Source: Kineothrix sp. IPX-CK (lineage in GTDB: Bacteria > Bacillota > Clostridia > Lachnospirales > Lachnospiraceae). Taken from it: DNA of 64,000 nt. The position numbers and the translations under genes are program-made. The notes under the pieces were generated by a model. It was not told the DNA's origin and ran no database searches. It saw nothing but the letters and a program-made list of their open reading frames with translations. Numbering within the stretch: position 1 is the stretch's first letter; each line of letters opens with the position of its first letter. Location: NCBI RefSeq assembly GCF_039134705.1, contig NZ_CP146256.1, positions 4,659,254-4,723,253 on the forward strand, in the 5' to 3' direction. Shown one piece after another: positions 1-64,000 of the stretch.

Positions 1-85
1 GGCTCTTTCTTTATCAATAATAATTATTCAATATACAGCCCATAAAATCTGATAAAAGCATCATAAAAGACTGAGTATGAAATAC

Positions 86-114
86 TTGACAAATCTATAA
101 TCAGGCAATATAAT
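86..114 (+). promoter_or_regulatory. Consensus housekeeping promoter of the peptide/nickel-type ABC operon
   Basis: A perfect -35 hexamer TTGACA (86-91) and a perfect -10 hexamer TATAAT (109-114) are separated by exactly 17 bp. They lie about 58 bp upstream of the start of the first binding-protein gene and in the same orientation. This fits a strong vegetative sigma factor promoter. No operator palindrome is obvious beside it. Confidence 0.8.
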
Positions 115-171
115 ATAACCTACAAATCATATATGAATACAATAAATTAATTTAAAAGGACGGTGACAGAA

Positions 172-1773
172 ATGAAAAAGCAAAAAAATTTATTTACCCG
201 CACGGTTGTAACTATCGTATCACTTCTAACTCTTACAAGCCTTGCCGCCTGCGGAAATTCAGCCTCGACCGTTCCAGGCACTGATTCGAAAGAAGAAAAA
301 ACACTGGTAATTGCAGTGCCCGATGCCATTAACTTGCTCGAAGCAGGTCAGGAGGGCTCAGTTATCCAGTATTATATTCAGCAGATAGTTAACGAAGGTC
401 TTGTAGCGATTGGTGAGGACGGAAAGATCCATCCCGCGCTGGCTGAAAGCTGGGAGGATGAGAATTCTACCGTTTGGACATTCAATCTGAGAAAAGATGC
501 CAAGTTCTCCGATGGCTCACCCGTAACGATTGATGATATCATTTATTCAATTGAGCGCAGCGCCGACCCTGAACAGTCTCCCTCAATCGCTTATTTTTAC
601 CCCGATGGTTTTGCCATTGATAAAGTGGACGAATATACTTTAAAAATCACATTACCCCATGCACAGTCAAACTTTATTTGGTCGATATCAAATAATGGAG
701 GATTGTTCGTAACCAAAAAGGAATGGGCGCAAAATGCTGAAGCAATAGGCTCCGCTAAGGATTTGCTGCTTGGCTCAGGTCCGTATAAAATATCAGAATT
801 CTCTCCCGGCTCTCACGTGACACTGGAAGCCTCCGATTACTGGTGGGGCGGCACACCCGAGATGAAAAAGGTGAGAATAGATTTTATCCCCGACAGCCAG
901 ACCCGTCTTCTTGCGTTCAAGCAGGGTGATGTTGACTTTGCCTTTGATATTCCAGTAAGTCAGATAAGCGATTATCAGTCGGTAGACGGTGCTAAGGTAG
1001 AAACTTATAAAGACCGCTCTTATGTCGGTTTGACCTTTGATTTAACCGTAAAACCCTTTGATAACGAGCACATTCGCAAGGCTGTTTCCTACGCAGTTGA
1101 TTCACAAGGGATTATCGACAGCATAAAGGATGGCTATCCGGAAAAGGCAACGGCATTCACAGCACCCGAGCAGTTCGCAACTGTTCTCTCGGCTGATGAT
1201 GCCCGCAAAAAGTTAAATGAGCTTACGCATTATGATTATAACCTTGAAAAAGCAAAAGAGGAATTCGAGCTTTCAGGCGAAGAACCCTTTTCAACAACGA
1301 TCTATTATCCCGACAGTAACCAGGATCTAGGTAAGGCTTCCTTAGTGATTGCCGATTCCCTGAAAGAAATAGGAATCACTGTTGATGTTCAGGAGATTCC
1401 TCTCGAGCAGTGGCTAAACGAAATGGGTTCAGGTACAAAGGGGATTGACTGGATGGATTACCGCCCGCCAACACTCGACCCAGCCGAAATTGCCGTATGG
1501 TTTCTTGATACCACAGGCGAGGGTACAAACCCTGCAAACTGGACAGATGAATCGGTTCAGCCCTATTTTCAGGCGATTTACGAGAAATCTGCTGAAGAAG
1601 GTCTTGATGATTTGTTAAAGGGTATCGGTATAGCGCAGGAACAGGCAATTTACGCTCCCATCTGGTGGGGCGAGGGCGCAATTGCCTACAACAGTTCGAT
1701 TGAGGTTGATAACTTCAGCTCATATACTTTCCTGTCACAAAACTGGCCCCAAAATTTTACTTTTACAAAATAA
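172..1773 (+). CDS. ABC transporter substrate-binding lipoprotein, family 5 (peptide/nickel type)
   Basis: A lipoprotein of 533 residues that captures substrate outside the membrane for the permeases encoded next. The N-terminus has a basic start, a hydrophobic stretch and a lipobox LAAC with the acylated Cys at about residue 27. The rest has the family-5 (DppA/OppA/NikA) layout, with the typical stretch ALAESWE followed by FNLRKDAKFSDGSP near residues 95-125. The ATG at 172 is preferred over an in-frame GTG at 163 because the AAAAGGA ribosome site lies 11 bases before it. The substrate (oligopeptide, nickel chelate or other) cannot be told from sequence. A 12-bp stem-loop follows the gene and may raise its expression over the permeases. 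Confidence 0.9.
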   Translation: MKKQKNLFTRTVVTIVSLLTLTSLAACGNSASTVPGTDSKEEKTLVIAVPDAINLLEAGQEGSVIQYYIQQIVNEGLVAIGEDGKIHPALAESWEDENSTVWTFNLRKDAKFSDGSPVTIDDIIYSIERSADPEQSPSIAYFYPDGFAIDKVDEYTLKITLPHAQSNFIWSISNNGGLFVTKKEWAQNAEAIGSAKDLLLGSGPYKISEFSPGSHVTLEASDYWWGGTPEMKKVRIDFIPDSQTRLLAFKQGDVDFAFDIPVSQISDYQSVDGAKVETYKDRSYVGLTFDLTVKPFDNEHIRKAVSYAVDSQGIIDSIKDGYPEKATAFTAPEQFATVLSADDARKKLNELTHYDYNLEKAKEEFELSGEEPFSTTIYYPDSNQDLGKASLVIADSLKEIGITVDVQEIPLEQWLNEMGSGTKGIDWMDYRPPTLDPAEIAVWFLDTTGEGTNPANWTDESVQPYFQAIYEKSAEEGLDDLLKGIGIAQEQAIYAPIWWGEGAIAYNSSIEVDNFSSYTFLSQNWPQNFTFTK

Positions 1774-1836
1774 TAGTTTATAATGGAAGACAGCACAGTT
1801 TTCTACAATTTAAGGTTTAAAATTAATAATAAACAT

Positions 1837-1875
1837 CACACTTCCCGATAGCAAACAAAAATGTCGGGAAGTGTG
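1837..1875 (+). terminator. Stem-loop after the binding-protein gene, possible partial terminator
   Basis: A perfect 12-bp inverted repeat (1837-1848 and 1864-1875, arm CACACTTCCCGA) has a 15-base loop, followed by a weakly T-rich stretch. It sits between the binding protein and permease genes. This is a common place for a hairpin that partly terminates transcription or protects the 5' mRNA. The short T-tract makes full termination uncertain. Confidence 0.5.
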
Positions 1876-1898
1876 AGTTCATTTTGTATGAATATACT

Positions 1899-1952
1899 AT
1901 CAATTGACAAGGTTACACACGGTTTAGAGCGTGTTAGACCTTGTCAATTGAT
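1899..1952. repeat. 15-bp perfect inverted repeat just upstream of the first permease gene
   Basis: Arms ATCAATTGACAAGGT (1899-1913) and its exact reverse complement (1938-1952) enclose about 24 bases. The enclosed stretch can itself pair partly (ACACG with CGTGT). The repeat ends about 21 bases before the permease ATG and has no T-tract, so it is not a standard terminator. It may be an operator, a translation-control hairpin or a remnant of a small repeat element. The role is not resolved. Confidence 0.55.
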
Positions 1953-1973
1953 GGTAACTAGGATGAAAATATT

Positions 1974-2957
1974 ATGAGCAAATTAAGATTTATTATAAAA
2001 CGGCTGCTTCAGTGTCTTGTTTCGCTGGTGGTGCTGTCTTTTGTTATTTTTTCACTGCTTTATATAGCTCCCGGTGACCCTGCCCGCGCCCTTGTGGGGG
2101 CGAAAAAAGTCACTCCCGAGTTATTAAACCAAATCCGCGAGCAGTACCATTTAAATGATCCTTTTCTTTCCCAGTACACTAGGTGGGTTAAGGATGCTCT
2201 TTCGCTTGATTTCGGCAACTCAATAAAGGCGGGATACCCTGTTATCGATTATATAGCCTCCCACGCTGCCGTTACCTTTCAGCTTGTTGGGTTATCCCTG
2301 CTGTTCAGCATAATGATCGGCGTTGGGCTGGGTGTGGTGTCGGCGCGCAGAAAAGGCAGGCTTGCCGATAAAATAATCGACATTTCATCTTTAATCGGCA
2401 CTTGCTCGCCGAGTTTTGCGTTAGGGTTGGTGCTGCTCTATTTTTTTTCCTATAAGTTCGGCATTTTTCCAATGTATGGCATAGGTGACGAGAGTAATCC
2501 TATTGATGTTTTGTGGCACTTAGTTTTGCCGGCAATCACACTTACGATAGGAGTCGCCGCCCTGCTTATTAAAATAACCCGCTCTGCTATGCTAAAGGAA
2601 GTATCCAGTGACTACACCGTATTTATGCGTGCACGGGCAATCCCCACAAAAAAGATAGTGCTCTCTCAGCTTAAAAACGCTTCATCTCCTGTTTTAACAA
2701 GCACAGGGCTGGTGCTCGCAAGCCTTTTCGGCTCAACTGTTTTGATAGAAAACGTCTTTGCAATTCCCGGGCTTGGCGAACTGCTAACCAAATCAGTTAC
2801 TTTTCGCGATGTTCCGGTTGTTCAGTTTATCGCCCTTATGTTGGCGGTAATAATTTGTTTTACATCGGCATTCGTTGATATTTTAGTTTATCTTTTCAAT
2901 CCAATTACCCACAGAGCACAAAGTGGCAATAAAAAAGCGGCAAAGGGGGAAATTTGA
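1974..2957 (+). CDS. ABC transporter permease, DppB/NikB type
   Basis: An inner-membrane permease of 327 residues and about six membrane helices. It is the first of two that form the channel of the importer starting at 172. It begins with the usual DppB pattern (IIKRLLQ then a hydrophobic helix) and the conserved APGDPARA segment near residue 33. The cytoplasmic loop that docks on the ATPase lies around residues 205-255 (FMRARAIPTKK then VLTSTGL). The ATG at 1974 follows an AGGA-containing site. The next gene begins two bases after this stop, so the two are translationally close. Confidence 0.9.
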   Translation: MSKLRFIIKRLLQCLVSLVVLSFVIFSLLYIAPGDPARALVGAKKVTPELLNQIREQYHLNDPFLSQYTRWVKDALSLDFGNSIKAGYPVIDYIASHAAVTFQLVGLSLLFSIMIGVGLGVVSARRKGRLADKIIDISSLIGTCSPSFALGLVLLYFFSYKFGIFPMYGIGDESNPIDVLWHLVLPAITLTIGVAALLIKITRSAMLKEVSSDYTVFMRARAIPTKKIVLSQLKNASSPVLTSTGLVLASLFGSTVLIENVFAIPGLGELLTKSVTFRDVPVVQFIALMLAVIICFTSAFVDILVYLFNPITHRAQSGNKKAAKGEI

Positions 2958-2958
2958 T

Positions 2959-3795
2959 ATGAAAAAAACTATAAAAAATAAAAAGTTAAAGGTACCTCCT
3001 GCCAGAATAATCTTATCAGGCCTGTTTTTGTTTATAATTTTCTTGTGGATTATTGCTCCCTCGCTTTTTGCTCCCGATGCCTTAAGCCTGGATATTAATA
3101 ATACCAAGCTGCCCATCGGTTCAGAAGGTCATCTCCTCGGTACCGATGCTTTGGGGCGTGATGTACTAAAACTTCTCATTGCGGGTGCCGGCAGTGCAAT
3201 GATAGGGCCGGTGTGTATTGCGTTGGGATCCCTTATTATAGGACTAGTTCTGGGAAGTACAGCAGGTTGGTTTGGCGGATTTTGGGATAAAATCGTATCA
3301 GCTTATGCGGATTTAACTCTTTCAATGCCGTCAATGCTGCTGGCTATTGTTGCGGCTGCAATTATCGGCGGGGGTTACTGGGTAAGCGTTCTGGTTATGA
3401 TTATTTTGTATTCTCCTTTCGATATCCGTTTGGTACGCTCTGCGGTAATACAGCAAAGATGCAAACCCTATATCGAATCGGCAAAAATGCTTAATCTAAG
3501 CGCTGTTAACATTTTAGCAAAACACATTTTCCCCAATATCGCGATGGTAGTGCTGGTTAATTTCTTTTTAAACATAGCATACGGTTTAATGAGTATGTCG
3601 TCCTTGTCATTTTTGGGGCTTGGAGTAGGACCAAAGGAAGCCGATTGGGGACGGCAGCTCTCCGACGGGCGCGAGTTGTTGTCACAAAATCCCGCCGTGT
3701 CCCTCTCTGCGGGTATCGTAATAATTTTAACAGCTGTTTCTATTAATCTTATAGGCAGCTATCTTCTTGAAAGGAGCGGTTTAGATGACATTTAA
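2959..3795 (+). CDS. ABC transporter permease, DppC/NikC type
   Basis: The second channel subunit, 278 residues with about six helices. An N-terminal helix is followed by HLLGTDALGRDVLKLL, the hallmark of DppC-type permeases. The EAA-like coupling loop is ESAKMLNLSAVNILAKHIFPN near residues 175-195, and the C-terminal part contains SMSSLSFLGLGV. The ATG at 2959 is chosen over an upstream in-frame start at 2923 inside the preceding gene, because GGGGGAAA lies just before it. It overlaps the ATPase gene by 11 bases, so the operon is compact. Confidence 0.9.
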   Translation: MKKTIKNKKLKVPPARIILSGLFLFIIFLWIIAPSLFAPDALSLDINNTKLPIGSEGHLLGTDALGRDVLKLLIAGAGSAMIGPVCIALGSLIIGLVLGSTAGWFGGFWDKIVSAYADLTLSMPSMLLAIVAAAIIGGGYWVSVLVMIILYSPFDIRLVRSAVIQQRCKPYIESAKMLNLSAVNILAKHIFPNIAMVVLVNFFLNIAYGLMSMSSLSFLGLGVGPKEADWGRQLSDGRELLSQNPAVSLSAGIVIILTAVSINLIGSYLLERSGLDDI

Positions 3796-5359
3796 TCCGG
3801 TACAGCCCTCCGAAAATAAAGTTCAAAAAATAGATGCCGAAGCTACAATTAAAATAAGCATCAGCGATTTAAGGGTGCAAATCGGCGAGAGCGAAATATT
3901 AAAAGGTATAGATTTTAAGCTGGAAGGTAATGAAAGTGTCGGTATTGTAGGGCAATCGGGCTCGGGCAAAACAATGATGATGCGCTCCCTCATCGGGCTG
4001 CTTCCGGATCAGGCGAAGCAGGCGGGAGATTACAGAATAGACGAACAAAAATTTAATCTTAACGCTCGTGAAAAGCAGTGGGGAAAAATAAGAGGCAGCG
4101 GTATAGGTATGGTTATGCAAGACCCCTTTACCGCCCTTGATCCTCTGAAAAAGTGCGGCAAACAAATTCTGGACGGCGTCCCGAATGATAAAAAAGCCGT
4201 ATTTAATATTGTGTCCGCCCTGGAAGAAGTCGGCCTGCCAAAAGAAGTCGCCGACAGATACCCTTTTGAATTATCGGGCGGTCAACGGCAGAGGATAGTA
4301 ATTGCCGCATCCCTTGCAACCCAACCCCGTCTGCTGATAGCTGACGAAGCAACTACCGCGTTGGATGTAATAACACAAAAGGAAATTCTCGACCTTATCG
4401 ATCATATCCGCAGTGTTCGCACGATGCCTTTAATCATAATCACCCACAATATACGCCTTGCAAAAACAAGATGCGACCGTGTGCTGGTTATGGAAAACGG
4501 AAAAATTGTAGAAGAAGGCACAGCAAAAAAAGTAACCGAACAACCCCGTTCGGAAGCGGCCAAAACACTAATCGAAGCCGACCGGTTTTTGCAGATAAGA
4601 TCGTTTTCCGATTCTCATTCGGGCGGCGACATCCTGCTTAAGGCAGAGAACCTGAACAAGAGATTCGGCAGCGTTAATGCACTTATTGATGTTACTATTG
4701 ACGTATGTGCCGGCGAATGCGTCGGCATAGTAGGGCAGTCAGGCTCGGGTAAAACAACATTGGCGAGATGTCTTGTCGGATTAACCAAGGCTGATTCCGG
4801 CTCGGTTAAATTTTTCGGAAAAAACCGCACTCAGATAGTCTTTCAAGATCCTTATTCATCGCTTAATCCTGCCCATAAAATACGATATATTTTAGAATCA
4901 GCGCTGAAAGCATCAAACAGACCGCTTAGCGAGCTAGAAGAATTGATATCTCTAGCTGAAGTACCCGCAGAACTTCTGGATCGAAAACCCGCCAAATTAT
5001 CGGGGGGACAGCGACAAAGAGTAGCAATTGCGCATGCCCTGGCGCCCCGCCCCGATTTGTTAATATGTGATGAATCAGTGTCGGCGTTGGATGTAGTCGT
5101 TCAGAACCAGATATTGAATATGCTCGAAAAGCTCCGTCGTGAACGTCACCTTGCTGTGCTTTTTATCACTCATGATTTATCAGTATTACGTATGATTGCA
5201 GAGAGGGTATACGTCATGAATGAGGGACGTATAGTTGAACACGGCACAGCCCGGGAAATTTTTGAATCACCAGAAAACAGCTATACAAAAGCACTAATAG
5301 AAGCGGCAGCCTTCGGCAGCACCGAACGCGCCCAGGGCGGACTCGAACCTTTTATATAA
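3785..5359 (+). CDS. Fused double ABC ATPase of the peptide/nickel-type importer (DppD-DppF fusion)
   Basis: A cytoplasmic protein of 524 residues with two complete ABC ATPase domains in one chain. Most relatives use two separate ATPases, though GsiA-type fusions are known. Domain 1 has Walker A GQSGSGKT, a Q-loop QDPFTALDP, signature LSGGQRQRI, Walker B LLIADE and switch ITHN. Domain 2 repeats this with GQSGSGKTT, QDPYSSLNP, LSGGQRQRV, LLICDE and ITHD. Both sites look catalytically complete. It energises the permeases at 1974 and 2959. Family-5 importers usually carry peptides, nickel, glutathione or heme-like ligands; nothing here picks one. Confidence 0.92.
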   Translation: MTFNPVQPSENKVQKIDAEATIKISISDLRVQIGESEILKGIDFKLEGNESVGIVGQSGSGKTMMMRSLIGLLPDQAKQAGDYRIDEQKFNLNAREKQWGKIRGSGIGMVMQDPFTALDPLKKCGKQILDGVPNDKKAVFNIVSALEEVGLPKEVADRYPFELSGGQRQRIVIAASLATQPRLLIADEATTALDVITQKEILDLIDHIRSVRTMPLIIITHNIRLAKTRCDRVLVMENGKIVEEGTAKKVTEQPRSEAAKTLIEADRFLQIRSFSDSHSGGDILLKAENLNKRFGSVNALIDVTIDVCAGECVGIVGQSGSGKTTLARCLVGLTKADSGSVKFFGKNRTQIVFQDPYSSLNPAHKIRYILESALKASNRPLSELEELISLAEVPAELLDRKPAKLSGGQRQRVAIAHALAPRPDLLICDESVSALDVVVQNQILNMLEKLRRERHLAVLFITHDLSVLRMIAERVYVMNEGRIVEHGTAREIFESPENSYTKALIEAAAFGSTERAQGGLEPFI

Positions 5360-5389
5360 ATCGTTTAAAAAGTTCTTTTTCGATAGAGC

Positions 5390-5418
5390 TTGTACCCATC
5401 AAAGATTTTAGGTATGAT
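5390..5418 (+). promoter_or_regulatory. Promoter of the flavodiiron protein gene
   Basis: TTGTAC (5390-5395) and TATGAT (5413-5418) are separated by 17 bp and lie about 53 bp before the start codon of the flavodiiron gene. A strong AAAGGAGGT ribosome site precedes that start codon. No regulator site is evident. Confidence 0.65.
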
Positions 5419-5471
5419 TAAATATAGGAAAAAAGGAAAATATAAAAAGGAGAGAGAAAAGGAGGTATTTT

Positions 5472-6659
5472 ATGGGAAAGAAATTGACCGATAAAGTGAG
5501 CTGGGTAGGAAAAACGGACTGGGAGCTTATGAAGTTCCACGGAGATGAGTATTCCACCCACAGGGGCTCTTCCTACAATTCTTATTTGATCAGAGACCAA
5601 AAAAACGTACTGATAGATACGGTATGGCAGCCCTATGACAAAGAGTTCGTAGCTCGATTAAAACAGGAAATCGATTTAGAGAAAATTGATTATATTATTT
5701 TAAACCACAGTGAAATCGATCATAGCGGCGCATTGCCCGAATTGATGAGAGAGCTTCCGGATACACCCATTTATTGTACGGCGAACGGTGTAAAAATAAT
5801 AAAGGGTCATTATCATCAGGACTGGAATTTCGTAACTGTTAAGACAGGGGATTCTCTGGATCTTGGTGAAAGCAAGCTGGTTTTCGTGGAAGCGCCCATG
5901 CTTCATTGGCCGGATAGCATGATGACTTATATGACCGGAGAAAATATCCTTTTCAGCAACGATGCCTTCGGGCAGCATTATGCGACAGAATCTCTGTATA
6001 ACGATGCTGTGGATGAGGCAGAGCTTTTTGCAGAGGCACTGAAATATTATGCGAATATCCTTACCCCCTTTAGTCCTCTTGTTATGAAGAAAATCAAAGA
6101 GGTCTTAGCTCTTAACCTTCCGGTAGATATGATTTGTACAAGCCATGGAGTAATCTGGAAGGATAATCCGGTTCAGATTATCGAGAACTATCTAAAGTGG
6201 GCGGATAACTATCAGGAAAATCAGGTTACACTCGTATACGATACCATGTGGAATTCTACCCGTAAAATGGCGGAAGCCATAGCGGAGGGCATTCGTCAGA
6301 CCGATTCTTCCATAACGGTCAAGCTGATGAATGCTGCTAAGGAGGACAAGAACGATATTATTACCGAGGTATTCCGCTCCAAAGCCATTCTTACAGGCTC
6401 CTCCACCATTAACAATGGTCTGCTCTTTTCTATGGGCGGTATTCTCGAGATGATGAAGGGCCTTAAATTCAAAAATAAAAAAGCCGCAGCTTTTGGAAGC
6501 TACGGCTGGAGCGGCGAATCGGTGAAGCAGTTGACAAAGTTCCTCGGTGAAGGAGGCTTTGAAGTTGTTAATGACGGCCTGCGCCTGCTCTGGGTGCCGG
6601 ATGAGGAGGGTATTACCTCATGTGTGGAATATGGCAGACAATTCGCCAAGGCACTATAA
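5472..6659 (+). CDS. Flavodiiron protein (A-type flavoprotein, oxygen/nitric oxide reductase)
   Basis: A soluble 395-residue enzyme that reduces O2 to water and/or NO to N2O in anaerobes, using a di-iron site and FMN. The N-terminal metallo-beta-lactamase-like domain has the di-iron ligand motif H79-x-E81-x-D83-H84. A flavodoxin domain begins near residue 255 (LVYDTMWNSTRKMAEAI, the FMN phosphate loop). Length and domain order match the standard class without a fused rubredoxin. It has its own promoter and a strong ribosome site. Electrons probably come from a rubredoxin encoded elsewhere. Confidence 0.93.
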   Translation: MGKKLTDKVSWVGKTDWELMKFHGDEYSTHRGSSYNSYLIRDQKNVLIDTVWQPYDKEFVARLKQEIDLEKIDYIILNHSEIDHSGALPELMRELPDTPIYCTANGVKIIKGHYHQDWNFVTVKTGDSLDLGESKLVFVEAPMLHWPDSMMTYMTGENILFSNDAFGQHYATESLYNDAVDEAELFAEALKYYANILTPFSPLVMKKIKEVLALNLPVDMICTSHGVIWKDNPVQIIENYLKWADNYQENQVTLVYDTMWNSTRKMAEAIAEGIRQTDSSITVKLMNAAKEDKNDIITEVFRSKAILTGSSTINNGLLFSMGGILEMMKGLKFKNKKAAAFGSYGWSGESVKQLTKFLGEGGFEVVNDGLRLLWVPDEEGITSCVEYGRQFAKAL

Positions 6660-6660
6660 T

Positions 6661-7564
6661 TTATTCCAGTAAATTTCCCATGCTCTTTACGCTTACAGCC
6701 AGAGTGGAGGTGTTGTGCAGCAGCGCAGAGGTTGCGGGCTGCAGGATGCCTCCTGCTCCCAGAGCGATCAATTCGGAGTTTAAAGCCGACGATGAAACGA
6801 TAGTTTGTGCCGATGCGCTTCATCAGGCTGTCACTGATAGCTATTCCTTCATCTGCGGCAGATAGAGCAGGAGAATCGTTGATACCGTCTCCTACCATGA
6901 TCACCTTTTTCCCCTCTGCTTTCTCTTTTTCCACATATTTCGCTTTGTCTTCAGGAAGAACTTCCGAATAGTATTCGTCTACACCCACTTTTTTCGCGAT
7001 AGAAGCAGCAGCACGTTTGTTATCTCCGGTCATCATGACTATTTTGCTTATTCCGGCTTTTCTCAAGGAATTAATGATTCCCTCGGCCTCTTCTCTTAAC
7101 GGGTCCTCTATGCAGATGACCCCTGCCAGCTTATTGTCTATGGCGAGGTATAGGTGAGATTGCTCCCCGGGCAGCTTATGAAATTTTTCCATCATGCCTT
7201 CAGGAAGTTCGCAGCCTTCATCCTCAAATACAAAGTGGTGGCTGCCGATAATCGTCTTTTTATCTCCTATAAAAGTAGAAATGCCGTGTGCGACGATATA
7301 ATCTACCCTGGAGTGCATTTCTTCATGTTCCAGATTCCTTTCTCTGGCGGCGTTCACCACGGCTTTAGCCATGGAATGAGGAAAATGCTCTTCCATGCAT
7401 GCAGCCATCCGCAGCAGTTCGTCGGGAGAGTCTCCGTTGAAGGAAACCACATTGATAACCGCAGGTTGTGCTTTGGTCAGGGTACCGGTCTTATCGAAGA
7501 CAATAGTATCTGCTTGTGCTATGGCTACAAGATATTTTCCTCTTTCGTAGTCATTAGTGTTCAT
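6661..7564 (-). pseudogene. Remnant of a heavy-metal P-type ATPase (CadA/ZntA/CopA type)
   Basis: The reading frame on the minus strand starts just before the phosphorylation motif DKTGTLT and continues through MMTGDN and MVGDGINDSPAL, so the catalytic P/N domains are recognisable. The metal-binding and membrane segments that should precede it are gone. Two more lesions lie downstream. GIAISD is joined straight to SLMKRI, as if about 30 codons were lost between two ISD-encoding stretches. An extra A near 6781 then shifts the frame after YRFIVGF. The authentic C-terminus (NSELIALGAGGILQPATSAL, ending MGNLLE at 6661) is still readable in the next frame. It cannot make a working pump. Confidence 0.85.
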
Positions 7565-7631
7565 ATCCGGTGTATATTGTCATTATGAGGCAGAATACCA
7601 TCGCCCACGCCCAATATTTATGGTGCTTCAT
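7554..7631 (-). pseudogene. 25-codon leader ORF fused upstream of the P-type ATPase remnant
   Basis: An ATG at 7631 preceded by a strong AAGGAGG site opens a 25-codon frame, MKHHKYWAWAMVF followed by a short hydrophobic stretch, ending at TAA 7554-7556. It overlaps the ATPase remnant in another frame. It resembles the first helix of small His/Lys/Tyr-Trp-rich membrane proteins that I recall near such ATPases in Clostridia. This is from memory and unverified. The likeliest reading is that a deletion joined the start of that small gene to the inside of the ATPase gene. Confidence 0.5.
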
Positions 7632-7781
7632 TTTTCTTCCTCCTTAGTAAAATAACAAATTATCCTCATTTCAAGCAACCGAAAGCTTTCCCTTTTCTTT
7701 CATTTTATTGCTTTATGTGGTAATATTTAAGTGTAATAAAAATTTAACAAACTTTTAATATAATAGATTACCGTTTACACA

Positions 7782-7808
7782 GCAGCTTAACACTTGCTGT
7801 TAGGCTGC
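7782..7808. repeat. Stem-loop in the leader of the 7839 gene
   Basis: GCAGCTTAACA (7782-7792) pairs with TGTTAGGCTGC (7798-7808) with one wobble and a 5-base loop, ending about 15 bases before the ribosome site of the next gene. The 200-base gap 7632-7838 also holds an AT-rich tract with a TATAAT-like element at 7759-7764, but no well-spaced -35 was seen. Confidence 0.4.
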
Positions 7809-7838
7809 GTAAGAACGTGATTGGGGAGAACTATTACA

Positions 7839-9143
7839 ATGGGTGTAAGATTAAAAAATATTATAAAAAGTTTATTTAGAAAAATAGTCTTTCATTATAA
7901 AAAGCATCCAATACTTTTATGTCTGGTTCTTAGCTTTGCTGTTTTTACCGTTCCGGCCGTCTTGGTTTTTATCTCAGAGATATTAAATCATGGGGTAGAT
8001 AAGGATGATTTGTACATGTATTTTATTATTTTTATCCTTATTTGGATATTCATTGCGGTACCCTTGGTGCTGACGATAATAAATATGGCTGCCTTGTTTT
8101 TTAAAAATCCCTCTTCGGAGCTTTCGAGAGGCAGCAGGAGAATTGAGGCACTCACCATTTTTCTTGGAATTGTTTATAGCGTCATCTATGCGGGTTCAGG
8201 TTTTTCTAATATAACCTTTAATGATTGGTGGATCGAGCTCTGGAATTTGGAAAAGCATTCTCCTATTCTTACGGAGGCCCTGCCTACCATATTAGCGATC
8301 ATCGGCCTTTCTATGCTGGGATATATTATCGTTCGCTATGGCAGGCTGGAAAAACTACCGCCTTTAGTCCTTACCTTCTGTATTGCCGGCATGTATCTGG
8401 GAGCGGCACAGTGCGTTCTTTGGATTGTGCAAATATGGGAAATGGAATATGACAGCATATTTTTTAGTTTATTGCCGTTTAATTTTATTCTTATCGTATT
8501 TAAAACAATAAAGGAGCTTATATTCAGATGGCAGGAGCTTCAGGCTGCGGATGCAAGTCAGACAAAAGAATCCTTTTCTTTTATCCAGTCATGGCTGATG
8601 AATTCATCCAAATGGCCAGTCATAGGACTGATACTTATCCTTCCGCTTCTGGGAATTGTGATCGTGATCCTGATGCTGTTCGGACAGGCGCCGGACAGCT
8701 TTATAAAGGCCTGGACGGAGACAGCTGATTGGAGCTTGTCCAAAAGAATAGCTCCGCAGAACGTTATGTACGACGAACACTATTTATGCACGGTAGCAGC
8801 AGGCGGACATAAGAGGGTGGTGAAGCCTCTGCGGCTTGGAGTGAGGCACGGACATGAGGTCATCGTCAATAGACAGCTTTGCGTTGCTAATGCATTCGAG
8901 CAGATTCTTGAAGAAAGGACTCCTCGCTTGCACGCAGTGATAAGAGATGCTTACGATAAATATGGTTATCCGATTGCTAAGAATATCAAATCGCCGTTTA
9001 TGGCAGATTTTATTTATTATGTTATGAAACCGGCAGAATGGTTTTTCCTGATGGTCATTTACCTTTGTGACAGCAAGCCGGAGAATAGAATTGCACTGCA
9101 GTATATTCCCAAACCTCATATGAGGTTTGAGGAAATAAATTAA
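7839..9143 (+). CDS. Polytopic membrane protein of unknown function (possibly DUF6688)
   Basis: A protein of 434 residues. The N-terminal two thirds contain about six to seven hydrophobic helices, including HPILLCLVLSFAVFTVPAVL near the start. The C-terminal third is soluble, with the sequence YLCTVAAGGHKRVVKPLRLG followed by VNRQLCVANAFEQILEE, then a last hydrophobic patch and IALQYI. I associate this C-terminal pattern with the DUF6688 family, at modest confidence. The ATG at 7839 is used because GGGGAG lies 10 bases before it. It lies 24 bases upstream of the ABC importer at 9168, so it may be co-transcribed. Its function is unknown. Confidence 0.6.
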   Translation: MGVRLKNIIKSLFRKIVFHYKKHPILLCLVLSFAVFTVPAVLVFISEILNHGVDKDDLYMYFIIFILIWIFIAVPLVLTIINMAALFFKNPSSELSRGSRRIEALTIFLGIVYSVIYAGSGFSNITFNDWWIELWNLEKHSPILTEALPTILAIIGLSMLGYIIVRYGRLEKLPPLVLTFCIAGMYLGAAQCVLWIVQIWEMEYDSIFFSLLPFNFILIVFKTIKELIFRWQELQAADASQTKESFSFIQSWLMNSSKWPVIGLILILPLLGIVIVILMLFGQAPDSFIKAWTETADWSLSKRIAPQNVMYDEHYLCTVAAGGHKRVVKPLRLGVRHGHEVIVNRQLCVANAFEQILEERTPRLHAVIRDAYDKYGYPIAKNIKSPFMADFIYYVMKPAEWFFLMVIYLCDSKPENRIALQYIPKPHMRFEEIN

Positions 9144-9167
9144 TAAATGGTAAGGAAGGGAAGAATT

Positions 9168-10259
9168 ATGAAAAAATTATTGATGTTGCCTATAAGTTTG
9201 GCTTTGTGCCTCACACTAATAACGGGCTGCGGCAGCCAGGCGGGAGGTCCCTCGGAGGTCCAGCCGACGGAAACCTCCGGGGCGGAGAGCCAGGCTCCTG
9301 GAGAAGAGACTAAAGAGACTGCGGACATATCCGATACGACAGATACAGCGGTTCGGGTCATGGCACTGAAAGGGCCTACCGCTATGGGTTTAGTAGAGTT
9401 TATGAATGAAAGCGAATCCGGTGCTGTGAACGGGAACGATTATGAGTTCACCATCGCGGCTTCTGCGGATGAAGTAACTCCCAAGCTGGTCCAGGGTGAG
9501 GCGGACATTGCGGCAGTCCCCGCTAATCTGGCTTCGGTGCTTTATAACAATACGGAAGGCCAGGTACAGGTGTTGTCTATCAATACCTTAGGGGTGCTTT
9601 ATATTGTGGATACGGGAGATACGGTACATTCGGCGGCGGATTTGAAAGGAAAAACCATATATGCCAGCGGAAAAGGCGCAACTCCGGAATATGCAATAGA
9701 CTATATTCTTATGAAAAATGGAATAGACCCGGAAAAAGATGTAACGATAGAATGGAAGTCGGAACATGCGGAATGTGTGGCGGCGCTTGCGGCCTCCGAA
9801 GATGGAGGTATCGCTCTGCTCCCTCAGCCCTTCGTTACCATAGCGCAGACACAGGATGACAGAATACGTATTGCGCTTGATCTGACAGAGGAGTGGGACA
9901 TGCTGCAAAAGGATGAGGAGACGCCCAGTGCCCTTCTTACCGGAGTCGTTGTAGCGAGAGCCGATTTCATAGAGGAGCATCCTGAGACAATAAGTGCTTT
10001 TATGGATTCCTATAAGAAATCTGTAGATTACGTAAATGGAAATATGGAGGAAGCAGCAAAGCTTATCGAGAAGTTCGATATCGTTCCTGCCGCTGTAGCA
10101 CAAAAGGCGCTGCCGTATTGCAATATTACTTTTATCGAGGGAGCGGAAATGAAGGATAAACTTTCGGGATATCTGAGCGTATTGTTGGAACAGAATGAAA
10201 AGTCCGTGGGAGGAGAGATTCCGGCAGATGACTTTTACTATGAAAGACAAGGGAATTAA
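9168..10259 (+). CDS. ABC transporter substrate-binding lipoprotein (NMT1/TauA/SsuA-like)
   Basis: A lipoprotein of 363 residues with a signal peptide and lipobox LITGC, Cys about residue 20. A Ser/Thr/Glu-rich linker follows. The mature fold resembles NMT1/SsuA/TauA binding proteins, which accept thiamine precursors, sulfonates, nitrate or aromatic compounds. Typical features are the segments ADIAAVPANLASVLYNN and LKGKTIYASGKG. An upstream in-frame ATG at 9147 is rejected because AAGGAAGGG lies between it and the ATG at 9168. The permease gene begins inside its 3' end. The substrate is not determinable. Confidence 0.88.
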   Translation: MKKLLMLPISLALCLTLITGCGSQAGGPSEVQPTETSGAESQAPGEETKETADISDTTDTAVRVMALKGPTAMGLVEFMNESESGAVNGNDYEFTIAASADEVTPKLVQGEADIAAVPANLASVLYNNTEGQVQVLSINTLGVLYIVDTGDTVHSAADLKGKTIYASGKGATPEYAIDYILMKNGIDPEKDVTIEWKSEHAECVAALAASEDGGIALLPQPFVTIAQTQDDRIRIALDLTEEWDMLQKDEETPSALLTGVVVARADFIEEHPETISAFMDSYKKSVDYVNGNMEEAAKLIEKFDIVPAAVAQKALPYCNITFIEGAEMKDKLSGYLSVLLEQNEKSVGGEIPADDFYYERQGN

Positions 10260-10998
10260 ATCAAATATAAAAATATGGGCTGTTTTGCTATGGCTGCTCG
10301 TGTGGGAGATAGCGGCGCGTTCTATCGGGCAGGAGATACTTTTGGTATCTCCTGTTGTTGTATTGACTAAATTTCTGCAATTGTCCTTTACTTTCTCGTT
10401 CTGGCAATCCATTTTCTTTTCTCTCCTTCGTATCATCGGAGGATTTTTGTTAGCTTTATGTGCCGGAATGATATTGGCAGCAATCAGCTCTGTTCACAAC
10501 TTTATCAAGGAACTGATACGACCTCTTATCGCGGTAATAAAGACAGTGCCCGTGGCATCCTTCATTATCCTCGTATTGATATGGGTGCCTTCCCGCAATT
10601 TATCGGTAGTTATTTCCTTTCTCATGGTACTGCCGGTGGTATATCATAATATTTCGGAGGGTATAGAGAGGATGGACCGGCAGCTTCTGGAAATGGCTCA
10701 GGTCTTTCAAGTACCTTATGGAAGGCGCCTCAGATATATATATCTTTCTCAGATCATGCCCTTTTTTAAGACGGCGGCCTCTCTGTCCCTGGGACTATGC
10801 TGGAAGGCGGGGATTGCAGCGGAGGTGATAGGCATTCCGAAAGGATCTATCGGAGAAAAGTTATATGAAGCGAAGATTTATTTGCAGACTCCGGATTTAT
10901 TTGCATGGACACTCACCATTGTCCTTTTGAGTGTGAGTTTCGAGAAAATATTTCTACTTTTTGTGGATAAGTTGGTTAAAAAGATGGAGAGAGGTTGA
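10228..10998 (+). CDS. ABC transporter permease (SsuC/TauC/ThiX-like)
   Basis: A membrane permease of 256 residues with about six helices. It shows the coupling-loop pattern typical of this group, LLEMAQVFQVPYGRRLRYIYLSQ split around residues 152-175, followed by GLCWKAGIAAEVIGIP. The ATG at 10228 has GGGAGGAGAG 10 bases upstream and overlaps the binding-protein gene by 32 bases. A second ATG at 10240 is possible but less well placed. It forms one importer with the genes at 9168 and 11022. Confidence 0.88.
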   Translation: MTFTMKDKGIKSNIKIWAVLLWLLVWEIAARSIGQEILLVSPVVVLTKFLQLSFTFSFWQSIFFSLLRIIGGFLLALCAGMILAAISSVHNFIKELIRPLIAVIKTVPVASFIILVLIWVPSRNLSVVISFLMVLPVVYHNISEGIERMDRQLLEMAQVFQVPYGRRLRYIYLSQIMPFFKTAASLSLGLCWKAGIAAEVIGIPKGSIGEKLYEAKIYLQTPDLFAWTLTIVLLSVSFEKIFLLFVDKLVKKMERG

Positions 10999-11021
10999 AA
11001 ACCCAAGGAGAACCATAAGAA

Positions 11022-11618
11022 ATGGATATTGAAGTTATTAATGTATCAAAAAAGTACGGGGAGAAAGAAGTACTTCGTAACTTTTCCATCAAAATAAAAG
11101 AGGGAACAGTTACTTCTGTTATGGCGCCCTCCGGAGCAGGCAAGACAACGCTTCTCAGAATTCTGGCGGGGCTTGAGAAGGCGGATGAGGGAAGTGTTAT
11201 AGGAATGGAAAACAAAAGGATCGGCATGGTCTTTCAAGAGGACAGACTTTGTGAAAATCTGAATGCAGTTTCCAATATTCGTCTGGTATGCGATAGCGGG
11301 ATAACCGTGCGGCAGATCGAGGAAGAACTGCAAAGAGTAGGTCTTTCGGGAAGCGAAAGGCAGCCCGTCAGGGAATTATCCGGCGGTATGCGAAGACGAA
11401 CCGCTCTGGTACGGGCCTTGCTGTCCCCTTATGATATTCTGATTCTGGATGAACCTTTTAAAGGGCTGGATGAACATAAAAAAAATGAAGTCATGAGCTA
11501 TACCTTGGAAAAAAGTATGGGTAAGACGGTTATATTGGTGACCCACGATGAAAATGAAGCGAAATTTATGGATGGAAAAATAATATTTCTGAATAACGGA
11601 GATCATAGATTAATTTGA
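11022..11618 (+). CDS. Short ABC transporter ATPase (SsuB/TauB/ThiZ-like)
   Basis: Energises the importer encoded by the two preceding genes. Walker A is APSGAGKTTLL, the Q-loop is VFQEDRL, the signature is LSGGMRRR, Walker B is ILILDEP and the switch is VTHDENEA. At 198 residues it is 40-60 residues shorter than usual SsuB/TauB proteins and ends soon after the switch His, so it lacks the C-terminal tail. All catalytic motifs are present, so it is probably active. Confidence 0.9.
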   Translation: MDIEVINVSKKYGEKEVLRNFSIKIKEGTVTSVMAPSGAGKTTLLRILAGLEKADEGSVIGMENKRIGMVFQEDRLCENLNAVSNIRLVCDSGITVRQIEEELQRVGLSGSERQPVRELSGGMRRRTALVRALLSPYDILILDEPFKGLDEHKKNEVMSYTLEKSMGKTVILVTHDENEAKFMDGKIIFLNNGDHRLI

Positions 11619-11698
11619 GGCTTTCGGAATCTTTTATTCTATAACGAAGCGGAGGAAAGTACATATAATAATATAACTTAAATATTAAGGATATATCT

Positions 11699-12523
11699 AT
11701 GTTCTATATTACTTCCTCAGATAATGTAAAAATAGCAGTATATAATTATGATTGCGGCGGGACTCATACGGTTTTTCTTATTCACGGCTGGCCGCTCTCC
11801 CATAAAATCTACGAATATCAGGTAGAGAGATTAATTGCCTGTGGTTATCGGGTAGTGTCAATTGATTTAAGAGGCTTTGACAACTCTGATGCTCCGGCCT
11901 GCGGTTATTCCTATGATCGGATGGCAGCGGATATTTATGGAATTATTACGGCGCTTCGCCTTACGGATATTGTTTTGGTAGGATTCTCCATGGGCGGAGC
12001 GATCGCATTACGGTACATGAACATATATCAGGGATACGGAGTAAAGCAGTTGATTCTGTTAGCGGCAGCGGCTCCTTCATGGACGCAGCGCCCCGGTTAT
12101 CCTTATGGACTTACAAGAAGTTATGTGGATGGATTAATTGAGCAGGTATGTACCGATAGGCCTAAGCTTGTTCATGAATTTACTCATAACCAGTTATTCG
12201 CGTGTCCTCAAAGCGAGGCAGCTAAAAATTGGTTTGAGGATATAGCGCTTTCCGCATCGGGAATCGGAACTTTGAAAACAGCAATTTCCCTTCGGGATGA
12301 GGACGGGAGAAAGGATCTGGCAGCAGTGTCTGTACCTACTGCAATTATACATGGCGCCAAGGATATTGTTGTATCCAATGATCTCGTGAGAATTCAGCAT
12401 ATGAGCATCCGAGGTTCCAAGCTGTATACTCTTGAAAATAGCGGACACGGAATCATGTATGATGAATTGGACAAATTTAACCGGATATTTATTAATGTAA
12501 TTGAGGAGTTGCATCCAGCTTGA
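11699..12523 (+). CDS. Alpha/beta hydrolase
   Basis: A cytoplasmic enzyme of 274 residues with the alpha/beta hydrolase fold. The oxyanion region is LIHGWPLS, the nucleophile elbow is GFSMGG with Ser97, and the likely acid and base are Asp in HGAKDIV and His in SGHGIMYDE. The fold is shared by chloroperoxidase-type hydrolases, esterases and lactonases, so the substrate is open. The start has TTAAGGA nine bases upstream. The 80-base gap before it has no clear terminator or promoter. Confidence 0.85.
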   Translation: MFYITSSDNVKIAVYNYDCGGTHTVFLIHGWPLSHKIYEYQVERLIACGYRVVSIDLRGFDNSDAPACGYSYDRMAADIYGIITALRLTDIVLVGFSMGGAIALRYMNIYQGYGVKQLILLAAAAPSWTQRPGYPYGLTRSYVDGLIEQVCTDRPKLVHEFTHNQLFACPQSEAAKNWFEDIALSASGIGTLKTAISLRDEDGRKDLAAVSVPTAIIHGAKDIVVSNDLVRIQHMSIRGSKLYTLENSGHGIMYDELDKFNRIFINVIEELHPA

Positions 12524-12604
12524 CATTTGTATTAAAAGTATTCAAAATAAAAGAAATGGACATCTTAGGATTAGGACTGTTTTGCAAAGGAAAAGGTATT
12601 TGAC

Positions 12605-13555
12605 ATGAATTATATAGTGTTTGATTTAGAATGGAATCAAAGCAATACCGGAAAAGATGAAGAAGTAAAAACCGTCCCTTTTGAAATTATAGAAATTGGC
12701 GCTTTAAAACTGAACGACAATTTTGAAATTACCGGGGAGTTCAACCGGTTGATTAAGCCTCAGATATATCATGAAATGCACCATATTACTAGAAAATTGA
12801 TACATTTGCAGATAGAAGAGCTGGAGAACGAGAGTTTTTTTATTGATGTCATACATGATTTTCTTACATGGTGCGGAACGGATTATATGTTTTGTACTTG
12901 GGGGCCTTTGGATTTGACTGAACTTCAGCGGAATATGCGCTATTACGATATACCACTGCTTTCGGACAGGCCGTTGAAATTTTATGACGTGCAAAAGCTA
13001 TTCAGCATCGGCTTCGAGGACAAGAAGTCCAGAAGAACCTTGGAGTATGCTATCGATTTTCTGAATATAGGAAAGGACATTCCCTTTCACAGAGCTTTCA
13101 GCGATGCATATTATACTGCAAAAATACTGGCACATATCGACAAGGAACTGCTCAGCAATTTTTCCTTTGATGTTTTTGTGGCACCGGCGAGCAAGAAAGA
13201 AGAAGTGTATGCGGTATTTGATAATTATACAAAGTACATTTCCAGAGAATTCGACAGTAAGCAGGATGTGCTGGATGACAGGGAAATTATGAGTACCAAG
13301 TGCTATCTTTGCCGGAAGAATATCAAGCGTAAAATTAAGTGGTTTACTCCTAACGGAAAGCATTACTACAGTGTAGGCTATTGTAACAGCCACGGTTTCA
13401 TGAAAGCAAAAGTGCGTATCAAGAAATCGGAGAACGATAAGATATATGCCATAAAGACCACGAAATTTATATCGGAAGAGGATGTGCTCGAAATCAAAGA
13501 GAAGCAGGGACGGGCCAGGCAGCAGAAAAAAGAAAGAAATAAGTACGGAAGGTAA
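12605..13555 (+). CDS. DEDDh-family 3'-5' exonuclease (KapD/ERI-1-like)
   Basis: A protein of 316 residues whose N-terminal 180 residues form a DnaQ-like exonuclease domain. The catalytic D7-x-E9 sits in VFDLEWNQ and the final His/Asp pair in HRAFSDAYYTAKI. The family includes KapD, an inhibitor of the sporulation KinA pathway in Bacillus, and ERI-1-type RNA 3' trimming enzymes. The C-terminal 130 residues carry Cys pairs (CYLCRKN and a later YCNSHG), suggesting a small zinc-binding module, and end in a Lys/Arg-rich tail that may bind nucleic acid. Confidence 0.85.
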   Translation: MNYIVFDLEWNQSNTGKDEEVKTVPFEIIEIGALKLNDNFEITGEFNRLIKPQIYHEMHHITRKLIHLQIEELENESFFIDVIHDFLTWCGTDYMFCTWGPLDLTELQRNMRYYDIPLLSDRPLKFYDVQKLFSIGFEDKKSRRTLEYAIDFLNIGKDIPFHRAFSDAYYTAKILAHIDKELLSNFSFDVFVAPASKKEEVYAVFDNYTKYISREFDSKQDVLDDREIMSTKCYLCRKNIKRKIKWFTPNGKHYYSVGYCNSHGFMKAKVRIKKSENDKIYAIKTTKFISEEDVLEIKEKQGRARQQKKERNKYGR

Positions 13556-13567
13556 ACAAAATAATGA

Positions 13568-13769
13568 TTCGGCAATTTGCACAATTTCAATTTCAATAGT
13601 GTGATACAAAATATAGTTCATTCGCAACACGCTCTCGCTTGGATGAAGTACGTAGTGGTACATAAGACCCTAAAATACAGGGTCTAAGTACCAACGACTT
13701 CATACAGTTGCTCATTGAACTATGTTTTGTATCACTATAGCCAAGTCTGTGTTTGTGCAAATTGCCGAA
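13568..13769. repeat. About 200-bp near-palindromic element, MITE-like
   Basis: The outer arms are a perfect 17-bp inverted repeat (13568-13584 and 13753-13769, TTCGGCAATTTGCACAA). Inside lies a second pair about 24 bp long (13597-13620 and 13716-13739), then shorter pairs around the centre with GACCCT and AGGGTC near 13670-13686. The whole stretch can fold into one long hairpin and has no coding frame. It lies between the convergent exonuclease and carboxypeptidase genes. It may be a miniature inverted-repeat element or a bidirectional terminator; no obvious target duplication was seen. Confidence 0.65.
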
Positions 13770-13851
13770 GCTAAGTTGTCTGTAAGGCTTTTGGAACTCT
13801 AATCTATAATGGGAAAGTGCTCCTGTTACATAAAAAATGGACGCGCAGCTG

Positions 13852-15366
13852 CTAAAAATCAAAATCTTTGTACTGGGAGCGCATTCTATTCTTTCGTCTG
13901 CTTTTTCTCCGCAGACGGCTTCTGCGCCTTTTTGCGAAACTGTAATTCTGTATGACAGATTTCACTACGAATAAGAGAATTAATATGCCCGCAACGATAA
14001 GAATAAAGGATAAGACCCTTTTCACATTGACAAATATAACATTCTCCTGAGGATCCTCACTGTCTGCTTCCGGCGCGTCGGAAGCGGTGCCTTCTATGGA
14101 GGTGTCGAAATCGTAAGAGGATTCCGTGTTAAGAGCGATATCCACAGTCGCGTTTCCTACGTATACGCCGTTATAAGTATAATCGATTTTGGCAATCTGG
14201 CTGTCGCTTTCGACATCATAAGAGATAGAAGATTGTGTATCCTGGAAAACTGCCGTCTTCGGAAGTACGATATAGCTGTCCTTGTTGAGGGACAGAACCG
14301 GTTTGGAGTTGCCGAAGATATCGTTGTCTGTCTGGAAAAAATCGGCGTTGTTTATATCATAGTTTGTCTCGTTCTCCGATACATTGACGATTTCAAAATT
14401 GCTGAAGCCGTATTGAAACAAATCTACCGTATCTGTAAACTGTTTGGGGGATTCCTCCTTCATAATAACACAGATGAGCTTCATGCCGTTTCGTTCCGCA
14501 CAGCTTACAAGAGTCTGTCTGGAGTTATCTGTATAACCGGTCTTGCCGCCGATGATACCTTCACAGGGATATTCGTTATTCACAATCTTATGGTGCGTGC
14601 GAAGGATGAAGTCGTCGGGCTGGGTGGCGGTAGGTTCGAAATGATAAGAAGGCATACCTGATATTTTTGCCAGGAGTTCGTTCTTATAAAAAGCCCGGGC
14701 GATGGTGGCGAGGTCATAAGCGGAAGTATAATGGTCGTCGTCGTGCAGGCCGTTAGCATTGACAAAATGAGAATCGGTACAGCCTAGCTCTTTGGCCTTT
14801 TCATTCATCATTTCTGCAAAGCCCTCTATGCTGCCGCCCACATGCTCCGCAACCGCATTGGCAACCTCATTGGCTGACCCGATAAGGATTCCATATAAGC
14901 ATTCCTCCATAGTAATAGACTGTCCTTCGTCCATACCCATATTCGAGCTTCCTCTGGGAATGGAGAAAACGGCGTTGCGGGAGAAGGTGACCATTTCGTC
15001 CAGAGAGGAATTCTCGGCTGCTATCAAGCAGGTAAGAATCTTGGTGGTGCTGGCGGGATATAATTGTTCATGAATGTTCTTGCTGTATAGGATTGTTCCC
15101 GTATTAGCTTCCATGACAATGGCCGATTCGGCGCCGATCTGAGGACCTGCGGGCCAGTTCTCTATTTCGTTGGACTGGATGGGAAGGGTTTTTCTATTCT
15201 CCATAGCCTGAGTAAGCTCGTCCAGACTAGCTGCCTGTACATATGCAGTATCTGCTGCAAAAGCGGAGGAAAATATGGCGGCCGACAGAGTAAAAAGACA
15301 GAGTTTTTTCTTTAATTTATGAAGATAAAAAGGCTTTTTATTAAGCCTGAAATGATTAAAAGACAT
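13852..15366 (-). CDS. D-alanyl-D-alanine carboxypeptidase (DacF/PBP5 type)
   Basis: A secreted, membrane-anchored low-molecular-mass penicillin-binding protein of 504 residues that trims the terminal D-Ala of peptidoglycan stem peptides. Catalytic motifs are S106-T-T-K109, S164-A-N166 and K275-T-G. A signal sequence lies around residues 20-46. A C-terminal helix near residues 455-478 is followed by a very Arg/Lys-rich tail. The ATG at 15366 has AGGAGTG upstream. The C-terminal membrane helix replaces the amphipathic anchor of E. coli PBP5, as is common in Clostridia. Confidence 0.93.
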   Translation of the reverse strand: MSFNHFRLNKKPFYLHKLKKKLCLFTLSAAIFSSAFAADTAYVQAASLDELTQAMENRKTLPIQSNEIENWPAGPQIGAESAIVMEANTGTILYSKNIHEQLYPASTTKILTCLIAAENSSLDEMVTFSRNAVFSIPRGSSNMGMDEGQSITMEECLYGILIGSANEVANAVAEHVGGSIEGFAEMMNEKAKELGCTDSHFVNANGLHDDDHYTSAYDLATIARAFYKNELLAKISGMPSYHFEPTATQPDDFILRTHHKIVNNEYPCEGIIGGKTGYTDNSRQTLVSCAERNGMKLICVIMKEESPKQFTDTVDLFQYGFSNFEIVNVSENETNYDINNADFFQTDNDIFGNSKPVLSLNKDSYIVLPKTAVFQDTQSSISYDVESDSQIAKIDYTYNGVYVGNATVDIALNTESSYDFDTSIEGTASDAPEADSEDPQENVIFVNVKRVLSFILIVAGILILLFVVKSVIQNYSFAKRRRSRLRRKSRRKNRMRSQYKDFDF

Positions 15367-15548
15367 AAAATGACACTCCTATTCAAAATTTAAACATTAT
15401 TCTAATAATACACTATTTTATCTAAAAACCAAAGATAATTACAAAAAAATAATAATATTTAATAAATAAATCATCGCGTCCGGTTGGGGCTTTTCATTTA
15501 TCGTTTTGTGGTGTAAAATGAAGCATAAGAAAATTAAGGAGCAGCTTT

Positions 15549-16190
15549 ATGCGTTTACGGAATATATCAGGCTCGAGAGAAATTATCGGTGAAAGCGAAT
15601 TCGTTATTAGGGAGCCGGAGAAGCAAAAGGGAAGCTGGCGGAGTGTCTTTGGTAATGACCGGCCCATACACATCGAAATAGGAATGGGAAAAGGCCGTTT
15701 TATCATGGATATGGCGAAGGCTTATCCGGACATTAATTATATCGGGATCGAAAAATATTCCAGTGTTTTGCTGCGAGCAATACAAAAGATGGAGCAGAAG
15801 GAAGCTCTGCCAAATATCCGTTTTGTACGGATGGATGCCGAGACCATTACGGAGGTCTTCCGGGAAAAGGAGGTGGAGAGGATTTATCTCAATTTTTCCG
15901 ACCCGTGGCCCAAGGACAGACACGCTAAGCGCCGTCTGCCGTCTAAGGAATTCCTCGCACGCTATGATAAGATATTGGCAAAGGAAGGACATCTGGAATT
16001 CAAGACGGACAATAAGGATTTGTTCCTATTCGCCTTGGAGGAGTTGGAAAACGCCGGCTGGAGAGCAGAGAAGGTGACTTACGACCTGCACCGTGACGAG
16101 GAGATGATGCGGGGAAATATAATGACCGAATATGAAGATAAATTTTCTTCTTTAGGTAATCCTATTTATAAATATATTATTGTGAGATAG
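15549..16190 (+). CDS. trmB: tRNA (guanine-N7-)-methyltransferase
   Basis: Methylates N7 of G46 in the tRNA variable loop using S-adenosylmethionine. It has 213 residues, the usual size. The SAM-binding motif is HIEIGMGKGRF near residue 40, and the family hallmark is DPWPKDRHAKRRL near residue 118, followed by FKTDN. The start codon follows AAGGAGC. A candidate promoter (TTTTCA, 17 bp, TAAAAT at 15491-15519) lies in the gap upstream. The thioredoxin gene follows after 15 bases, so the two may be co-transcribed. Confidence 0.95.
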   Translation: MRLRNISGSREIIGESEFVIREPEKQKGSWRSVFGNDRPIHIEIGMGKGRFIMDMAKAYPDINYIGIEKYSSVLLRAIQKMEQKEALPNIRFVRMDAETITEVFREKEVERIYLNFSDPWPKDRHAKRRLPSKEFLARYDKILAKEGHLEFKTDNKDLFLFALEELENAGWRAEKVTYDLHRDEEMMRGNIMTEYEDKFSSLGNPIYKYIIVR

Positions 16191-16205
16191 AAAGAGAGGT
16201 TTCAT

Positions 16206-16529
16206 ATGGAATACAAATTTACAACGGCAAATTTTGAGGAAGAGGTTCTGAAATCGGATGTTCCGGTATTGGTGGATTTTTTTGCAGATTGGTGCGGACC
16301 CTGTAAGATGATGGCTCCTGTGGTGGTGGAGCTTGCGAAAGAGCTGGAAGGGAAGGTAAAGATAGGTAAGTGCAATGTGGATGAGGAAATGGAGGTAGCA
16401 CAGAAATATCGAGTGATGTCCATACCTACGTTTATCATATTTAAAGGGGGAGAAGCAGTAAGCGTAACCGTCGGAGGTGTATCTAAGGCGGATTTAGAGA
16501 ATAAGCTGCAAGAGGCGCTGACGAAGTAA
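16206..16529 (+). CDS. trxA: Thioredoxin
   Basis: A cytosolic dithiol redox protein of 107 residues. The active site is W29-C30-G31-P32-C33 in the context FFADWCGPCKMM, and the cis-proline segment is MSIPTFIIF. Full length with no signal peptide. AGAGAGG precedes the start. It reduces disulfides in enzymes such as ribonucleotide reductase and peroxiredoxins. A rho-independent terminator follows. Confidence 0.95.
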   Translation: MEYKFTTANFEEEVLKSDVPVLVDFFADWCGPCKMMAPVVVELAKELEGKVKIGKCNVDEEMEVAQKYRVMSIPTFIIFKGGEAVSVTVGGVSKADLENKLQEALTK

Positions 16530-16549
16530 TCGAAGTTTTAAATGTTAAG

Positions 16550-16580
16550 AACACTCGCTCAGCGGGTGTTTCTTGTTGTT
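16550..16580 (+). terminator. Rho-independent terminator after the thioredoxin gene
   Basis: A 9-bp stem (AACACTCGC with GCGGGTGTT, one G-T pair; 16550-16558 and 16562-16570) with a 3-base loop is followed by a T-rich run, TCTTGTTGTTTT. Confidence 0.8.
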
Positions 16581-16611
16581 TTCAGCCGGCAGGAAAGGCG
16601 TGGATATTTTA

Positions 16612-18396
16612 ATGAGTGAGCATAGAAAAAAACGTGTGAGGTACAACAAGAAGCATGTAGCGGTGGTGGCCGGATCGGGAGCCGCTATCCTTCTTGTGCT
16701 GGTACTTGCTGTTATCTTGGTAAAGTCCGTATTTTTTGGAGAGAAAAAGGAGGATACGGAGGTGGCTGCCGTTCAGGTACTTGAGGAAACTCAGGAACCG
16801 GCCGAAGAGGAGCCCCTGAAGGAGGCAGAAGGAGAAGCTGATGCGGAGACAGAAGATTTGCATGTAGTCGCCGATGTAGCGGAGATGGACGATGATGAGG
16901 ACCCTCAGGAAGCGGAAAGCATGGGTGAGGACGGCGCAGGAGCAGCGTCGGATATAAGTGCGGTGATTAAAGGGGCCAATGAAACAGGAGAGGTTTCCTA
17001 TGGCATCGATGTGGCCAAATGGCAGGGAACCATAGACTGGCAGCAAGTAGCGGACTCCGGCGTAGAATTCGCTATTATCCGTGTGGGCTACCGTACCCAG
17101 AAAACGGGAATCATTATGGAGGATCCATTAGCAAAATATAATATGCAGCAGGCTAAAGAAGCAGGGCTTAAATTAGGTGTTTATTTTTTCTCAACAGCGA
17201 TAACTCAGGAAGAGGCCAGAGAGGAAGCTGCATGGGTAACGAGCTTCATCGCCCAGTATCCCATCACCTATCCGGTAGTTTATAACTGCGAAGGTTTCCA
17301 GTCCTCGGAAAGCAGGCAGTACGGCTTGGAGAAAAGTGTAAGGAGCGACTGTGCGGCTGCATTCCTGGATTATGTACAGAGCAAGGGATATACTCCTATG
17401 TTCTACGCAGCGAAAAATGAGATGCAGGGAAATGCGCTGTGGGATACGGATGAGCTAAGCAGTAAGTACAAGATATGGGTATCTCAGTATCCTGAGCTTC
17501 CTTATCCTCAGACTGTCTCGTCCAGCTACAGCGGCACTCATGCTATGTGGCAGTACACTAGTCAGGGCACGGTGCCCGGTGTTCCAAAGGGCGTGGATAT
17601 GAATGTGGCTTATTTCAGCTATAGTCAGGCGGCGGAGGCGGTGGATGACACTCCTTATGAAGCGGTAGAAGCAGACCCGGAGGCACTGCTGGATATGGCG
17701 GAAGTAAATGAGCAGGTAACCGCGAAAATAGAGACAAATCTTCGTTCAATACCGAGTACAGCCAGCGAAGATACAATCGTGGGAAAGTTGAAGAACAAAG
17801 AGGTGGTAACCAGAACCGGTATTTCTGCCAGCGGATGGTCAAGGCTTGAGTATAATGGGCAAAGGGTATATGCGGTGAGCAGCTATTTGACTACGGAGCT
17901 GGAATATGAGGCTCCGGCAGCAGCAGTACAGCCATCCTCCATTTACCAGCCGGTGAACGAGACGGTGACGGCTAAGAAGGTAACCAATCTAAGGAGCGCA
18001 GCCAGTTCGTCAAGTGATGATACGATAGTGGCGGTACTCCAGAACGGAGAAACGGTAACACGTACCGGAATCGGAAGCAACGGCTGGTCACAGGTAGATT
18101 ATAACGGACAGACCTTGTATGCCATCAGCAGCTATCTGACTACCGATTTAGGATATGTACAGACGACTCCTGATACTTCCGTCTATACCGATGTCAACGA
18201 GCAGGTGACACCGAAGATTGAATGCAATCTGCGTACGGAACCGAGTACGGCAAACGAAGGTACGGTAGTGGCAACGATAAGGAATGGGGATGTTGTGACC
18301 AGAACAGGAATTAACCCGAATACGGGGTGGTCAAGACTGGACTATAACGGACAGACGGTATATGCGGTGAGCAGCTATCTGACACCGGTGCAGTAA
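16612..18396 (+). CDS. GH25 lysozyme with three SH3b wall-binding repeats
   Basis: A membrane-anchored or secreted muramidase of about 594 residues. It has a basic N-terminus, one membrane helix at about residues 20-41, then an acidic Glu/Ala linker. The GH25 domain begins at SYGIDVAKWQG near residue 129, with the catalytic glutamate in VVYNCEG. Three tandem SH3b repeats of about 65 residues follow (nucleotides about 17706-17905, 17956-18150 and 18193-18393), each starting VNE and ending SSYLT. The ATG at 16612 has AGGAAAGG upstream. Function is inferred to be peptidoglycan remodelling in the organism's own wall. Confidence 0.92.
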   Translation: MSEHRKKRVRYNKKHVAVVAGSGAAILLVLVLAVILVKSVFFGEKKEDTEVAAVQVLEETQEPAEEEPLKEAEGEADAETEDLHVVADVAEMDDDEDPQEAESMGEDGAGAASDISAVIKGANETGEVSYGIDVAKWQGTIDWQQVADSGVEFAIIRVGYRTQKTGIIMEDPLAKYNMQQAKEAGLKLGVYFFSTAITQEEAREEAAWVTSFIAQYPITYPVVYNCEGFQSSESRQYGLEKSVRSDCAAAFLDYVQSKGYTPMFYAAKNEMQGNALWDTDELSSKYKIWVSQYPELPYPQTVSSSYSGTHAMWQYTSQGTVPGVPKGVDMNVAYFSYSQAAEAVDDTPYEAVEADPEALLDMAEVNEQVTAKIETNLRSIPSTASEDTIVGKLKNKEVVTRTGISASGWSRLEYNGQRVYAVSSYLTTELEYEAPAAAVQPSSIYQPVNETVTAKKVTNLRSAASSSSDDTIVAVLQNGETVTRTGIGSNGWSQVDYNGQTLYAISSYLTTDLGYVQTTPDTSVYTDVNEQVTPKIECNLRTEPSTANEGTVVATIRNGDVVTRTGINPNTGWSRLDYNGQTVYAVSSYLTPVQ

Positions 18397-18429
18397 AAAG
18401 ATAAATTATTAATAATATTTGAGTTACTA

Positions 18430-18470
18430 ACAAAGGAGCATTTGAATGTACAAATGCTCCTTTGTTTTTT
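18430..18470 (+). terminator. Strong rho-independent terminator after the GH25 gene
   Basis: A perfect 15-bp stem (18430-18444 and 18451-18465, arm ACAAAGGAGCATTTG) with a 6-base loop runs directly into a T-tract. Textbook structure. Confidence 0.93.
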
Positions 18471-18598
18471 ATCTTATAGGAAAGTACGTCCTATAAGATA
18501 AAAGCGGTGCGCAGCTTCGCGCGCGGAACAAAAGCTGTGCTGCCGGCGTATTTAGCGCAAGAGTGTGCGAAGCACACTTTTGTTCTCTTATAGGAAAG
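18471..18598. repeat. Composite palindromic intergenic repeat
   Basis: It opens with a perfect 11-bp hairpin (18471-18481 and 18489-18499, arm ATCTTATAGGA). The first 13 bases, TCTTATAGGAAAG (18472-18484), recur at 18586-18598 in direct orientation. A small hairpin AGTGTGC-gaa-GCACACT lies at 18562-18578, and GC-rich CGCGCG-type sequence is in the middle. There is no reading frame. It has the look of a dispersed non-coding repeat unit; other copies were not seen in this window. Confidence 0.5.
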
Positions 18599-18666
18599 GC
18601 CTTGCTATGGTAACGGGATAAGGTAATGATTCCTATAGAGCAAAAACTGCTTGTATCGGTCTGGTT

Positions 18667-19425
18667 TTAAGGATAATATTTTGGGCTGCCGTCAAACTCA
18701 AATTTGTTTAAATCACCCCGGTAATGAGCAAAGGCATAATCAATAATAACACCTTCCGACGTAGTAGATATGTTATGGAAGTAAAGCATAGGAGCATTTA
18801 CCTTTACATTCAGCAGTTCAATATCTTCGGAAGTAGCATTCATTGCAGAAACAATGGTTTTTGTATTGGCAATCTGCGTTTCCGGATTGGTCATTAATAA
18901 TTCATATAAAGAATAAGATTTGAAATCATAGCTCAGAATAAAAGAACATAAGTCATATGGTATATAATTTTGAAAAGTTACCATGGGAATATCATCGGCA
19001 AAGCGCCTTCTGAACATAGAGATGACTTTTTGGTCCGGCTTTAGATTCAATTTTTCGGCAATTTCCGATGTGGGAGTAACAACGCTTAGATCAATCAGTT
19101 CTGTCCGGGGCGTTTTTCCCAATCTTGAAATCTGCTGATAGAAAGGTTCGAAAGAACGAATGTAGCTGGAGTTCTGCTCCGGCTTCGTTACAAAGGTTCC
19201 TTTACTGGCTTTTCTTATCAGCCACCCTTCCTGAACGAGTTCCGATATAGCCTGTCTCACCGTAGAACGGCTGATGTGATAAAATTCTACCAATTCGCTT
19301 TCCGTAGGGATCGCATCTCCTACTGCAAAGCAGTTGTCTTTGATATCATTTAATAAAATTGTTTTTAGTTGAAAGTACAACGGAATCGGTGTACTTTTAT
19401 CTATCTTCTTTTGGAATAGTTGCAT
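18667..19425 (-). CDS. GntR-family transcriptional regulator with UTRA domain (HutC subfamily)
   Basis: A protein of 252 residues with an N-terminal winged helix (about residues 10-75, including FYHISRSTVRQAISELVQEG) and a C-terminal ligand-binding UTRA domain. That domain has typical segments such as MFRRRFADDIPMVTFQNYIP. It lies upstream of, and divergent to, the sugar kinase-aldolase-transporter operon and is probably its repressor. Its inducer is likely a sugar phosphate made by that pathway. The palindrome at 19724-19733 is a candidate target. Confidence 0.9.
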   Translation of the reverse strand: MQLFQKKIDKSTPIPLYFQLKTILLNDIKDNCFAVGDAIPTESELVEFYHISRSTVRQAISELVQEGWLIRKASKGTFVTKPEQNSSYIRSFEPFYQQISRLGKTPRTELIDLSVVTPTSEIAEKLNLKPDQKVISMFRRRFADDIPMVTFQNYIPYDLCSFILSYDFKSYSLYELLMTNPETQIANTKTIVSAMNATSEDIELLNVKVNAPMLYFHNISTTSEGVIIDYAFAHYRGDLNKFEFDGSPKYYP

Positions 19426-19723
19426 GATTTTCCCCCTTAATAATTATTTGTTACTCATTTACATGTTTTATATGCTAATGATACATTGATAGTCCGTATA
19501 AAAATATAATTATGTTCGGATAATAAAACAATTAGCATATCAGTAATAAATATTATAGTAATCATATGATATAAAAATGAAAATTGCAAGAGAAAAAGAT
19601 ATGATTCAGAAATTTCGTACAAAATCATTCGATTAAAAAGCATCAAAAATTGGGCATTATATATAAAAATAAAATAATATATTGACTTTTTTTATCACAT
19701 ATGCAATTATAATAACATACCAA

Positions 19724-19733
19724 TGTACGTACA
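19724..19733. promoter_or_regulatory. Candidate GntR operator TGTACGTACA
   Basis: A perfect 10-bp palindrome TGTACGTACA lies about 58 bases before the sugar kinase start and just after a TATAAT-like stretch (19708-19713). The -35-like TTGACT at 19682 is 20 bp away from that stretch, longer than ideal. HutC-type GntR proteins bind short GT-N-AC palindromes, so this fits operator placement, but only one copy was seen. The rest of the 365-base gap 19426-19790 is AT-rich with no gene. Confidence 0.45.
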
Positions 19734-19790
19734 ATACAATAAAAAGAAATCAAAAATAATATTTAACCGAGAAAAGGATAACAACTTATC

Positions 19791-20735
19791 ATGAAGATAC
19801 TTTGTATAGGAATGATGGTATGCGACACATTGCTTTCTCCTGTGCCCTCCAATATTTTGGAGCTGGATAGTGTGAGCATCAATAAACCGTCCGTATGCTG
19901 CGGAGGAGATGCTTTAAATGTAGCAATTGGTCTTGCTAAATTAGATAATCCCGTATCAATAATAGGAAGGATCTCGAGTGATACAAATGGCAAGTTTATT
20001 CTGAATGAATGTAAGAAATATAACATTGATGTTTCCGGCGTAATTTATGATGAAGAGAGTGCCACTGCGGCTTCCTATGCGCTGATCGACGAAAAGGGAG
20101 AAAGACATTTCCTTTCGGAAAAATCTATTTTTGGAAGATTGCAGGGTAAAGATATTTCAGATAAGGCAATTGAGGATGCAGATATTATTTATATCGGTTC
20201 CGCCATGGCTCTACGTAAAATGGACGAGGAAGGCATACACAGCGTATTCTCGAGAGCACACGGGCAAGGGAAAATAACCGTTATGGATGCGGCCATCAAC
20301 AGAGAGGATCCCCACAGGGATTGGCTGAAATATTTGGCTCCGGCCTTTATGGAGACAGATGTGTTTTTTCCCAGCATCGATGAAGCGATTAAAATAACCG
20401 GGGAAACAAATCCAGAAAAAATAGCAGAATATTTCAGGCCGTTTTCTATAAAAATATTTGGAATTAAATTAGGAGCCTCAGGCTGTTTTGTCACGGATTT
20501 TAAGCATAAAAGATTTATTAGATGTCCGGAAAATATGCCGGTAGTTGATACGACCGGCGCAGGGGACTCTTTTATGGCAGGTCTGGTAAGCGGCCTGGCA
20601 AGAGGCTTCGATGTTTTTTCCAGCACTCAGCTTGCCGTAAGCGTTGCGACTAAAAATGTAGGTGCCGTAGGAGGAACGGCAGGAATCCCCAATTTTGAAG
20701 AAGCTTATCTTTTTTACAAAGAAAACTATCAATAA
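19791..20735 (+). CDS. PfkB-family sugar kinase
   Basis: A ribokinase-like kinase of 314 residues. Motif 1 is the di-Gly region CCGGDALNVAIGLAKL near residue 37. The C-terminal catalytic motif is DTTGAGDSFMAGL near residue 249, with the general-base Asp in GAGD. It is the first gene of the operon and is followed by an aldolase, which suggests it phosphorylates an imported sugar or sugar phosphate before cleavage. Family members act on fructose-1-phosphate, tagatose-6-phosphate, 2-keto-3-deoxygluconate and others; I cannot assign one. Confidence 0.88.
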   Translation: MKILCIGMMVCDTLLSPVPSNILELDSVSINKPSVCCGGDALNVAIGLAKLDNPVSIIGRISSDTNGKFILNECKKYNIDVSGVIYDEESATAASYALIDEKGERHFLSEKSIFGRLQGKDISDKAIEDADIIYIGSAMALRKMDEEGIHSVFSRAHGQGKITVMDAAINREDPHRDWLKYLAPAFMETDVFFPSIDEAIKITGETNPEKIAEYFRPFSIKIFGIKLGASGCFVTDFKHKRFIRCPENMPVVDTTGAGDSFMAGLVSGLARGFDVFSSTQLAVSVATKNVGAVGGTAGIPNFEEAYLFYKENYQ

Positions 20736-20761
20736 AATGTCGCTGCACAATTTAGTTATTA

Positions 20762-20788
20762 TCAAGCTTAATAAAATAATAAGCTTGA
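20762..20788. repeat. Stem-loop between the kinase and aldolase genes
   Basis: A perfect 9-bp inverted repeat (20762-20770 and 20780-20788, arm TCAAGCTTA) with a 9-base loop. A second weaker pair, ACGGAT and ATCCGT, follows before the aldolase ribosome site. There is no T-tract, so mRNA processing or stability is more likely than termination. Confidence 0.45.
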
Positions 20789-20863
20789 AAAATAAATGCT
20801 CACTAACATATTTACGGATTCACACACACTATATAAAATCCGTAAGAAGAAAGGATGAAAGTT

Positions 20864-21712
20864 ATGAAATTTGCACCAATGAAAGAAATTCTCAAATTAG
20901 CGGAGGAACAAAAAGTTGCATACGGCGCGTTTGTAACAGTTTCTTATGAGACTGCACTGGCGGCTATCGAGGCAGGATCCGAACTCAATTGCCCGGTAAT
21001 CTTTATTACCGGAACAGATTGCTGTGATCTAATGGGAGGATTCGAAGGAACGGTAGAGACCGTAAAAAGAGCTGCGGCAAATTCAAAAGTGCCTATTGCG
21101 CTTCATTTAGACCATTGCCGTACCTATGAAGAATGCGTACAGGCTATTCAGGCGGGATATTCTTCCGTTATGATCGATGGCTCGTCCCTTCCGTTTGAAG
21201 AGAACATAGCGCTCACCAAAAAAGTAGTGGATTATGCGCACACATTAGGTATTACAGTAGAGGGAGAACTGGGAAAACTTGTAGGTGAAGAAGGAAACTT
21301 AGTGGTAAAGGGTCCGGAAGGCGCACAGACCGATCCGCAGGAAGCAAAGGAATTCGTGGAAAGGACAGGCGTCGATTGCCTGGCAGTCAGCATCGGAACA
21401 CAGCATGGACATTACATAGCAGCGCCTCAGTTGAACATAGAAAGGCTGAAAGCGATCCAGGAAGTAGTCGAAGTACCTCTTGTATTGCATGGAGGCTCCG
21501 GAACGCCTATCGATCAGGTACAGGAATCCATACGTAACGGTATCCGGAAGATCAATGTGGCTACGGACGTTCTTACAGCGGTGGCCAATTCTTTTGAAGA
21601 ACTGAAGAAACAGCCCGGATTCAAATATAATACGGCAATGTTCATTAATTCTAAAAATGCGGCAAAAGAGCTTATTAAAGGCAAGATGAAGGATTTCAGA
21701 TTCGAGAAGTGA
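20864..21712 (+). CDS. Class II ketose-bisphosphate aldolase family protein
   Basis: A zinc-dependent aldolase of about 282 residues in the FbaA/GatY/IolJ/KbaY family. Zinc-ligand and active-site segments are HLDHCRTYEE near residues 79-88, EGELGKL with the conserved Glu, and VLHGGSGTP. It should cleave a phosphorylated ketose made by the PfkB kinase into dihydroxyacetone phosphate and an aldehyde. The ATG at 20864 is preferred over 20855 because AGAAAGG abuts the latter with no spacing. Confidence 0.88.
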   Translation: MKFAPMKEILKLAEEQKVAYGAFVTVSYETALAAIEAGSELNCPVIFITGTDCCDLMGGFEGTVETVKRAAANSKVPIALHLDHCRTYEECVQAIQAGYSSVMIDGSSLPFEENIALTKKVVDYAHTLGITVEGELGKLVGEEGNLVVKGPEGAQTDPQEAKEFVERTGVDCLAVSIGTQHGHYIAAPQLNIERLKAIQEVVEVPLVLHGGSGTPIDQVQESIRNGIRKINVATDVLTAVANSFEELKKQPGFKYNTAMFINSKNAAKELIKGKMKDFRFEK

Positions 21713-21791
21713 TCCCAATGATATTATGCCTTGAAAAGGGTATTATATAAAACTATAATTGCTAGTTAATTTAAAATGGAGGACAGGTTAT

Positions 21792-22940
21792 ATGAAAAAG
21801 AGAATGGTAAGTGTATTATTGGCAGCAGTTATGACGTTATCTTTAATGGCATGCGGTGCAAAAGAAACCGCACAGGAAGCACCTGCGGCAGAGACTCCCG
21901 CTTCTGCTAAGGAGGAGCCGGAAGAAGAGGCGCAGGAGGAGGAGCCTGCGGCAGAAACAGCCTCTGATGTAAAATCCACTGTTATTTGGAGGGCGTTTGA
22001 TGACCAGTTCCAAAGCGGCTTTAGAATCATCATGCAGAACGAAGAAGAAAAAATAGGCGGTATCACTCTTGATATGCAGGATGCAGCAAATGACGTTTCC
22101 ACAGCAATCAGTAAGCTTGAGGCGGCTTTGACGAAAGGTACCGATGTTGTTGCTATCTGTGCACCTGATCGTGAAAGTACGGAGACTATGGCTCAGAAGA
22201 CGAACGAAGAAGGGGTGCCGGCAGTATTTTTTAACATGGAACCTATGGAGACGACTATGCAGACCTATGACAATATTTATTATGTAGGCGCTCAGGCTAA
22301 GGAGTCAGGTGAAATGTGTGCGCAGGCATTAATAAATTACTGGAACAGCAATAAAGAAGTTGCAGATAAGAATAAGGACGGAGTTCTTCAGCTCGTTATT
22401 TTGCAGGGAGAAATCGGGCAGCAGGACGTTGTGCTTCGTACCCAGGCTTATGAGGAAACTTTAAAAGCACAGGGTATTGATTATGAAGTACTGGCGATGG
22501 ATACAGCCAACTGGGATCAGGCACAGGCGCTGGATAAGATGAATGCATGGATTACAGCTTATGGAATTGACGGAATAGAAGGTGTTCTTTGCAATAATGA
22601 TAATATGGCAATGGGTGCAATGCAGGCATGTATCAATAATGGATATAATAATGGCGATGCGGACAAATTTGTTCCTATCGTAGGAATCGATGCAAATATC
22701 GATGCGTTGGAAGTAATGAAAGCGGACTCTTTATTGGGAACGGTACTTAATGACAGATTAAGTCAGTCTGATGCTATTATCAATGTAATCAAAGCTGCAA
22801 AAGAAGGTAAAGAGGTTACGGAAGAAGTGGTGGGAGTTGATTGCACGGTTGATGGAAAATATGTATGGGTTCCTTACGTAATTGTAGATTCGAGCAACCT
22901 GGATTCCACATTGGAACTTATGAGTTCTATTTCACAGTAA
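21792..22940 (+). CDS. Sugar ABC transporter substrate-binding lipoprotein (RbsB/MglB type)
   Basis: A type-1 periplasmic-binding-fold lipoprotein of 382 residues. The signal peptide ends at lipobox LMAC with Cys about residue 20, then an Ala/Glu-rich linker. The fold is typical of ribose/galactose/xylose binders, with AICAPDRESTETMAQKTN and the hinge segment GVLCNNDNMAMGA. The GGAGG site selects the ATG at 21792 over an upstream in-frame start. It feeds the ATPase and permease encoded next. Confidence 0.92.
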   Translation: MKKRMVSVLLAAVMTLSLMACGAKETAQEAPAAETPASAKEEPEEEAQEEEPAAETASDVKSTVIWRAFDDQFQSGFRIIMQNEEEKIGGITLDMQDAANDVSTAISKLEAALTKGTDVVAICAPDRESTETMAQKTNEEGVPAVFFNMEPMETTMQTYDNIYYVGAQAKESGEMCAQALINYWNSNKEVADKNKDGVLQLVILQGEIGQQDVVLRTQAYEETLKAQGIDYEVLAMDTANWDQAQALDKMNAWITAYGIDGIEGVLCNNDNMAMGAMQACINNGYNNGDADKFVPIVGIDANIDALEVMKADSLLGTVLNDRLSQSDAIINVIKAAKEGKEVTEEVVGVDCTVDGKYVWVPYVIVDSSNLDSTLELMSSISQ

Positions 22941-22971
22941 AACGTGCCGTCAGATCATTGATTTGTTTGAA

Positions 22972-23009
22972 AGGGTGCCGGATAGTCATAAGGCTTCCGG
23001 TCACCCTTC
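22972..23009 (+). terminator. Stem-loop between sugar-binding protein and ATPase genes
   Basis: AAGGGTGCCGGA pairs with TCCGGTCACCCTT across about 13 bases. This GC-rich hairpin is followed by only a short T-poor stretch (CCTATAATTT). It is more likely a partial terminator or mRNA-stabilising structure that keeps the binding protein more abundant than the membrane subunits. Confidence 0.5.
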
Positions 23010-23038
23010 CTATAATTTAGCAAGGGAGGATTATTACT

Positions 23039-24568
23039 TTGGAAAAGTACCGATTGAAAGTAAGTAATATGTCAAAATCTTTTCCGGGCGTAAAGGCGCT
23101 GAATAATGTACAGCTGGCAGTAAGACCGGGTTCGGTGCATGCTTTAATCGGAGAAAACGGTGCCGGTAAATCAACATTGATGAAATGCCTGTTCGGATTG
23201 TATCATCCGGAGGAAGGGACGATAGAGCTGGACGGCGAAAAAGTGAATATCACAGATCCGAATACTGCTTTGAAATTAGGCATCTCCATGATACATCAGG
23301 AATTGAATCCGATTCCTTACCGCAATGTGATAGACAATATGTGGGTGGGAAGATTTGAGAAAAAAGGGCCCATTGTAGATGAAGAACGGATGAAAGCAAA
23401 GACAGAAGAGCTGCTTCAGGATTTGGAGTTTGATATTCCGGCAGAGACACTGGCAAAGGATTTATCCGTTTCTCAGATGCAGGCAATAGAAATAGCCAAA
23501 GCGGTATCTTATGATGCCAAAGTTATCATAATGGACGAACCGACCTCTTCTTTGACAGTTGCGGAGACGAAACATCTTTTTCACATTATCAACCGTCTGA
23601 AGGCAGAAGGGCGTTCTATTATATATATATCCCATAAGCTGGAAGAAATATTTGAAATTGCAGATGAAATAACAGTAATGCGCGACGGACAATACGTAGG
23701 AAGATGGGATATCGAGGATATAACCATCGATGAATTAATTCATCAGATGGTGGGACGTAATATGGAAGAACGGTTTCCTCCTTCCGAGGATACCATACAG
23801 GATAAGGTGCTTTTAAAGGTTGAGAATCTGACGAGTGCCGAGGAACATTCATTTGAACATATCAGCTTTGAACTTTATAAAGGAGAAATATTGGGGATCG
23901 GCGGTTTGGTAGGTGCCCAGAGAACGGAGCTGGTGGAAGCTATTTTCGGGCTCAGAAAGATTATCTCTGGAACGCTTACTATGGACGGTAAGACAATCCA
24001 GAATAATACACCGCAGGATGCCATTAAGAACAAATTTGCATTGCTGACCGAAGAGAGGCGTTCCACAGGAATTATTCCCATGCTTTCCGTATGGGATAAT
24101 ACTCTGGCAGTTGCATATAAAAAGCTGGCTGATAATATTATCGGATATATTAATAAACAAAAAATAGAAAAAGATGTGGACAGAGTATGTAAAGACTTAG
24201 ATGTCAGGATGGCGGGCACGGAAACATTGATTAAAAATCTGTCCGGAGGGAATCAGCAAAAAGTCCTGGTAGGAAGGTGGCTGCTTTCAGACTGCGATAT
24301 CCTTATTCTGGACGAGCCCACAAGAGGTGTGGATGTAGGCGCGAAATATGAAATTTATAGAATTATGAGAGATCTCATAAAAAAAGGAAAAGCGATCATC
24401 ATGGTATCTTCAGAAATGCCGGAGCTTCTTGGCATGTCGGATACTATCATGATTATGTGTGAAGGAAAGCTATCCGGAGTATTAAAGCAAAGCGAGGCAA
24501 CTCAGGTGGAAGTAATGAAGTATGCAACAAAGTTTTCTAATAAGGCAAAAGAGGAGGCTTCCGAATGA
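23039..24568 (+). CDS. Sugar ABC transporter double ATPase (RbsA/MglA type)
   Basis: A protein of 509 residues with two ABC domains. The first has Walker A GENGAGKST, signature DLSVSQMQ and Walker B VIIMDEP. The second has a degenerate Walker A (GGLVGAQRTEL), as is normal for RbsA proteins, signature LSGGNQQKV and Walker B ILILDEP. The start codon is TTG, supported by AAGGGAGGA 9 bases upstream. It energises the permease at 24565, which it overlaps by four bases. Confidence 0.94.
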   Translation: MEKYRLKVSNMSKSFPGVKALNNVQLAVRPGSVHALIGENGAGKSTLMKCLFGLYHPEEGTIELDGEKVNITDPNTALKLGISMIHQELNPIPYRNVIDNMWVGRFEKKGPIVDEERMKAKTEELLQDLEFDIPAETLAKDLSVSQMQAIEIAKAVSYDAKVIIMDEPTSSLTVAETKHLFHIINRLKAEGRSIIYISHKLEEIFEIADEITVMRDGQYVGRWDIEDITIDELIHQMVGRNMEERFPPSEDTIQDKVLLKVENLTSAEEHSFEHISFELYKGEILGIGGLVGAQRTELVEAIFGLRKIISGTLTMDGKTIQNNTPQDAIKNKFALLTEERRSTGIIPMLSVWDNTLAVAYKKLADNIIGYINKQKIEKDVDRVCKDLDVRMAGTETLIKNLSGGNQQKVLVGRWLLSDCDILILDEPTRGVDVGAKYEIYRIMRDLIKKGKAIIMVSSEMPELLGMSDTIMIMCEGKLSGVLKQSEATQVEVMKYATKFSNKAKEEASE

Positions 24569-25554
24569 AAACTATAAACATCAAAAAAATCTTGGTCGAT
24601 AAGGCACTTGTTATCGTGCTGCTATTTATGATTATTGGAATTATTATTATAGAACCTTCTTTTTTGCAGTGGCGTGTGTTCACTGATATTATCACACAGT
24701 CGGCAGTAAAGATGATTTGTGCGCTGGGTCTTATGTTTCCGCTTTTGATTGGAGGAACGGATCTTGCGGGAGGCAGGCAGGTAGGTCTGGCGGCAGTGCT
24801 GGTTGCATCCATGTCCCAGATGAGTACCTACTCGAACAGATTTTGGCCCAATCTTCCCGAACTCCCCATTATTATTCCCATGCTTGTAGCCATTGCGGCA
24901 GTAGCAGCCATCGGTGCAATAAACGGATTTATGGTTTCCAGATTAAAGATGGCTCCCTTCATTGCAACATTTGGTATGTCTACTATCGTATACGGTATTA
25001 ACTGTCTTTATTTTGCCAAAAAGCCTAATAACTCACAGCCTATAGGCGGAATCCGGGAAGATTTAAGATTTTTGAGCAGCTATAAAATATTTGACCAGGT
25101 CAGCTTGCTTGTTGCCATTGCGATTGCAGCCGTAGTTATCGTATGGTTTGTGCTGAATAAGACAGTATTCGGAAAAAATATTTATATCGTAGGCGGCAAT
25201 GCAGATGCGGCCAGAGTATCAGGTGTCAACGTAGGAAAAGTGATCATGGCGGTCTTCATTATTGAAAGCTGCCTTGTAGGACTTGCAGGTATCATGGAGG
25301 TGGCAAGGACCGGCGGCGCTAACAGCTCCTATGGTATGGCGTATGAATTCGATGCGATTTCATCCTGCGTGGTCGGCGGTGTATCTTTAAGCGGCGGAAT
25401 AGGAAAAGTATCCGGTGCGGCCATAGGTGTGATCATTTTTACATTTATCAGTTATGGTCTGGCTTTTATCGGAGTAAACTCGAATTGGCAGTTAATTATC
25501 AAGGGTATTATAATTTGCAGTGCGGTTGCTCTGGATATGAGAAAAAATGCTTAA
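24565..25554 (+). CDS. Sugar ABC transporter permease (RbsC/MglC type)
   Basis: An inner-membrane permease of 329 residues and about nine hydrophobic segments. The family signature GGTDLAGGRQVGLAA is near residue 62, with the conserved NAAAARVSGVNV-like segment here as GGNADAARVSGVNVGKV. The start overlaps the ATPase stop (ATGA), indicating translational coupling. With the genes at 21792 and 23039 it forms a complete CUT2-type sugar importer. Confidence 0.93.
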   Translation: MKTINIKKILVDKALVIVLLFMIIGIIIIEPSFLQWRVFTDIITQSAVKMICALGLMFPLLIGGTDLAGGRQVGLAAVLVASMSQMSTYSNRFWPNLPELPIIIPMLVAIAAVAAIGAINGFMVSRLKMAPFIATFGMSTIVYGINCLYFAKKPNNSQPIGGIREDLRFLSSYKIFDQVSLLVAIAIAAVVIVWFVLNKTVFGKNIYIVGGNADAARVSGVNVGKVIMAVFIIESCLVGLAGIMEVARTGGANSSYGMAYEFDAISSCVVGGVSLSGGIGKVSGAAIGVIIFTFISYGLAFIGVNSNWQLIIKGIIICSAVALDMRKNA

Positions 25555-25574
25555 CAAGAAAGGAACTAATAGAA

Positions 25575-26468
25575 ATGAAAAGAGTAAAGTTATCGGATAA
25601 GCTGTCTCTTTCCGCGATTGTGCAGGGATTCTGGAGACTGGAAGACTGGAATATGACGGCAAAGGAATTGACAGATTATATGAACGCCTGCATAGAAAAA
25701 GGAGTAACTACTTTTGATACGGCGGAGATTTATTCGGCTACTCTGTGTGAGAAGTTAATGGGAGAAGCTTTTGAAGAGGATAAAACGATCAGGGACAGAA
25801 TAGAGCTTGTCTCCAAGACAGGTATATTCCAACAGGAAATTAACGGAAGTACTTTTGGATATTATGATACTACTTATGATAGAATCATCCGTTCCTGTAA
25901 AGAAAGCCTGCAGCGTCTTAAGACGGATCATCTCGATCTGTACTTAATTCACAGAGAGGATCCCTGCTTTGATCCGTGGGAAACGGCAAGGGCATTAAAA
26001 GACTTAAAAAAAGCAGGAATGGTAAAAGAAGTCGGTGTATCCAATTTTGATCCCTTCAAGTTCGATGCTTTGAACAAAGCGATGGATGGTGAACTTGTAA
26101 CCAATCAAATCGAATGGAATCCGGTATGCTTTGAACATTTTGAGAGCGGTATGATGGATTATCTGGCATTACATAAGGTTCATCCTATGATTTGGTCACC
26201 GCTTGCAGGAGGAAGACTTTTTAAAGGAAAAGACTCTCATTGTGAAAAAGCAATGGAGAAAATAAGGGAAATTGCAGCAAGGCACGGGGAAGAACCGGAT
26301 ACGATCATCTATGCATGGCTGATGTATCATCCGGTGAAAGCGATGCCGCTTTTGGGAAGTAATAAACTGAACAGGCTTGACCTTGCGATAAAAGCACTGG
26401 ATGTGAAGCTTGAACATTATGAATGGTATGAAATATATGTGGCAAGCGGCCAACAGGTTTTAAGATAA
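25575..26468 (+). CDS. Aldo/keto reductase
   Basis: An NAD(P)H-dependent oxidoreductase of 297 residues with the (beta/alpha)8 fold. The catalytic residues Asp and Tyr lie in FDTAEIYSA near residue 50, and the catalytic His in YLIHRED. The segment VKEVGVSNFDPF is also typical. It resembles the YdhF-type oxidoreductases. It is the last gene of the sugar operon and may interconvert the imported sugar or the aldehyde released by the aldolase. The ATG at 25575 has AAGAAAGGAA upstream. Confidence 0.9.
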   Translation: MKRVKLSDKLSLSAIVQGFWRLEDWNMTAKELTDYMNACIEKGVTTFDTAEIYSATLCEKLMGEAFEEDKTIRDRIELVSKTGIFQQEINGSTFGYYDTTYDRIIRSCKESLQRLKTDHLDLYLIHREDPCFDPWETARALKDLKKAGMVKEVGVSNFDPFKFDALNKAMDGELVTNQIEWNPVCFEHFESGMMDYLALHKVHPMIWSPLAGGRLFKGKDSHCEKAMEKIREIAARHGEEPDTIIYAWLMYHPVKAMPLLGSNKLNRLDLAIKALDVKLEHYEWYEIYVASGQQVLR

Positions 26469-26476
26469 TTCTGAAG

Positions 26477-26507
26477 TGAGAATTCCGTAAAGGAGTTCTC
26501 ATTTTTT
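26477..26507 (+). terminator. Rho-independent terminator of the sugar operon
   Basis: TGAGAATTCC pairs with GGAGTTCTCA (one mismatch) with a short loop, followed by a run of six T. It follows the aldo/keto reductase stop codon. Confidence 0.85.
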
Positions 26508-26631
26508 ACAATTTAATTTCATACGTAAAAGATATGTAAACATTCAAAATAATAAAAACAACGCTAAAATTATATGATAAAATGAAAAAGTAAAAATAGA
26601 TGAATTATTTTATTTATGAGGAGGACAAAAG

Positions 26632-28680
26632 ATGAAATCGATTAAAACGAAGATGTTGATCACTATTTTACCGATTATTATTTTATCCATGATTTTTCTT
26701 ACTTTTAGCAGTGCAAATGCCAGTAAAAAAAGTATTTTAAAACAAACAGGGAACTTGATGTCGTCCGAATTAAATGGAGAAATTACAAATATTTCCAGAG
26801 AAATAAGGGAAGTAGAAATGATGGCGGATATGATTTCCTCAACAGTATCCAATACATATCAGACTACGAAGCTGAAAGAATATGAAAAGGTTTTGGGAGA
26901 GATTATATATACCAATGATCTGGCAATGGGGAGCGGTATTTGGTTTGAGCCGTATCAGTTTGACAAAGCCCAGAAATACGTGGGTCCTTATATTTACAAG
27001 GACGGGGAACAGCCGGCGGTGACTTATGATTACAGCAATGCAGAGTATGATTATTTCAGCTATGAGTGGTATCAGAATGCGGTGAAATCCCAGGGCGAAC
27101 CGGTATTTACGGAACCTTATTATGATGAAACATTAGGAGTTACTATGTCTTCATGTACTGTGCCGGTGAAAAATCAAGAAGGCAGTTTTATCGGAGCGAT
27201 TACGGTAGATATTGAACTTACGACAATTCAAAATCTGGTAAACGGTATTCAGGTAGGAGAAAGAGGAAAGGCCCTTCTGCTAGGGGCGGATGGAAGTTAT
27301 CTTTCCTGTCCTGACAGCGAAAAGATAATGAAGCAGAAGATTCAGGAAGAAGAGAATGCGTCTCTCGCAGAACTTGGCAGCCAGATCCTGCAGCAGAAGG
27401 AAGGAAGCGGTTCCTATACCGATGGCAGTGAAACATATCAAGTATATTTTAAGACTTTACCTGAATTGAATTGGATGCTGATCATTGAAATTCCTGAAAG
27501 TGAGCTGAATGCTCCGGTCCAGGCACTTACTATACAGATGGCAGGAATCAGCACAGGGTCTATTATCCTATGTTTTGCCGTTGTTTTGTATATGGTTGGA
27601 AGACTTAGCTCTAACTTAAAGAAGGTAAACCATTTTGCAGGAATTTTATCAAAAGGCGATCTTACTGTAAATGATTTAAAAATAAAGGGGAAAGATGAAC
27701 TGAAGCAAATGAGTGATTCTTTAAACGAAATGTTTGTAAATAATAAGCTCATTATTGGGCATATTGCGCAGAATTCCGAGACGCTGAATGGATCCAGCGG
27801 CAACCTGACACAGGCGGCCGGAGAGCTTACGATACAATTTAATAATATAGCCGGTATTATGAATAAGGTCAATGAAGATATGATGTCATCCAGCGCCGCT
27901 ACGGAGGAAGTAAATGCATCGGTAGAGGAAGTGAATTCTTCCGCTAATTTGCTGCTTGATGAGACGGGAAGAAGCAATGAGCTGGCCGCGGAAATCGGTA
28001 AACGCGCGACAGAGGTTAAGATGAACAGCAGAAATTCATATGAAAAGGCAGCTGATCTGACAAAGGTTTATGAAAATGAGCTTGCACAGAGCATGAGCAA
28101 TGCAAAGATCGTGGAATCCGTGAGCCTGCTTGCCGATGTGATTTCAGAAATTGCCGATCAAATTAATTTACTATCTCTTAATGCTTCCATAGAAGCGGCG
28201 CGGGCGGGAGAACAGGGAAGAGGATTCGCGGTCGTAGCAGGAGAAATTGGCAAGCTGGCGGGGCAGACGGCTTCTGCAGTCAATGAGATTAAGGAAACCA
28301 CCGGAAAAATTGAAGATGCCTTTGGATTATTGATTCATACGGCAAAGGAGCTTCTGGGATTCATTACGGAGACGGTATCCCCAGACTATGAAGCCTTCGT
28401 CCATACAGCAATACAGTATGAGTCGGATGCGGAGACGATCAAGGACTTCTCAGAAAAAATATCGGAGATGTCCAGGGGAATAGAACATGTTATAAACGAA
28501 GTGAGTCAGGCGGTGCAAAGCATAGCTTACTCCACTCAAAGTACCTCCGATAATAGCAGCAAAATTATAGAATCCATCCTTGTTATGGAAAAGACAGTGA
28601 CCGAAGTAGGGGATATGTCCACGGAACAGAATGAGATATCTAAACAGCTATATGATGTGGTGAATAAGTTTAAATTATAG
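26632..28680 (+). CDS. Methyl-accepting chemotaxis protein with extracellular Cache domain
   Basis: A transmembrane chemoreceptor of 682 residues. It has an N-terminal helix at about residues 10-30 and an extracellular dCache-type sensor to about residue 295, including [11 protein letters not shown] and [20 protein letters not shown] second helix at about 300-325 leads into a HAMP-like segment and a long coiled-coil signalling domain. The conserved hairpin tip reads [19 protein letters not shown] then [15 protein letters not shown]. It passes ligand signals to CheA/CheW. The ligand is unknown; dCache sensors often bind amino acids or small organic acids. AGGAGGAC precedes the start. Confidence 0.93.
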
Positions 28681-28685
28681 AGAAA

Positions 28686-28712
28686 GAAGGGCTGCCAAGA
28701 GGCAGCCCTTTG
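28686..28712 (+). terminator. Terminator-like hairpin after the chemoreceptor gene
   Basis: AAGGGCTGCC and GGCAGCCCTT form a perfect 10-bp stem with a four-base loop six bases after the stop codon, followed by only two or three T. It probably acts as a terminator despite the short T-tract. Confidence 0.7.
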
Positions 28713-28729
28713 CCAATCAGGCTATTAGG

Positions 28730-28894
28730 CTAGTGTGCTGGCACGCTGACATCTTGTCTAATAACTTGCCTGAATTTCCATCTGCTTCGTTGGCGTCAAT
28801 CGACGTAGCCACCGCTACGCCTCATTCCTCCGCCTTGCAGACGGAAAATTCATTCTGCGTCATTAGCCCAAGTGCCAACGTGTCAGCACACTAG
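28730..28894. repeat. 165-bp palindrome-ended intergenic element
   Basis: It is bounded by 16-bp inverted ends with one mismatch (28730-28745 CTAGTGTGCTGGCACG; 28879-28894). Inside are GC-rich sub-palindromes around 28805-28850, for example GTAGCCACCGCTAC with flanking complementarity. No protein frame is credible. It abuts the flavodoxin stop codon and follows the chemoreceptor terminator. From memory, similar elements are scattered in Lachnospiraceae genomes, but I cannot confirm this here. It may be a MITE or an RNA-structure element. Confidence 0.6.
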
Positions 28895-29443
28895 TTATAC
28901 TGTAGCAGAGTTGAGCAGATGTTTAGAAAGCCTGTTTATTTCTTTCACTGCTGCTTCTGAAAGTCGATTTGCCTCCGCTTCGCTGATTTTATATTCCGAA
29001 GTATCGTTTCGAGTCGGCTTTGAACCTTTGGAAATCAAAGTCTTTATATGCCGATCGAGCAGGATAACAGGTTTTTTTCCTGTTCGTTTCAAAAGCTCTC
29101 TGTGCAGTGTTTTATTTTCACCATCTGCCCCGCCGCTGATGGAAAGAAAACCATATGCTTGCGGATTGGATTTTAAATAGCGTAAAAATGCTCTGATCGG
29201 TGAAGCTACATGCCCCATCCAGACAGGACCGCAAAAAAGGATTAAGTCATACTGAGTGATCACGTCCGTAGCAGGCCGTACCTCCGGTGTCCGGGCAAAA
29301 AGCATATCCATTATGATAGTCCGCATTGTCACAGGCCTTTGTGCTGTGATCTTAATATGCTTTGCTGATAGGCCCTTTGCCACGAATTCGGCAAGCATAT
29401 CATTGTTGCCGGTGTAAGAATAAGAAATAACTGCAATATTCAT
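28895..29443 (-). CDS. Flavodoxin
   Basis: A flavodoxin-like protein of 182 residues. The FMN phosphate loop is SYSYTGNNDMLAEFVA near residue 7, and the later flavin contact is CGPVWMGHVASPIRAFL. The ATG at 29443 has GGGGAGATA upstream; an in-frame start at 29458 is less likely. It is the last gene of a locus that also encodes an FMN-binding protein and a small protein, under a TetR regulator. This suggests an electron-transfer or quinone/flavin stress role. Confidence 0.85.
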   Translation of the reverse strand: MNIAVISYSYTGNNDMLAEFVAKGLSAKHIKITAQRPVTMRTIIMDMLFARTPEVRPATDVITQYDLILFCGPVWMGHVASPIRAFLRYLKSNPQAYGFLSISGGADGENKTLHRELLKRTGKKPVILLDRHIKTLISKGSKPTRNDTSEYKISEAEANRLSEAAVKEINRLSKHLLNSATV

Positions 29444-29458
29444 GAAATATCTCCCCAA

Positions 29459-29917
29459 CTATTGTTTTACCGCTTGTTTCAGCGCATTTTCCAGTGCTTT
29501 CAGGTGTGCTTTGGAAGTGAGCGTTGCCCCGCTGATTGCGTCCACCTGCAGCGATTTCGATTCCATCACTTTTTGGAACAAATCATCCATGGTTTTTCCT
29601 TTTGTCAATTCGGCAGAGTTTCCGTCACTGTCCAGCGCACCTTCCAGTATATTTATCTTTGTAATTTTACCTTCGGATATGGTAACTTCAACGCTGGCAT
29701 CCCTGAGATTTCCCTTTGCGGCGTTATATTCTCCGATATAGGTTCCATCCTGAAGTTTTGTGAAGTCAATATTTCCGATGGTAAGTATTTGAAGCTCCCG
29801 GCGTCCTGGCGCATCGGCGAGAAGTGCGATTATCGTACTTAGGACAATGATACCTGCAATAATCAAAAGGATAAGCCGGATTTTGCCCTTTTTTGCACCT
29901 GTTTTAAAAGCCGTCAT
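29459..29917 (-). CDS. FMN-binding domain protein, membrane-anchored
   Basis: A protein of 152 residues with one N-terminal helix at about residues 12-33 and an extracellular FMN-binding domain. The domain ends in the SGAT motif (residues 129-132, context VDAISGATLTSKA), whose threonine is the site for covalent FMN in RnfG/NqrC-type proteins. The early segment LQDGTYIGEYNAAKGN is also typical. Covalent flavinylation would require an ApbE transferase, not present in this window. GGAGGAA precedes the start. Confidence 0.87.
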   Translation of the reverse strand: MTAFKTGAKKGKIRLILLIIAGIIVLSTIIALLADAPGRRELQILTIGNIDFTKLQDGTYIGEYNAAKGNLRDASVEVTISEGKITKINILEGALDSDGNSAELTKGKTMDDLFQKVMESKSLQVDAISGATLTSKAHLKALENALKQAVKQ

Positions 29918-29958
29918 TTACATTCCTCCGATCTTTGTAAAATTATACGTTAAGCATC

Positions 29959-30258
29959 CTATTCCAGAGTGATTTTTACATGCTCGTTTTTATCCGGTTC
30001 GTCAACCTCAACAAGAACACAAGGCAATGTCATTTCACCGCTGTCCAGTGCTTCAAAGATGGCATCCATATCGATATCCTTGAGCCGTTCCAGTTCATTT
30101 TCGGCATCTCCTTTCTTTTTTGAGTTATTTGCCATCTGTCCGAACTTAAGCCCCATTTTCACGACAAAATATGGAATACGCACATTGGCGGTCAAAACCC
30201 CGTTTTCGGTAACTTCAATTCGAATACTTTTTGGTTTAACAGAATTCATGTCTCCCAT
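29959..30258 (-). CDS. Small protein, possible SHOCT-like/YvlB-N-type domain
   Basis: A protein of 99 residues with no signal or membrane segment. The order is a beta-like N-terminal stretch, RIPYFVVKMGLKFGQM, a charged linker, LKDIDMDAIFEALDSGE, then a short acidic strand ending HVKITLE. This resembles the SHOCT-like small domain seen with YvlB proteins, a tentative assignment from memory. AAGGAGG precedes the start. It is the first gene after the operator at 30284 and is transcribed toward the FMN-binding and flavodoxin genes. Confidence 0.65.
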   Translation of the reverse strand: MGDMNSVKPKSIRIEVTENGVLTANVRIPYFVVKMGLKFGQMANNSKKKGDAENELERLKDIDMDAIFEALDSGEMTLPCVLVEVDEPDKNEHVKITLE

Positions 30259-30283
30259 AAATTAACCTCCTTAAATAAATATT

Positions 30284-30311
30284 ATGAATGAATATTTTTT
30301 TACTCATTCAT
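30284..30311. promoter_or_regulatory. Candidate TetR operator upstream of the flavodoxin/FMN operon
   Basis: The inverted arms ATGAATGA (30284-30291) and TCATTCAT (30304-30311) lie 26 bases upstream of the first gene of the minus-strand operon. The same arms occur in the larger palindrome in front of tetR (30951-30980), which suggests one regulator controls both. Confidence 0.6.
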
Positions 30312-30327
30312 TTTTAGCTCTGAAAAT

Positions 30328-30354
30328 ACTACTCCGTTTAACTATCGGAGCAGT
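30328..30354 (-). terminator. Hairpin at the end of the tetR gene
   Basis: ACTACTCCG (30328-30336) pairs with CGGAGCAGT (30346-30354) with one mismatch and a 9-base loop. It overlaps the tetR stop codon, and on the minus strand a T-rich stretch follows. It is a plausible terminator separating tetR from the downstream operon. Confidence 0.5.
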
Positions 30355-30922
30355 TTATCAGGCTTTTCATAATAAGCTCCGTCATAAGATGTAAAAGTTC
30401 CGGAAAATATTCAAGCCCGATTTCCTCCTTATGTGTGTCGGCATTTATAATAGCCGCAAAAATCATCATAATCATTTTACTATCTATGTCATTTCGTATT
30501 TTCCCGCGCTTCTGCCAAAGAACTATTAGTTCCAGAAAGTTGTCATATAGAAAATCAACTGTATCAATGCCGTTGTCTTCACGATATACTTGCTCCAGCT
30601 TTTCAAAGACGCTTCTATTGTACCATTCCCTCAGAATAGGATTTGCCTTTGTCCCCTCAACATTTAATTTAAGCATCTGCCCTACTACGTCCATAGGGCT
30701 CTGTTCCAGGTCAAGCGATTGAAAGCATGCTTGCTTCAGTTTACTATTCTCTTCCAGAAAAATATCCATAAAGAGTTTTTCTTTAGAGGAATAATAGTTA
30801 TAAAAAGTTCCCACCGCCATTCCGGCTTTTTTTGTGATCTCGGAAATATTGGTGTCCTTGAATCCCTTTTCGCGAAACAGTTCTTTTGCGCAGTCGTAAA
30901 TTAATAACTTTTTATCTTCCAC
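30338..30922 (-). CDS. TetR-family transcriptional regulator
   Basis: A DNA-binding repressor of 194 residues. The N-terminal helix-turn-helix (about residues 8-55) includes FREKGFKDTNISEITKKAG and AVGTFYNYYSSKEKLF. The C-terminal domain would sense a small molecule. It is upstream of, and in the same direction as, the small protein-FMN-flavodoxin genes, and its own promoter overlaps a 30-bp palindrome, so autoregulation is likely. Confidence 0.92.
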   Translation of the reverse strand: MEDKKLLIYDCAKELFREKGFKDTNISEITKKAGMAVGTFYNYYSSKEKLFMDIFLEENSKLKQACFQSLDLEQSPMDVVGQMLKLNVEGTKANPILREWYNRSVFEKLEQVYREDNGIDTVDFLYDNFLELIVLWQKRGKIRNDIDSKMIMMIFAAIINADTHKEEIGLEYFPELLHLMTELIMKSLINCSDS

Positions 30923-30950
30923 TGATATACCTCCAAGTTAACAGCCAGAG

Positions 30951-31008
30951 TATGAATGAAAAAATTAATATTCATTCATATTATAATGAATAAAATAAAT
31001 TTTGTCAA
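30951..31008 (-). promoter_or_regulatory. tetR promoter with overlapping 30-bp operator palindrome
   Basis: On the minus strand a perfect TTGACA (31003-31008) and a perfect TATAAT (30980-30985) are spaced by 17 bp. The palindrome 30951-30980, with perfect 10-bp arms TATGAATGAA and TTCATTCATA, begins at the -10 and covers the start of transcription. This is classic placement for repression by a TetR protein. Confidence 0.8.
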
Positions 31009-31022
31009 TCTAAGAATCTTTA

Positions 31023-34000
31023 TTAATCTACGCTTTTCAGTGCCTCTACCATATTGATCTGATTAAGGGCACGATTAGTCATCAGGTTCACGGCCAGGGC
31101 AAAGCACAATGTGATGGCGGAAGATATCAGATAGCTCGCAGGTTCCACATGTACGGCAAAGAATACCGAAGGAAGCTGGAGCACACTGGTAAGAAGTCCG
31201 CTCAAAAATCTGCCTAACGGCAAGCCGCCCAAAATTCCTATTAAAGTTAAGATCAAGGTTTCCTTATGCACATACTGATGCACTTCGTTATCGTAAAAGC
31301 CTAATACTTTAATGGTAGCAAGCTCTCTGACGCGCTCGGAAATATTGGTGTTGGATAAGGTAAATAATACTACAAAGGCAAGGCCACCGGCCATAACAAT
31401 GAGCAGCAGGACAACCGCGTTGATCAAATCGAAACCGAAATCCTCTTTAAGGCCGTCAGTGCTTGCAGCGGTAAGTATTTCGTCGTTGCTTCTAAGTGAC
31501 TGGACATATTCTTCGTGGTCAGTGCACGTTTCCGAAAGATGGACAAGCGCGCCGTTGGGCGCATATTTCTCGAATAGTGTCTCGTAGTAGGACTGGGTCA
31601 TATATATGTTGTTGCCTAAGTAATTCTTTGCAATGCCGGCGATAACGGCCTCTTTTTCCTCCAATTGAAGATTCTGTAGGGAAACGGTATCCCCCTCGCT
31701 TAAATTCAAGATCTGTGCGGCGTTCTGCGTAACATATATGCCGTCGCTGCCTATGGAAATGGGCACGGAGTCCGGACTTTGTACATGAATATAATCTTCG
31801 ATGGAGGTATCGTCCGGAATTACCATTAACTGGACCTTTTCCGCTTCCTTCTCCGAATTAAGCAGCTTAATGCTGTCGATTTGCAGATTCAGGTAATCGG
31901 TTACGTTCTCATCTCCTGCCAGCTTTTGTATAAGAAAATCGTTATCCTCTGAATCCACTACCGCCATTAGATCGTAGCAGTAGATTTCTTCATACTGTTC
32001 CGGTGCCAGGTTTACGATGGTATCTTTAAGTGCGAAGCCGCAAAGAACGAGGGCGGTACAGCCCATAATGCCTCCTACCGTCATAAACAAGCGTTTTTTA
32101 AAGCGGAACAGGTTGCGGACAGTGACTTTATTCAGGAACTTGAAACGGTTCCAGATAAAGGGCAGCCGCTCCAGGAAAACACGGGAGCCTGCTCTGGGAG
32201 CCTTGGGTCTCATGAGCGTTGCGGGTGTCTGGTTGAGCTCACTATGGCAGGCGAGCACAGTCGCTGCGGCGATTCCGATCAAAAATAAGAGCACACCTCC
32301 TATGCCGTAAAGCATGTCGAAACGCAGATAATATTCAGGAAGATTATAAAGCGTCTTTAGAATATACAGTAAAAACTTCGGGAACAGGATAAAACCTGCT
32401 AAATCTCCCAAGATTCCTCCAAACAAGCAGGCGAGCAGGGCAAAAAGGAGATATTTCCAATAAACGGCGGCGTTCTTAAAGCCTAATGCCTGATAGGTTC
32501 CTACCAATCCCCGTTCCTCCTCTACCATGCGCGTCATGGTGGTAAGGCTCATGAGAGCAGCAACCACTAAAAAGATAACCGGAAATACGTTTCCTACCGC
32601 TTCTATGGAGGACATATCGTTTTGAAGGCTGGAATAGCTGTCCAGGGAGATACGGTCCTGAACATACCACTGAGTCATGTCGATATCATCGAGCTCTGCG
32701 TAGGCATCGGTGATTTTTTCTTTAGCCTCCGTTTTTTTGTCGGTATATTCCTGCTCTTTTTCAAGGAGCTTCGTTTCACCTTCCGCGAGATCCAGTTTTC
32801 CTTCCTCCAGCTCTTCCTTGGCGTCGGCAATTTTCTTTTTCGCATCCGATTCTTCTGCATTAAGTGTCGCCTCACCGTCAGCCAATTCTGTTTTTGCAGA
32901 TTCTATTTTATTCCTGCCGTCCTGGAGCTCCGCTTTCTTTTCTTCGATGGTCTTACGGCCTTCTGCTATCTGGGCCTCCGCTCCGGCCAGCTGGGATGCA
33001 ATTCCATCCAAATGCTGTCTGGTGCTTTCTCTTGATTGCTCGAAGGAGGCTTTTTGAATGTCCAAGGTCTGCTGACCTCCGTTTATTTTGGCCATGCCGA
33101 TAGCTGCCTGCACACCGGAAGCGGGCAGCGCATTCAGCTGCTCTGCCTGGGCCTGCATTTGTCCGATTGCGGCAGCAAGCTGTGCAGCCTCAGCTGTTTT
33201 TGTCTCTCTCTCAGCTGTTAAGTCTGCGATGATCTGTTCGTCGAGACCTTGATCTGTGGCATCTGCAATTCTCTGGTTTAAATTTTCTATATATACGTTG
33301 ATATCGTTTATCGATTCCTGCAGCTGTGCAATTTGTGCGGTCAGTCCGGCATTCATGGTATCTGTATGGGTTTGCAGCGCACTGAGGAGAGCAGCGCTTT
33401 CGACAGCAGTGCTCTGTGCGATATCAGCGTCTTGTGCGCCGGCGGCAGCCAAGGCTGCCGCTGCGTCAACGAGAGCATTCCATTCGTTTTCAGGCCAAGC
33501 GTCTCCGAAGGGGGCTTTTATTTGTTCCAGGCCGGATTCCAGCTGCATGCGGGATTCATCCAATTGATTCTGGGCGCTGCTAAGCTGCTCGTCGGCCTCT
33601 GCGAATTTGTCTTCTGCCTGTCTGCGGCCGTCGGCCAGCTCCTGCTTCCCGTCTTCGATTTGCTTGGCGTTGGCATTCAGCTGCGCTTCGCCTTGAACTA
33701 ACTGTGCCTCACCGTCTAAAAGCTCTGCTTCGGAATCGGCCAGTACCTGCTTTCCGTCTAAGAGCTCTGCCCTGGCGTCCGCAATTTTCTTTAGAGCGTC
33801 CGCTTCTTCCCGGGAGAGAGTGTTTTCACCGTCCGCTAACTCTTGTTTTCCATCGTTGATATCGTTCCAGGCATCCGCAAATTTTTCATCCGCCTCCGCA
33901 AATTTTTCATTCATGGTATCTTCGGCATCTTCGATTTTATCACGGGCCTCTGATACGACGGAATTGTAGCGTGCCAGTTCCCGCTGTTCCTTGATACGGC

Positions 34001-34883
34001 CTTCAATATTGTTGATAACGGACTGGATTGCGTTTTCATATTCGTCGGAATTGCTGTCCATTCCGATCGTTTCGGACAGAGTAAGATAAACAGCGGTGAA
34101 GATATCGATGTCAGCGTCGGCCGGAATAATGAAAAAAGTATAGTCTGCGGACATGGCAGAACGGTATACCGTTCCGAAGCCTTCGCTCTGGATATTCATG
34201 GGGTCGATGACTATGCCGGTAATTGTATAGGTGTTATGGGCAAAGACAGGGGTATCTTCCTCTTCTTCTAAATCCATATCCATGTCTTCATCCACATCGA
34301 AGTCGACGTCGGAGATGGGATCTTCGCCGGTAGAATCCTCGATATCATCAGAAGCTGCATTATTTTCAGCGATTTCAACGCTATCTTCATCAGAGGATTC
34401 TATATCATCTTCTTCCTCAGAATCTTCCGCAATAGTAATGGTATCTCCAATAGATTTCCCGGAAGCATCTATATATTTCTGTGTAACGGCGATTTCGCCG
34501 GAATTTGCAGGAAGCTTTCCCTCCAGCAAATAAGGTGTGTTCATCCCGTTTTCGCTGAGAACTGTCATCTCGGCGCTTTTCGATATTTCCTCCACATAGG
34601 TGTTGACCGTTTTGCTGTATCCGCCTTCAGCGAGCGCTACGCCATCCACCTTCTCGAGTGCATCTACATCCTCTTCGGAGAGTCCCAGTGTGGATACGAT
34701 GCGAATATCAAAAAGATTCTGTCTGTCGAAAAATTTGTCCGCGGAGTAATACATATCCTGACAAGACGCATAAATGCCCGTCAGCATCGTTACCCCAAGC
34801 ATGGTAATAATAAGAATGGATAAAAAGCGTTTCCAGTTCTTTTTCATGGAACGCCAGGTGTCTTTCTTGTAGGAACGATTCAT
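31023..34883 (-). CDS. Large FtsX/MacB-like ABC transporter permease with coiled-coil extracytoplasmic domain
   Basis: A membrane protein of about 1286 residues with two FtsX-type permease domains. One helix lies near the N-terminus (FLSILIITMLGVTML), then a very long extracytoplasmic region, then helix clusters in the middle (about residues 770-910) and at the C-terminus. The extracytoplasmic region holds a strongly acidic Asp/Glu stretch at about residues 150-215. After it come several hundred residues of Ala/Glu/Lys-rich heptads with repeated DGKQELADGE-type units, predicting a long coiled coil. The ATG at 34883 follows the upstream ATPase stop by four bases. Likely roles are efflux, lipoprotein handling or wall-hydrolase activation. 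Confidence 0.85.
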   Translation of the reverse strand: MNRSYKKDTWRSMKKNWKRFLSILIITMLGVTMLTGIYASCQDMYYSADKFFDRQNLFDIRIVSTLGLSEEDVDALEKVDGVALAEGGYSKTVNTYVEEISKSAEMTVLSENGMNTPYLLEGKLPANSGEIAVTQKYIDASGKSIGDTITIAEDSEEEDDIESSDEDSVEIAENNAASDDIEDSTGEDPISDVDFDVDEDMDMDLEEEEDTPVFAHNTYTITGIVIDPMNIQSEGFGTVYRSAMSADYTFFIIPADADIDIFTAVYLTLSETIGMDSNSDEYENAIQSVINNIEGRIKEQRELARYNSVVSEARDKIEDAEDTMNEKFAEADEKFADAWNDINDGKQELADGENTLSREEADALKKIADARAELLDGKQVLADSEAELLDGEAQLVQGEAQLNANAKQIEDGKQELADGRRQAEDKFAEADEQLSSAQNQLDESRMQLESGLEQIKAPFGDAWPENEWNALVDAAAALAAAGAQDADIAQSTAVESAALLSALQTHTDTMNAGLTAQIAQLQESINDINVYIENLNQRIADATDQGLDEQIIADLTAERETKTAEAAQLAAAIGQMQAQAEQLNALPASGVQAAIGMAKINGGQQTLDIQKASFEQSRESTRQHLDGIASQLAGAEAQIAEGRKTIEEKKAELQDGRNKIESAKTELADGEATLNAEESDAKKKIADAKEELEEGKLDLAEGETKLLEKEQEYTDKKTEAKEKITDAYAELDDIDMTQWYVQDRISLDSYSSLQNDMSSIEAVGNVFPVIFLVVAALMSLTTMTRMVEEERGLVGTYQALGFKNAAVYWKYLLFALLACLFGGILGDLAGFILFPKFLLYILKTLYNLPEYYLRFDMLYGIGGVLLFLIGIAAATVLACHSELNQTPATLMRPKAPRAGSRVFLERLPFIWNRFKFLNKVTVRNLFRFKKRLFMTVGGIMGCTALVLCGFALKDTIVNLAPEQYEEIYCYDLMAVVDSEDNDFLIQKLAGDENVTDYLNLQIDSIKLLNSEKEAEKVQLMVIPDDTSIEDYIHVQSPDSVPISIGSDGIYVTQNAAQILNLSEGDTVSLQNLQLEEKEAVIAGIAKNYLGNNIYMTQSYYETLFEKYAPNGALVHLSETCTDHEEYVQSLRSNDEILTAASTDGLKEDFGFDLINAVVLLLIVMAGGLAFVVLFTLSNTNISERVRELATIKVLGFYDNEVHQYVHKETLILTLIGILGGLPLGRFLSGLLTSVLQLPSVFFAVHVEPASYLISSAITLCFALAVNLMTNRALNQINMVEALKSVD

Positions 34884-34887
34884 GACT

Positions 34888-35588
34888 TCACCACTCAATC
34901 TGCTCGATGGGCATAGGATGCTCATTTTGCACCGTCTTTACCACCGTACCGTTTTTAAAGTGAATTACCCGGTCCGCCATGGGAGCCAGGGAAGAATTGT
35001 GCGTGATAAGGAGAACTGTGATTTTTTCCTTTCGGCAGGTATCCTGAAGCAGTTGTAAAATTTGCTTTCCGGTATTGTAATCCAACGCGCCGGTAGGCTC
35101 GTCGCATAAAAGAAGTTTGGGATTTTTGGCAATTGCACGGGCGATGGACACACGCTGCTGTTCCCCACCTGAAAGCTGTGCGGGAAAATTATTCTTGCGA
35201 TCTGTAAGCCCTACTTTATCGAGAGTCTCGGAAGCGTTCAAGGAATTCGGACAAATCTGTGATGCAAGCTCCACATTTTCCAGCGCTGTCAAATTAGGCA
35301 TCAGATTATAGAATTGGAACACAAAGCCGATGTCTGCGCGCCGATAGCCTACCAATTGCTTTTTGGTATAGGCGGCAATATTTTCTCCGTCCACGATGAC
35401 ATCGCCTGAGGAGGTCGTGTCCATACCTCCTAATATATTAAGAGCCGTCGTTTTGCCGGCGCCCGAAGCGCCAAAATGACGGCTAGTTCTCCTTTATCCA
35501 CAGAAAAGCTCGCGTCGCTCAATGCCCGGATCTTGACATCGTCAGCCGCGTATTCTTTAATAACATGATTAAATTCTATATATGCCAT
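34888..35588 (-). pseudogene. LolD/MacB-like ABC ATPase interrupted by a frameshift in Walker A
   Basis: The partner ATPase of the FtsX-type permease. It starts at ATG 35588 (MAYIEFNHVIKEYAADDV, with GGAGGA upstream) and reads well to LAVIL. Then one base is missing near 35471, exactly at the P-loop. Adding one C would give the expected GASGAGKTTALNILGG. From 35424 the frame continues cleanly with the Q-loop, [21 protein letters not shown] and ITHN, to a stop four bases before the permease start. As written the protein would lack Walker A and could not hydrolyse ATP. It is a true mutation or a miscalled run of C. Confidence 0.85.
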
Positions 35589-35659
35589 GCGTCCTCCATT
35601 TCAATTTTTGCATATCCGCTGTATTTGACTTTTCCCCCAAAGTTATTTATGATAGAGTC

Positions 35660-35688
35660 ATTATATAAACACTGTGTTGATTTTGCAA
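35660..35688 (-). promoter_or_regulatory. Promoter of the FtsX-type ABC operon
   Basis: On the minus strand TTGCAA (35683-35688) and TATAAT (35660-35665) are spaced by 17 bp, about 72 bases before the ATPase start. The -35 lies inside the inverted pair GTTG-N6-CAAC (35677-35690). Related GTTGATTT or ATGATTTTGCAAC units recur at 35695-35755 in the divergent spacer, as expected for multiple repressor sites. Confidence 0.65.
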
Positions 35689-35875
35689 CCGACAGTTGAT
35701 TTCGGGACGATGATTTTGCAACAAAACAATATAAAAGTGTTGATTTCACAATCAAGTTATATAAAAATGTCGGTTTAAATTTAAAATTTAAGTTTTTTGG
35801 GGTATGCATGGGAAGAAGCGGCTTAACGAGCCGGGGTAGTGGCAGAGATATTGACCGCGGGGAAGGAGTACATTT

Positions 35876-36436
35876 ATGAAAAAAATGAAACAAGGCAGGA
35901 AAACGCGATATACGCAAATGGTTTTGCAAGACAGTCTGGTGGAGCTTATGAAGCAGAAGCCCATCGCGAAAATAACGATTAAGGAGTTGTGTGAAAATGC
36001 GGATATTAACCGCACTACTTTTTATGCGCATTATACCGACCAGTACGATCTGCTCCAAAAGATGGAGGAAGAATGTCTTTCCTATGCAAGAGAGGCTATC
36101 TCCAACCTTATCGGGGAAAAGGACCAGGATGTGATGATGAAGCTTTTAGAGGAGATATTTCAGTATTTTATCGACAACAGAAATCATATTCAGGTGCTCA
36201 TGAGCGAACAGGGAGATATCAATTTTCAAAAGCAGCTTTTTGCAATGATTTATGAGTTTTGCGGCATAGCTCCGGACTCCGGCAAAAATGCCGGTATGGG
36301 AACGAAAGAGTTCTATTTTGTCTTCGTTGTGTCCGGGAGCGTGGGCCTGATTCAGCATTGGCTGAAGGACGATGCCATGAAGTCGGCCAGGGAAATGGCC
36401 GAAATCATATACAATGTGGCGGGCTTAGTCAGATAG
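35876..36436 (+). CDS. TetR/AcrR-family regulator divergent from the FtsX-type ABC operon
   Basis: A protein of 186 residues. The N-terminal helix-turn-helix spans about residues 10-55 (KPIAKITIKELCENADI, NRTTFYAHYTDQYDLL), the variant with conserved RTTFYAHY. The C-terminal domain belongs to the group common near Clostridial FtsX-type exporters. AAGGAG lies before the start. It probably represses the divergent ABC operon through repeats in the 287-base spacer 35589-35875. The last 250 bases of the gene are duplicated at 39836-40109. Confidence 0.9.
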   Translation: MKKMKQGRKTRYTQMVLQDSLVELMKQKPIAKITIKELCENADINRTTFYAHYTDQYDLLQKMEEECLSYAREAISNLIGEKDQDVMMKLLEEIFQYFIDNRNHIQVLMSEQGDINFQKQLFAMIYEFCGIAPDSGKNAGMGTKEFYFVFVVSGSVGLIQHWLKDDAMKSAREMAEIIYNVAGLVR

Positions 36437-36444
36437 CGGGCGGA

Positions 36445-38613
36445 TTATTCATTTAAATAGATATTTACCCTATTCTCTATAATATCGGTTACTTCGTTTA
36501 CCGTTTTCTGTCCGGTAAAATAAGCTGGTACTTCATCCATAACTATGCTTACTAAGGGAGAAACATTCCGTCTGATGATTACAGAGCCATCGATAAGCGC
36601 TCTAATGATTTTAATATCCTCTTCTCTTGCCGCATATATTTCAACTACCCTATTTTCCATATCATCAAAATAGGATATTACCGGAACCTCCCTCTCATTT
36701 CCTTCACCGTCCAAATAAGTATCAATTTTCATAGAGGCTTCCAATTGTCTGTTCAATATTTTATTGCAGGTTGAGAACTTCCAGCTTGGGGTTATGGTTC
36801 CTTGCAGTTCATCCGTAAAATGACTTTCTATAAATTCCCAAGCCTTTTCTTTATAACTGCTTTTGGCATTGATAGCAAAGCAATTATCTGGTATGATTAC
36901 CGCTCCGTTACCCGCCGCCCCCGGATAGCCGGCGAATATAGTATCATCGCCCCATACATAGCTACTATATAAGTATTCTTTAACATCGGAAAACGAATTT
37001 GGTTCAAATAACATTTGCCCTTGTCTGCGAACAGAAGTATCGCTAGTATAGAAGACCTCTGAGGGCATGCGGCCCGCAAGCTCAATATATTGCTGAAGTC
37101 TTGCTTTATCTAAGCGGAGATTCTCCTTGGACGTACCAATATCCATACCATAGGAAATGCAAAGCTGAAGCATCATCTCCTTGCTTATAGGCGTTTTCTC
37201 AAGCAGATAAGGATTGTTGTCCAAAATATTCATGATATCATCGGTAGACCATACCCTTTTGTCTGCCACCCATTTTTCTTTCGTTACTAATGTATCGATA
37301 GTAAAGTTTGTCGGCAGCATATATAATTGACCATTATTTAAAAGCGATTCGTAAACAGAGTTTACCATATCTTCCTTATGAAGCACATCGCTTTTCTCCA
37401 TATAGGGAACCAAATTATCCAGCACTCCTTTGGATCCTAGCACCCAATCGTCGATGTAGAGCGAATCCAGCAATAGAATATCCGGCCCCTTTCCCGCGAT
37501 TAAGTCATAATAAAGATTATTTACCGATGTATCATTATCCTGTTCCCAGTAATCGACTATGGTGATTCTATATTCGGGGTTACTATTATTGAACTGCACC
37601 ACGGCATTGCGTGTCTCTGCTTTCTCATGGAAGCATCCGAGCAGAAGCTCTGTCTTTTGTTTTATCGACTCTTCCGATTGCCATGAAATATTCCGAATGC
37701 TTTCCTCTTGAAGAACGAGGCAATTAAGACGATTGTCCGCATCATAATATATCTTGCCTATCTTATCTCCAACTATTCCATAATCCGACCATTGCAACAT
37801 AACCCTGATGTTACCCGTAGAGACAGAATAGGAAAACAACTGGGAATCTGTGCGGTATAATATATCACCATTAGAATTTGAAATAAAGTCAAAATAAACA
37901 TCCTGAAGAATTCCAGGGATACTTCTCATTTCTTTTGTCTGTACATCCCAAATGCCTATCTCGCTTTGTCCGTTTATAAACTGCTGTACAATGGCAGAAC
38001 CATCCTCAAGAAAGCAGACATCGTAAAACGATTCATCCGCCCACCTTTTTTCGTCCAATACTTCCCCGTCAAGATTCATAAAGCAGTAAGCGAATTTAGA
38101 GTATATCAATATATTGTCATCTTCATTTGCAGTTATCTTCCATTCATAGCAATCATCTTCATCACCGCCATGAAATTCATTCATCCACTTAATTGTTTTT
38201 TCGGTACCATCTAAATTAATTTTTTTGACATAGATATTTTCATTATTACCGTCAACCTCCAGTATCAGAAAAAAAGCAACTTCCTTTGATGATAGCGCAA
38301 AATCCAATACATCGACCGTTTCTAAATCGAAAGAACAAAATGAGGATGGCACGTTATTACTGTCCGTCTTTAAAAAATAAAAATTCTCCCGATTTTTATC
38401 CATTGTAGAATATAATATGTTTCCATTATTCGCATCTATTCTACTATAGTATTCATTACCCGCAATAGAAATATTTTTACTATCAATGCTTATCAGTTCG
38501 GAAGAGCCCTTCCTTTCTGCAACATCCTTATTTATTTCTTTATTGCCGCATGATACGAACAGCGGCAATATGAGAACCATTATAAAAACAACAAGACTTT
38601 TTTTATATTTCAT
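36445..38613 (-). CDS. Large lipoprotein: propeller-like N-terminus fused to an extracellular solute-binding domain
   Basis: A lipoprotein of 722 residues with signal peptide and lipobox LFVSC, Cys about residue 22. Residues 40-310 contain repeating strand-rich units (NNGNILYST, KIYYDADNRLNCL and similar) suggesting a beta-propeller-like sensor. From about residue 330 it reads as a family-1 solute-binding domain, with VVQFNNSNPEYRI, GPDILLLD, MLPTNFTIDTLV and YKEKAWEFIESH. No permease genes are adjacent, so it may be an orphan binding or sensing protein. It is bracketed by the tetR gene and its partial copy. Confidence 0.8.
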   Translation of the reverse strand: MKYKKSLVVFIMVLILPLFVSCGNKEINKDVAERKGSSELISIDSKNISIAGNEYYSRIDANNGNILYSTMDKNRENFYFLKTDSNNVPSSFCSFDLETVDVLDFALSSKEVAFFLILEVDGNNENIYVKKINLDGTEKTIKWMNEFHGGDEDDCYEWKITANEDDNILIYSKFAYCFMNLDGEVLDEKRWADESFYDVCFLEDGSAIVQQFINGQSEIGIWDVQTKEMRSIPGILQDVYFDFISNSNGDILYRTDSQLFSYSVSTGNIRVMLQWSDYGIVGDKIGKIYYDADNRLNCLVLQEESIRNISWQSEESIKQKTELLLGCFHEKAETRNAVVQFNNSNPEYRITIVDYWEQDNDTSVNNLYYDLIAGKGPDILLLDSLYIDDWVLGSKGVLDNLVPYMEKSDVLHKEDMVNSVYESLLNNGQLYMLPTNFTIDTLVTKEKWVADKRVWSTDDIMNILDNNPYLLEKTPISKEMMLQLCISYGMDIGTSKENLRLDKARLQQYIELAGRMPSEVFYTSDTSVRRQGQMLFEPNSFSDVKEYLYSSYVWGDDTIFAGYPGAAGNGAVIIPDNCFAINAKSSYKEKAWEFIESHFTDELQGTITPSWKFSTCNKILNRQLEASMKIDTYLDGEGNEREVPVISYFDDMENRVVEIYAAREEDIKIIRALIDGSVIIRRNVSPLVSIVMDEVPAYFTGQKTVNEVTDIIENRVNIYLNE

Positions 38614-38687
38614 ACATTCTCCCCATTATAATTTATAGAAGGACAACATAGCCTCCCTGCATCTGCAAAGAGGCCATATATATTGAT

Positions 38688-39623
38688 TTAACCAACACTT
38701 ATTAAGGTAACCGCCCTATTCCCATTTGTCCATCCGCTCATGCTTGAATTTCCTATCCCTCTAAAAACATCAATTCTATAACCATTAATAGCATTACCGC
38801 CATCTTCTGCTCTTCGACTCCCAACATTTGTAATTTGCACTGTTGCACGCTTCCAAATGCCTCCCACTTTGGCTCTTGGTATGAAATAGGGATCAACAGC
38901 AATTGTTGTGCCTGCGGTGGGGGTGGTTCCGGTTGCTGTCATTGGGGAACTATAAGAATATGTATCTGATCCTATATACTTGATGTATTTACCATTATCA
39001 GCTTTTCCAGAACCGTTAAGTTTTACTGCTGCTAAAAATCTTCCTCTAAAGGTGCTATCGGTTATCCCTGATGCATTTATCTTAGCATCACTATAATCAC
39101 TTTCTAAAGCAATATTGTAACCTGTGCAGTAAAAGCTATTTTGATAGTCACAACGTAAGTTTGGTGTTTGAGTAATGGTATTCGAATTCGTAGAGCCCAT
39201 TCTACAATATAAAGAAAATGTCTTCGGACCACGAATATCAAGATCTAAGTAGCCGTTACCCGAACTGTCAAAAGCAGTAGTCTTACTACCTTTAACTGGA
39301 CCGGTATACGAAAAAGCAGAGAGAGGTGTATTGGTCACTTTATGATTGTTATACCTTATAGCTGTAACCTTATATCTAAATCGGTATAGAACTTCTGCGT
39401 TATTGACTAAACTTTCTTTGAACGGTGTAGTCGGAATAATTTGGGTACTGACTGGAGTAATTGTAATGGATCGAACATCAGACGGCAATGCATTTACAGA
39501 AACCGAATTCATTTCATCATAATATAGATTTTCTTCCTGAATGGCGGCGTCCTCTGCAAAAGCAGTAATACTAGTTGACATTAACGATACAATAATCGGA
39601 ACTAAAAACAATTTTCTTTTCAT
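38688..39623 (-). CDS. Secreted protein of unknown function
   Basis: A protein of 311 residues with a signal peptide (cleavage near AFAED, residues 22-26), no lipobox and no further membrane segments. The mature part is Ser/Thr/Asn-rich and strand-rich, with no motif I recognise. It ends WTNGNRAVTLISVG. It is 74 bases upstream of the large lipoprotein and in the same direction, so they may form one unit. Its AT-rich 219-base upstream gap (39624-39842) holds no clear gene. It could be an adhesin-like or cell-surface-exposed protein. Confidence 0.7.
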   Translation of the reverse strand: MKRKLFLVPIIVSLMSTSITAFAEDAAIQEENLYYDEMNSVSVNALPSDVRSITITPVSTQIIPTTPFKESLVNNAEVLYRFRYKVTAIRYNNHKVTNTPLSAFSYTGPVKGSKTTAFDSSGNGYLDLDIRGPKTFSLYCRMGSTNSNTITQTPNLRCDYQNSFYCTGYNIALESDYSDAKINASGITDSTFRGRFLAAVKLNGSGKADNGKYIKYIGSDTYSYSSPMTATGTTPTAGTTIAVDPYFIPRAKVGGIWKRATVQITNVGSRRAEDGGNAINGYRIDVFRGIGNSSMSGWTNGNRAVTLISVG

Positions 39624-39835
39624 ATAACATTTCCCCTTTCTGTTAATTATGAGTAATCAAGCTTTATATTCTATAATTAGACTGTTATTAGATGCTATGT
39701 CCCCTTATATTCCAATAAAACTTTTATTCATAATAACAAATATTCTTAATATTATACATTTTCGAGCATAAACGTCAAATATTATGCATTAAATGTAGAA
39801 ATTATCTTTCTTTATTATGTTAGAGAATTAGATAC

Positions 39836-40109
39836 CCAAGGTGTGATGATGAAGCTGTTAGAGGAGGTGCTCATGAGCGAACAGGGAGATATTAATTTTC
39901 AAAAGCAGCTCTTTGCAATGATTTATGAGTTCTGCGGCATAGCTCCGGACTCCGGCAAAAATGCCGGCATGGGAACGAAAGAGTTCTATTTTGTCTTCGT
40001 TGTGTCCGGGAGCGTGGGCCTGATTCAGCATTGGCTGAAGGACGATGCCATGAAGTCGGCCGGGGAAATGGCCGAAATCATATACAATGTGGCGGGCTTA
40101 GTCAGGTAA
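39836..40109 (+). pseudogene. Partial copy of the 3' end of the tetR gene at 35876
   Basis: An 88-codon open stretch whose last 80 residues match the C-terminus of the tetR product with one substitution (R to G). At the DNA level only about six bases differ over roughly 240, most of them silent. A 39-base in-frame piece present in the intact gene (about 36153-36191) is missing. The helix-turn-helix coding part is absent, so it cannot act as a DNA-binding regulator. It marks a duplication or recombination junction around 36437-39835. Confidence 0.85.
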
Positions 40110-40116
40110 CTCACAG

Positions 40117-41511
40117 TCATTTCACCACATGAATCGCCTTACCGCAGCTTTTAATTACAGCTTTATACCAAAGAGCGGAATCTTTAAGTGTCCGTTTCTG
40201 CGTGGTGTAGTCCACGTGGATGAGTCCGAATCTTTCCGTATACCCGTTGGACCATTCATAGTTATCGAGGAGCGACCATGCGAAATAGCCAAGGATGGGA
40301 ATTCCTGCATCTATGGCTTTTTCCAGCTCCAATAAATAGCGCTGGAGAAAATCGATCCGAAGAGGATCGTGCACTTTTCCGTCAAGACTTACCCAATCCG
40401 CCATAGAAGCTCCGTTTTCCGTAATGATGATCGGTACCCGGTATCTTTCATATATAAACTCCGGCATATATCTGAGAATACGGGGGGTTACTTCCCACTT
40501 GAACGCCGTTAAGTCCGCACCCAGGTGATGAGGTGTACGCTGCGGCTCTCCGTCACTTCCGCATTGTATTTCCTGTCCCGTATAGAAGTTGCAGCCTAAG
40601 AAATCCAATGGCTGTGATATCAGCTCCATATCGCCCGGAGCGATCATTTCTTTTGGAAAATCGTCTCCGAAGACTTCCACAACATCTTTTGGATATTCTC
40701 CTTTAAAAACAGGATCAAGCCATAAAGCGCTGCACCAGAAATTGCGCTCTTTGCAGGCAAAAGCTGCTTTCCCGGCTGCTGCGATATCTTCCTTATTATC
40801 TGTTGCAGGATAGAAAGCAGAAGGATTGGGGGCCATGCCTACGAAAGGCTTCTTTTTTGCATATTCGCGAATAACTTTAACTGCCTTACCATGGGCTTTC
40901 AATAGGTTATGGATGAGCTGAAAGGCCTGTCTGTCCGTCACCCGCAGCTTCGGAGCGCATTCTCCGTCTATGTGTCCGATAACGATGTGGCATTGAGGTT
41001 CGTTCAAAGTCATCCAATAGCTCACGCGGTCGGAAAAGCGCTCCACGGCCACACGAACATATTCCGCAAATATATCCGGCAAAGCGGGATTCGCCCAGCC
41101 GCCGATATCTTGCAGTGCCTGCGGAAAGTCCCAGTGAAACAGCGTAACGCAAGGCTCAATACCGGCTGCCAGCAATTCATCGATCAAGCGGTTATAAAAG
41201 GCGATTCCCTGCTCGTTAACCTTCCCTCTGCCCTCCGGCAGTATCCGGCTCCAACTGATGGAGAATCGATATGCTTTGAGACCCATCTTCTTCATAAGCG
41301 CCACATCTTCTTTATACCGGTGATAATGGTCGCAAGCGATTTCCCCGTTTTCTTTGTTTAAAATATTTGTTTTCTTTCTTAAGGAATCATACCTCGTGTC
41401 ATGGTCATAAGTATCCCAGATAGAAGGTCCCCGTCCGTCCTCTGCAGAAGCCCCCTCTATCTGATAAGCCGCAGTAGCGGCTCCCCACATAAAATTTTTA
41501 GGAAATGTCAT
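40117..41511 (-). CDS. GH1 beta-glucosidase
   Basis: A cytoplasmic retaining glycosidase of 464 residues that hydrolyses beta-glucosides such as cellobiose. The N-terminal signature is FMWGAATAAYQIEGA, the acid/base Glu sits in TLNEPQ near residue 166, and the nucleophile Glu in ITENGAS near residue 351. The Trp/Glu substrate-binding segment is SLLDNYEWSNGYTERFGL. It lies just downstream of an oligosaccharide importer, so it probably processes what that importer brings in. Specificity for glucose-6-phosphate versus glucose glycosides was not resolved. Confidence 0.93.
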   Translation of the reverse strand: MTFPKNFMWGAATAAYQIEGASAEDGRGPSIWDTYDHDTRYDSLRKKTNILNKENGEIACDHYHRYKEDVALMKKMGLKAYRFSISWSRILPEGRGKVNEQGIAFYNRLIDELLAAGIEPCVTLFHWDFPQALQDIGGWANPALPDIFAEYVRVAVERFSDRVSYWMTLNEPQCHIVIGHIDGECAPKLRVTDRQAFQLIHNLLKAHGKAVKVIREYAKKKPFVGMAPNPSAFYPATDNKEDIAAAGKAAFACKERNFWCSALWLDPVFKGEYPKDVVEVFGDDFPKEMIAPGDMELISQPLDFLGCNFYTGQEIQCGSDGEPQRTPHHLGADLTAFKWEVTPRILRYMPEFIYERYRVPIIITENGASMADWVSLDGKVHDPLRIDFLQRYLLELEKAIDAGIPILGYFAWSLLDNYEWSNGYTERFGLIHVDYTTQKRTLKDSALWYKAVIKSCGKAIHVVK

Positions 41512-41550
41512 AATCTTTCCGGCAAGTGCCGTCCTCCTTTTTCTTATTTG

Positions 41551-42429
41551 TCATCCTTTTACTGCTCCGATAACGATGCCCTTTACAAAATACTTCTGGA
41601 AAAATGGATAGATTAAAAGTACCGGTAATGCCCCGACCACCGCCACCGCCATACGTATGGAAGTAGAAGGCATCTGCATAGTGGTCGCTCCTGAGGAGGA
41701 GGCGTTCTTTATCATCTCCACATTATCCAGCATTTTCTTTAACAATACCTGAATGCTGAAGTATTTATCATTAGTAACATAATAAAGACCATTCAGCCAG
41801 TCGTTCCAGTAGCTTAGACCTATAAGCAAGGTCAGGGTAGCAATAATGGGCTTGGACATGGGAAGCACTATTTGCAGCAAGATCCGAAATTCTCCGGCTC
41901 CGTCCGCTTTTGCCGCCTCTATGACCTCCTCCGGGATGTTGGTCGTTAAATAAGAGCGCATCATAATTACGTTGAATGCATTTAACAGCAGGCCCGGCAC
42001 AATCAGCGCCCATAAAGTGTTCTTTATGTGAAAGGTCTGAGTCCACATGATATAGGTCGGTACAAGACCGCCGTTAAACAGCATGGTAAAAAATATAAAA
42101 AAAGCAAAAATGTTTCTTCCCGGCATACTTTTTCTCGACAACGGATAAGCGAACAGCGTTGTAAGAACGAGGCTTGTAAGGGTCCCCAAAAAGGTTACCA
42201 GAATCGATATCCCATATCCTCTGAAAATGGATTTGGAGCCGAAAACCAAATACTTGTAGGCTGACAAATCGAAGACTTTCGGGAAAAAGGAATATCCGTA
42301 TTTTACCAGTGTACCGTCCGCCGTCAAGGAAGAGCTGATGAGCAGAAGAAAGGGAAGGACACAGGCAAGGCATAAAATTACCATAACAGTATTTACAGCA
42401 TATTGAAATCCCCTATCATGATTAACCAT
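41551..42429 (-). CDS. Carbohydrate ABC transporter permease (LplC/YtcP type, CUT1)
   Basis: A membrane permease of 292 residues with about six helices. The coupling loop is VIEAAKADGAGEFRILLQIVLPMSKP near residues 166-192, and the C-terminal tail is KYFVKGIVIGAVKG, very typical of this subfamily. It pairs with the permease at 42442 and is the last transporter gene before the beta-glucosidase. Confidence 0.93.
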   Translation of the reverse strand: MVNHDRGFQYAVNTVMVILCLACVLPFLLLISSSLTADGTLVKYGYSFFPKVFDLSAYKYLVFGSKSIFRGYGISILVTFLGTLTSLVLTTLFAYPLSRKSMPGRNIFAFFIFFTMLFNGGLVPTYIMWTQTFHIKNTLWALIVPGLLLNAFNVIMMRSYLTTNIPEEVIEAAKADGAGEFRILLQIVLPMSKPIIATLTLLIGLSYWNDWLNGLYYVTNDKYFSIQVLLKKMLDNVEMIKNASSSGATTMQMPSTSIRMAVAVVGALPVLLIYPFFQKYFVKGIVIGAVKG

Positions 42430-42441
42430 ATCTTTTTCCTC

Positions 42442-43377
42442 CTAAAACAGTGCGTTTTCTTTACTTATTTTTCTGACTACATAGTTAGCAGTCAATACCA
42501 GAATAAAGCCTACAAGCGATTGATATAGGCCCGCCGCCGCCGACATGCCAATATTATTCGTTTGAGTCAGACCCCGGTATACATATGTATCTATCGTATT
42601 GGTTACATCGATCAGGGAACCGCTGTTCATGGGTACTTGGTAAAAGAGTCCGAAGTCAGAATAGAAGATTCTGCCGATTGCCATTAAAGTCAGCGTAATA
42701 ATCGTTGTTTTCAGCCCCGGCAGAGTTATATATTTCACCTGCTGCCATCTGCTTGCTCCGTCGATCATGGCGGCTTCATAATAACCTTTGTCGATACCGA
42801 TTAAAGTAGCGTAATAAATAATACAGTTATAACCAAAGCCTTTCCATAAATTGACTAATATCAATATAAAGGGCCAGTATTTTTCTTCGGAATACCAGGA
42901 TATGATATCAAGGCCCAAGGGTTTTAATATGGAATTGTTGATAAAGCCGTTCTGTGTATTTAAAAAGCCGTATACTACATAGCTGACTACTACCGTAGAA
43001 ATTAAATAGGGTATGAGTATCAAAGTCTGATATGTCTTTTTGGCCTTTTCATTTCTTATTTCATTTAGCAGTATTGCAATGAGGATGGCAACTACTGTTC
43101 CGAGTATGATAAAAACGGCATTGTAACCGAGGGTATTTCTTGTTATCGTCCATGCGTCTTTAGTTTTAAAAAGGAACTCGAAGTTCTTAAAGCCTATATT
43201 CGGACTGTCATATACGCCCTTTTTAAGATCATACTTTTTAAAGGCTAATACGATACCCGACATTGGGATATAATTATTGATGAACAGATAAATAATTCCC
43301 GGCAGCATCATGAGATACAGGGGTAAAAATTTCTTGATTTTTTTCCATTCTATTTTTTTGCGCTTTGTTGTTTGCAT
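42442..43377 (-). CDS. Carbohydrate ABC transporter permease (LplB/YtcP type, CUT1)
   Basis: A membrane permease of 311 residues with about six helices. The opening segment LMMLPGIIYLFINNYIPM and the coupling loop GYYEAAMIDGASRWQQVKYITLPGLK are characteristic. No ATPase is encoded in this locus, as is usual for this family, which shares a general MsmK-like ATPase. Substrates of relatives are oligosaccharides, often of plant cell walls. Confidence 0.93.
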   Translation of the reverse strand: MQTTKRKKIEWKKIKKFLPLYLMMLPGIIYLFINNYIPMSGIVLAFKKYDLKKGVYDSPNIGFKNFEFLFKTKDAWTITRNTLGYNAVFIILGTVVAILIAILLNEIRNEKAKKTYQTLILIPYLISTVVVSYVVYGFLNTQNGFINNSILKPLGLDIISWYSEEKYWPFILILVNLWKGFGYNCIIYYATLIGIDKGYYEAAMIDGASRWQQVKYITLPGLKTTIITLTLMAIGRIFYSDFGLFYQVPMNSGSLIDVTNTIDTYVYRGLTQTNNIGMSAAAGLYQSLVGFILVLTANYVVRKISKENALF

Positions 43378-43433
43378 ATGATTTTGTACCTCTTATATTG
43401 GATTTTCGAACAGACGAAGAGGATGTCCCCTCC

Positions 43434-43453
43434 ATAAGTTTGAAAACTTATGT
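43434..43453 (-). repeat. Hairpin between binding-protein and permease genes of the carbohydrate operon
   Basis: CATAAGTTT and AACTTATG flank a three-base loop in the 115-base gap between the genes. The spacing and lack of a T-tract suggest partial termination or RNA stabilisation, so the binding protein is made in excess over permeases. Confidence 0.45.
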
Positions 43454-43492
43454 AATTTTGGAACACCCTCATCCGTTTTTTCTATCCTATTC

Positions 43493-45031
43493 TTACTTTT
43501 CAGCCAGCCAGGCATCGAACTGTGCTTGTTTCTCTGCAATAATCGTATCGATTCCCGCCGCCTTCAATTCCTGTGTCATCTCAGGAATCGCTTCGTCAGG
43601 GTTTAAGCATCCTGTAATCAATCCGTTCTGATATTTTGCTACTATATTGTTGCATGCGGTTACTTCGTTCAATACATTTTCATTATTGAAAAGGAAGCCC
43701 TTTGCCGGTGAAGAGTGTGCGGAAGCGTTGAATTCTCCAAGCTGATTCCATACATCCGCATCGTCGCCTTCCCAAACGTAAGTAATCTGCTCGTTAGGCC
43801 ATGCCCATCCGACGACGGAATAGTCAGTAGTGGAAGAGTCGATGCCATCCGCATAATTGATGATCTTATTCGATTCATCTACAATTTTGTAGTTCTTGCC
43901 TTCGATACCGTTAATTAAGAGGTTAGCTACATCTGAGTTCGTATACATCAGGTTCAGCATTTGCATAGCTTTGTCGGGTTGTTCGCTGTTTCCGGCAATA
44001 GCCCAGCAAGCGTTAACCATAGAAGTGGTGGAATGAGCTGCATAAAGCTCTACGGCAGCCATTTCTACACCGCATTTTCTCGTTTCCTCAGCCTCAAATC
44101 CGGCTTTGATAGGCGTAAAGGTACCGAAACCTACGCCGGAACTGATATAAGTAGCATAGCTTTCATCTGTGTTGGCGCCATCGGGCATCATTAAGCCTTC
44201 CTGCACCCAGCGGTACATCATATCACAATATTCTTTGAAGCTTTCCGTTTCGTATAAATTAACGACCTGGGTGCTGTCCTCCAGACAATTTTCCAGGACA
44301 CCGAGGCTGTCGCTCATAACATCTGCGGACCATGTAGGAAAATTCATGCTGCCGCCGTTGGGAACGCAGGGATACATGTCGGGATATGCTTCTTTTACCT
44401 TTTGTAAAGCAACCTCGAGTTCTTCGAAGGTGATAGGCTTGCTGTAATCGATGCCCAGCTCGTCCGCAATCGCTTTGTTCATTTCAAAGCCTCTTGCCTG
44501 AGCCTTATCCTTATTCATGGGAACACCGTAGATACTTCCGTTTACTGTAGTACAAGCCCAGTCATCCTCGGAAATAGAAGACTGCATGTCCGGTGCGTAT
44601 TGTGCCAGAAGGTCATCCATAGCTACAATTTCATTACTTGCTACCATACTGGATAGAGTTACCTCCCATGGAAATGCGTAGAATAAATCCAGCTTTTCAC
44701 CGGATGTAAGAGCCAGATTCAGCTGCTCGGAGGTAACTCCGCGAACCAGCTCCACATTACAGTTGATCAAGTCTCTCGTAATCTCGCTTACCTTTTCGGA
44801 TACTTCGGCACAAGCCTCTGTGCTGGCTTCATAGGGTGCATAGATAGTCACCGTATAAAGATCCTCACTGCTGCCTGCAGCAGCATTTTCTGTTCCTGCA
44901 GATGCTTCCTGCGCATTATCTGACGTTTGTCCTGCTGATGTGTCGGTGCCTGCGGCCGAACCGCATCCGGCGAGGGCTGTGCAGAGCATTGCCGTAGTTA
45001 ATAATACGGATAATACTTTTTTTGCTTTCAT
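43493..45031 (-). CDS. Carbohydrate ABC transporter substrate-binding lipoprotein (LipO/YtcQ type)
   Basis: A lipoprotein of 512 residues with lipobox LAGC, Cys about residue 22, then a Ser/Ala/Thr/Glu linker. The mature part is the large family-1 solute-binding type used with LplB/LplC permeases. Typical segments are LYAFPWEVTLSSMVASNEIVAMDDLL and the C-terminal EIPEMTQELKAAGIDTIIAEKQAQFDAWL, split here across lines of the fold. GGAGGC precedes the start. A TATAAT lies upstream without a good -35, as expected for a promoter needing the adjacent response regulator. Confidence 0.93.
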   Translation of the reverse strand: MKAKKVLSVLLTTAMLCTALAGCGSAAGTDTSAGQTSDNAQEASAGTENAAAGSSEDLYTVTIYAPYEASTEACAEVSEKVSEITRDLINCNVELVRGVTSEQLNLALTSGEKLDLFYAFPWEVTLSSMVASNEIVAMDDLLAQYAPDMQSSISEDDWACTTVNGSIYGVPMNKDKAQARGFEMNKAIADELGIDYSKPITFEELEVALQKVKEAYPDMYPCVPNGGSMNFPTWSADVMSDSLGVLENCLEDSTQVVNLYETESFKEYCDMMYRWVQEGLMMPDGANTDESYATYISSGVGFGTFTPIKAGFEAEETRKCGVEMAAVELYAAHSTTSMVNACWAIAGNSEQPDKAMQMLNLMYTNSDVANLLINGIEGKNYKIVDESNKIINYADGIDSSTTDYSVVGWAWPNEQITYVWEGDDADVWNQLGEFNASAHSSPAKGFLFNNENVLNEVTACNNIVAKYQNGLITGCLNPDEAIPEMTQELKAAGIDTIIAEKQAQFDAWLAEK

Positions 45032-45142
45032 AACAAGCCTCCTTTGTTTGATACCTTCATTATAGAAAAGTATATTTCATACAGCCACCTTGCTTGTGTC
45101 TTGTTAATATTAAAAAAGTGATATTTTTTCTGCGGGGATGAT

Positions 45143-45182
45143 AAAAAAGTAACATTTTCAGGCAAGAAATGTTACTTTTTTA
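45143..45182 (-). terminator. Terminator of the sensor kinase/response regulator operon
   Basis: A long AT-rich stem (arm AAAAGTAACATTT with its complement) has a loop of about ten bases. It overlaps the response regulator stop codon at 45180-45182 and is followed on the minus strand by a T-run. It can act in both directions. Confidence 0.75.
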
Positions 45183-46781
45183 CCTCATTTTCCCGTTTAC
45201 CTCTCTGTCCTCTAACGGGGAAAGTCCATTCATTTTCTTATAGACCTGGGCAAAATATGAGAAATTATTGTAGCCAACCTTCATGGTTATCACGCTGATG
45301 GGAAGATTGGTGCTTCGCACCAGATCCTTTGCAAGTTCCATTTTTTCGCTCATGATGTATTCCTTTAAGGACATACCCGTTTCGCTCTTAAAGAGCCGGG
45401 AAACATAGTTGGGATTCAGATGTACGAGCTCCGCAATATCTGTACGCTTGATGTCCATTTCCATATTGCTGCGGATGTATTGCCGGATGGAATCTATCTG
45501 GGATTTCTGCTTTTCGTCGGACATGCTCATTTCGTTTAAGTAAGCCATAATGTATTTTATGAACCATTTCATGTCTTCCAGAGAGCTGTAAGCACTTAAG
45601 GCTCTTTCACGCTGCTCCTCTTCATCGAACATTTCGGAGAGGGTCTTTCCGTATTTGGCAGCAGCCTGATAAACCAGACTTAGGAAATCCTGATAAAAAC
45701 ATTTCAATATCTCTGAGCTGATTACTTTTTTCTCCGCCATATTTTCTATGATTTCCAAAACATCATCACAGATTTTTTCATACAATTCGTTTTGTAGTAA
45801 GGGTTCTATGGCTGCAAAGTATTTTCTCACCTGTTCGTAGCCTGCCGGACTGTTTTTTATGTCATCTGCATCCATAACGGTGTTGCCCTTTGTCACATCC
45901 TTCTGCTTAACTATCTCTAGCTGCTCGACGGCAATTCTTATATGAGAGAGTTTTTCGCATCCTGCAATGTAGCCCCTAACGGTACAGCCATAATATTCTC
46001 TGTAAAGCTCGATAAAATGTGCAAGCTGCTGCAGCACGATTTCTTTTTCAATGGAGTGGGATTCCTTTCTGTAAAAATAAATGATATATTCATTCCTATC
46101 CCTGGCATACAGCAGCACACCGTATCCGTAATTATAGAAAAGCTCCTCCAGAATATTGGTTATGGCATATTTTAACAAATCGCTGTCCCATTCTTTCATC
46201 TGGGTATTTTCTTCTTGTATCTGAAGCCATACCACATAGGACTTCTCATCCTCCGCAAGAGGAATATTCAGATTTTTCAAGTCGTTCAAAGCCTGCTTCT
46301 GCAAGTCGCCCGTTTCCAAAAACATCCTTTGTAAAACAGCGTCCAGTAAAATATCCCTGCGCTTTTGGAAAAGGTCGCTGCAGTAGGCCATTTCTTCTTT
46401 TTTTCTTCGGATTTGTATTTTTCCGATGAGCTTCTCGACAGCCTTTTCGATTTCCTCATATCTTGCCGGCTGCAGAATATAGTCAAAGCTTCCAAGCTGA
46501 ATAGCCTCCTTGGCATATATGAAATCAGCATGTGCCGTTAAAAAGATACATTCGATATCGTACTCGTTTCTTCTAACCCAGGAAAAAAGACTTAAACCGT
46601 TCTCTACAGGCATTTCTATATCGCAGAGCATGATATCCACCTTCTGGGACTTGATAATTTCCTTCGCTTCATTAGCGCTGTAAGCTTTAAGTACTTTTTG
46701 TATCCCGGTTTTTTTCCAGTCGATACCGAATATCAGTCCGCTGACTACGCTGATTTGGTCGTCGATAATTAAAATGGTCAT
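45180..46781 (-). CDS. AraC-type response regulator (YesN-like)
   Basis: A two-component response regulator of 533 residues. The N-terminal receiver domain has the acidic pair in ILIIDDQ and the phosphoacceptor Asp in KVDIMLCDIEMPVENG near residue 53, with the Lys of DYILQPARYEE in place of the usual KP. A long middle region links to a C-terminal AraC helix-turn-helix pair (LVHLNPNYVSRLFKSETGMSLKEYI and VGYNNFSYFAQVYKKMNGLSP). The ATG at 46781 overlaps the kinase stop (ATGA) and has AGGAGGAAGG upstream. It probably activates the adjacent carbohydrate operon. Confidence 0.93.
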   Translation of the reverse strand: MTILIIDDQISVVSGLIFGIDWKKTGIQKVLKAYSANEAKEIIKSQKVDIMLCDIEMPVENGLSLFSWVRRNEYDIECIFLTAHADFIYAKEAIQLGSFDYILQPARYEEIEKAVEKLIGKIQIRRKKEEMAYCSDLFQKRRDILLDAVLQRMFLETGDLQKQALNDLKNLNIPLAEDEKSYVVWLQIQEENTQMKEWDSDLLKYAITNILEELFYNYGYGVLLYARDRNEYIIYFYRKESHSIEKEIVLQQLAHFIELYREYYGCTVRGYIAGCEKLSHIRIAVEQLEIVKQKDVTKGNTVMDADDIKNSPAGYEQVRKYFAAIEPLLQNELYEKICDDVLEIIENMAEKKVISSEILKCFYQDFLSLVYQAAAKYGKTLSEMFDEEEQRERALSAYSSLEDMKWFIKYIMAYLNEMSMSDEKQKSQIDSIRQYIRSNMEMDIKRTDIAELVHLNPNYVSRLFKSETGMSLKEYIMSEKMELAKDLVRSTNLPISVITMKVGYNNFSYFAQVYKKMNGLSPLEDREVNGKMR

Positions 46782-48487
46782 TTTCCTTCCTCCTGTTCTA
46801 TCGGAATATATAGCTCCACACATGCACCGTTAGAATTGCTGCAAAGAATCGTTCCTTCTTTGCCGTAAAACATTTCAAAACGCTTTTCGATATTTTTGAT
46901 TCCTATATGTTCCTTCCCGTCTGCTCCGTAATCTTCCCCGAAAAGGTTGGGAAGTTCTTCTCCGAAGCCGGGCCCGTTGTCCAGAATAGTAATGCAGACA
47001 TAGGAGTTTTTTTCTCCCGTAAGTGTTGTGGCACGTATGGAAAGCATCAGCTTTTTATCTGACTGAGCGCCATGCTTTACAGAGTTTTCTATAAATGTAA
47101 TGATCGATAAAGGAGGAATAAGAAATTCTAACAGCCCTTCATCAATATCTATCCGGCATTCCGGAGGCTCGGACTGACACATCTGCTGTAATGCCACATA
47201 GTTCTTGACACCCTCTATTTCCTCTCCCAGTGTGATGAAAGCCGGATTGCTCTTGAACATACTGCGAAGATACTTAGATAAAATGATAATCATTTCCTGA
47301 ATTTTTTCAAAATCCTTTTGTTCAGCCAAGGCATATATGTTTTTGAGACAATTTAGGAAAAAGTGAGGCCTGATTTGTATTTGCAGATATTGCATCTGTA
47401 CGTTCTTAAGCTGAATCTCCCTCTCATATGCGTTGATTTTCAGTTCATTGATCTTATCTACCATAACATTGAAGCTGTTTTTCATCTGGAGAAATTCTTC
47501 GATATGGTATTCCTCCTCCATCCGGGCATCCGTCTGTCCCTCCCCTATGGACTTCATGGTGGCAATGAGCGTTTCCAACGGATCAAAAAGCTTCCTTCTC
47601 ATGTAGAAGAAGCCGAAAGGGATTGCCAGCGCGATGATCAAGGTCAGCACCAGCAGCAATATTTGTACGTAATCCAGATATTGAAAGGCACCTTTATAAG
47701 GGCTTATATAATATTGCATAATGCCGGCATAGGGAAAATCCTTTTCCACCAGCATATATTTTTCACCGTTTGCATAAGCAATATAATAGTTTTTGTTCGT
47801 CCGCTCCAAAGGAATCTGATGTTCGTCCATGAAGGCGTTCATGGTCAAGGGCACGTTGTCCTCTCTGGCATAGACCAGATAACCGTCCAGAGTTTCATCC
47901 TTTTCATGCTGGGGCGTGGTTATAAGGGAAAAGTCCAGCACGATTACCGCATAATTATGATTATTTTTCAGGATCCGGAGCAAGTAATTTCTTCCCTCCA
48001 GCTGTATCAACTGCCAGCCCTTTTTATTGCACTGCGCATCATTAAGGATCTGAGAAGAAATCGTTTCTTCCAGCTCCTTTTTCTCGAAATAGGTGTAATT
48101 TCCTGATTCCGCATAGACCATTCTGAAAATGCCGTTGTAAGGAGAATTAATGCCCAAAGCACCTAACCCCGCTAACTGTGAATTTACCATTGCGCGATAA
48201 TCCGCGGCTATTGCATCGCAACACAAATAAGCCTCCAGATAGCTGGTGGCATAATTCAGCTGTAACATATCCGCGTCGTTGGCCAATAGGTTAGCCATGG
48301 AATAACTGATATATTCGATATCCTTTGCCACAGGCTTCTCATAAATAGATAAAATATCCAAATTATTGGAGGCGACCTGATTGTTCAGGATACGCAGCGT
48401 ATATACGTTGTAGGCGAATAATACGGATAAAAGCGGCACGATAATCAAGAACATCCATAATAATATTTTTGATTGCAGCTTACTCAT
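46778..48487 (-). CDS. Sensor histidine kinase (YesM-like)
   Basis: A membrane kinase of 569 residues. One N-terminal helix (about 8-30), an extracellular sensor of about 240 residues, a second helix (about 275-297), a HAMP segment, then a His_kinase domain with the phosphoacceptor His in QIRPHFFLNCLKNIYAL. The ATPase N-box is FIENSVKHG and the G-box is DNGPGFGEELP. It forms a pair with the response regulator, with a four-base overlap. It likely senses the sugar transported by the adjacent importer. Confidence 0.93.
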   Translation of the reverse strand: MSKLQSKILLWMFLIIVPLLSVLFAYNVYTLRILNNQVASNNLDILSIYEKPVAKDIEYISYSMANLLANDADMLQLNYATSYLEAYLCCDAIAADYRAMVNSQLAGLGALGINSPYNGIFRMVYAESGNYTYFEKKELEETISSQILNDAQCNKKGWQLIQLEGRNYLLRILKNNHNYAVIVLDFSLITTPQHEKDETLDGYLVYAREDNVPLTMNAFMDEHQIPLERTNKNYYIAYANGEKYMLVEKDFPYAGIMQYYISPYKGAFQYLDYVQILLLVLTLIIALAIPFGFFYMRRKLFDPLETLIATMKSIGEGQTDARMEEEYHIEEFLQMKNSFNVMVDKINELKINAYEREIQLKNVQMQYLQIQIRPHFFLNCLKNIYALAEQKDFEKIQEMIIILSKYLRSMFKSNPAFITLGEEIEGVKNYVALQQMCQSEPPECRIDIDEGLLEFLIPPLSIITFIENSVKHGAQSDKKLMLSIRATTLTGEKNSYVCITILDNGPGFGEELPNLFGEDYGADGKEHIGIKNIEKRFEMFYGKEGTILCSNSNGACVELYIPIEQEEGK

Positions 48488-48609
48488 ATCTGACCTCCAA
48501 TTTAAAGGGGAATTTGGCTGTGAACAGTAGCAGCAAAATGACTATGTCTTATCGTAACATAGTCATCCCCTTGAATATACGTTATTTATATGGTAATTAC
48601 CGGAAGCTT

Positions 48610-49824
48610 CTACGGTCTGACCGCCGTTCCGTCCTGCAGGCGGCTGTAGAGCCAGCTGAAATCCATAGAAACAGGCGGATATTTATCCGCGGCTTTCTCA
48701 TCTATTTCCACACCGATTCCCGGCGCTTCGCTCACATAGGCATAGCCTCTCCTGATTTCGGGGCAGCCCGGAAAGACCTCTCGCTCTTTTTCAGAAAAAC
48801 CGGCATATTCCTGTATTCCGAAATTAGTGACTGCAGTATCGATATGCATGCCTGCGGCGGCACCTATGGGGGACATGTCATTAGGACCATGCCACGCTGT
48901 CTTCACCTGATAGGCTTCACAGAAATGAGCCAGCTTTATCGCCGGAGTGATACCCCCGATATCGCTTAAATGTACTCTTATAAAATCAATCCAATGATTC
49001 TGGACAAGAGCCTTCCAGTCGTTGGGCGCCGTAAAAAGCTCTCCCATGGCAAGAGGTGTTACGGTATGTTCTCTCAATATTCTAAAGCTGTCCGACTGCT
49101 CCGGCGAAAGTGCATCCTCCAAAAAGAACAGATGATACGGTTCAAGATCCTTTGCCAGCCGCATGCTTTCTGCCAAAGTAAGCCTCTCATGTACATCGTG
49201 CATCAGCTCCAGGTCTTCTCCGAAATCGATACGTATTTTTTCAAATAAAGAAATCACGGAACGGGTATATTGCCCCGGATGATAATAGGCGCCTTCAGGA
49301 GCGTCATCGGGCTTGCACAGCCATTGGCCCACCTGTCCGGCATTCCCCCCATACAATCCCATATGGCAGCGTATGTAGCGATATCCGTCCTGGATATATT
49401 GCCGGATACATTCCTCTACTTCCTCCAGGCAGTTGCCGTCCGCATGGCGGTACAGAGCCACTCCCGTTCTTGTTTTGCCGCCGAGGAGAGCGTACAGAGG
49501 CATTCCTGCCAGCTTTCCCTTAATATCCCACAGGGCCTCATCGATGCCGGATATGGCATTGTTCAGAACGGGACCGTTTCTCCAATAGGAGCTGCCCATC
49601 ATCGTCTGCCATATGTCCTCTATGTTGTGGACCGATTTATTTTTCAGCATCGGCGCCAAATATTCCTCAATAGCCGTTACCACAGCCTTATAGCGCCACG
49701 TGAAGGTTGCGCATCCATATCCGCAAAGTCCCGGCTGATTGGTCACCACCTTTACCGCTACCAGATTGATATTGTTTGGAGCGGTCACGATGACTTGTAT
49801 ATCTTCAATTTTTACATCATTCAT
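48610..49824 (-). CDS. Enolase-superfamily dehydratase, ManD/RspA type (mannonate dehydratase-like)
   Basis: An enzyme of about 404 residues in the mandelate racemase/enolase superfamily. Metal ligands are the Asp of ELMHDVHERL, the Glu of FFLEDALSPE and the Glu of LAMGELF. TAWHGPNDMSPIG near residue 317 is typical of the ManD/RspA group, whose members dehydrate D-mannonate or D-gluconate to 2-keto-3-deoxygluconate or have low-activity roles. It lies beside a carbohydrate locus, which fits uronate or hemicellulose catabolism. The ATG at 49824 is chosen from three clustered starts because GGAAAGG lies about 10 bases upstream. Confidence 0.88.
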   Translation of the reverse strand: MNDVKIEDIQVIVTAPNNINLVAVKVVTNQPGLCGYGCATFTWRYKAVVTAIEEYLAPMLKNKSVHNIEDIWQTMMGSSYWRNGPVLNNAISGIDEALWDIKGKLAGMPLYALLGGKTRTGVALYRHADGNCLEEVEECIRQYIQDGYRYIRCHMGLYGGNAGQVGQWLCKPDDAPEGAYYHPGQYTRSVISLFEKIRIDFGEDLELMHDVHERLTLAESMRLAKDLEPYHLFFLEDALSPEQSDSFRILREHTVTPLAMGELFTAPNDWKALVQNHWIDFIRVHLSDIGGITPAIKLAHFCEAYQVKTAWHGPNDMSPIGAAAGMHIDTAVTNFGIQEYAGFSEKEREVFPGCPEIRRGYAYVSEAPGIGVEIDEKAADKYPPVSMDFSWLYSRLQDGTAVRP

Positions 49825-49833
49825 AATCATAAC

Positions 49834-49891
49834 ACCTTTCCGCAAATTTCTGCATGATTTTATAAAATATTATATAAAGTAGCGGAAAGGT
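49834..49891. promoter_or_regulatory. Inverted repeat that could hide the ribosome site of the ManD-like gene
   Basis: ACCTTTCCGC (49834-49843) and GCGGAAAGGT (49882-49891) are a perfect 10-bp inverted pair 38 bases apart. Read on the minus strand, the gene-proximal arm contains the GGAAAGG ribosome site of the ManD-like gene. If both arms are transcribed, pairing would block translation. A TATAAT also lies between the arms on that strand, so the pair could instead be two operator half-sites around the promoter. The rest of the gap 49892-50089 shows no gene. Confidence 0.5.
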
Positions 49892-50089
49892 TTTCTGCTA
49901 AAATTGTTACCGATTTTAATAAAAATGTGACATTATCCTCTTCCGGGTCGGTAGAATTTAATCAAATAGCCTCTTTTATTTTGCTTCACGATAAACCTAT
50001 CGTTATATCGATGGCGGGCTAATATTAGAGGAATTTTAGAGGAAGTAAATGCTATAATTGGCGCAACAAACCAAGGGAGGTATTTTAGT

Positions 50090-50605
50090 ATGAAATACAA
50101 AATTATTTTACTTTTGACAACAATGACTTTATTGATGGCTTGTACTGGCTGTGGCAAACAGACACGAAGTGAGAGCCTTACGTCAACACAGGAACTAGAG
50201 GAACAGCAGGAGCAAGATAGAGATGCTGATGATAAAAAAATTTCTGAGGAGACAGAGAAAGTAAATCCTGCAAATGGTGATGAACTGTTTGAAAGCAGTA
50301 ATTTAAATGGCGCGGTTGTGGAAATTACTAATAACGGCTGTAAAATTACACCTACATATACGCAGGACGATGTAGCTTATGAAGCAGCACCGGGCTATGA
50401 AAATCAAGAAGAACTGATTACCGTTGCCTATGACGAGGACTGTACATTTCAAGCAGCTTATATTAACCTCCAGACCAATGCTGTAACCTATGATGCGGTA
50501 ACAATAAGTGATGTGAAGGAGCAGACAAGCCTGGCAATTTACGGTGAGTATGATAGTGACAATATTCTCCATGCCAGCATTGTTTTTATTTACGAGTGGA
50601 ATTAA
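50090..50605 (+). CDS. Small lipoprotein of unknown function
   Basis: A protein of 171 residues with signal peptide and Cys-containing lipobox near residues 17-22 (MACTGC, two possible Cys). A Glu/Asp/Gln-rich linker follows, then about 100 residues of strand-rich domain with NNGCKITPTYTQDD and FIYEWN at the end. I do not recognise the family. AAGGGAGG lies before the start and a TATAAT at 50053-50058, without a clear -35. Confidence 0.75.
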   Translation: MKYKIILLLTTMTLLMACTGCGKQTRSESLTSTQELEEQQEQDRDADDKKISEETEKVNPANGDELFESSNLNGAVVEITNNGCKITPTYTQDDVAYEAAPGYENQEELITVAYDEDCTFQAAYINLQTNAVTYDAVTISDVKEQTSLAIYGEYDSDNILHASIVFIYEWN

Positions 50606-50744
50606 TATGGCTTACCTGTGCATGGTTGAATATGTTTTGCCGGGATGTTATAATTCAGATGAATTTGCGGTCAGGTAAAACAATTTTTACATTACATATA
50701 ATGAAGTGAACCGTAACGAATGAAGCAGGTAAGAAGAGAATTCC

Positions 50745-51077
50745 ATGAAAAGAAGAGACAGAAGCACGAAAAAGACCTTTGATAAAAAGGTGATACGATT
50801 TATAACCAGAGCCATGGTGCTATCCATCATGCTCCTTATTTTGGTGTCCGGAGTTTCCACGATGATATCGATAATCAATAAGTCGGCGCAGATGGCAATG
50901 AAAGAATTTGATGCCATGGCAGCCAATACAGAAGATAATTTTATATTGATTGTAAAGCTGATGGGGCAGATAAAAGAAGAAGAACAGCAAATGAACCCAA
51001 TTCGTCTGGATGCTCTTCATTTACAAATACAGCCTCTTGGCGGGAACGAAGAATCAGCCGTTTCGGACAATTTCTAG
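50745..51077 (+). pseudogene. Truncated N-terminus of a membrane sensor protein
   Basis: The first 80 residues read as a basic N-terminus and one helix (VLSIMLLILVSGVSTMI), then the start of an extracellular domain as in chemoreceptors or sensor kinases. After about residue 88 the sequence changes abruptly, and the frame ends 20 codons later. The foreign part overlaps, in another frame, a beta-helix protein fragment. It has no signalling domain and is probably a remnant. Confidence 0.6.
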
Positions 51078-51374
51078 GGCGGCACAGGCAGCGAGGGCCG
51101 GAGATACGGTTACCGTACATACAGGCGAATACCGGGAATGGGTAAAACCTGCATATAGGGTGCAAAGGCATATAAGGACGAGAAGGAAAAGATAGTAAAC
51201 AGCTACGATTCTCAGGTAAAGATTATTCGAGAGGATGGAAAAGTATATTTGGAAATAACGGTTGATAAGGAGCTTACAGACAAAAAAGGCGTAATCCTAC
51301 AAACAAAGGATACCGTTATCGGGCCTTTGAGCAATCTCAAAGAGGGAATAAACCGGATCAAAGTCTGGGGATAA
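51010..51374 (+). pseudogene. Remnant of a right-handed beta-helix (glycosidase/lyase-like) protein
   Basis: One frame from about 51010 reads AGTKNQPFRTISRAAQAARA then GDTVTVHTGEYREWVKPAY. This is the start-of-helix signature of secreted beta-helix enzymes such as the GH141/DUF1565-like group. A second frame from 51168 (AYKDEKEKIVNSY) to the stop at 51372-51374 (IGPLSNLKEGINRIKVWG) resembles the C-terminal end of the same type of protein. The central several hundred codons are missing and the two parts are out of frame. It is non-functional. Confidence 0.65.
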
Positions 51375-51383
51375 AGGAACGAA

Positions 51384-51408
51384 GCACCGAGTAATCGGTG
51401 CTTTTTTC
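51384..51408. terminator. Bidirectional terminator between the beta-helix remnant and hemerythrin gene
   Basis: GCACCGA and TCGGTGC flank a four-base loop, followed by a run of six T on the plus strand. It serves the plus-strand remnant and may also end the hcp operon on the minus strand. Confidence 0.8.
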
Positions 51409-51425
51409 AATCGGAGATGCAGATG

Positions 51426-51986
51426 TCAGTCAGGATATTTCGATTGCAGTTCCTGTAAAATTTTTAAATAGGTTTCTTGTGTCTGGTTCTGTTCTGCTTC
51501 TGTTTCAAATGCTTTTACCCGCTGATCTACCGACTGCAGAATATCCGGAGGCAGATTTCTTTCCGCATAAGTATAGACAACCTGATTTTCTTTGTCGATA
51601 TGCCGCAGCAGCAAATTCACATATCCCATGGCTTCAGTCAGAATGCCAAGTTTGAATATGGTCTGGGGATCGTCTCTATATTGATCGAGGGCCTTTTCCA
51701 GCTCCGAAATATGCAGCCGCCCTAAATCATGCTCTACCAGCATACCATGCTGAATCAGTTTGACACCGATTTCCCCCAGACGATCGCTCATTTCTTGAAA
51801 CAGAATTTGCTCTTCTTTGCCGTGATGATGCTTATCAGCATAATTTCGGGCAAATTGGATTATCTTGCGAAAGTCACCATCGTTCACATCCCGCCCGTCC
51901 AGGATACCACAGCAAGCTTTTTGTATAACGGTGAGAAGCTTCAGAATATTTTCATGTTCCTCTACCATTAATTCTACGCTGTACAT
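51426..51986 (-). CDS. Hemerythrin-like HHE domain protein
   Basis: A protein of 186 residues with a four-helix di-iron fold. Likely iron ligands are His/Glu in VEEHENIL, HHHGKEEQILF, HGMLVEHDLGR and LLRHIDKENQVVY. Proteins of this kind bind oxygen, nitric oxide or reactive species in anaerobes, and some work with Fe-S repair. AAAGGAG precedes the start. It is the third gene of the hcp operon, five bases after the preceding stop. Confidence 0.92.
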   Translation of the reverse strand: MYSVELMVEEHENILKLLTVIQKACCGILDGRDVNDGDFRKIIQFARNYADKHHHGKEEQILFQEMSDRLGEIGVKLIQHGMLVEHDLGRLHISELEKALDQYRDDPQTIFKLGILTEAMGYVNLLLRHIDKENQVVYTYAERNLPPDILQSVDQRVKAFETEAEQNQTQETYLKILQELQSKYPD

Positions 51987-51991
51987 AAGAG

Positions 51992-52603
51992 TTACTCCTT
52001 TCTGCTTATTACATATTTGTTGTTCTCGTATATGTGAAGCTCGAGGCCGCTGTGGGAAAGCATCCCCGCAATGATTTCTCCCCGAAGTGTGTCATATACC
52101 GATATATTGCCTCCTGCCCGGTCCCAATATTCATGGTGTACGCATTGTGTTTTTTGCCAGACGACTTTTTCTGTGTCATGTTCCATCACACTGTTAACGT
52201 GGTCACACGGCATACCATCCAGTAAGGTATCCTCCAAAACTTTAAAGGCATCATCCGCACCGATTCCGTTTTGAAGAGCATGCTTTTCTCCGAATTGGAA
52301 TGCAACCTGTTTCAAATCAGTCAGTCTGGAAGGATCTTCCTTTAACAGGCTGGTAACCAGGAAGGCCAGTCTGTTCTCGCTTATCTCTATCTTCTGCTGG
52401 AGCCAGCCATGGATATTACTCCCGTCAATAATTTCTTCCAGCGGAGATAAATCTAATTTACCATATGCAGTATCCAGCTCTTGTTCAGATAAGGTATTCC
52501 ATCCCTCTTGTACGGAGACTTCCAAAATACTGTGAATCCACTCCTCCTGAAGCAGGATCTTATTGTATAACCAATAGTGAATCGGTCCTAAAAAAGCACT
52601 CAT
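51992..52603 (-). CDS. Conserved-looking protein of unknown function in the hcp operon
   Basis: A soluble protein of 203 residues without signal or membrane segment. The C-terminal half has possible metal or redox residues spaced through MPCDHVNSVMEH, QCVHHEYW and LRGEIIAGML. I cannot assign a family; an L-2-amino-thiazoline hydrolase-like or V4R-like fold is only a guess. It sits between hcp and the hemerythrin gene, five bases from the latter. A role in nitrosative or oxidative stress is inferred from context alone. Confidence 0.75.
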   Translation of the reverse strand: MSAFLGPIHYWLYNKILLQEEWIHSILEVSVQEGWNTLSEQELDTAYGKLDLSPLEEIIDGSNIHGWLQQKIEISENRLAFLVTSLLKEDPSRLTDLKQVAFQFGEKHALQNGIGADDAFKVLEDTLLDGMPCDHVNSVMEHDTEKVVWQKTQCVHHEYWDRAGGNISVYDTLRGEIIAGMLSHSGLELHIYENNKYVISRKE

Positions 52604-52627
52604 AATCTAATCCTTCCTATAGAAGAG

Positions 52628-52657
52628 GCTATGGAAGAGCAAGCTTCTTCCATAGTC
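52628..52657 (-). repeat. Hairpin between hcp and the following gene
   Basis: CTATGGAAG pairs with CTTCCATAG around an imperfect central loop in the 70-base gap between genes. There is no T-tract, so partial termination or processing is more likely than a full stop. Confidence 0.45.
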
Positions 52658-52673
52658 CCTGAACTGTTTTGGT

Positions 52674-54524
52674 TTATGCCAGGAGTTGATGATTAAGCTG
52701 ATCCAGCAGGCCGCTTACTTCAATCCCATGAACTACGCAGGCATCTGCCAATGATTCCATCTGGGAGGAAGGACAGCCCAGGCAGTGCATACCGCTTGCC
52801 ATCAGGACAGAAGCCGCATCCGGATACTGACGGAGAATTTCTCCGATCAGCATATCCGCCGTAATACCTGACTGCTCTTTTTCCTCATCGCCAAAAAACA
52901 GCTCCATGTCATCTTCTACCGTTCCTATTCCTGCGATGCCGAAATTCTCCACAAGGACCTTTGCCACATTGGGGGAAAGGAAAGCCGGAAGTGTCGGGCC
53001 GAGGTGGATGTTCTTTACACCCAGATATAGCAGAGCCAGCAGGACAATGACAGCCTTCTGCTCATACCATGCAATGTTGTACACAATGGGCAGATCGTTG
53101 ATATCATCCAGGCCAAAAACTTCCTTCAGTTTGAGGGCAATGACTGCAAGAGAATAAGAGTCATTGCACTGTCCGGCATCCAGTACCCGAGGAATGCCGC
53201 CGATATCACCGAGGTCAAGCTTATTGTATTTGTATTTTGCACAGCCTGCCGTGAGGATGACTGCATCTTCGGGAAGTGCCTTCGCAAAATCAGTGTAGTA
53301 GTTTCTTGACTTGGCCCTGCCGTCACAGCCTGCCATGACAACAAACTTCTTGATCGCTCCGGATTTCACTGCGCCAACTACGGCATCGGCCAGTGCCAGG
53401 ACCTGGTTATGGGCAAAGCCGCCGACGATTTGTCCGTGTTCGATTTCAGTGGGAGAGGGACAACGTTTTGCGTGTTCAATAATCTCTGTAAAATCCTTCT
53501 CATCGCCGATGCTGCCGGAAATATGCCTGCAGCCCGGATATCCTGACGCGCCGGTAGTATACAGGCGATTCTTGTAGCTGTCTTTGGGGGGAACGATGCA
53601 GTTAGTGGTCATCAGAATAGGGCCGTTAAAGCTCTCAAATTCCTCTTTCTGCTTCCACCACGCGTTGCCGTAGTTACCTACAAAGTGAGGATACTTCTTG
53701 AAGGCCGGATAGTAATGAGCGGGTAACATTTCCGAGTGGGTGTATACATCTACGCCCGTACCCTCAGTTTGCTTCAGCAGCATTTCCATATCTCGCAGGT
53801 CGTGACCGGATATCAGGATACCGGGGCGCGTGCCCACTCCGATGTTGACCTTAGTAATCTCCGGATTTCCATAGGCAGTAGTATTGGCTTTGTCCAGCAG
53901 CGCCATACCGTTAACGCCGTATTTGCCGGTTTCCAGCGTCAGAGCAACCAGATCGTTCACAGTCAGGGAATCGTCCAGTGTCTTGGCAAGAGCACTCTGC
54001 AGGAAGGCATCCACATCTTCATCCTCCTGCAGCAGGGCATTAGCGTGTTTGGAGTAGGCGGAAAGACCCTTCAAGCCGTAAGTGATCAGTTCCCGCAGGC
54101 TGCGCACATCCTCATTCTTAGTGGACAATACGCCAATCTCAGCGGCCTTGGCCTTGAATTCTCCACGATCATCAGAGTCCCATTTCGCAGTATCCGGCAG
54201 TATGCCCTGATTCTCAACCTGCGCCAGAAGTTCCCGCTTTTTATCGAGAGTCTCGACAATACGGGCAATAATGGCATCCTCGTCAAAGTTAGCGTTGGTA
54301 ATGGTGGTAAAGAGATTCAGAGTAACCAGATGATTTACTTCCTGTGCAATGGTCTTGCCTTCGCTGCGCAATTGTGTTGTAACTGAGGAAAGTCCCTTTG
54401 TTACATATATAAGCAGATCCTGCACAGCAGCAACCTCCGGATTTTTACCGCAGACACCCGATACGGTACAACCGGTATTGCCGGCAGCTTCCTGACATTG
54501 GTAGCAAAACATTTTATTCTCCAT
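52674..54524 (-). CDS. hcp: Hybrid cluster protein (Hcp) with C-terminal DUF1858-like domain
   Basis: A cytosolic Fe-S-O enzyme of 616 residues, now seen mainly as a nitric oxide reductase and originally assayed as hydroxylamine reductase. The N-terminal [4Fe-4S] cluster Cys pattern is C7-x2-C10-x8-C19-x5-C25. Hybrid-cluster ligands lie in [36 protein letters not shown] and [10 protein letters not shown]. Residues about 550-616 form an extra domain with [13 protein letters not shown], a DUF1858-like module with a CxxC pair, making it longer than the roughly 550-residue norm. It heads an operon with a protein of unknown function and a hemerythrin. Confidence 0.95.
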
Positions 54525-54575
54525 GATACATTTCCTCCGATTTCATATATTTAATTTATTTGTCATTATGTTTTC

Positions 54576-54617
54576 ATTTTAACAAGGTAGATAAAAAAAA
54601 TCGGTAACTTTCGTTAC
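54576..54617 (-). promoter_or_regulatory. hcp promoter with CRP/FNR-type palindrome centred at -41.5
   Basis: The palindrome GTAAC-N4-GTTAC (54604-54608 and 54613-54617) has its centre at 54610.5. On the minus strand an extended -10 element TG-T-TAAAAT lies at 54576-54584 (TAAAAT at 54576-54581), predicting a start at 54569. The distance is exactly -41.5, the class II activator position of CRP/FNR proteins, and there is no good -35 element. A CRP/FNR-family gene lies at 61035. From memory, HcpR regulators of hcp in Clostridia recognise similar GTAAC palindromes. Confidence 0.7.
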
Positions 54618-54725
54618 GGATGTAAATTATTAAAGAATATGTCACTCTATCATTTACAAAGAGTCTTTCATAGATATGCAGAAAGTAAATTACAGTAAAA
54701 TTTAGTAAATATTTAGTAAAATAGG

Positions 54726-54754
54726 TTGACCCCACTCTTGGAAGTATGCATAAT
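54726..54754 (+). promoter_or_regulatory. Promoter of the LacI-family regulator gene
   Basis: TTGACC (54726-54731) and CATAAT (54749-54754) are separated by 17 bp, ending 29 bases before the start codon. Upstream, three near-repeats of TTTAGTAAA occur around 54690-54722; their role is unclear. Confidence 0.65.
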
Positions 54755-54783
54755 AAAAGCGAATTAACGAAAGGAGAGATGAA

Positions 54784-55761
54784 ATGGCAACTGTAAAAGA
54801 CGTCGCAAGGATTGCACAGGTATCAGCGGCAGCCGTGTCACGCGTTCTGAATCGTGACGACAATATTTCCGTTACGTCGGAAGTACGTATGCGTATTATT
54901 AAAGCGGCTCATGACCTTGGATATATCCCGCCAAAGCAACGCAAAGCTATGAAAACCAGTAAAAAATTGACGATTGGCGTGGCGGATTGGCAAATTATCC
55001 GTCAAACTCATGCCAATATGCGGCTTTCTTCCCTTGACTGTCTGGTACAGATGATGACGAGCGAATATGACATCACCTTCAAGCGACTGCTGTTCGGGCA
55101 CATAGAAAATGTTGACGGCGTAATCGCTTTCGGGGTTTTTACCGAAGAAGAGAAAGCCTTTCTGCGAAGTGTGAGCTATCATATTGTATTTATCAATTCT
55201 GACCAGCATAATTACGAATACGACCAGGTACAGGTAGATTTTGACCGGGGCCTGCGACAGATTACCGAATATCTTTTGGACAGTAAGCGCTATAAGGGTG
55301 TTGGCTATATCGGCGGATTGTATGAAAGCGGTAATATCCGCATCGGCTACCATCGACTGGATGGATTAAAAAGCATTTTAAAAGAACGGGACTGTTATGA
55401 ACCGGATTTTTTCCATGTAGGAGAAATCAGCCGGGAAAGCGGCTATGAGCTGGCTAAGAAAGCAGCTTTGAGCGGCAGCCTTGCCGAAGCCATGCTTCTG
55501 GGCAGCGATGAAGTAGCCGAGGGGGCATTGGAGGCTTTTCGCGAACTGGGCCTGCGTGTTCCAAAAGATGTTGCGGTTGTCATTTATCAGGATATTGAAA
55601 CACTTCATACGAAATGGCCCACCGGTACGTGTGTGGAAATGTTCCCGGACTATGTATGGCAGAATGCTATTGAGCTGCTGCTTGACCGTATCGGCGGAAA
55701 GCGGATGCAGGCCGTGACCGTCACAGTGCCCACACATATAAAAATCGGCGATACAGCTTGA
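54784..55761 (+). CDS. LacI-family transcriptional regulator
   Basis: A protein of 325 residues with the N-terminal LacI helix-turn-helix and hinge (ATVKDVARIAQVSAAAVSRVL, then residues to about 60) and a periplasmic-binding-like ligand domain. Typical segments are IGGLYESGN, YHRLDGLKSIL and the segment DVAVVIYQDIE. AAAGGAGAG precedes the start. It is immediately upstream of the PhnDCEE-type importer and likely represses it; the palindrome at 55797-55812 is a candidate operator. Confidence 0.9.
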   Translation: MATVKDVARIAQVSAAAVSRVLNRDDNISVTSEVRMRIIKAAHDLGYIPPKQRKAMKTSKKLTIGVADWQIIRQTHANMRLSSLDCLVQMMTSEYDITFKRLLFGHIENVDGVIAFGVFTEEEKAFLRSVSYHIVFINSDQHNYEYDQVQVDFDRGLRQITEYLLDSKRYKGVGYIGGLYESGNIRIGYHRLDGLKSILKERDCYEPDFFHVGEISRESGYELAKKAALSGSLAEAMLLGSDEVAEGALEAFRELGLRVPKDVAVVIYQDIETLHTKWPTGTCVEMFPDYVWQNAIELLLDRIGGKRMQAVTVTVPTHIKIGDTA

Positions 55762-55788
55762 ATAACAGTTGCAGAGGGAATTTCCCTT

Positions 55789-55812
55789 TATAATGCGGTC
55801 GTTTTAACGACC
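55789..55812 (+). promoter_or_regulatory. TATAAT -10 with downstream palindrome, candidate LacI operator
   Basis: A TATAAT (55789-55794) is followed at once by GGTCGTT-TT-AACGACC (55797-55812), a palindrome with perfect 7-bp arms that would cover the transcription start of the phnD-like gene. No good -35 was found. Short symmetric operators at +1 are usual for LacI-family repressors. A possible half-site TTAACGA also lies just before the lacI start at about 54764. Confidence 0.5.
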
Positions 55813-55860
55813 CGCAATAAAATGAAAAACAGAACGAAAAACAACATGGAGGATGAAAAA

Positions 55861-57009
55861 ATGAAGAAAAGTATTTCCCTTTTAGTGGCAGGTGTGATGT
55901 GCGCATCCTTTCTGGCAGGCTGTGGCGGAAGCAGTGCTTCAACTGCATCGGAAGAAACCACAGGCTCTTCAGCCGCGTCTGAAGCCGCTACACCTGAAGA
56001 GGCAGACTCATCTGCTACAACGGAAAAGGCGGACTCATCGGTTGAAGCGGAAGCTGCCGGCTCTGAAATAGAAAAATTAACAGTGGCTTTTGTTCCTTCC
56101 CGTGAACCGGAAGAAATCATTACTGCCACGGAGCCGCTCAAACAAATGCTGACTGACGAGCTTGCCAAAGAAGGCTATAAAGTCGGTGAGATCGACATTA
56201 CCGTAGGTACTAGCTATGAGGCCGTGGGTGAAGCCTTGAGTGCCGGAACCGCCGACGTGGGCCTGATTCCGGGCGGAACTTATGTGTTGTACGACGACGG
56301 CTGTGATGTTCTTCTGACCGCCACACGCGATGGGCTTTCCATTGATTCCGATGCCGCCAAGGACTGGAATGACCAGAAACCCACAGAAGCCAGCGACAAA
56401 CAAGCTACCTCCTACCGTGCGCTGATGATAGCCGGGCCGTCACCTAAGGGCAAGGAGCTGGCTGAAAAAATCAATAGCGGAGAATCGTTGACATGGGAAG
56501 ATATTGACAGCGCTAACTGGAGCATCATGGGTTCTTCTTCTCCTGCGGGCTATATTTATCCGTCCCTGTGGCTGCAGGATGGCTTCAGTAAAAGTATTCT
56601 TGACCTGTCTCACGCGGTACAATCGGATTCTTACGGTAGCGCTTTTGCCCGGCTTGCTTCCGGACAGATAGATGTGCTGTGTACTTATGCGGATGCCCGC
56701 AGGGATTATGAGGAAAAATGGAACAGCGAATACAGCATGACAAATTCCATTTGGGATGACACCGCCGTAATCGGTGTAACTGCCCCAATCTACAATGATA
56801 CTATCAGTGTCAGCAAGACTTCTCCGATCATGGACGATGCGTTTAAAGCTGCTTTGAGCAATGCCTTTATTAATATAGGAAACACAGACGCAGGCAAAGA
56901 AGTGATTGCGATCTACAGCCATAATGGTTATCAGCCGGCTCAATCAGGAGATTATGACAGTGAGCGCGCCGCACAGCTTATGATCCAGTCTATGAATGCT
57001 ACTCCCTGA
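55861..57009 (+). CDS. Phosphonate/phosphate-type ABC transporter substrate-binding lipoprotein (PhnD-like)
   Basis: A lipoprotein of 382 residues with lipobox LAGC, Cys about residue 20, and a Ser/Ala/Glu linker. The mature sequence has PhnD features: LTVAFVPSREPEEI, SAGTADVGLIPGGTYVLY, MGSSSPAGYIYPSLWLQD and FARLASGQIDVLCTY. Family members bind phosphonates, phosphite or related oxyanions. GGAGG selects the ATG at 55861 over an upstream in-frame start. Confidence 0.92.
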   Translation: MKKSISLLVAGVMCASFLAGCGGSSASTASEETTGSSAASEAATPEEADSSATTEKADSSVEAEAAGSEIEKLTVAFVPSREPEEIITATEPLKQMLTDELAKEGYKVGEIDITVGTSYEAVGEALSAGTADVGLIPGGTYVLYDDGCDVLLTATRDGLSIDSDAAKDWNDQKPTEASDKQATSYRALMIAGPSPKGKELAEKINSGESLTWEDIDSANWSIMGSSSPAGYIYPSLWLQDGFSKSILDLSHAVQSDSYGSAFARLASGQIDVLCTYADARRDYEEKWNSEYSMTNSIWDDTAVIGVTAPIYNDTISVSKTSPIMDDAFKAALSNAFINIGNTDAGKEVIAIYSHNGYQPAQSGDYDSERAAQLMIQSMNATP

Positions 57010-57023
57010 TGTTCGCACCGGGA

Positions 57024-57067
57024 TAACGCAAAAAGGAGAGCAGAGTCTGTTCTCCTTTTCTGCGTTA
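57024..57067 (+). terminator. Strong stem-loop between phnD-like and phnC-like genes
   Basis: TAACGCAAAAAGGAGA (57024-57039) pairs almost fully with 57051-57067 around an 11-base loop. It lacks a T-tract after the stem. It probably attenuates transcription into the membrane genes or protects the upstream mRNA. Confidence 0.6.
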
Positions 57068-57100
57068 TGTACTTATTATCCTTCGTGAAAGGAAAACCGA

Positions 57101-57853
57101 ATGATTGAATTTAAACATGTTGAAAAGATTTATCCCAATGGAGTCCATGGACTCAAAGATGTGAATCTGCAAATCGAACAAGGCGAATTTGTAGCCATTA
57201 TCGGTCTGTCCGGCGCGGGAAAGTCTACTTTGATCCGCACAATCAACCGGATGCATGATATTAGTTCCGGAATGCTGACGGTAGACGGCGTAGAAGTAAT
57301 GGAACTGAAAGGGCGTGGCTTGCGGCAGTTTCGCCGGCAGATCGGTATGATTTTTCAGTCCTTCAACCTAGTCACTCGCACGACTGTACTGAAGAATGTG
57401 CTGGCTGCCCGTGTACCGGATCTTAGCTGGGGACGCGCTTTGTTTGGAATTTTCTCCAAAGAGGACAAGCTGGAGGCTTTACAGGCATTGGATCAAATGA
57501 ACATTCTCGAGAAGGCCTATATGCGCGCCGACCAGCTCTCCGGCGGCCAGCAGCAGCGTGTGGCTCTGGCACGCACGCTGGCACAGAAGCCGCAGATCAT
57601 TCTTGCAGATGAACCAGTGGCTTCTTTGGATCCGGTCACCGCAAGGCAGGTAATGGAAGATTTTGCCCGTATCAACCGAGAAACCAATATTACCGTGCTG
57701 ATCAACATTCACCATGTGGAACTGGCTTTGCAGTATGCAAGGAGGGTAATTGGAATCCGCGCCGGCCAAATTGTGTATGACGGCCCTGCCGGAGAAGTGA
57801 CCCAAGCGGTGCTGGATGAGATTTATGAAAACAGGCAGGAGGAGAGCATATGA
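57101..57853 (+). CDS. phnC: Phosphonate-type ABC transporter ATPase (PhnC-like)
   Basis: An ABC ATPase of 250 residues with Walker A GLSGAGKST, Q-loop MIFQSFNLV, signature LSGGQQQRVALAR, Walker B IILADEPVASLD and the switch INIHHVELA. The sequence after the Q-loop (TRTTVLKNVLAARV) is characteristic of PhnC. It overlaps the first permease gene by four bases. Confidence 0.92.
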   Translation: MIEFKHVEKIYPNGVHGLKDVNLQIEQGEFVAIIGLSGAGKSTLIRTINRMHDISSGMLTVDGVEVMELKGRGLRQFRRQIGMIFQSFNLVTRTTVLKNVLAARVPDLSWGRALFGIFSKEDKLEALQALDQMNILEKAYMRADQLSGGQQQRVALARTLAQKPQIILADEPVASLDPVTARQVMEDFARINRETNITVLINIHHVELALQYARRVIGIRAGQIVYDGPAGEVTQAVLDEIYENRQEESI

Positions 57854-58671
57854 AACTGTATGACAAACTGTTTCCTCCCCAAATGATTATTCTGCCAAAT
57901 GGAAAAACCGTGCATAGGCCCCGTTCCCGTGTACCGGTGATTGCGTTGGTGCTTCTGGCGATAACAGTACTTTCTGTGAAGGTTACGGGATTTGCCCCCA
58001 TGGTGATTTCCCGGCGCGGCTACCAGTTTTTTGTCATTCTTGGACAGATGGTTCCGCCGCAGTGGGATTATATGAAGCAAATCTGGACGCCGCTGCTTGA
58101 CACCATCAAGATGTCCTTGCTCGGCTCTTTTGCCGGGTCGGTAACAGCTGTTCCGTTTGCAATGCTGGCCTCAACCAATATTATCAAGAACCGGCTGGCA
58201 GTACCGTTGATGCGCTTTTTTTTCAGTCTGGTACGCACGCTCCCAACGCTGGTCATCGCACTGATTGCTACTTACATTTTCGGACTCGGTACACTGGCTG
58301 GTACCACAGCCATCGCCGTCTTTACCTTTGCTTATCTGGGTAAGATTCTCTATGAGGAAATCGAGACTGTGGATATGGGTGCTTTCGAGGCTATGGAATC
58401 TATGGGGGCTACAAAAACACAGGCTTTTGTGTGTGCAATCGTACCTCAGGTAGCACCCTCCTATCTCTCAAACTGCTTATTTTGCTTTGAGGGCAATGTA
58501 CGCTATGCCGCAATTCTGGGGTACGTGGGTGCCGGCGGGCTCGGGCTGATCTTGAATGAGAAAATAGGCTGGAGGGAATATGCCAGTGTGGGAATGATTC
58601 TTCTGGCATTGTTTATTACCGTATTTATTATTGAAACCATCAGCCGGGCCATTCGCCGGCGTCTGACTTGA
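57850..58671 (+). CDS. phnE: Phosphonate-type ABC transporter permease (PhnE-like, first copy)
   Basis: A membrane permease of 273 residues with about six helices. The characteristic segments are DTIKMSLLGSFAGSVTAVP, the coupling loop FEAMESMGATKTQAFVCAIVPQ and NVRYAAILGYVGAGGLG. AGGAGGAG precedes the start. It is one of two PhnE-type permeases and probably forms a heterodimer with the next gene product. Confidence 0.92.
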   Translation: MKLYDKLFPPQMIILPNGKTVHRPRSRVPVIALVLLAITVLSVKVTGFAPMVISRRGYQFFVILGQMVPPQWDYMKQIWTPLLDTIKMSLLGSFAGSVTAVPFAMLASTNIIKNRLAVPLMRFFFSLVRTLPTLVIALIATYIFGLGTLAGTTAIAVFTFAYLGKILYEEIETVDMGAFEAMESMGATKTQAFVCAIVPQVAPSYLSNCLFCFEGNVRYAAILGYVGAGGLGLILNEKIGWREYASVGMILLALFITVFIIETISRAIRRRLT

Positions 58672-58685
58672 GGAGGTGTGCGCCC

Positions 58686-59498
58686 ATGAACGAACGAGTT
58701 CTAGATACATATGACGCCCGTCCGCGTGCAACAATCCGTCAATTGATTTTAATTGCGGTGCTGATCGGGCTGATGGCTTGGTCCTGCTCCGCCATGAACG
58801 CAACCGGCGCCGGTGAGAACGGCGGAAAGATTGCCCTGAATATTCTGACCGGACTATTGCATCCGGACACGGGCCTGTTGTTTACCTTAACCAAGGAGGG
58901 AGTCCCCTATCTTTTGCTGGAAACGGTCTGTATTTCTTTTCTGGGCACCGTAGTGGGGGCGGTCATTGCTATTCCGCTGGCATTTTTTTCCGCTTCCAAC
59001 CTTATGCCCCGCCCTGTAGCATTTGTCAGCCGTGTTATCATAATGGCGGTGCGTACCGTGCCGGCTTTTGTGTACGGCTTGATGTTCATTCGCGTTACCG
59101 GACCGGGACCCTTTGCCGGACTGCTGACAATGTCACTTTGCTCGGTGGGGATGGTCAGCAAGATGTATATTGAAGCAATTGAAGACTTGGACTCCGGCGT
59201 ACTGGAATCTCTCAGCGCTGCAGGCTGCGGACGGCTGGCACAGATCCGCTATGGCGTATTGCCCCAGCTGATGCCGAATTTTGCTTCCACCGCCATTTAC
59301 CGCTTTGATGTCAATCTGCGTGACGCTACGGTACTGGGACTTGTGGGCGCGGGTGGTATCGGCGCTCCATTAATTTTTGCTATGAGTGCCTATCGCTGGA
59401 ATGATGCCGGCGCTATTTTGTGGGGTCTTATTATCTTGGTATTGGTTGTGGAATGGATTTCCACGCGCATACGGATTAAACTGACAAGAGGAGAATGA
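58686..59498 (+). CDS. phnE: Phosphonate-type ABC transporter permease (PhnE-like, second copy)
   Basis: A membrane permease of about 270 residues. Family segments are LLETVCISFLGTVVGAVIAIP, the coupling loop LESLSAAGCGRLAQIRYGVLPQ and LRDATVLGLVGAGGIG. The ATG at 58686 has GAGGAGGTG upstream; an in-frame start at 58668 inside the spacer is less likely. It overlaps the start of the phosphoesterase remnant frame at 59495, so all five genes read as one operon. Confidence 0.92.
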   Translation: MNERVLDTYDARPRATIRQLILIAVLIGLMAWSCSAMNATGAGENGGKIALNILTGLLHPDTGLLFTLTKEGVPYLLLETVCISFLGTVVGAVIAIPLAFFSASNLMPRPVAFVSRVIIMAVRTVPAFVYGLMFIRVTGPGPFAGLLTMSLCSVGMVSKMYIEAIEDLDSGVLESLSAAGCGRLAQIRYGVLPQLMPNFASTAIYRFDVNLRDATVLGLVGAGGIGAPLIFAMSAYRWNDAGAILWGLIILVLVVEWISTRIRIKLTRGE

Positions 59499-61023
59499 AA
59501 GTGAAAAAACTTTTCAGATTTTATATACTTCCGACATGCACGGACATGTCATGCCTGTAAACTACAGCGATGCTCTACCTAGTGACTCCGGCATTCTGAC
59601 TCTGGCGGAAACCTATAAAAAAGAAGGAAATACACTCATTATTGACGGCGGCGATATTCTTCAAGGCACGCCGCTTACCCAATACTATTTGGAACATTGC
59701 GGGCAGTATCCTTTTCATCCGGTCGCTCTTTCCATGAATGCCGCCGGATATGATTATATTACTCTGGGTAACCATGATTTCAACTACGGTTATGATGTGC
59801 TAAAGGATTACCTGCATGCGCTCAATGCTCAATGTCTGTGTGCAAATGTACATGATCTACGGGGAGAACTGGGAATTCTGGAAAAAACGATACATATCCT
59901 GCCAAACGGCTTGCGTATCGGGATGACCGGAATTGTTACTGATTTTGTGAAAATATGGGAAAGCAAAAAGAATCTTGCAGGTCTTGCTATTTCTGATTCG
60001 TTTGAAACTGCAAAGAGCATGTACGAGGAATTGCGGCCGGAGTGTGATGTGTGCGTGTGCATTTATCACGGTGGATTTGAAAGAGACCTCGTTACGGGCG
60101 CGCTTCTGTTCGATACCGGCGAAAATGTAGGCGGGCGCATTTGTGAAGAACTTGGCTTTGATATTGTTTTGACCGGGCATCAGCATATAGAAGTACCTGG
60201 CATCAAAATTGCCGATACACATGCGGTACAGCTGCCGGATGGGGCCGCGCAATATATCCGGCTGAACGGGCAGACAGATTCCGAAGACGGAATACAGATA
60301 CAATCTGAGCTGATGCCCGCCGGAAGCCGCTGTGCTGCTGAGCCTTATCACACGATACTGCCGCTGGAAAAGGAGGTGCAGCGCTGGCTGGATCAGCCGG
60401 TGGGAACGCTGGATGTCAACATTGTGCCGGAAGAAAAGCTATATGCGGCTCAGCAAGGCAGCCGCCTTGCCGCCTTGTTCAATCAGATTCAGATGGATGC
60501 CACCGGTGCACAATTCTCCTGTACCAGCCTTGGTAACCAACCTGCCGGAATGCCTAAGGATGTTACTATACGCAGTATTATCGCGGCGTATTTGTTTGCC
60601 AATACTTTGGTCGTGCTGGAAGTCACGGAGGATATTTTAAAAGCTGCGCTGGAACGCTGTGCTGCTTATTTTACGCTGGAAAACGGCGTTCCTTCCATTT
60701 CCGATGTATTTTTAAAGCCTAAAATCGAGCACTATAACTATGACTTTTATGCGGGCTTGCGCTACACCTTTGATTTGCGCCGTCCGGTGGGGCAGCGTGT
60801 TATCAGCATTGCCGGTGCCGATGGAAGCCCTTTGGGAAAGGGACCGTTCAGCCTGTGTACCAGCAATTACCGTGCTACGGGTACCGGCGGCTATGAGGTA
60901 CTGAGAAAGTGTCCGGTCCTCTGGCGCGGAAACAAAGAAATGGCACAGCTGGCTGCTGCCTATATCCGTGGCCGCAGTCCTTTGACCGTGCCTGAACCGG
61001 ATGGTCCGGTGATTGTGTACTGA
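59495..61023 (+). pseudogene. 5'-nucleotidase/2',3'-cyclic phosphodiesterase-family enzyme with a 5' frameshift
   Basis: A metallophosphoesterase with a C-terminal 5'-nucleotidase domain. The expected start is ATG 59495 (MKVKKL, with AGAGGAG upstream), but the frame closes 22 codons later. The correct frame resumes at about 59512 with QILYTSDMHGHVMP, where SDMHGH holds the first metal ligands, and stays open to 61023. A run of T at 59511-59514 appears one base short. Later motifs are intact: GNHDFNYGYD, CIYHGG and GHQHIEV, and a C-terminal substrate-binding domain. If the protein starts at Met 59536 the first metal Asp is lost. The change could be a base-call error. Confidence 0.8.
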
Positions 61024-61034
61024 ATCAGTTCAAT

Positions 61035-61709
61035 TTATATAATGTTTTGCAATTCATCGAAATCAATGATGAAAATATCCTTTTTCTGTATTCGGATCAA
61101 CCCGTCATCCTGCATGTTCATCAGTTCTCTGGAAAGAGAAGGACGTGCGGTGTTCAAAAAATCTGCCAGCTCTTCGCGATTCATAGAAAGAGTTACCTTC
61201 CCGTCCGGATTACAATTTTTCAGCAGGATTTTGGCAATTTTTTGCCGCAGGGATGAGCAGGAAAGTATTTGGACTTTCTGGTTCAAAAAATAAGCCTTTT
61301 GAGCAAGAATCGACAACATATTGGAAATAAGCCGGGCATGGTATCCGCAGTCATCCCCGCAGGTATGAAAAAGAAAATCCTTGGGTATCTGCAAAACTAC
61401 GGCCGCAGTAACGGCCTGTGCATAGTGATCATATTCCTTACGGTTTAGAAAAACGAATACTTCGCCGAACAGCTCACCGGACCGGTCGAAAGCGGCGATG
61501 ATACTGCGCTTTCCTGAAACGGTATCATTGCATACAGCAACAGAACCATCCACAAGAACATGCAGCTTTACAGGCTCGTCATTCTGACAAAAAATCATCT
61601 CATCCTTTTCGTAAGAAATCATTTCCGATTTGCTGCACTGCAGGCAGCCCTGAATTTCATCCTCTGTCATGCCGGAAAATAACGGGCTATTTATTAATTT
61701 GTGAATCAT
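61035..61709 (-). CDS. CRP/FNR-family transcriptional regulator
   Basis: A regulator of about 224 residues with an N-terminal cyclic-nucleotide-binding-like sensor (INSPLFSGMTEDEIQ, LVDGSVAVCNDT, GELFGEVFVF). The C-terminal winged helix has the recognition motif MNREELADFLNTARPSLSRELMNMQDDG. Several Cys occur in the N-terminal half (CLQCSKSE, FHTCGDDCG), so an Fe-S or metal sensor is possible, but the classic FNR spacing is absent. The ATG at 61709 has GGGAAGG upstream. It ends 12 bases from the converging phosphoesterase. The GTPase/ATPase operon is its upstream partner. Confidence 0.9.
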   Translation of the reverse strand: MIHKLINSPLFSGMTEDEIQGCLQCSKSEMISYEKDEMIFCQNDEPVKLHVLVDGSVAVCNDTVSGKRSIIAAFDRSGELFGEVFVFLNRKEYDHYAQAVTAAVVLQIPKDFLFHTCGDDCGYHARLISNMLSILAQKAYFLNQKVQILSCSSLRQKIAKILLKNCNPDGKVTLSMNREELADFLNTARPSLSRELMNMQDDGLIRIQKKDIFIIDFDELQNII

Positions 61710-61745
61710 TTGCACCTTCCCTTCACACTGCTATCTGTGCATTTT

Positions 61746-62759
61746 TTAATCCTTATACGAAAGTTCTCCCCGGTGTAAGGTATTTCCCACACGAAGCATT
61801 TGGCGTGCGTTCTGCATGATAGCGTCGATTTTATCCAGATCCGCCAGCAGATCCTTCTCTTCCGGAGTGGTTTGCAGCACCGAATGAATGCCGCCGTTAC
61901 GAATGACGATACGCCGGTCTGCCATCAGGGCCAAAAGCGGGTCATGGGTTGCCATCAATACAATTTTGTCCTGAGAAACGAGTAGTTCAAGAGCTTTACG
62001 CCGGTCAATACCTGCATTTTCTATTTCATCGATCAACACAATAGGGGAAGCACTCAGGATGGCGGTATCTGCAATCATTAACGCCCGGGACTGACCGCCG
62101 CTCAAGCTTGTGACCGGGGTGTCGTCTGAGAATGCCTCTCCCGCCAGACGGTTGGCGGACTCCAGGATCTTTCCGGCGATTTCATCAGGGTTTTCTACCA
62201 TCCGGCTTTCTGCATGCAGCTTGACAAATTCGCCTGCGCTGATATCCATTACAAAGTTCATGTTCTGAGAAAGCTGAGCTACCAACTTATTATTGGGAGA
62301 ATATCGCCATTTAGGATCGGGCGCGACTCCATTGATACGGATACTGCGGCCAGTAGGAGTATCTCCCTGTGCTGCCCATTCGATATCTGCCAGCAGACGG
62401 CTTTTACCCGAGCCGGTAGGACCTACAATGGAAACGATCTGAGAGGGTAAAATTTCCAGATATTCAAAATCTTCCGCCTGTCCGCTTTTGTTTCTGCCGG
62501 GCAGGATGGTCAATGACTGAACAGCATTATTTTTTTCAATGCCCAAAAATGCCAGCATCTGAGAGATATAGCTCTCCAGCTCTCCGGGCAGGATCTGAAC
62601 ATCTATAGCCTTGTCCTCCAGTTCTTCCTCGCCCAGTCCCTCTAAAAACGCGGCAAACGTAGTATTTTCATGCCCGCTTACATCCAGTCGGTTCTGCTGG
62701 AAAAAGTCCGTGACAAAGGGATATTTGTCTATGAGTGTTCCGATGGTCTGCTGCTTCAT
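61746..62759 (-). CDS. Stand-alone ABC-type ATPase with N-terminal ScdA/DUF1858-like segment
   Basis: A soluble protein of 337 residues. Residues 1-60 (TIGTLIDKYPFVTDFFQQNR) resemble the small N-terminal module of ScdA/DUF1858 proteins but lack its cysteines. From about residue 100 it is a single ABC ATPase: Walker A GPTGSGKSRL, signature SLSGGQSRALM, Walker B PIVLIDE and switch MATHDPLLAL. There is no membrane segment. The end codons overlap the GTPase gene start, and no permease is near, so it is unlikely to be an ordinary importer ATPase. The role is unknown. Confidence 0.8.
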   Translation of the reverse strand: MKQQTIGTLIDKYPFVTDFFQQNRLDVSGHENTTFAAFLEGLGEEELEDKAIDVQILPGELESYISQMLAFLGIEKNNAVQSLTILPGRNKSGQAEDFEYLEILPSQIVSIVGPTGSGKSRLLADIEWAAQGDTPTGRSIRINGVAPDPKWRYSPNNKLVAQLSQNMNFVMDISAGEFVKLHAESRMVENPDEIAGKILESANRLAGEAFSDDTPVTSLSGGQSRALMIADTAILSASPIVLIDEIENAGIDRRKALELLVSQDKIVLMATHDPLLALMADRRIVIRNGGIHSVLQTTPEEKDLLADLDKIDAIMQNARQMLRVGNTLHRGELSYKD

Positions 62760-63457
62760 ACCTCATCCTCCTCCCATACCATTTTTTTGGTGTTGCCCAG
62801 CTGAAAGCTTTCCCCGATGCGGGTTTCTCCCAGACAGTATGAGCACATAGCTGAGGGCATGGGAAAACGCAGCTTCATACCCTGCACTGATTCCAGCTTC
62901 TGTGTTTCGTCATATAAAAGTGTGCTTAACTCATACGCGCCCTGCCCACTCAGCCCATTTACATGCAATACCATCGCTTTGGGATTGACGGCGCTCACTC
63001 GGGAAGCGAATACCTCACGCTCCGCCTGGGAAACAATATCTCCTTTGGTAATGACCACGATGTCGGCCGATTTAAGCATGGGACCGATTTTTTTCGGCGT
63101 GTTGATGCCGGAAAGATTATCAATGACACAAATCCCCTTTATACCTATCAGATACGGTGAGCAGCGATTGCATAGACCTGCCGATTCGGTGATCAGCAGA
63201 TCCAGCTTCTCCCGATTGCCCCACCCAACCACGTCCTCGATGTTGGAGGCGAAGAAGTGGTCGGGACATAAAGCGCCGGACAATCCTTTCTTCACTGGGA
63301 TTCCCGCTTTCTCATACAGCACATCATCGTCGGTGTGTAAACAATCAAATTTGACTACACCTACGGATAATCCACGTTTTTGAAATGCACCGATAGCTTT
63401 TAGAATCACCGAGGTCTTACCCGAAGAGGGCGGACCGGAAAAAATTGTCAGATTCAT
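62756..63457 (-). CDS. SIMIBI-class GTPase, HypB/UreG/CobW-like
   Basis: A cytoplasmic nucleotide-binding protein of 233 residues. The P-loop is SGPPSSGKTSV, the second switch region is DLLITESAGLCNRCSPYL and the base-specificity motif is VVITKGD. HypB and UreG relatives use such GTPases to insert nickel into enzymes. Cys pairs at ESAGLCNRC and near the C-terminus (MCSYCLGE) suggest metal or Fe-S binding. The gene overlaps both neighbours by four bases. The cargo is unknown. Confidence 0.83.
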   Translation of the reverse strand: MNLTIFSGPPSSGKTSVILKAIGAFQKRGLSVGVVKFDCLHTDDDVLYEKAGIPVKKGLSGALCPDHFFASNIEDVVGWGNREKLDLLITESAGLCNRCSPYLIGIKGICVIDNLSGINTPKKIGPMLKSADIVVITKGDIVSQAEREVFASRVSAVNPKAMVLHVNGLSGQGAYELSTLLYDETQKLESVQGMKLRFPMPSAMCSYCLGETRIGESFQLGNTKKMVWEEDEV

Positions 63458-64000
63458 ACCTTTCCCTCCGCCGCATCAAAGAAAATGCGTTCTGTTTCTT
63501 TCAGAAGTGCGCCGATGTCATGGCTGTAAATGAACTGCCATCCTGGCCACAGAAAGCTCGGATCCGGTGACAAGCCATTGTCAATTTCAGGATGAGTGGA
63601 TGGAAACTTTCCGTTTGCGGACAAGACATTCCCCATCTCTTTTGAAAACAGGAAATCCACCAACGGCTGGGATTTTTCTTTGGAAGCTGCTTTGGTCAGC
63701 AGGAAAATCGGGCTGACAATTGCACCGTCTTTGGGCCAGACGGGGCTCATTGGACCACCTTCCTTTGCCATCCATGTAAAGAAATACGGCATAACGGTTA
63801 CCACAGGGGCATTGTTCTGCTGCTTTTTAGCGCCGGATTTAATCATCTGCGCAGGATGCATGCTTGTCAGCAGGCTTTTTCCCAGCTTAGCTACGCCTTC
63901 TTCTCCGTATTCTTTATAGATTGCCAGCAAGACTGCGTTAAACAAATCCAAATCCCGCATGGGCAGGGCGACGGTGTTCTCAAATTCAGGCGTCAACAAA
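63454..64000 (-). CDS. Substrate-binding-protein-like protein (C-terminal part, runs off the window)
   Basis: 182 codons of the C-terminal region are present; the start lies beyond 64000. The sequence fits the lower lobe of a family-1/iron-type binding protein: AKKQQNNAPVVTVMPYFFTW, IVSPIFLLTKAASKE and VDFLFSKEMGNVLSANG. Whether it has a signal peptide, a lipobox or an extra N-terminal domain cannot be seen. Four-base overlap with the GTPase gene makes it part of the same operon. A cytoplasmic location is a possibility given the partners but is not shown. Confidence 0.75.
   Translation of the reverse strand, partial: LLTPEFENTVALPMRDLDLFNAVLLAIYKEYGEEGVAKLGKSLLTSMHPAQMIKSGAKKQQNNAPVVTVMPYFFTWMAKEGGPMSPVWPKDGAIVSPIFLLTKAASKEKSQPLVDFLFSKEMGNVLSANGKFPSTHPEIDNGLSPDPSFLWPGWQFIYSHDIGALLKETERIFFDAAEGKV

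Follow-up and report, generated by a model that had tools for sequence, protein, structure and literature searches.

The window analysed here is the last 64 kb of the single 4,723,253-base contig of Kineothrix sp. IPX-CK, and its end cuts a minus-strand gene for a protein resembling the binding proteins of ABC importers. Read across the contig end, the frame of this gene runs unbroken into C1:1-692 with no stop, and the joined product of 412 amino acids matches P0002 (92%) over its whole length, so the circular join of the contig ends is sound. The extension beyond position 64000 completed the gene and brought no permease partner with it. A GTPase, a solitary ABC ATPase and a CRP/FNR-family regulator follow on the same strand (Table 1). 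The sequence-only reading had described four-base overlaps between the first three genes, and both are exact; the distance from there to the CRP/FNR gene, given as 37 bases, is 30 from a GTG start or 36 from an in-frame ATG. Shine-Dalgarno-like sequences precede all four open frames. A gene for the hybrid cluster protein, hcp, lies 6.5 kb from the three-gene cassette, on the same strand and inside the window. Upstream of the binding-protein gene lies an AraC regulator, and past it, on the opposite strand, a self-contained importer made up of FecB, FecCD and an ATPase.

Table 1. Cassette genes, hcp and HcpR2-type operators in the window and its extension past position 64000
Feature	Position	Strand	Remarks
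Binding protein, C-terminal part	63454..64000	-	FbpA-fold, cytosolic; onward to C1:692 (extended 64692)
Binding protein, whole gene	63454..64692 (extended coordinates)	-	412 aa, N-terminal DUF1858
G3E-type GTPase, HypB/UreG-like	62756..63457	-	Invariant CPDH, CNRC, CSYC motifs
Solitary ABC ATPase	61746..62759	-	N-terminal segment weakly DUF1858-like
CRP/FNR-family regulator	61035..61715	-	HcpR2-like by gene context and operator
hcp, hybrid cluster protein	52674..54524	-	TIGR01703; C-terminal TIGR03980 redox disulfide / DUF1858; predicted partner
HcpR2 operator GTAACn4GTTAC, perfect	54604..54617	.	80 bp upstream of hcp
HcpR2 operator, perfect	C1:798-811 (extended 64798-64811)		106 bp upstream of cassette

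The binding protein begins with a DUF1858 domain. By hydropathy, only one of 96 homologous N-termini exceeded the signal-peptide threshold, and that one came from an over-long open reading frame start, while two FecB controls were clearly positive; by this measure the protein is predicted to be neither exported nor a lipoprotein. In a model of the homologue P0003, the nearest folds are those of the ferric-ion-binding proteins FbpA and FutA, the absence of any family from the fold lists being counted as no evidence. FbpA proteins hold Fe(III) through a pair of tyrosines. The cassette protein shares their fold, but it is cytosolic, starts with DUF1858, lacks an FbpB-type permease and has its own conserved residues, Cys101 being invariant and His279 nearly so in the homologue alignment. 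Phosphosugars, PLP and polyamines are further ligands of FbpA-like folds, which speaks against reading the fold as a mark of iron.

The GTPase matches PF02492 with 44.8 bits against a cut-off of 20.7. Its alignment displays a GPPSSGKT P-loop, ESAG at the G3 position (ExxG) and TKGD at G4, the G4 motif of G3E GTPases being [NT]KxD. The cysteine pairs noted earlier beside HypB/UreG-type motifs are confirmed: CNRC and CSYC, like CPDH, are kept in 98 of 98 homologues. CPDH resembles CPH, the nickel motif of UreG, and the protein has the P-loop, the ExxG motif and the richness in cysteine in common with HypB and UreG; it differs from them in the additional invariant CNRC and CSYC motifs and in being encoded together with a binding protein and an ATPase of the ABC type. 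The nearest solved relatives by sequence, after RecA fusion matches of a low-complexity type, are 2hf8 (HypB) and 5xkt (UreG), yet the protein misses the family cut-offs of both HypB (NCBIfam TIGR00073, 50.5 of 121.2 bits) and UreG (NCBIfam TIGR00101, 24.7 of 204.2 bits). The glutamate of the G3 motif defines G3E GTPases, and CxCC marks their COG0523 members (PMC9164220, excerpts); none of 15 aligned sequences contains CxCC. The cassette adds a distinct subfamily to the cysteine-rich G3E GTPases.

The ATPase (PF00005, 48.5 bits against 25) has the full set of ABC motifs, as had been noted from its sequence alone: across 95 homologues, no position of Walker A, the signature LSGGQS, DEIEN or the H-loop is kept in fewer than 91, and most are kept in 94-95. 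Its N-terminal segment is weakly DUF1858-like (Pfam E 0.044; hhalign to the binding-protein N-terminus E 1.6e-4, probability 51). ABC ATPases that work without a membrane domain are represented by SufC/SmsC and by PhnK/PhnL of C-P lyase, and 9h7x and 7z16, of these kinds, are among its fold matches, tied with many transporter ATPases. Unlike those proteins, the cassette ATPase has an N-terminal segment of its own and is accompanied by the GTPase and the binding protein, and no SufBD or C-P lyase genes were seen with the cassette. An anti-phage role was considered and dropped: PADLOC matches the ATPase only (six models, best mad3 2.6e-15) and neither of the other two proteins, and these matches were set aside because they reflect shared ATPase motifs.

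To place the cassette among its relatives, a contig scan returned 408 places that encode relatives of the GTPase, true HypB perhaps among them, and the best 80, all with at least 76% identity, were taken. By open-reading-frame calls the cassette is complete in 75 of these 80, the GTPase gene having the binding-protein gene as its immediate upstream neighbour in 78 and the ABC gene as its immediate downstream neighbour in 77. In both loci lacking a called binding-protein gene tblastn recovers it, cut by the contig end in L033 and whole in L059; of the three in which no ABC gene was called, tblastn finds it fragmented in L030, and L036 and L063 end there. The same-strand run that holds the cassette encodes no polytopic protein in 72 of the 80. 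Membrane proteins from six of the other eight loci, or their families, are EamA, chromate and citrate transporters, an ABC exporter and a 12TM protein; those scanned, two in L081 being left out, are not binding-protein-dependent permeases. Neither the window nor its extension has a permease with the cassette, and past position 64000 the cassette strand brings no permease gene. Neither a permease pair upstream of 64000 nor a signal peptide on the binding protein, the two findings that the sequence-only reading had itself set against a delivery machine, was found. Its further question, whether the three proteins recur together without a permease and beside which metalloenzyme, is answered by these loci: they do, and the commonest metalloenzyme gene nearby is hcp.

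Hcp detoxifies NO in a wide range of organisms and contains an Fe-S-O cluster of an unusual kind. The copy in the window scores 766.5 bits with TIGR01703 (cut-off 360.8) and 936 bits with Desulfovibrio desulfuricans Hcp (1gn9), and cysteine and glutamate residues that we take to be the cluster ligands are conserved in that alignment. It matches CODH weakly and is an ordinary Hcp, its C-terminal domain being of the TIGR03980 disulfide type. Among the best 80 of the 408 loci, hcp is the commonest neighbour from outside the cassette, with 37 copies in 35 loci, every one of them on the same strand as the cassette. In 11 of the 80 the ABC gene is immediately followed by a CRP/FNR gene, and hcp comes next in all 11. 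In a further genome set, hcp is directly downstream (f87) or upstream (f72) of the cassette. Second in frequency are genes of riboflavin synthesis, near the cassette in 10-12 of the 80 loci, which belong to Peptostreptococcus and to relatives of Lacrimispora; we know of no link between these genes and Hcp, which counts against a service to Hcp. The cassette is carried by many Clostridia, Pectinatus, Treponema parvum and Fusobacterium. Carriage on plasmids was considered and dropped: five records match, the only close one being a 2.1 Mb Fusobacterium record that is probably a chromosome.

The HcpR2 operator is GTAACn4GTTAC (Rodionov et al. 2005; PMC1274295, excerpts), and the HcpR/HcpR2 regulon is described as covering hcp and frdX (PMC1274295 and PMC12915319, excerpts). 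Perfect copies of this operator occur exactly twice in the 4.72 Mb genome, before hcp and before the cassette, and the reversed control pattern occurs at nine sites. Neither paper names the cassette in its excerpts; the cassette has the operator in common with the described regulon, and a CRP/FNR gene lies between ABC gene and hcp in the 11 loci mentioned above. Ahead of the binding-protein gene in relatives the box is perfect in 40 of 76 regions and matches at 9 of 10 bases in another 9 (0 and 0.4 in shuffled sequences; 2 of 78 regions were too short and were dropped), and ahead of hcp it is perfect in 29 of 37 and matches at 9 of 10 bases in 5. Besides this box, two operator types were scored: the Desulfovibrio-type TGTGAn6TCACA, present with 9 of 10 bases before both hcp and cassette in four f72 genomes, and a third, type C, GTTGYWnnWRCAAC, found before both genes in Lacrimispora, Peptostreptococcus and others. 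One of 29 hcp loci, L178, was dropped for want of a clear start. The third motif was first noticed at the cassette, and the present data served to define both it and its threshold; the type-C core alone, taken from the cassette side, separates the hcp regions with p 1.8e-6, uncorrected for kinship.

Do cassette and hcp carry the same type of operator in a given genome? In 55 of the 65 genomes that have both upstream regions they do (permuted mean 30.5, maximum 43 in 10,000 permutations). The ten others have type C (four) or type A (three) at the cassette and none at hcp, two different types (two), or no operator at all (one). With one genome kept per 75% or 65% identity cluster, 28 of 34 and 17 of 23 share their type, and 0 of 20,000 permutations reach these values. 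Sharing is also seen in 18 of the 24 genomes, that of the window included, in which hcp lies away from the cassette, and among 866 background genes of the same loci 17 have type A, 7 type B and 31 type C. Predicted co-regulation of the cassette with hcp, and a partnership between the two, are well supported. The HcpR2 operator is not universal, since among 20 other cassette genomes a perfect box stands just upstream in only four (G526, G174, G133, G213); G188 has one 419 bp upstream, and the remaining 15 have none there.

We propose the following model, which we judge only just probable: the cassette, a member of the HcpR (nitrogen-oxide) regulon, encodes a machine that handles metal in the cytosol, without a permease, in the service of Hcp. 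The HcpR2-like CRP/FNR protein would sense nitrosative stress, and hcp and the cassette would be switched on through the same operator. The binding protein, in the cytosol, would use Cys101 and His279 to hold a metal, free or in a complex and most likely iron, in its cleft, and its DUF1858 domain may dock it on its partners. The ABC ATPase and the cysteine-rich GTPase would spend ATP and GTP on releasing the metal and handing it on, conceivably in direct contact with Hcp, for the building or repair of a metallocluster, most likely the hybrid cluster. We infer iron and Hcp as the most economical reading because of the iron-binding fold, the Cys/His invariants, the metallochaperone-type GTPase and the Hcp neighbour. 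That importer parts working in the cytosol with a G3E GTPase amount to a new kind of machine, which loads or rebuilds the Hcp cluster under NO stress, is a possibility we put forward tentatively and at less than even confidence. That the cassette may deliver and not import, as the sequence-only reading suggested, agrees with this evidence; that reading had missed hcp, the shared operator and DUF1858.

The main alternative is that under NO stress the cassette provides iron for damaged Fe-S clusters in general, a role proposed for the di-iron protein RIC/YtfE, with hcp merely co-regulated. The same operators at the cassette and hcp would be expected in that case too, and the distribution of the cassette lends it some weight. 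In a class sample of 291 genomes, 12 encode a binding protein of the cassette type (E below 1e-100) and 140 have hcp, so most Hcp genomes lack the cassette, contrary to a service on which Hcp depends; because many manage without it, the cassette is not essential for Hcp as such, and it may be used under iron shortage or cluster damage. Seen from the cassette, hcp is nearly constant: it is present in all 12 of these genomes, in nine of nine further cassette genomes of a phylum sample and, elsewhere in the genome, in all 23 genomes picked from among the 45 loci whose retrieved flanks lack hcp. Altogether hcp was detected in 54 of 56 distinct cassette genomes (counted after the removal of four repeats and of three genomes that appeared two times, as identical hcp coordinates showed) and went undetected in G707 (90% complete) and G723 (95% complete, fragmented). 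In the class to which G227 belongs, where the GTPase was the only criterion for the cassette, hcp occurs in 17 of 19 cassette genomes and in 51 of 59 overall, no enrichment, and in 13 of the 17 hcp and cassette lie within 20 kb on one contig. Against a general supply of iron stands the position of hcp as the commonest enzyme neighbour, beside the cassette in the widest range of groups. A DUF1858-family domain on the window's Hcp points the same way, though it is even less like the N-terminal domains of the cassette than these are like each other (hhalign probability 15 with the binding protein, 10 with the ATPase). We consider general repair unlikely.

Nickel, or another metal than iron, might instead be inserted into a different enzyme in the fashion of HypB and UreG, the nearest named families of the GTPase. 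A small zinc-ribbon protein with weak similarity to HypA is encoded after the ABC gene in 25 of the best 80 loci, 21 of these 25 also having hcp. As a HypA it is suggestive only, with 23.9 of 28.9 bits for Pfam HypA and 19.2 of 88.1 for TIGR00100; a PDB profile search gave weak matches of zinc-finger type and none to HypA, and the genome of the window has no clear copy (best E 0.32). Ni-CODH, the nickel enzyme surveyed, was considered as the target and rejected: of 21 cassette genomes just 3 pass its cut-off and 4 have a match with E up to 1e-20, and it was not found in the window genome. We hold this reading improbable. A cytosolic sensor of a small ligand, such as a nitrogen oxide adduct, with the two NTPases as signalling output, is very improbable: related SBP-like folds are known in two-component sensors (6lkg), but the invariant residues of the binding protein and GTPase look like metal ligands. 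An importer made of ordinary ABC parts with its permease encoded elsewhere, for which the folds of the binding protein and ATPase are of the right type, is highly improbable given the leaderless, DUF1858-headed binding protein and the membrane proteins surveyed above.

How does the proposed service to Hcp relate to known systems? CODH maturation uses CooC, CooT and CooJ (PMC13056359, excerpts). It offers a likeness, an NTPase-assisted maturation of an Hcp-related enzyme, but its proteins belong to different families, and CODH is absent from most cassette genomes tested. No cassette of this kind was found in the open-access literature searched (PMC12780646 and PMC9164220, in excerpt, included), and the excerpts of the Hcp literature name no maturation or repair factor. 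If our model is correct, the cassette would be, within the literature searched, the first system known to be devoted to maturing or repairing Hcp, and a binding protein and an ABC ATPase would be operating away from the membrane. It provides named, testable candidates for this task and enlarges the predicted HcpR regulon in many anaerobes.

More distant cassettes suggest a wider use. Eight were found in six genomes, their identity being 24-33% for the binding proteins and 51-68% for the GTPases; they keep the leaderless binding protein, the GTPase and the ABC ATPase together, and a further genome, L139, has the binding protein alone. Seven upstream regions were examined and contain no perfect HcpR2 box, the one in L135 matching at 9 of 10 bases. 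None has hcp beside it, which counts against a service to Hcp. Because they adjoin FecCD importers (L134, L135, L141), a FecB-type binding protein (L137), methyltransferases (L135, L141) and a ferredoxin-domain protein (L136), they suggest that metal handling is the general trade of the cassette and the Hcp-linked branch one use of it; if so, the cassettes beside FecCD importers would be sisters devoted to other metal targets.

A third palindrome, GTTGYWnnWRCAAC, lies upstream of both the cassette (the genes for the binding protein, the HypB/UreG-like GTPase and the solitary ABC ATPase) and the hybrid cluster protein gene, hcp, in 12 of the 65 genomes for which both upstream regions were at hand, and is possibly an unrecognised HcpR-type operator. 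Its carriers include Lacrimispora and Peptostreptococcus loci (L037, L038, L040, L076 and L083), together with their hcp loci. The block that separates hcp from the cassette in the window may be an insertion that split the two. Since the chromosome record opens within the binding-protein gene, the annotation of that gene may be split in this record.

Positions of the intervening block and of the record opening in the window
Feature	Position	Strand	Location
LacI regulator, phosphonate-type ABC importer and 5'-nucleotidase	54784-61023	opposite to hcp and cassette	hcp-cassette interval
Opening of the chromosome record	63999-64000		inside the binding-protein gene

The cassette also occurs, with a perfect HcpR2 box, in Fusobacterium vincentii (L149), on a 2.1-Mb record (NZ_CP084075.1) that, although labelled a plasmid, is probably a chromosome; hcp was not found within the 17 kb fetched around it.

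Directly 3' of the ABC gene, 25 loci (L014, L047, L073 and 22 others) encode an 80-residue zinc-ribbon protein with an MHE/MHD-GC N-terminus, seven conserved Cys/His residues and weak similarity to HypA; no clear copy was found in the window genome. In Lacrimispora relatives the cassette has riboflavin-synthesis genes, including lumazine synthase, in its vicinity; Peptostreptococcus has them there too, but differently arranged (L029-L031, L033, L038, L039, L042, L044, L050, L078, L082 and L083).

A sister cassette family, with GTPase identity of 51-68%, is found in L134-L138, L140 and L141, with two cassettes within L135 and two in genome G479 (L140 and L141). Its neighbours include FecCD importers (L134, L135 and L141), SAM methyltransferases (L135 and L141), a FecB-type protein (L137) and a ferredoxin-domain protein (L136).
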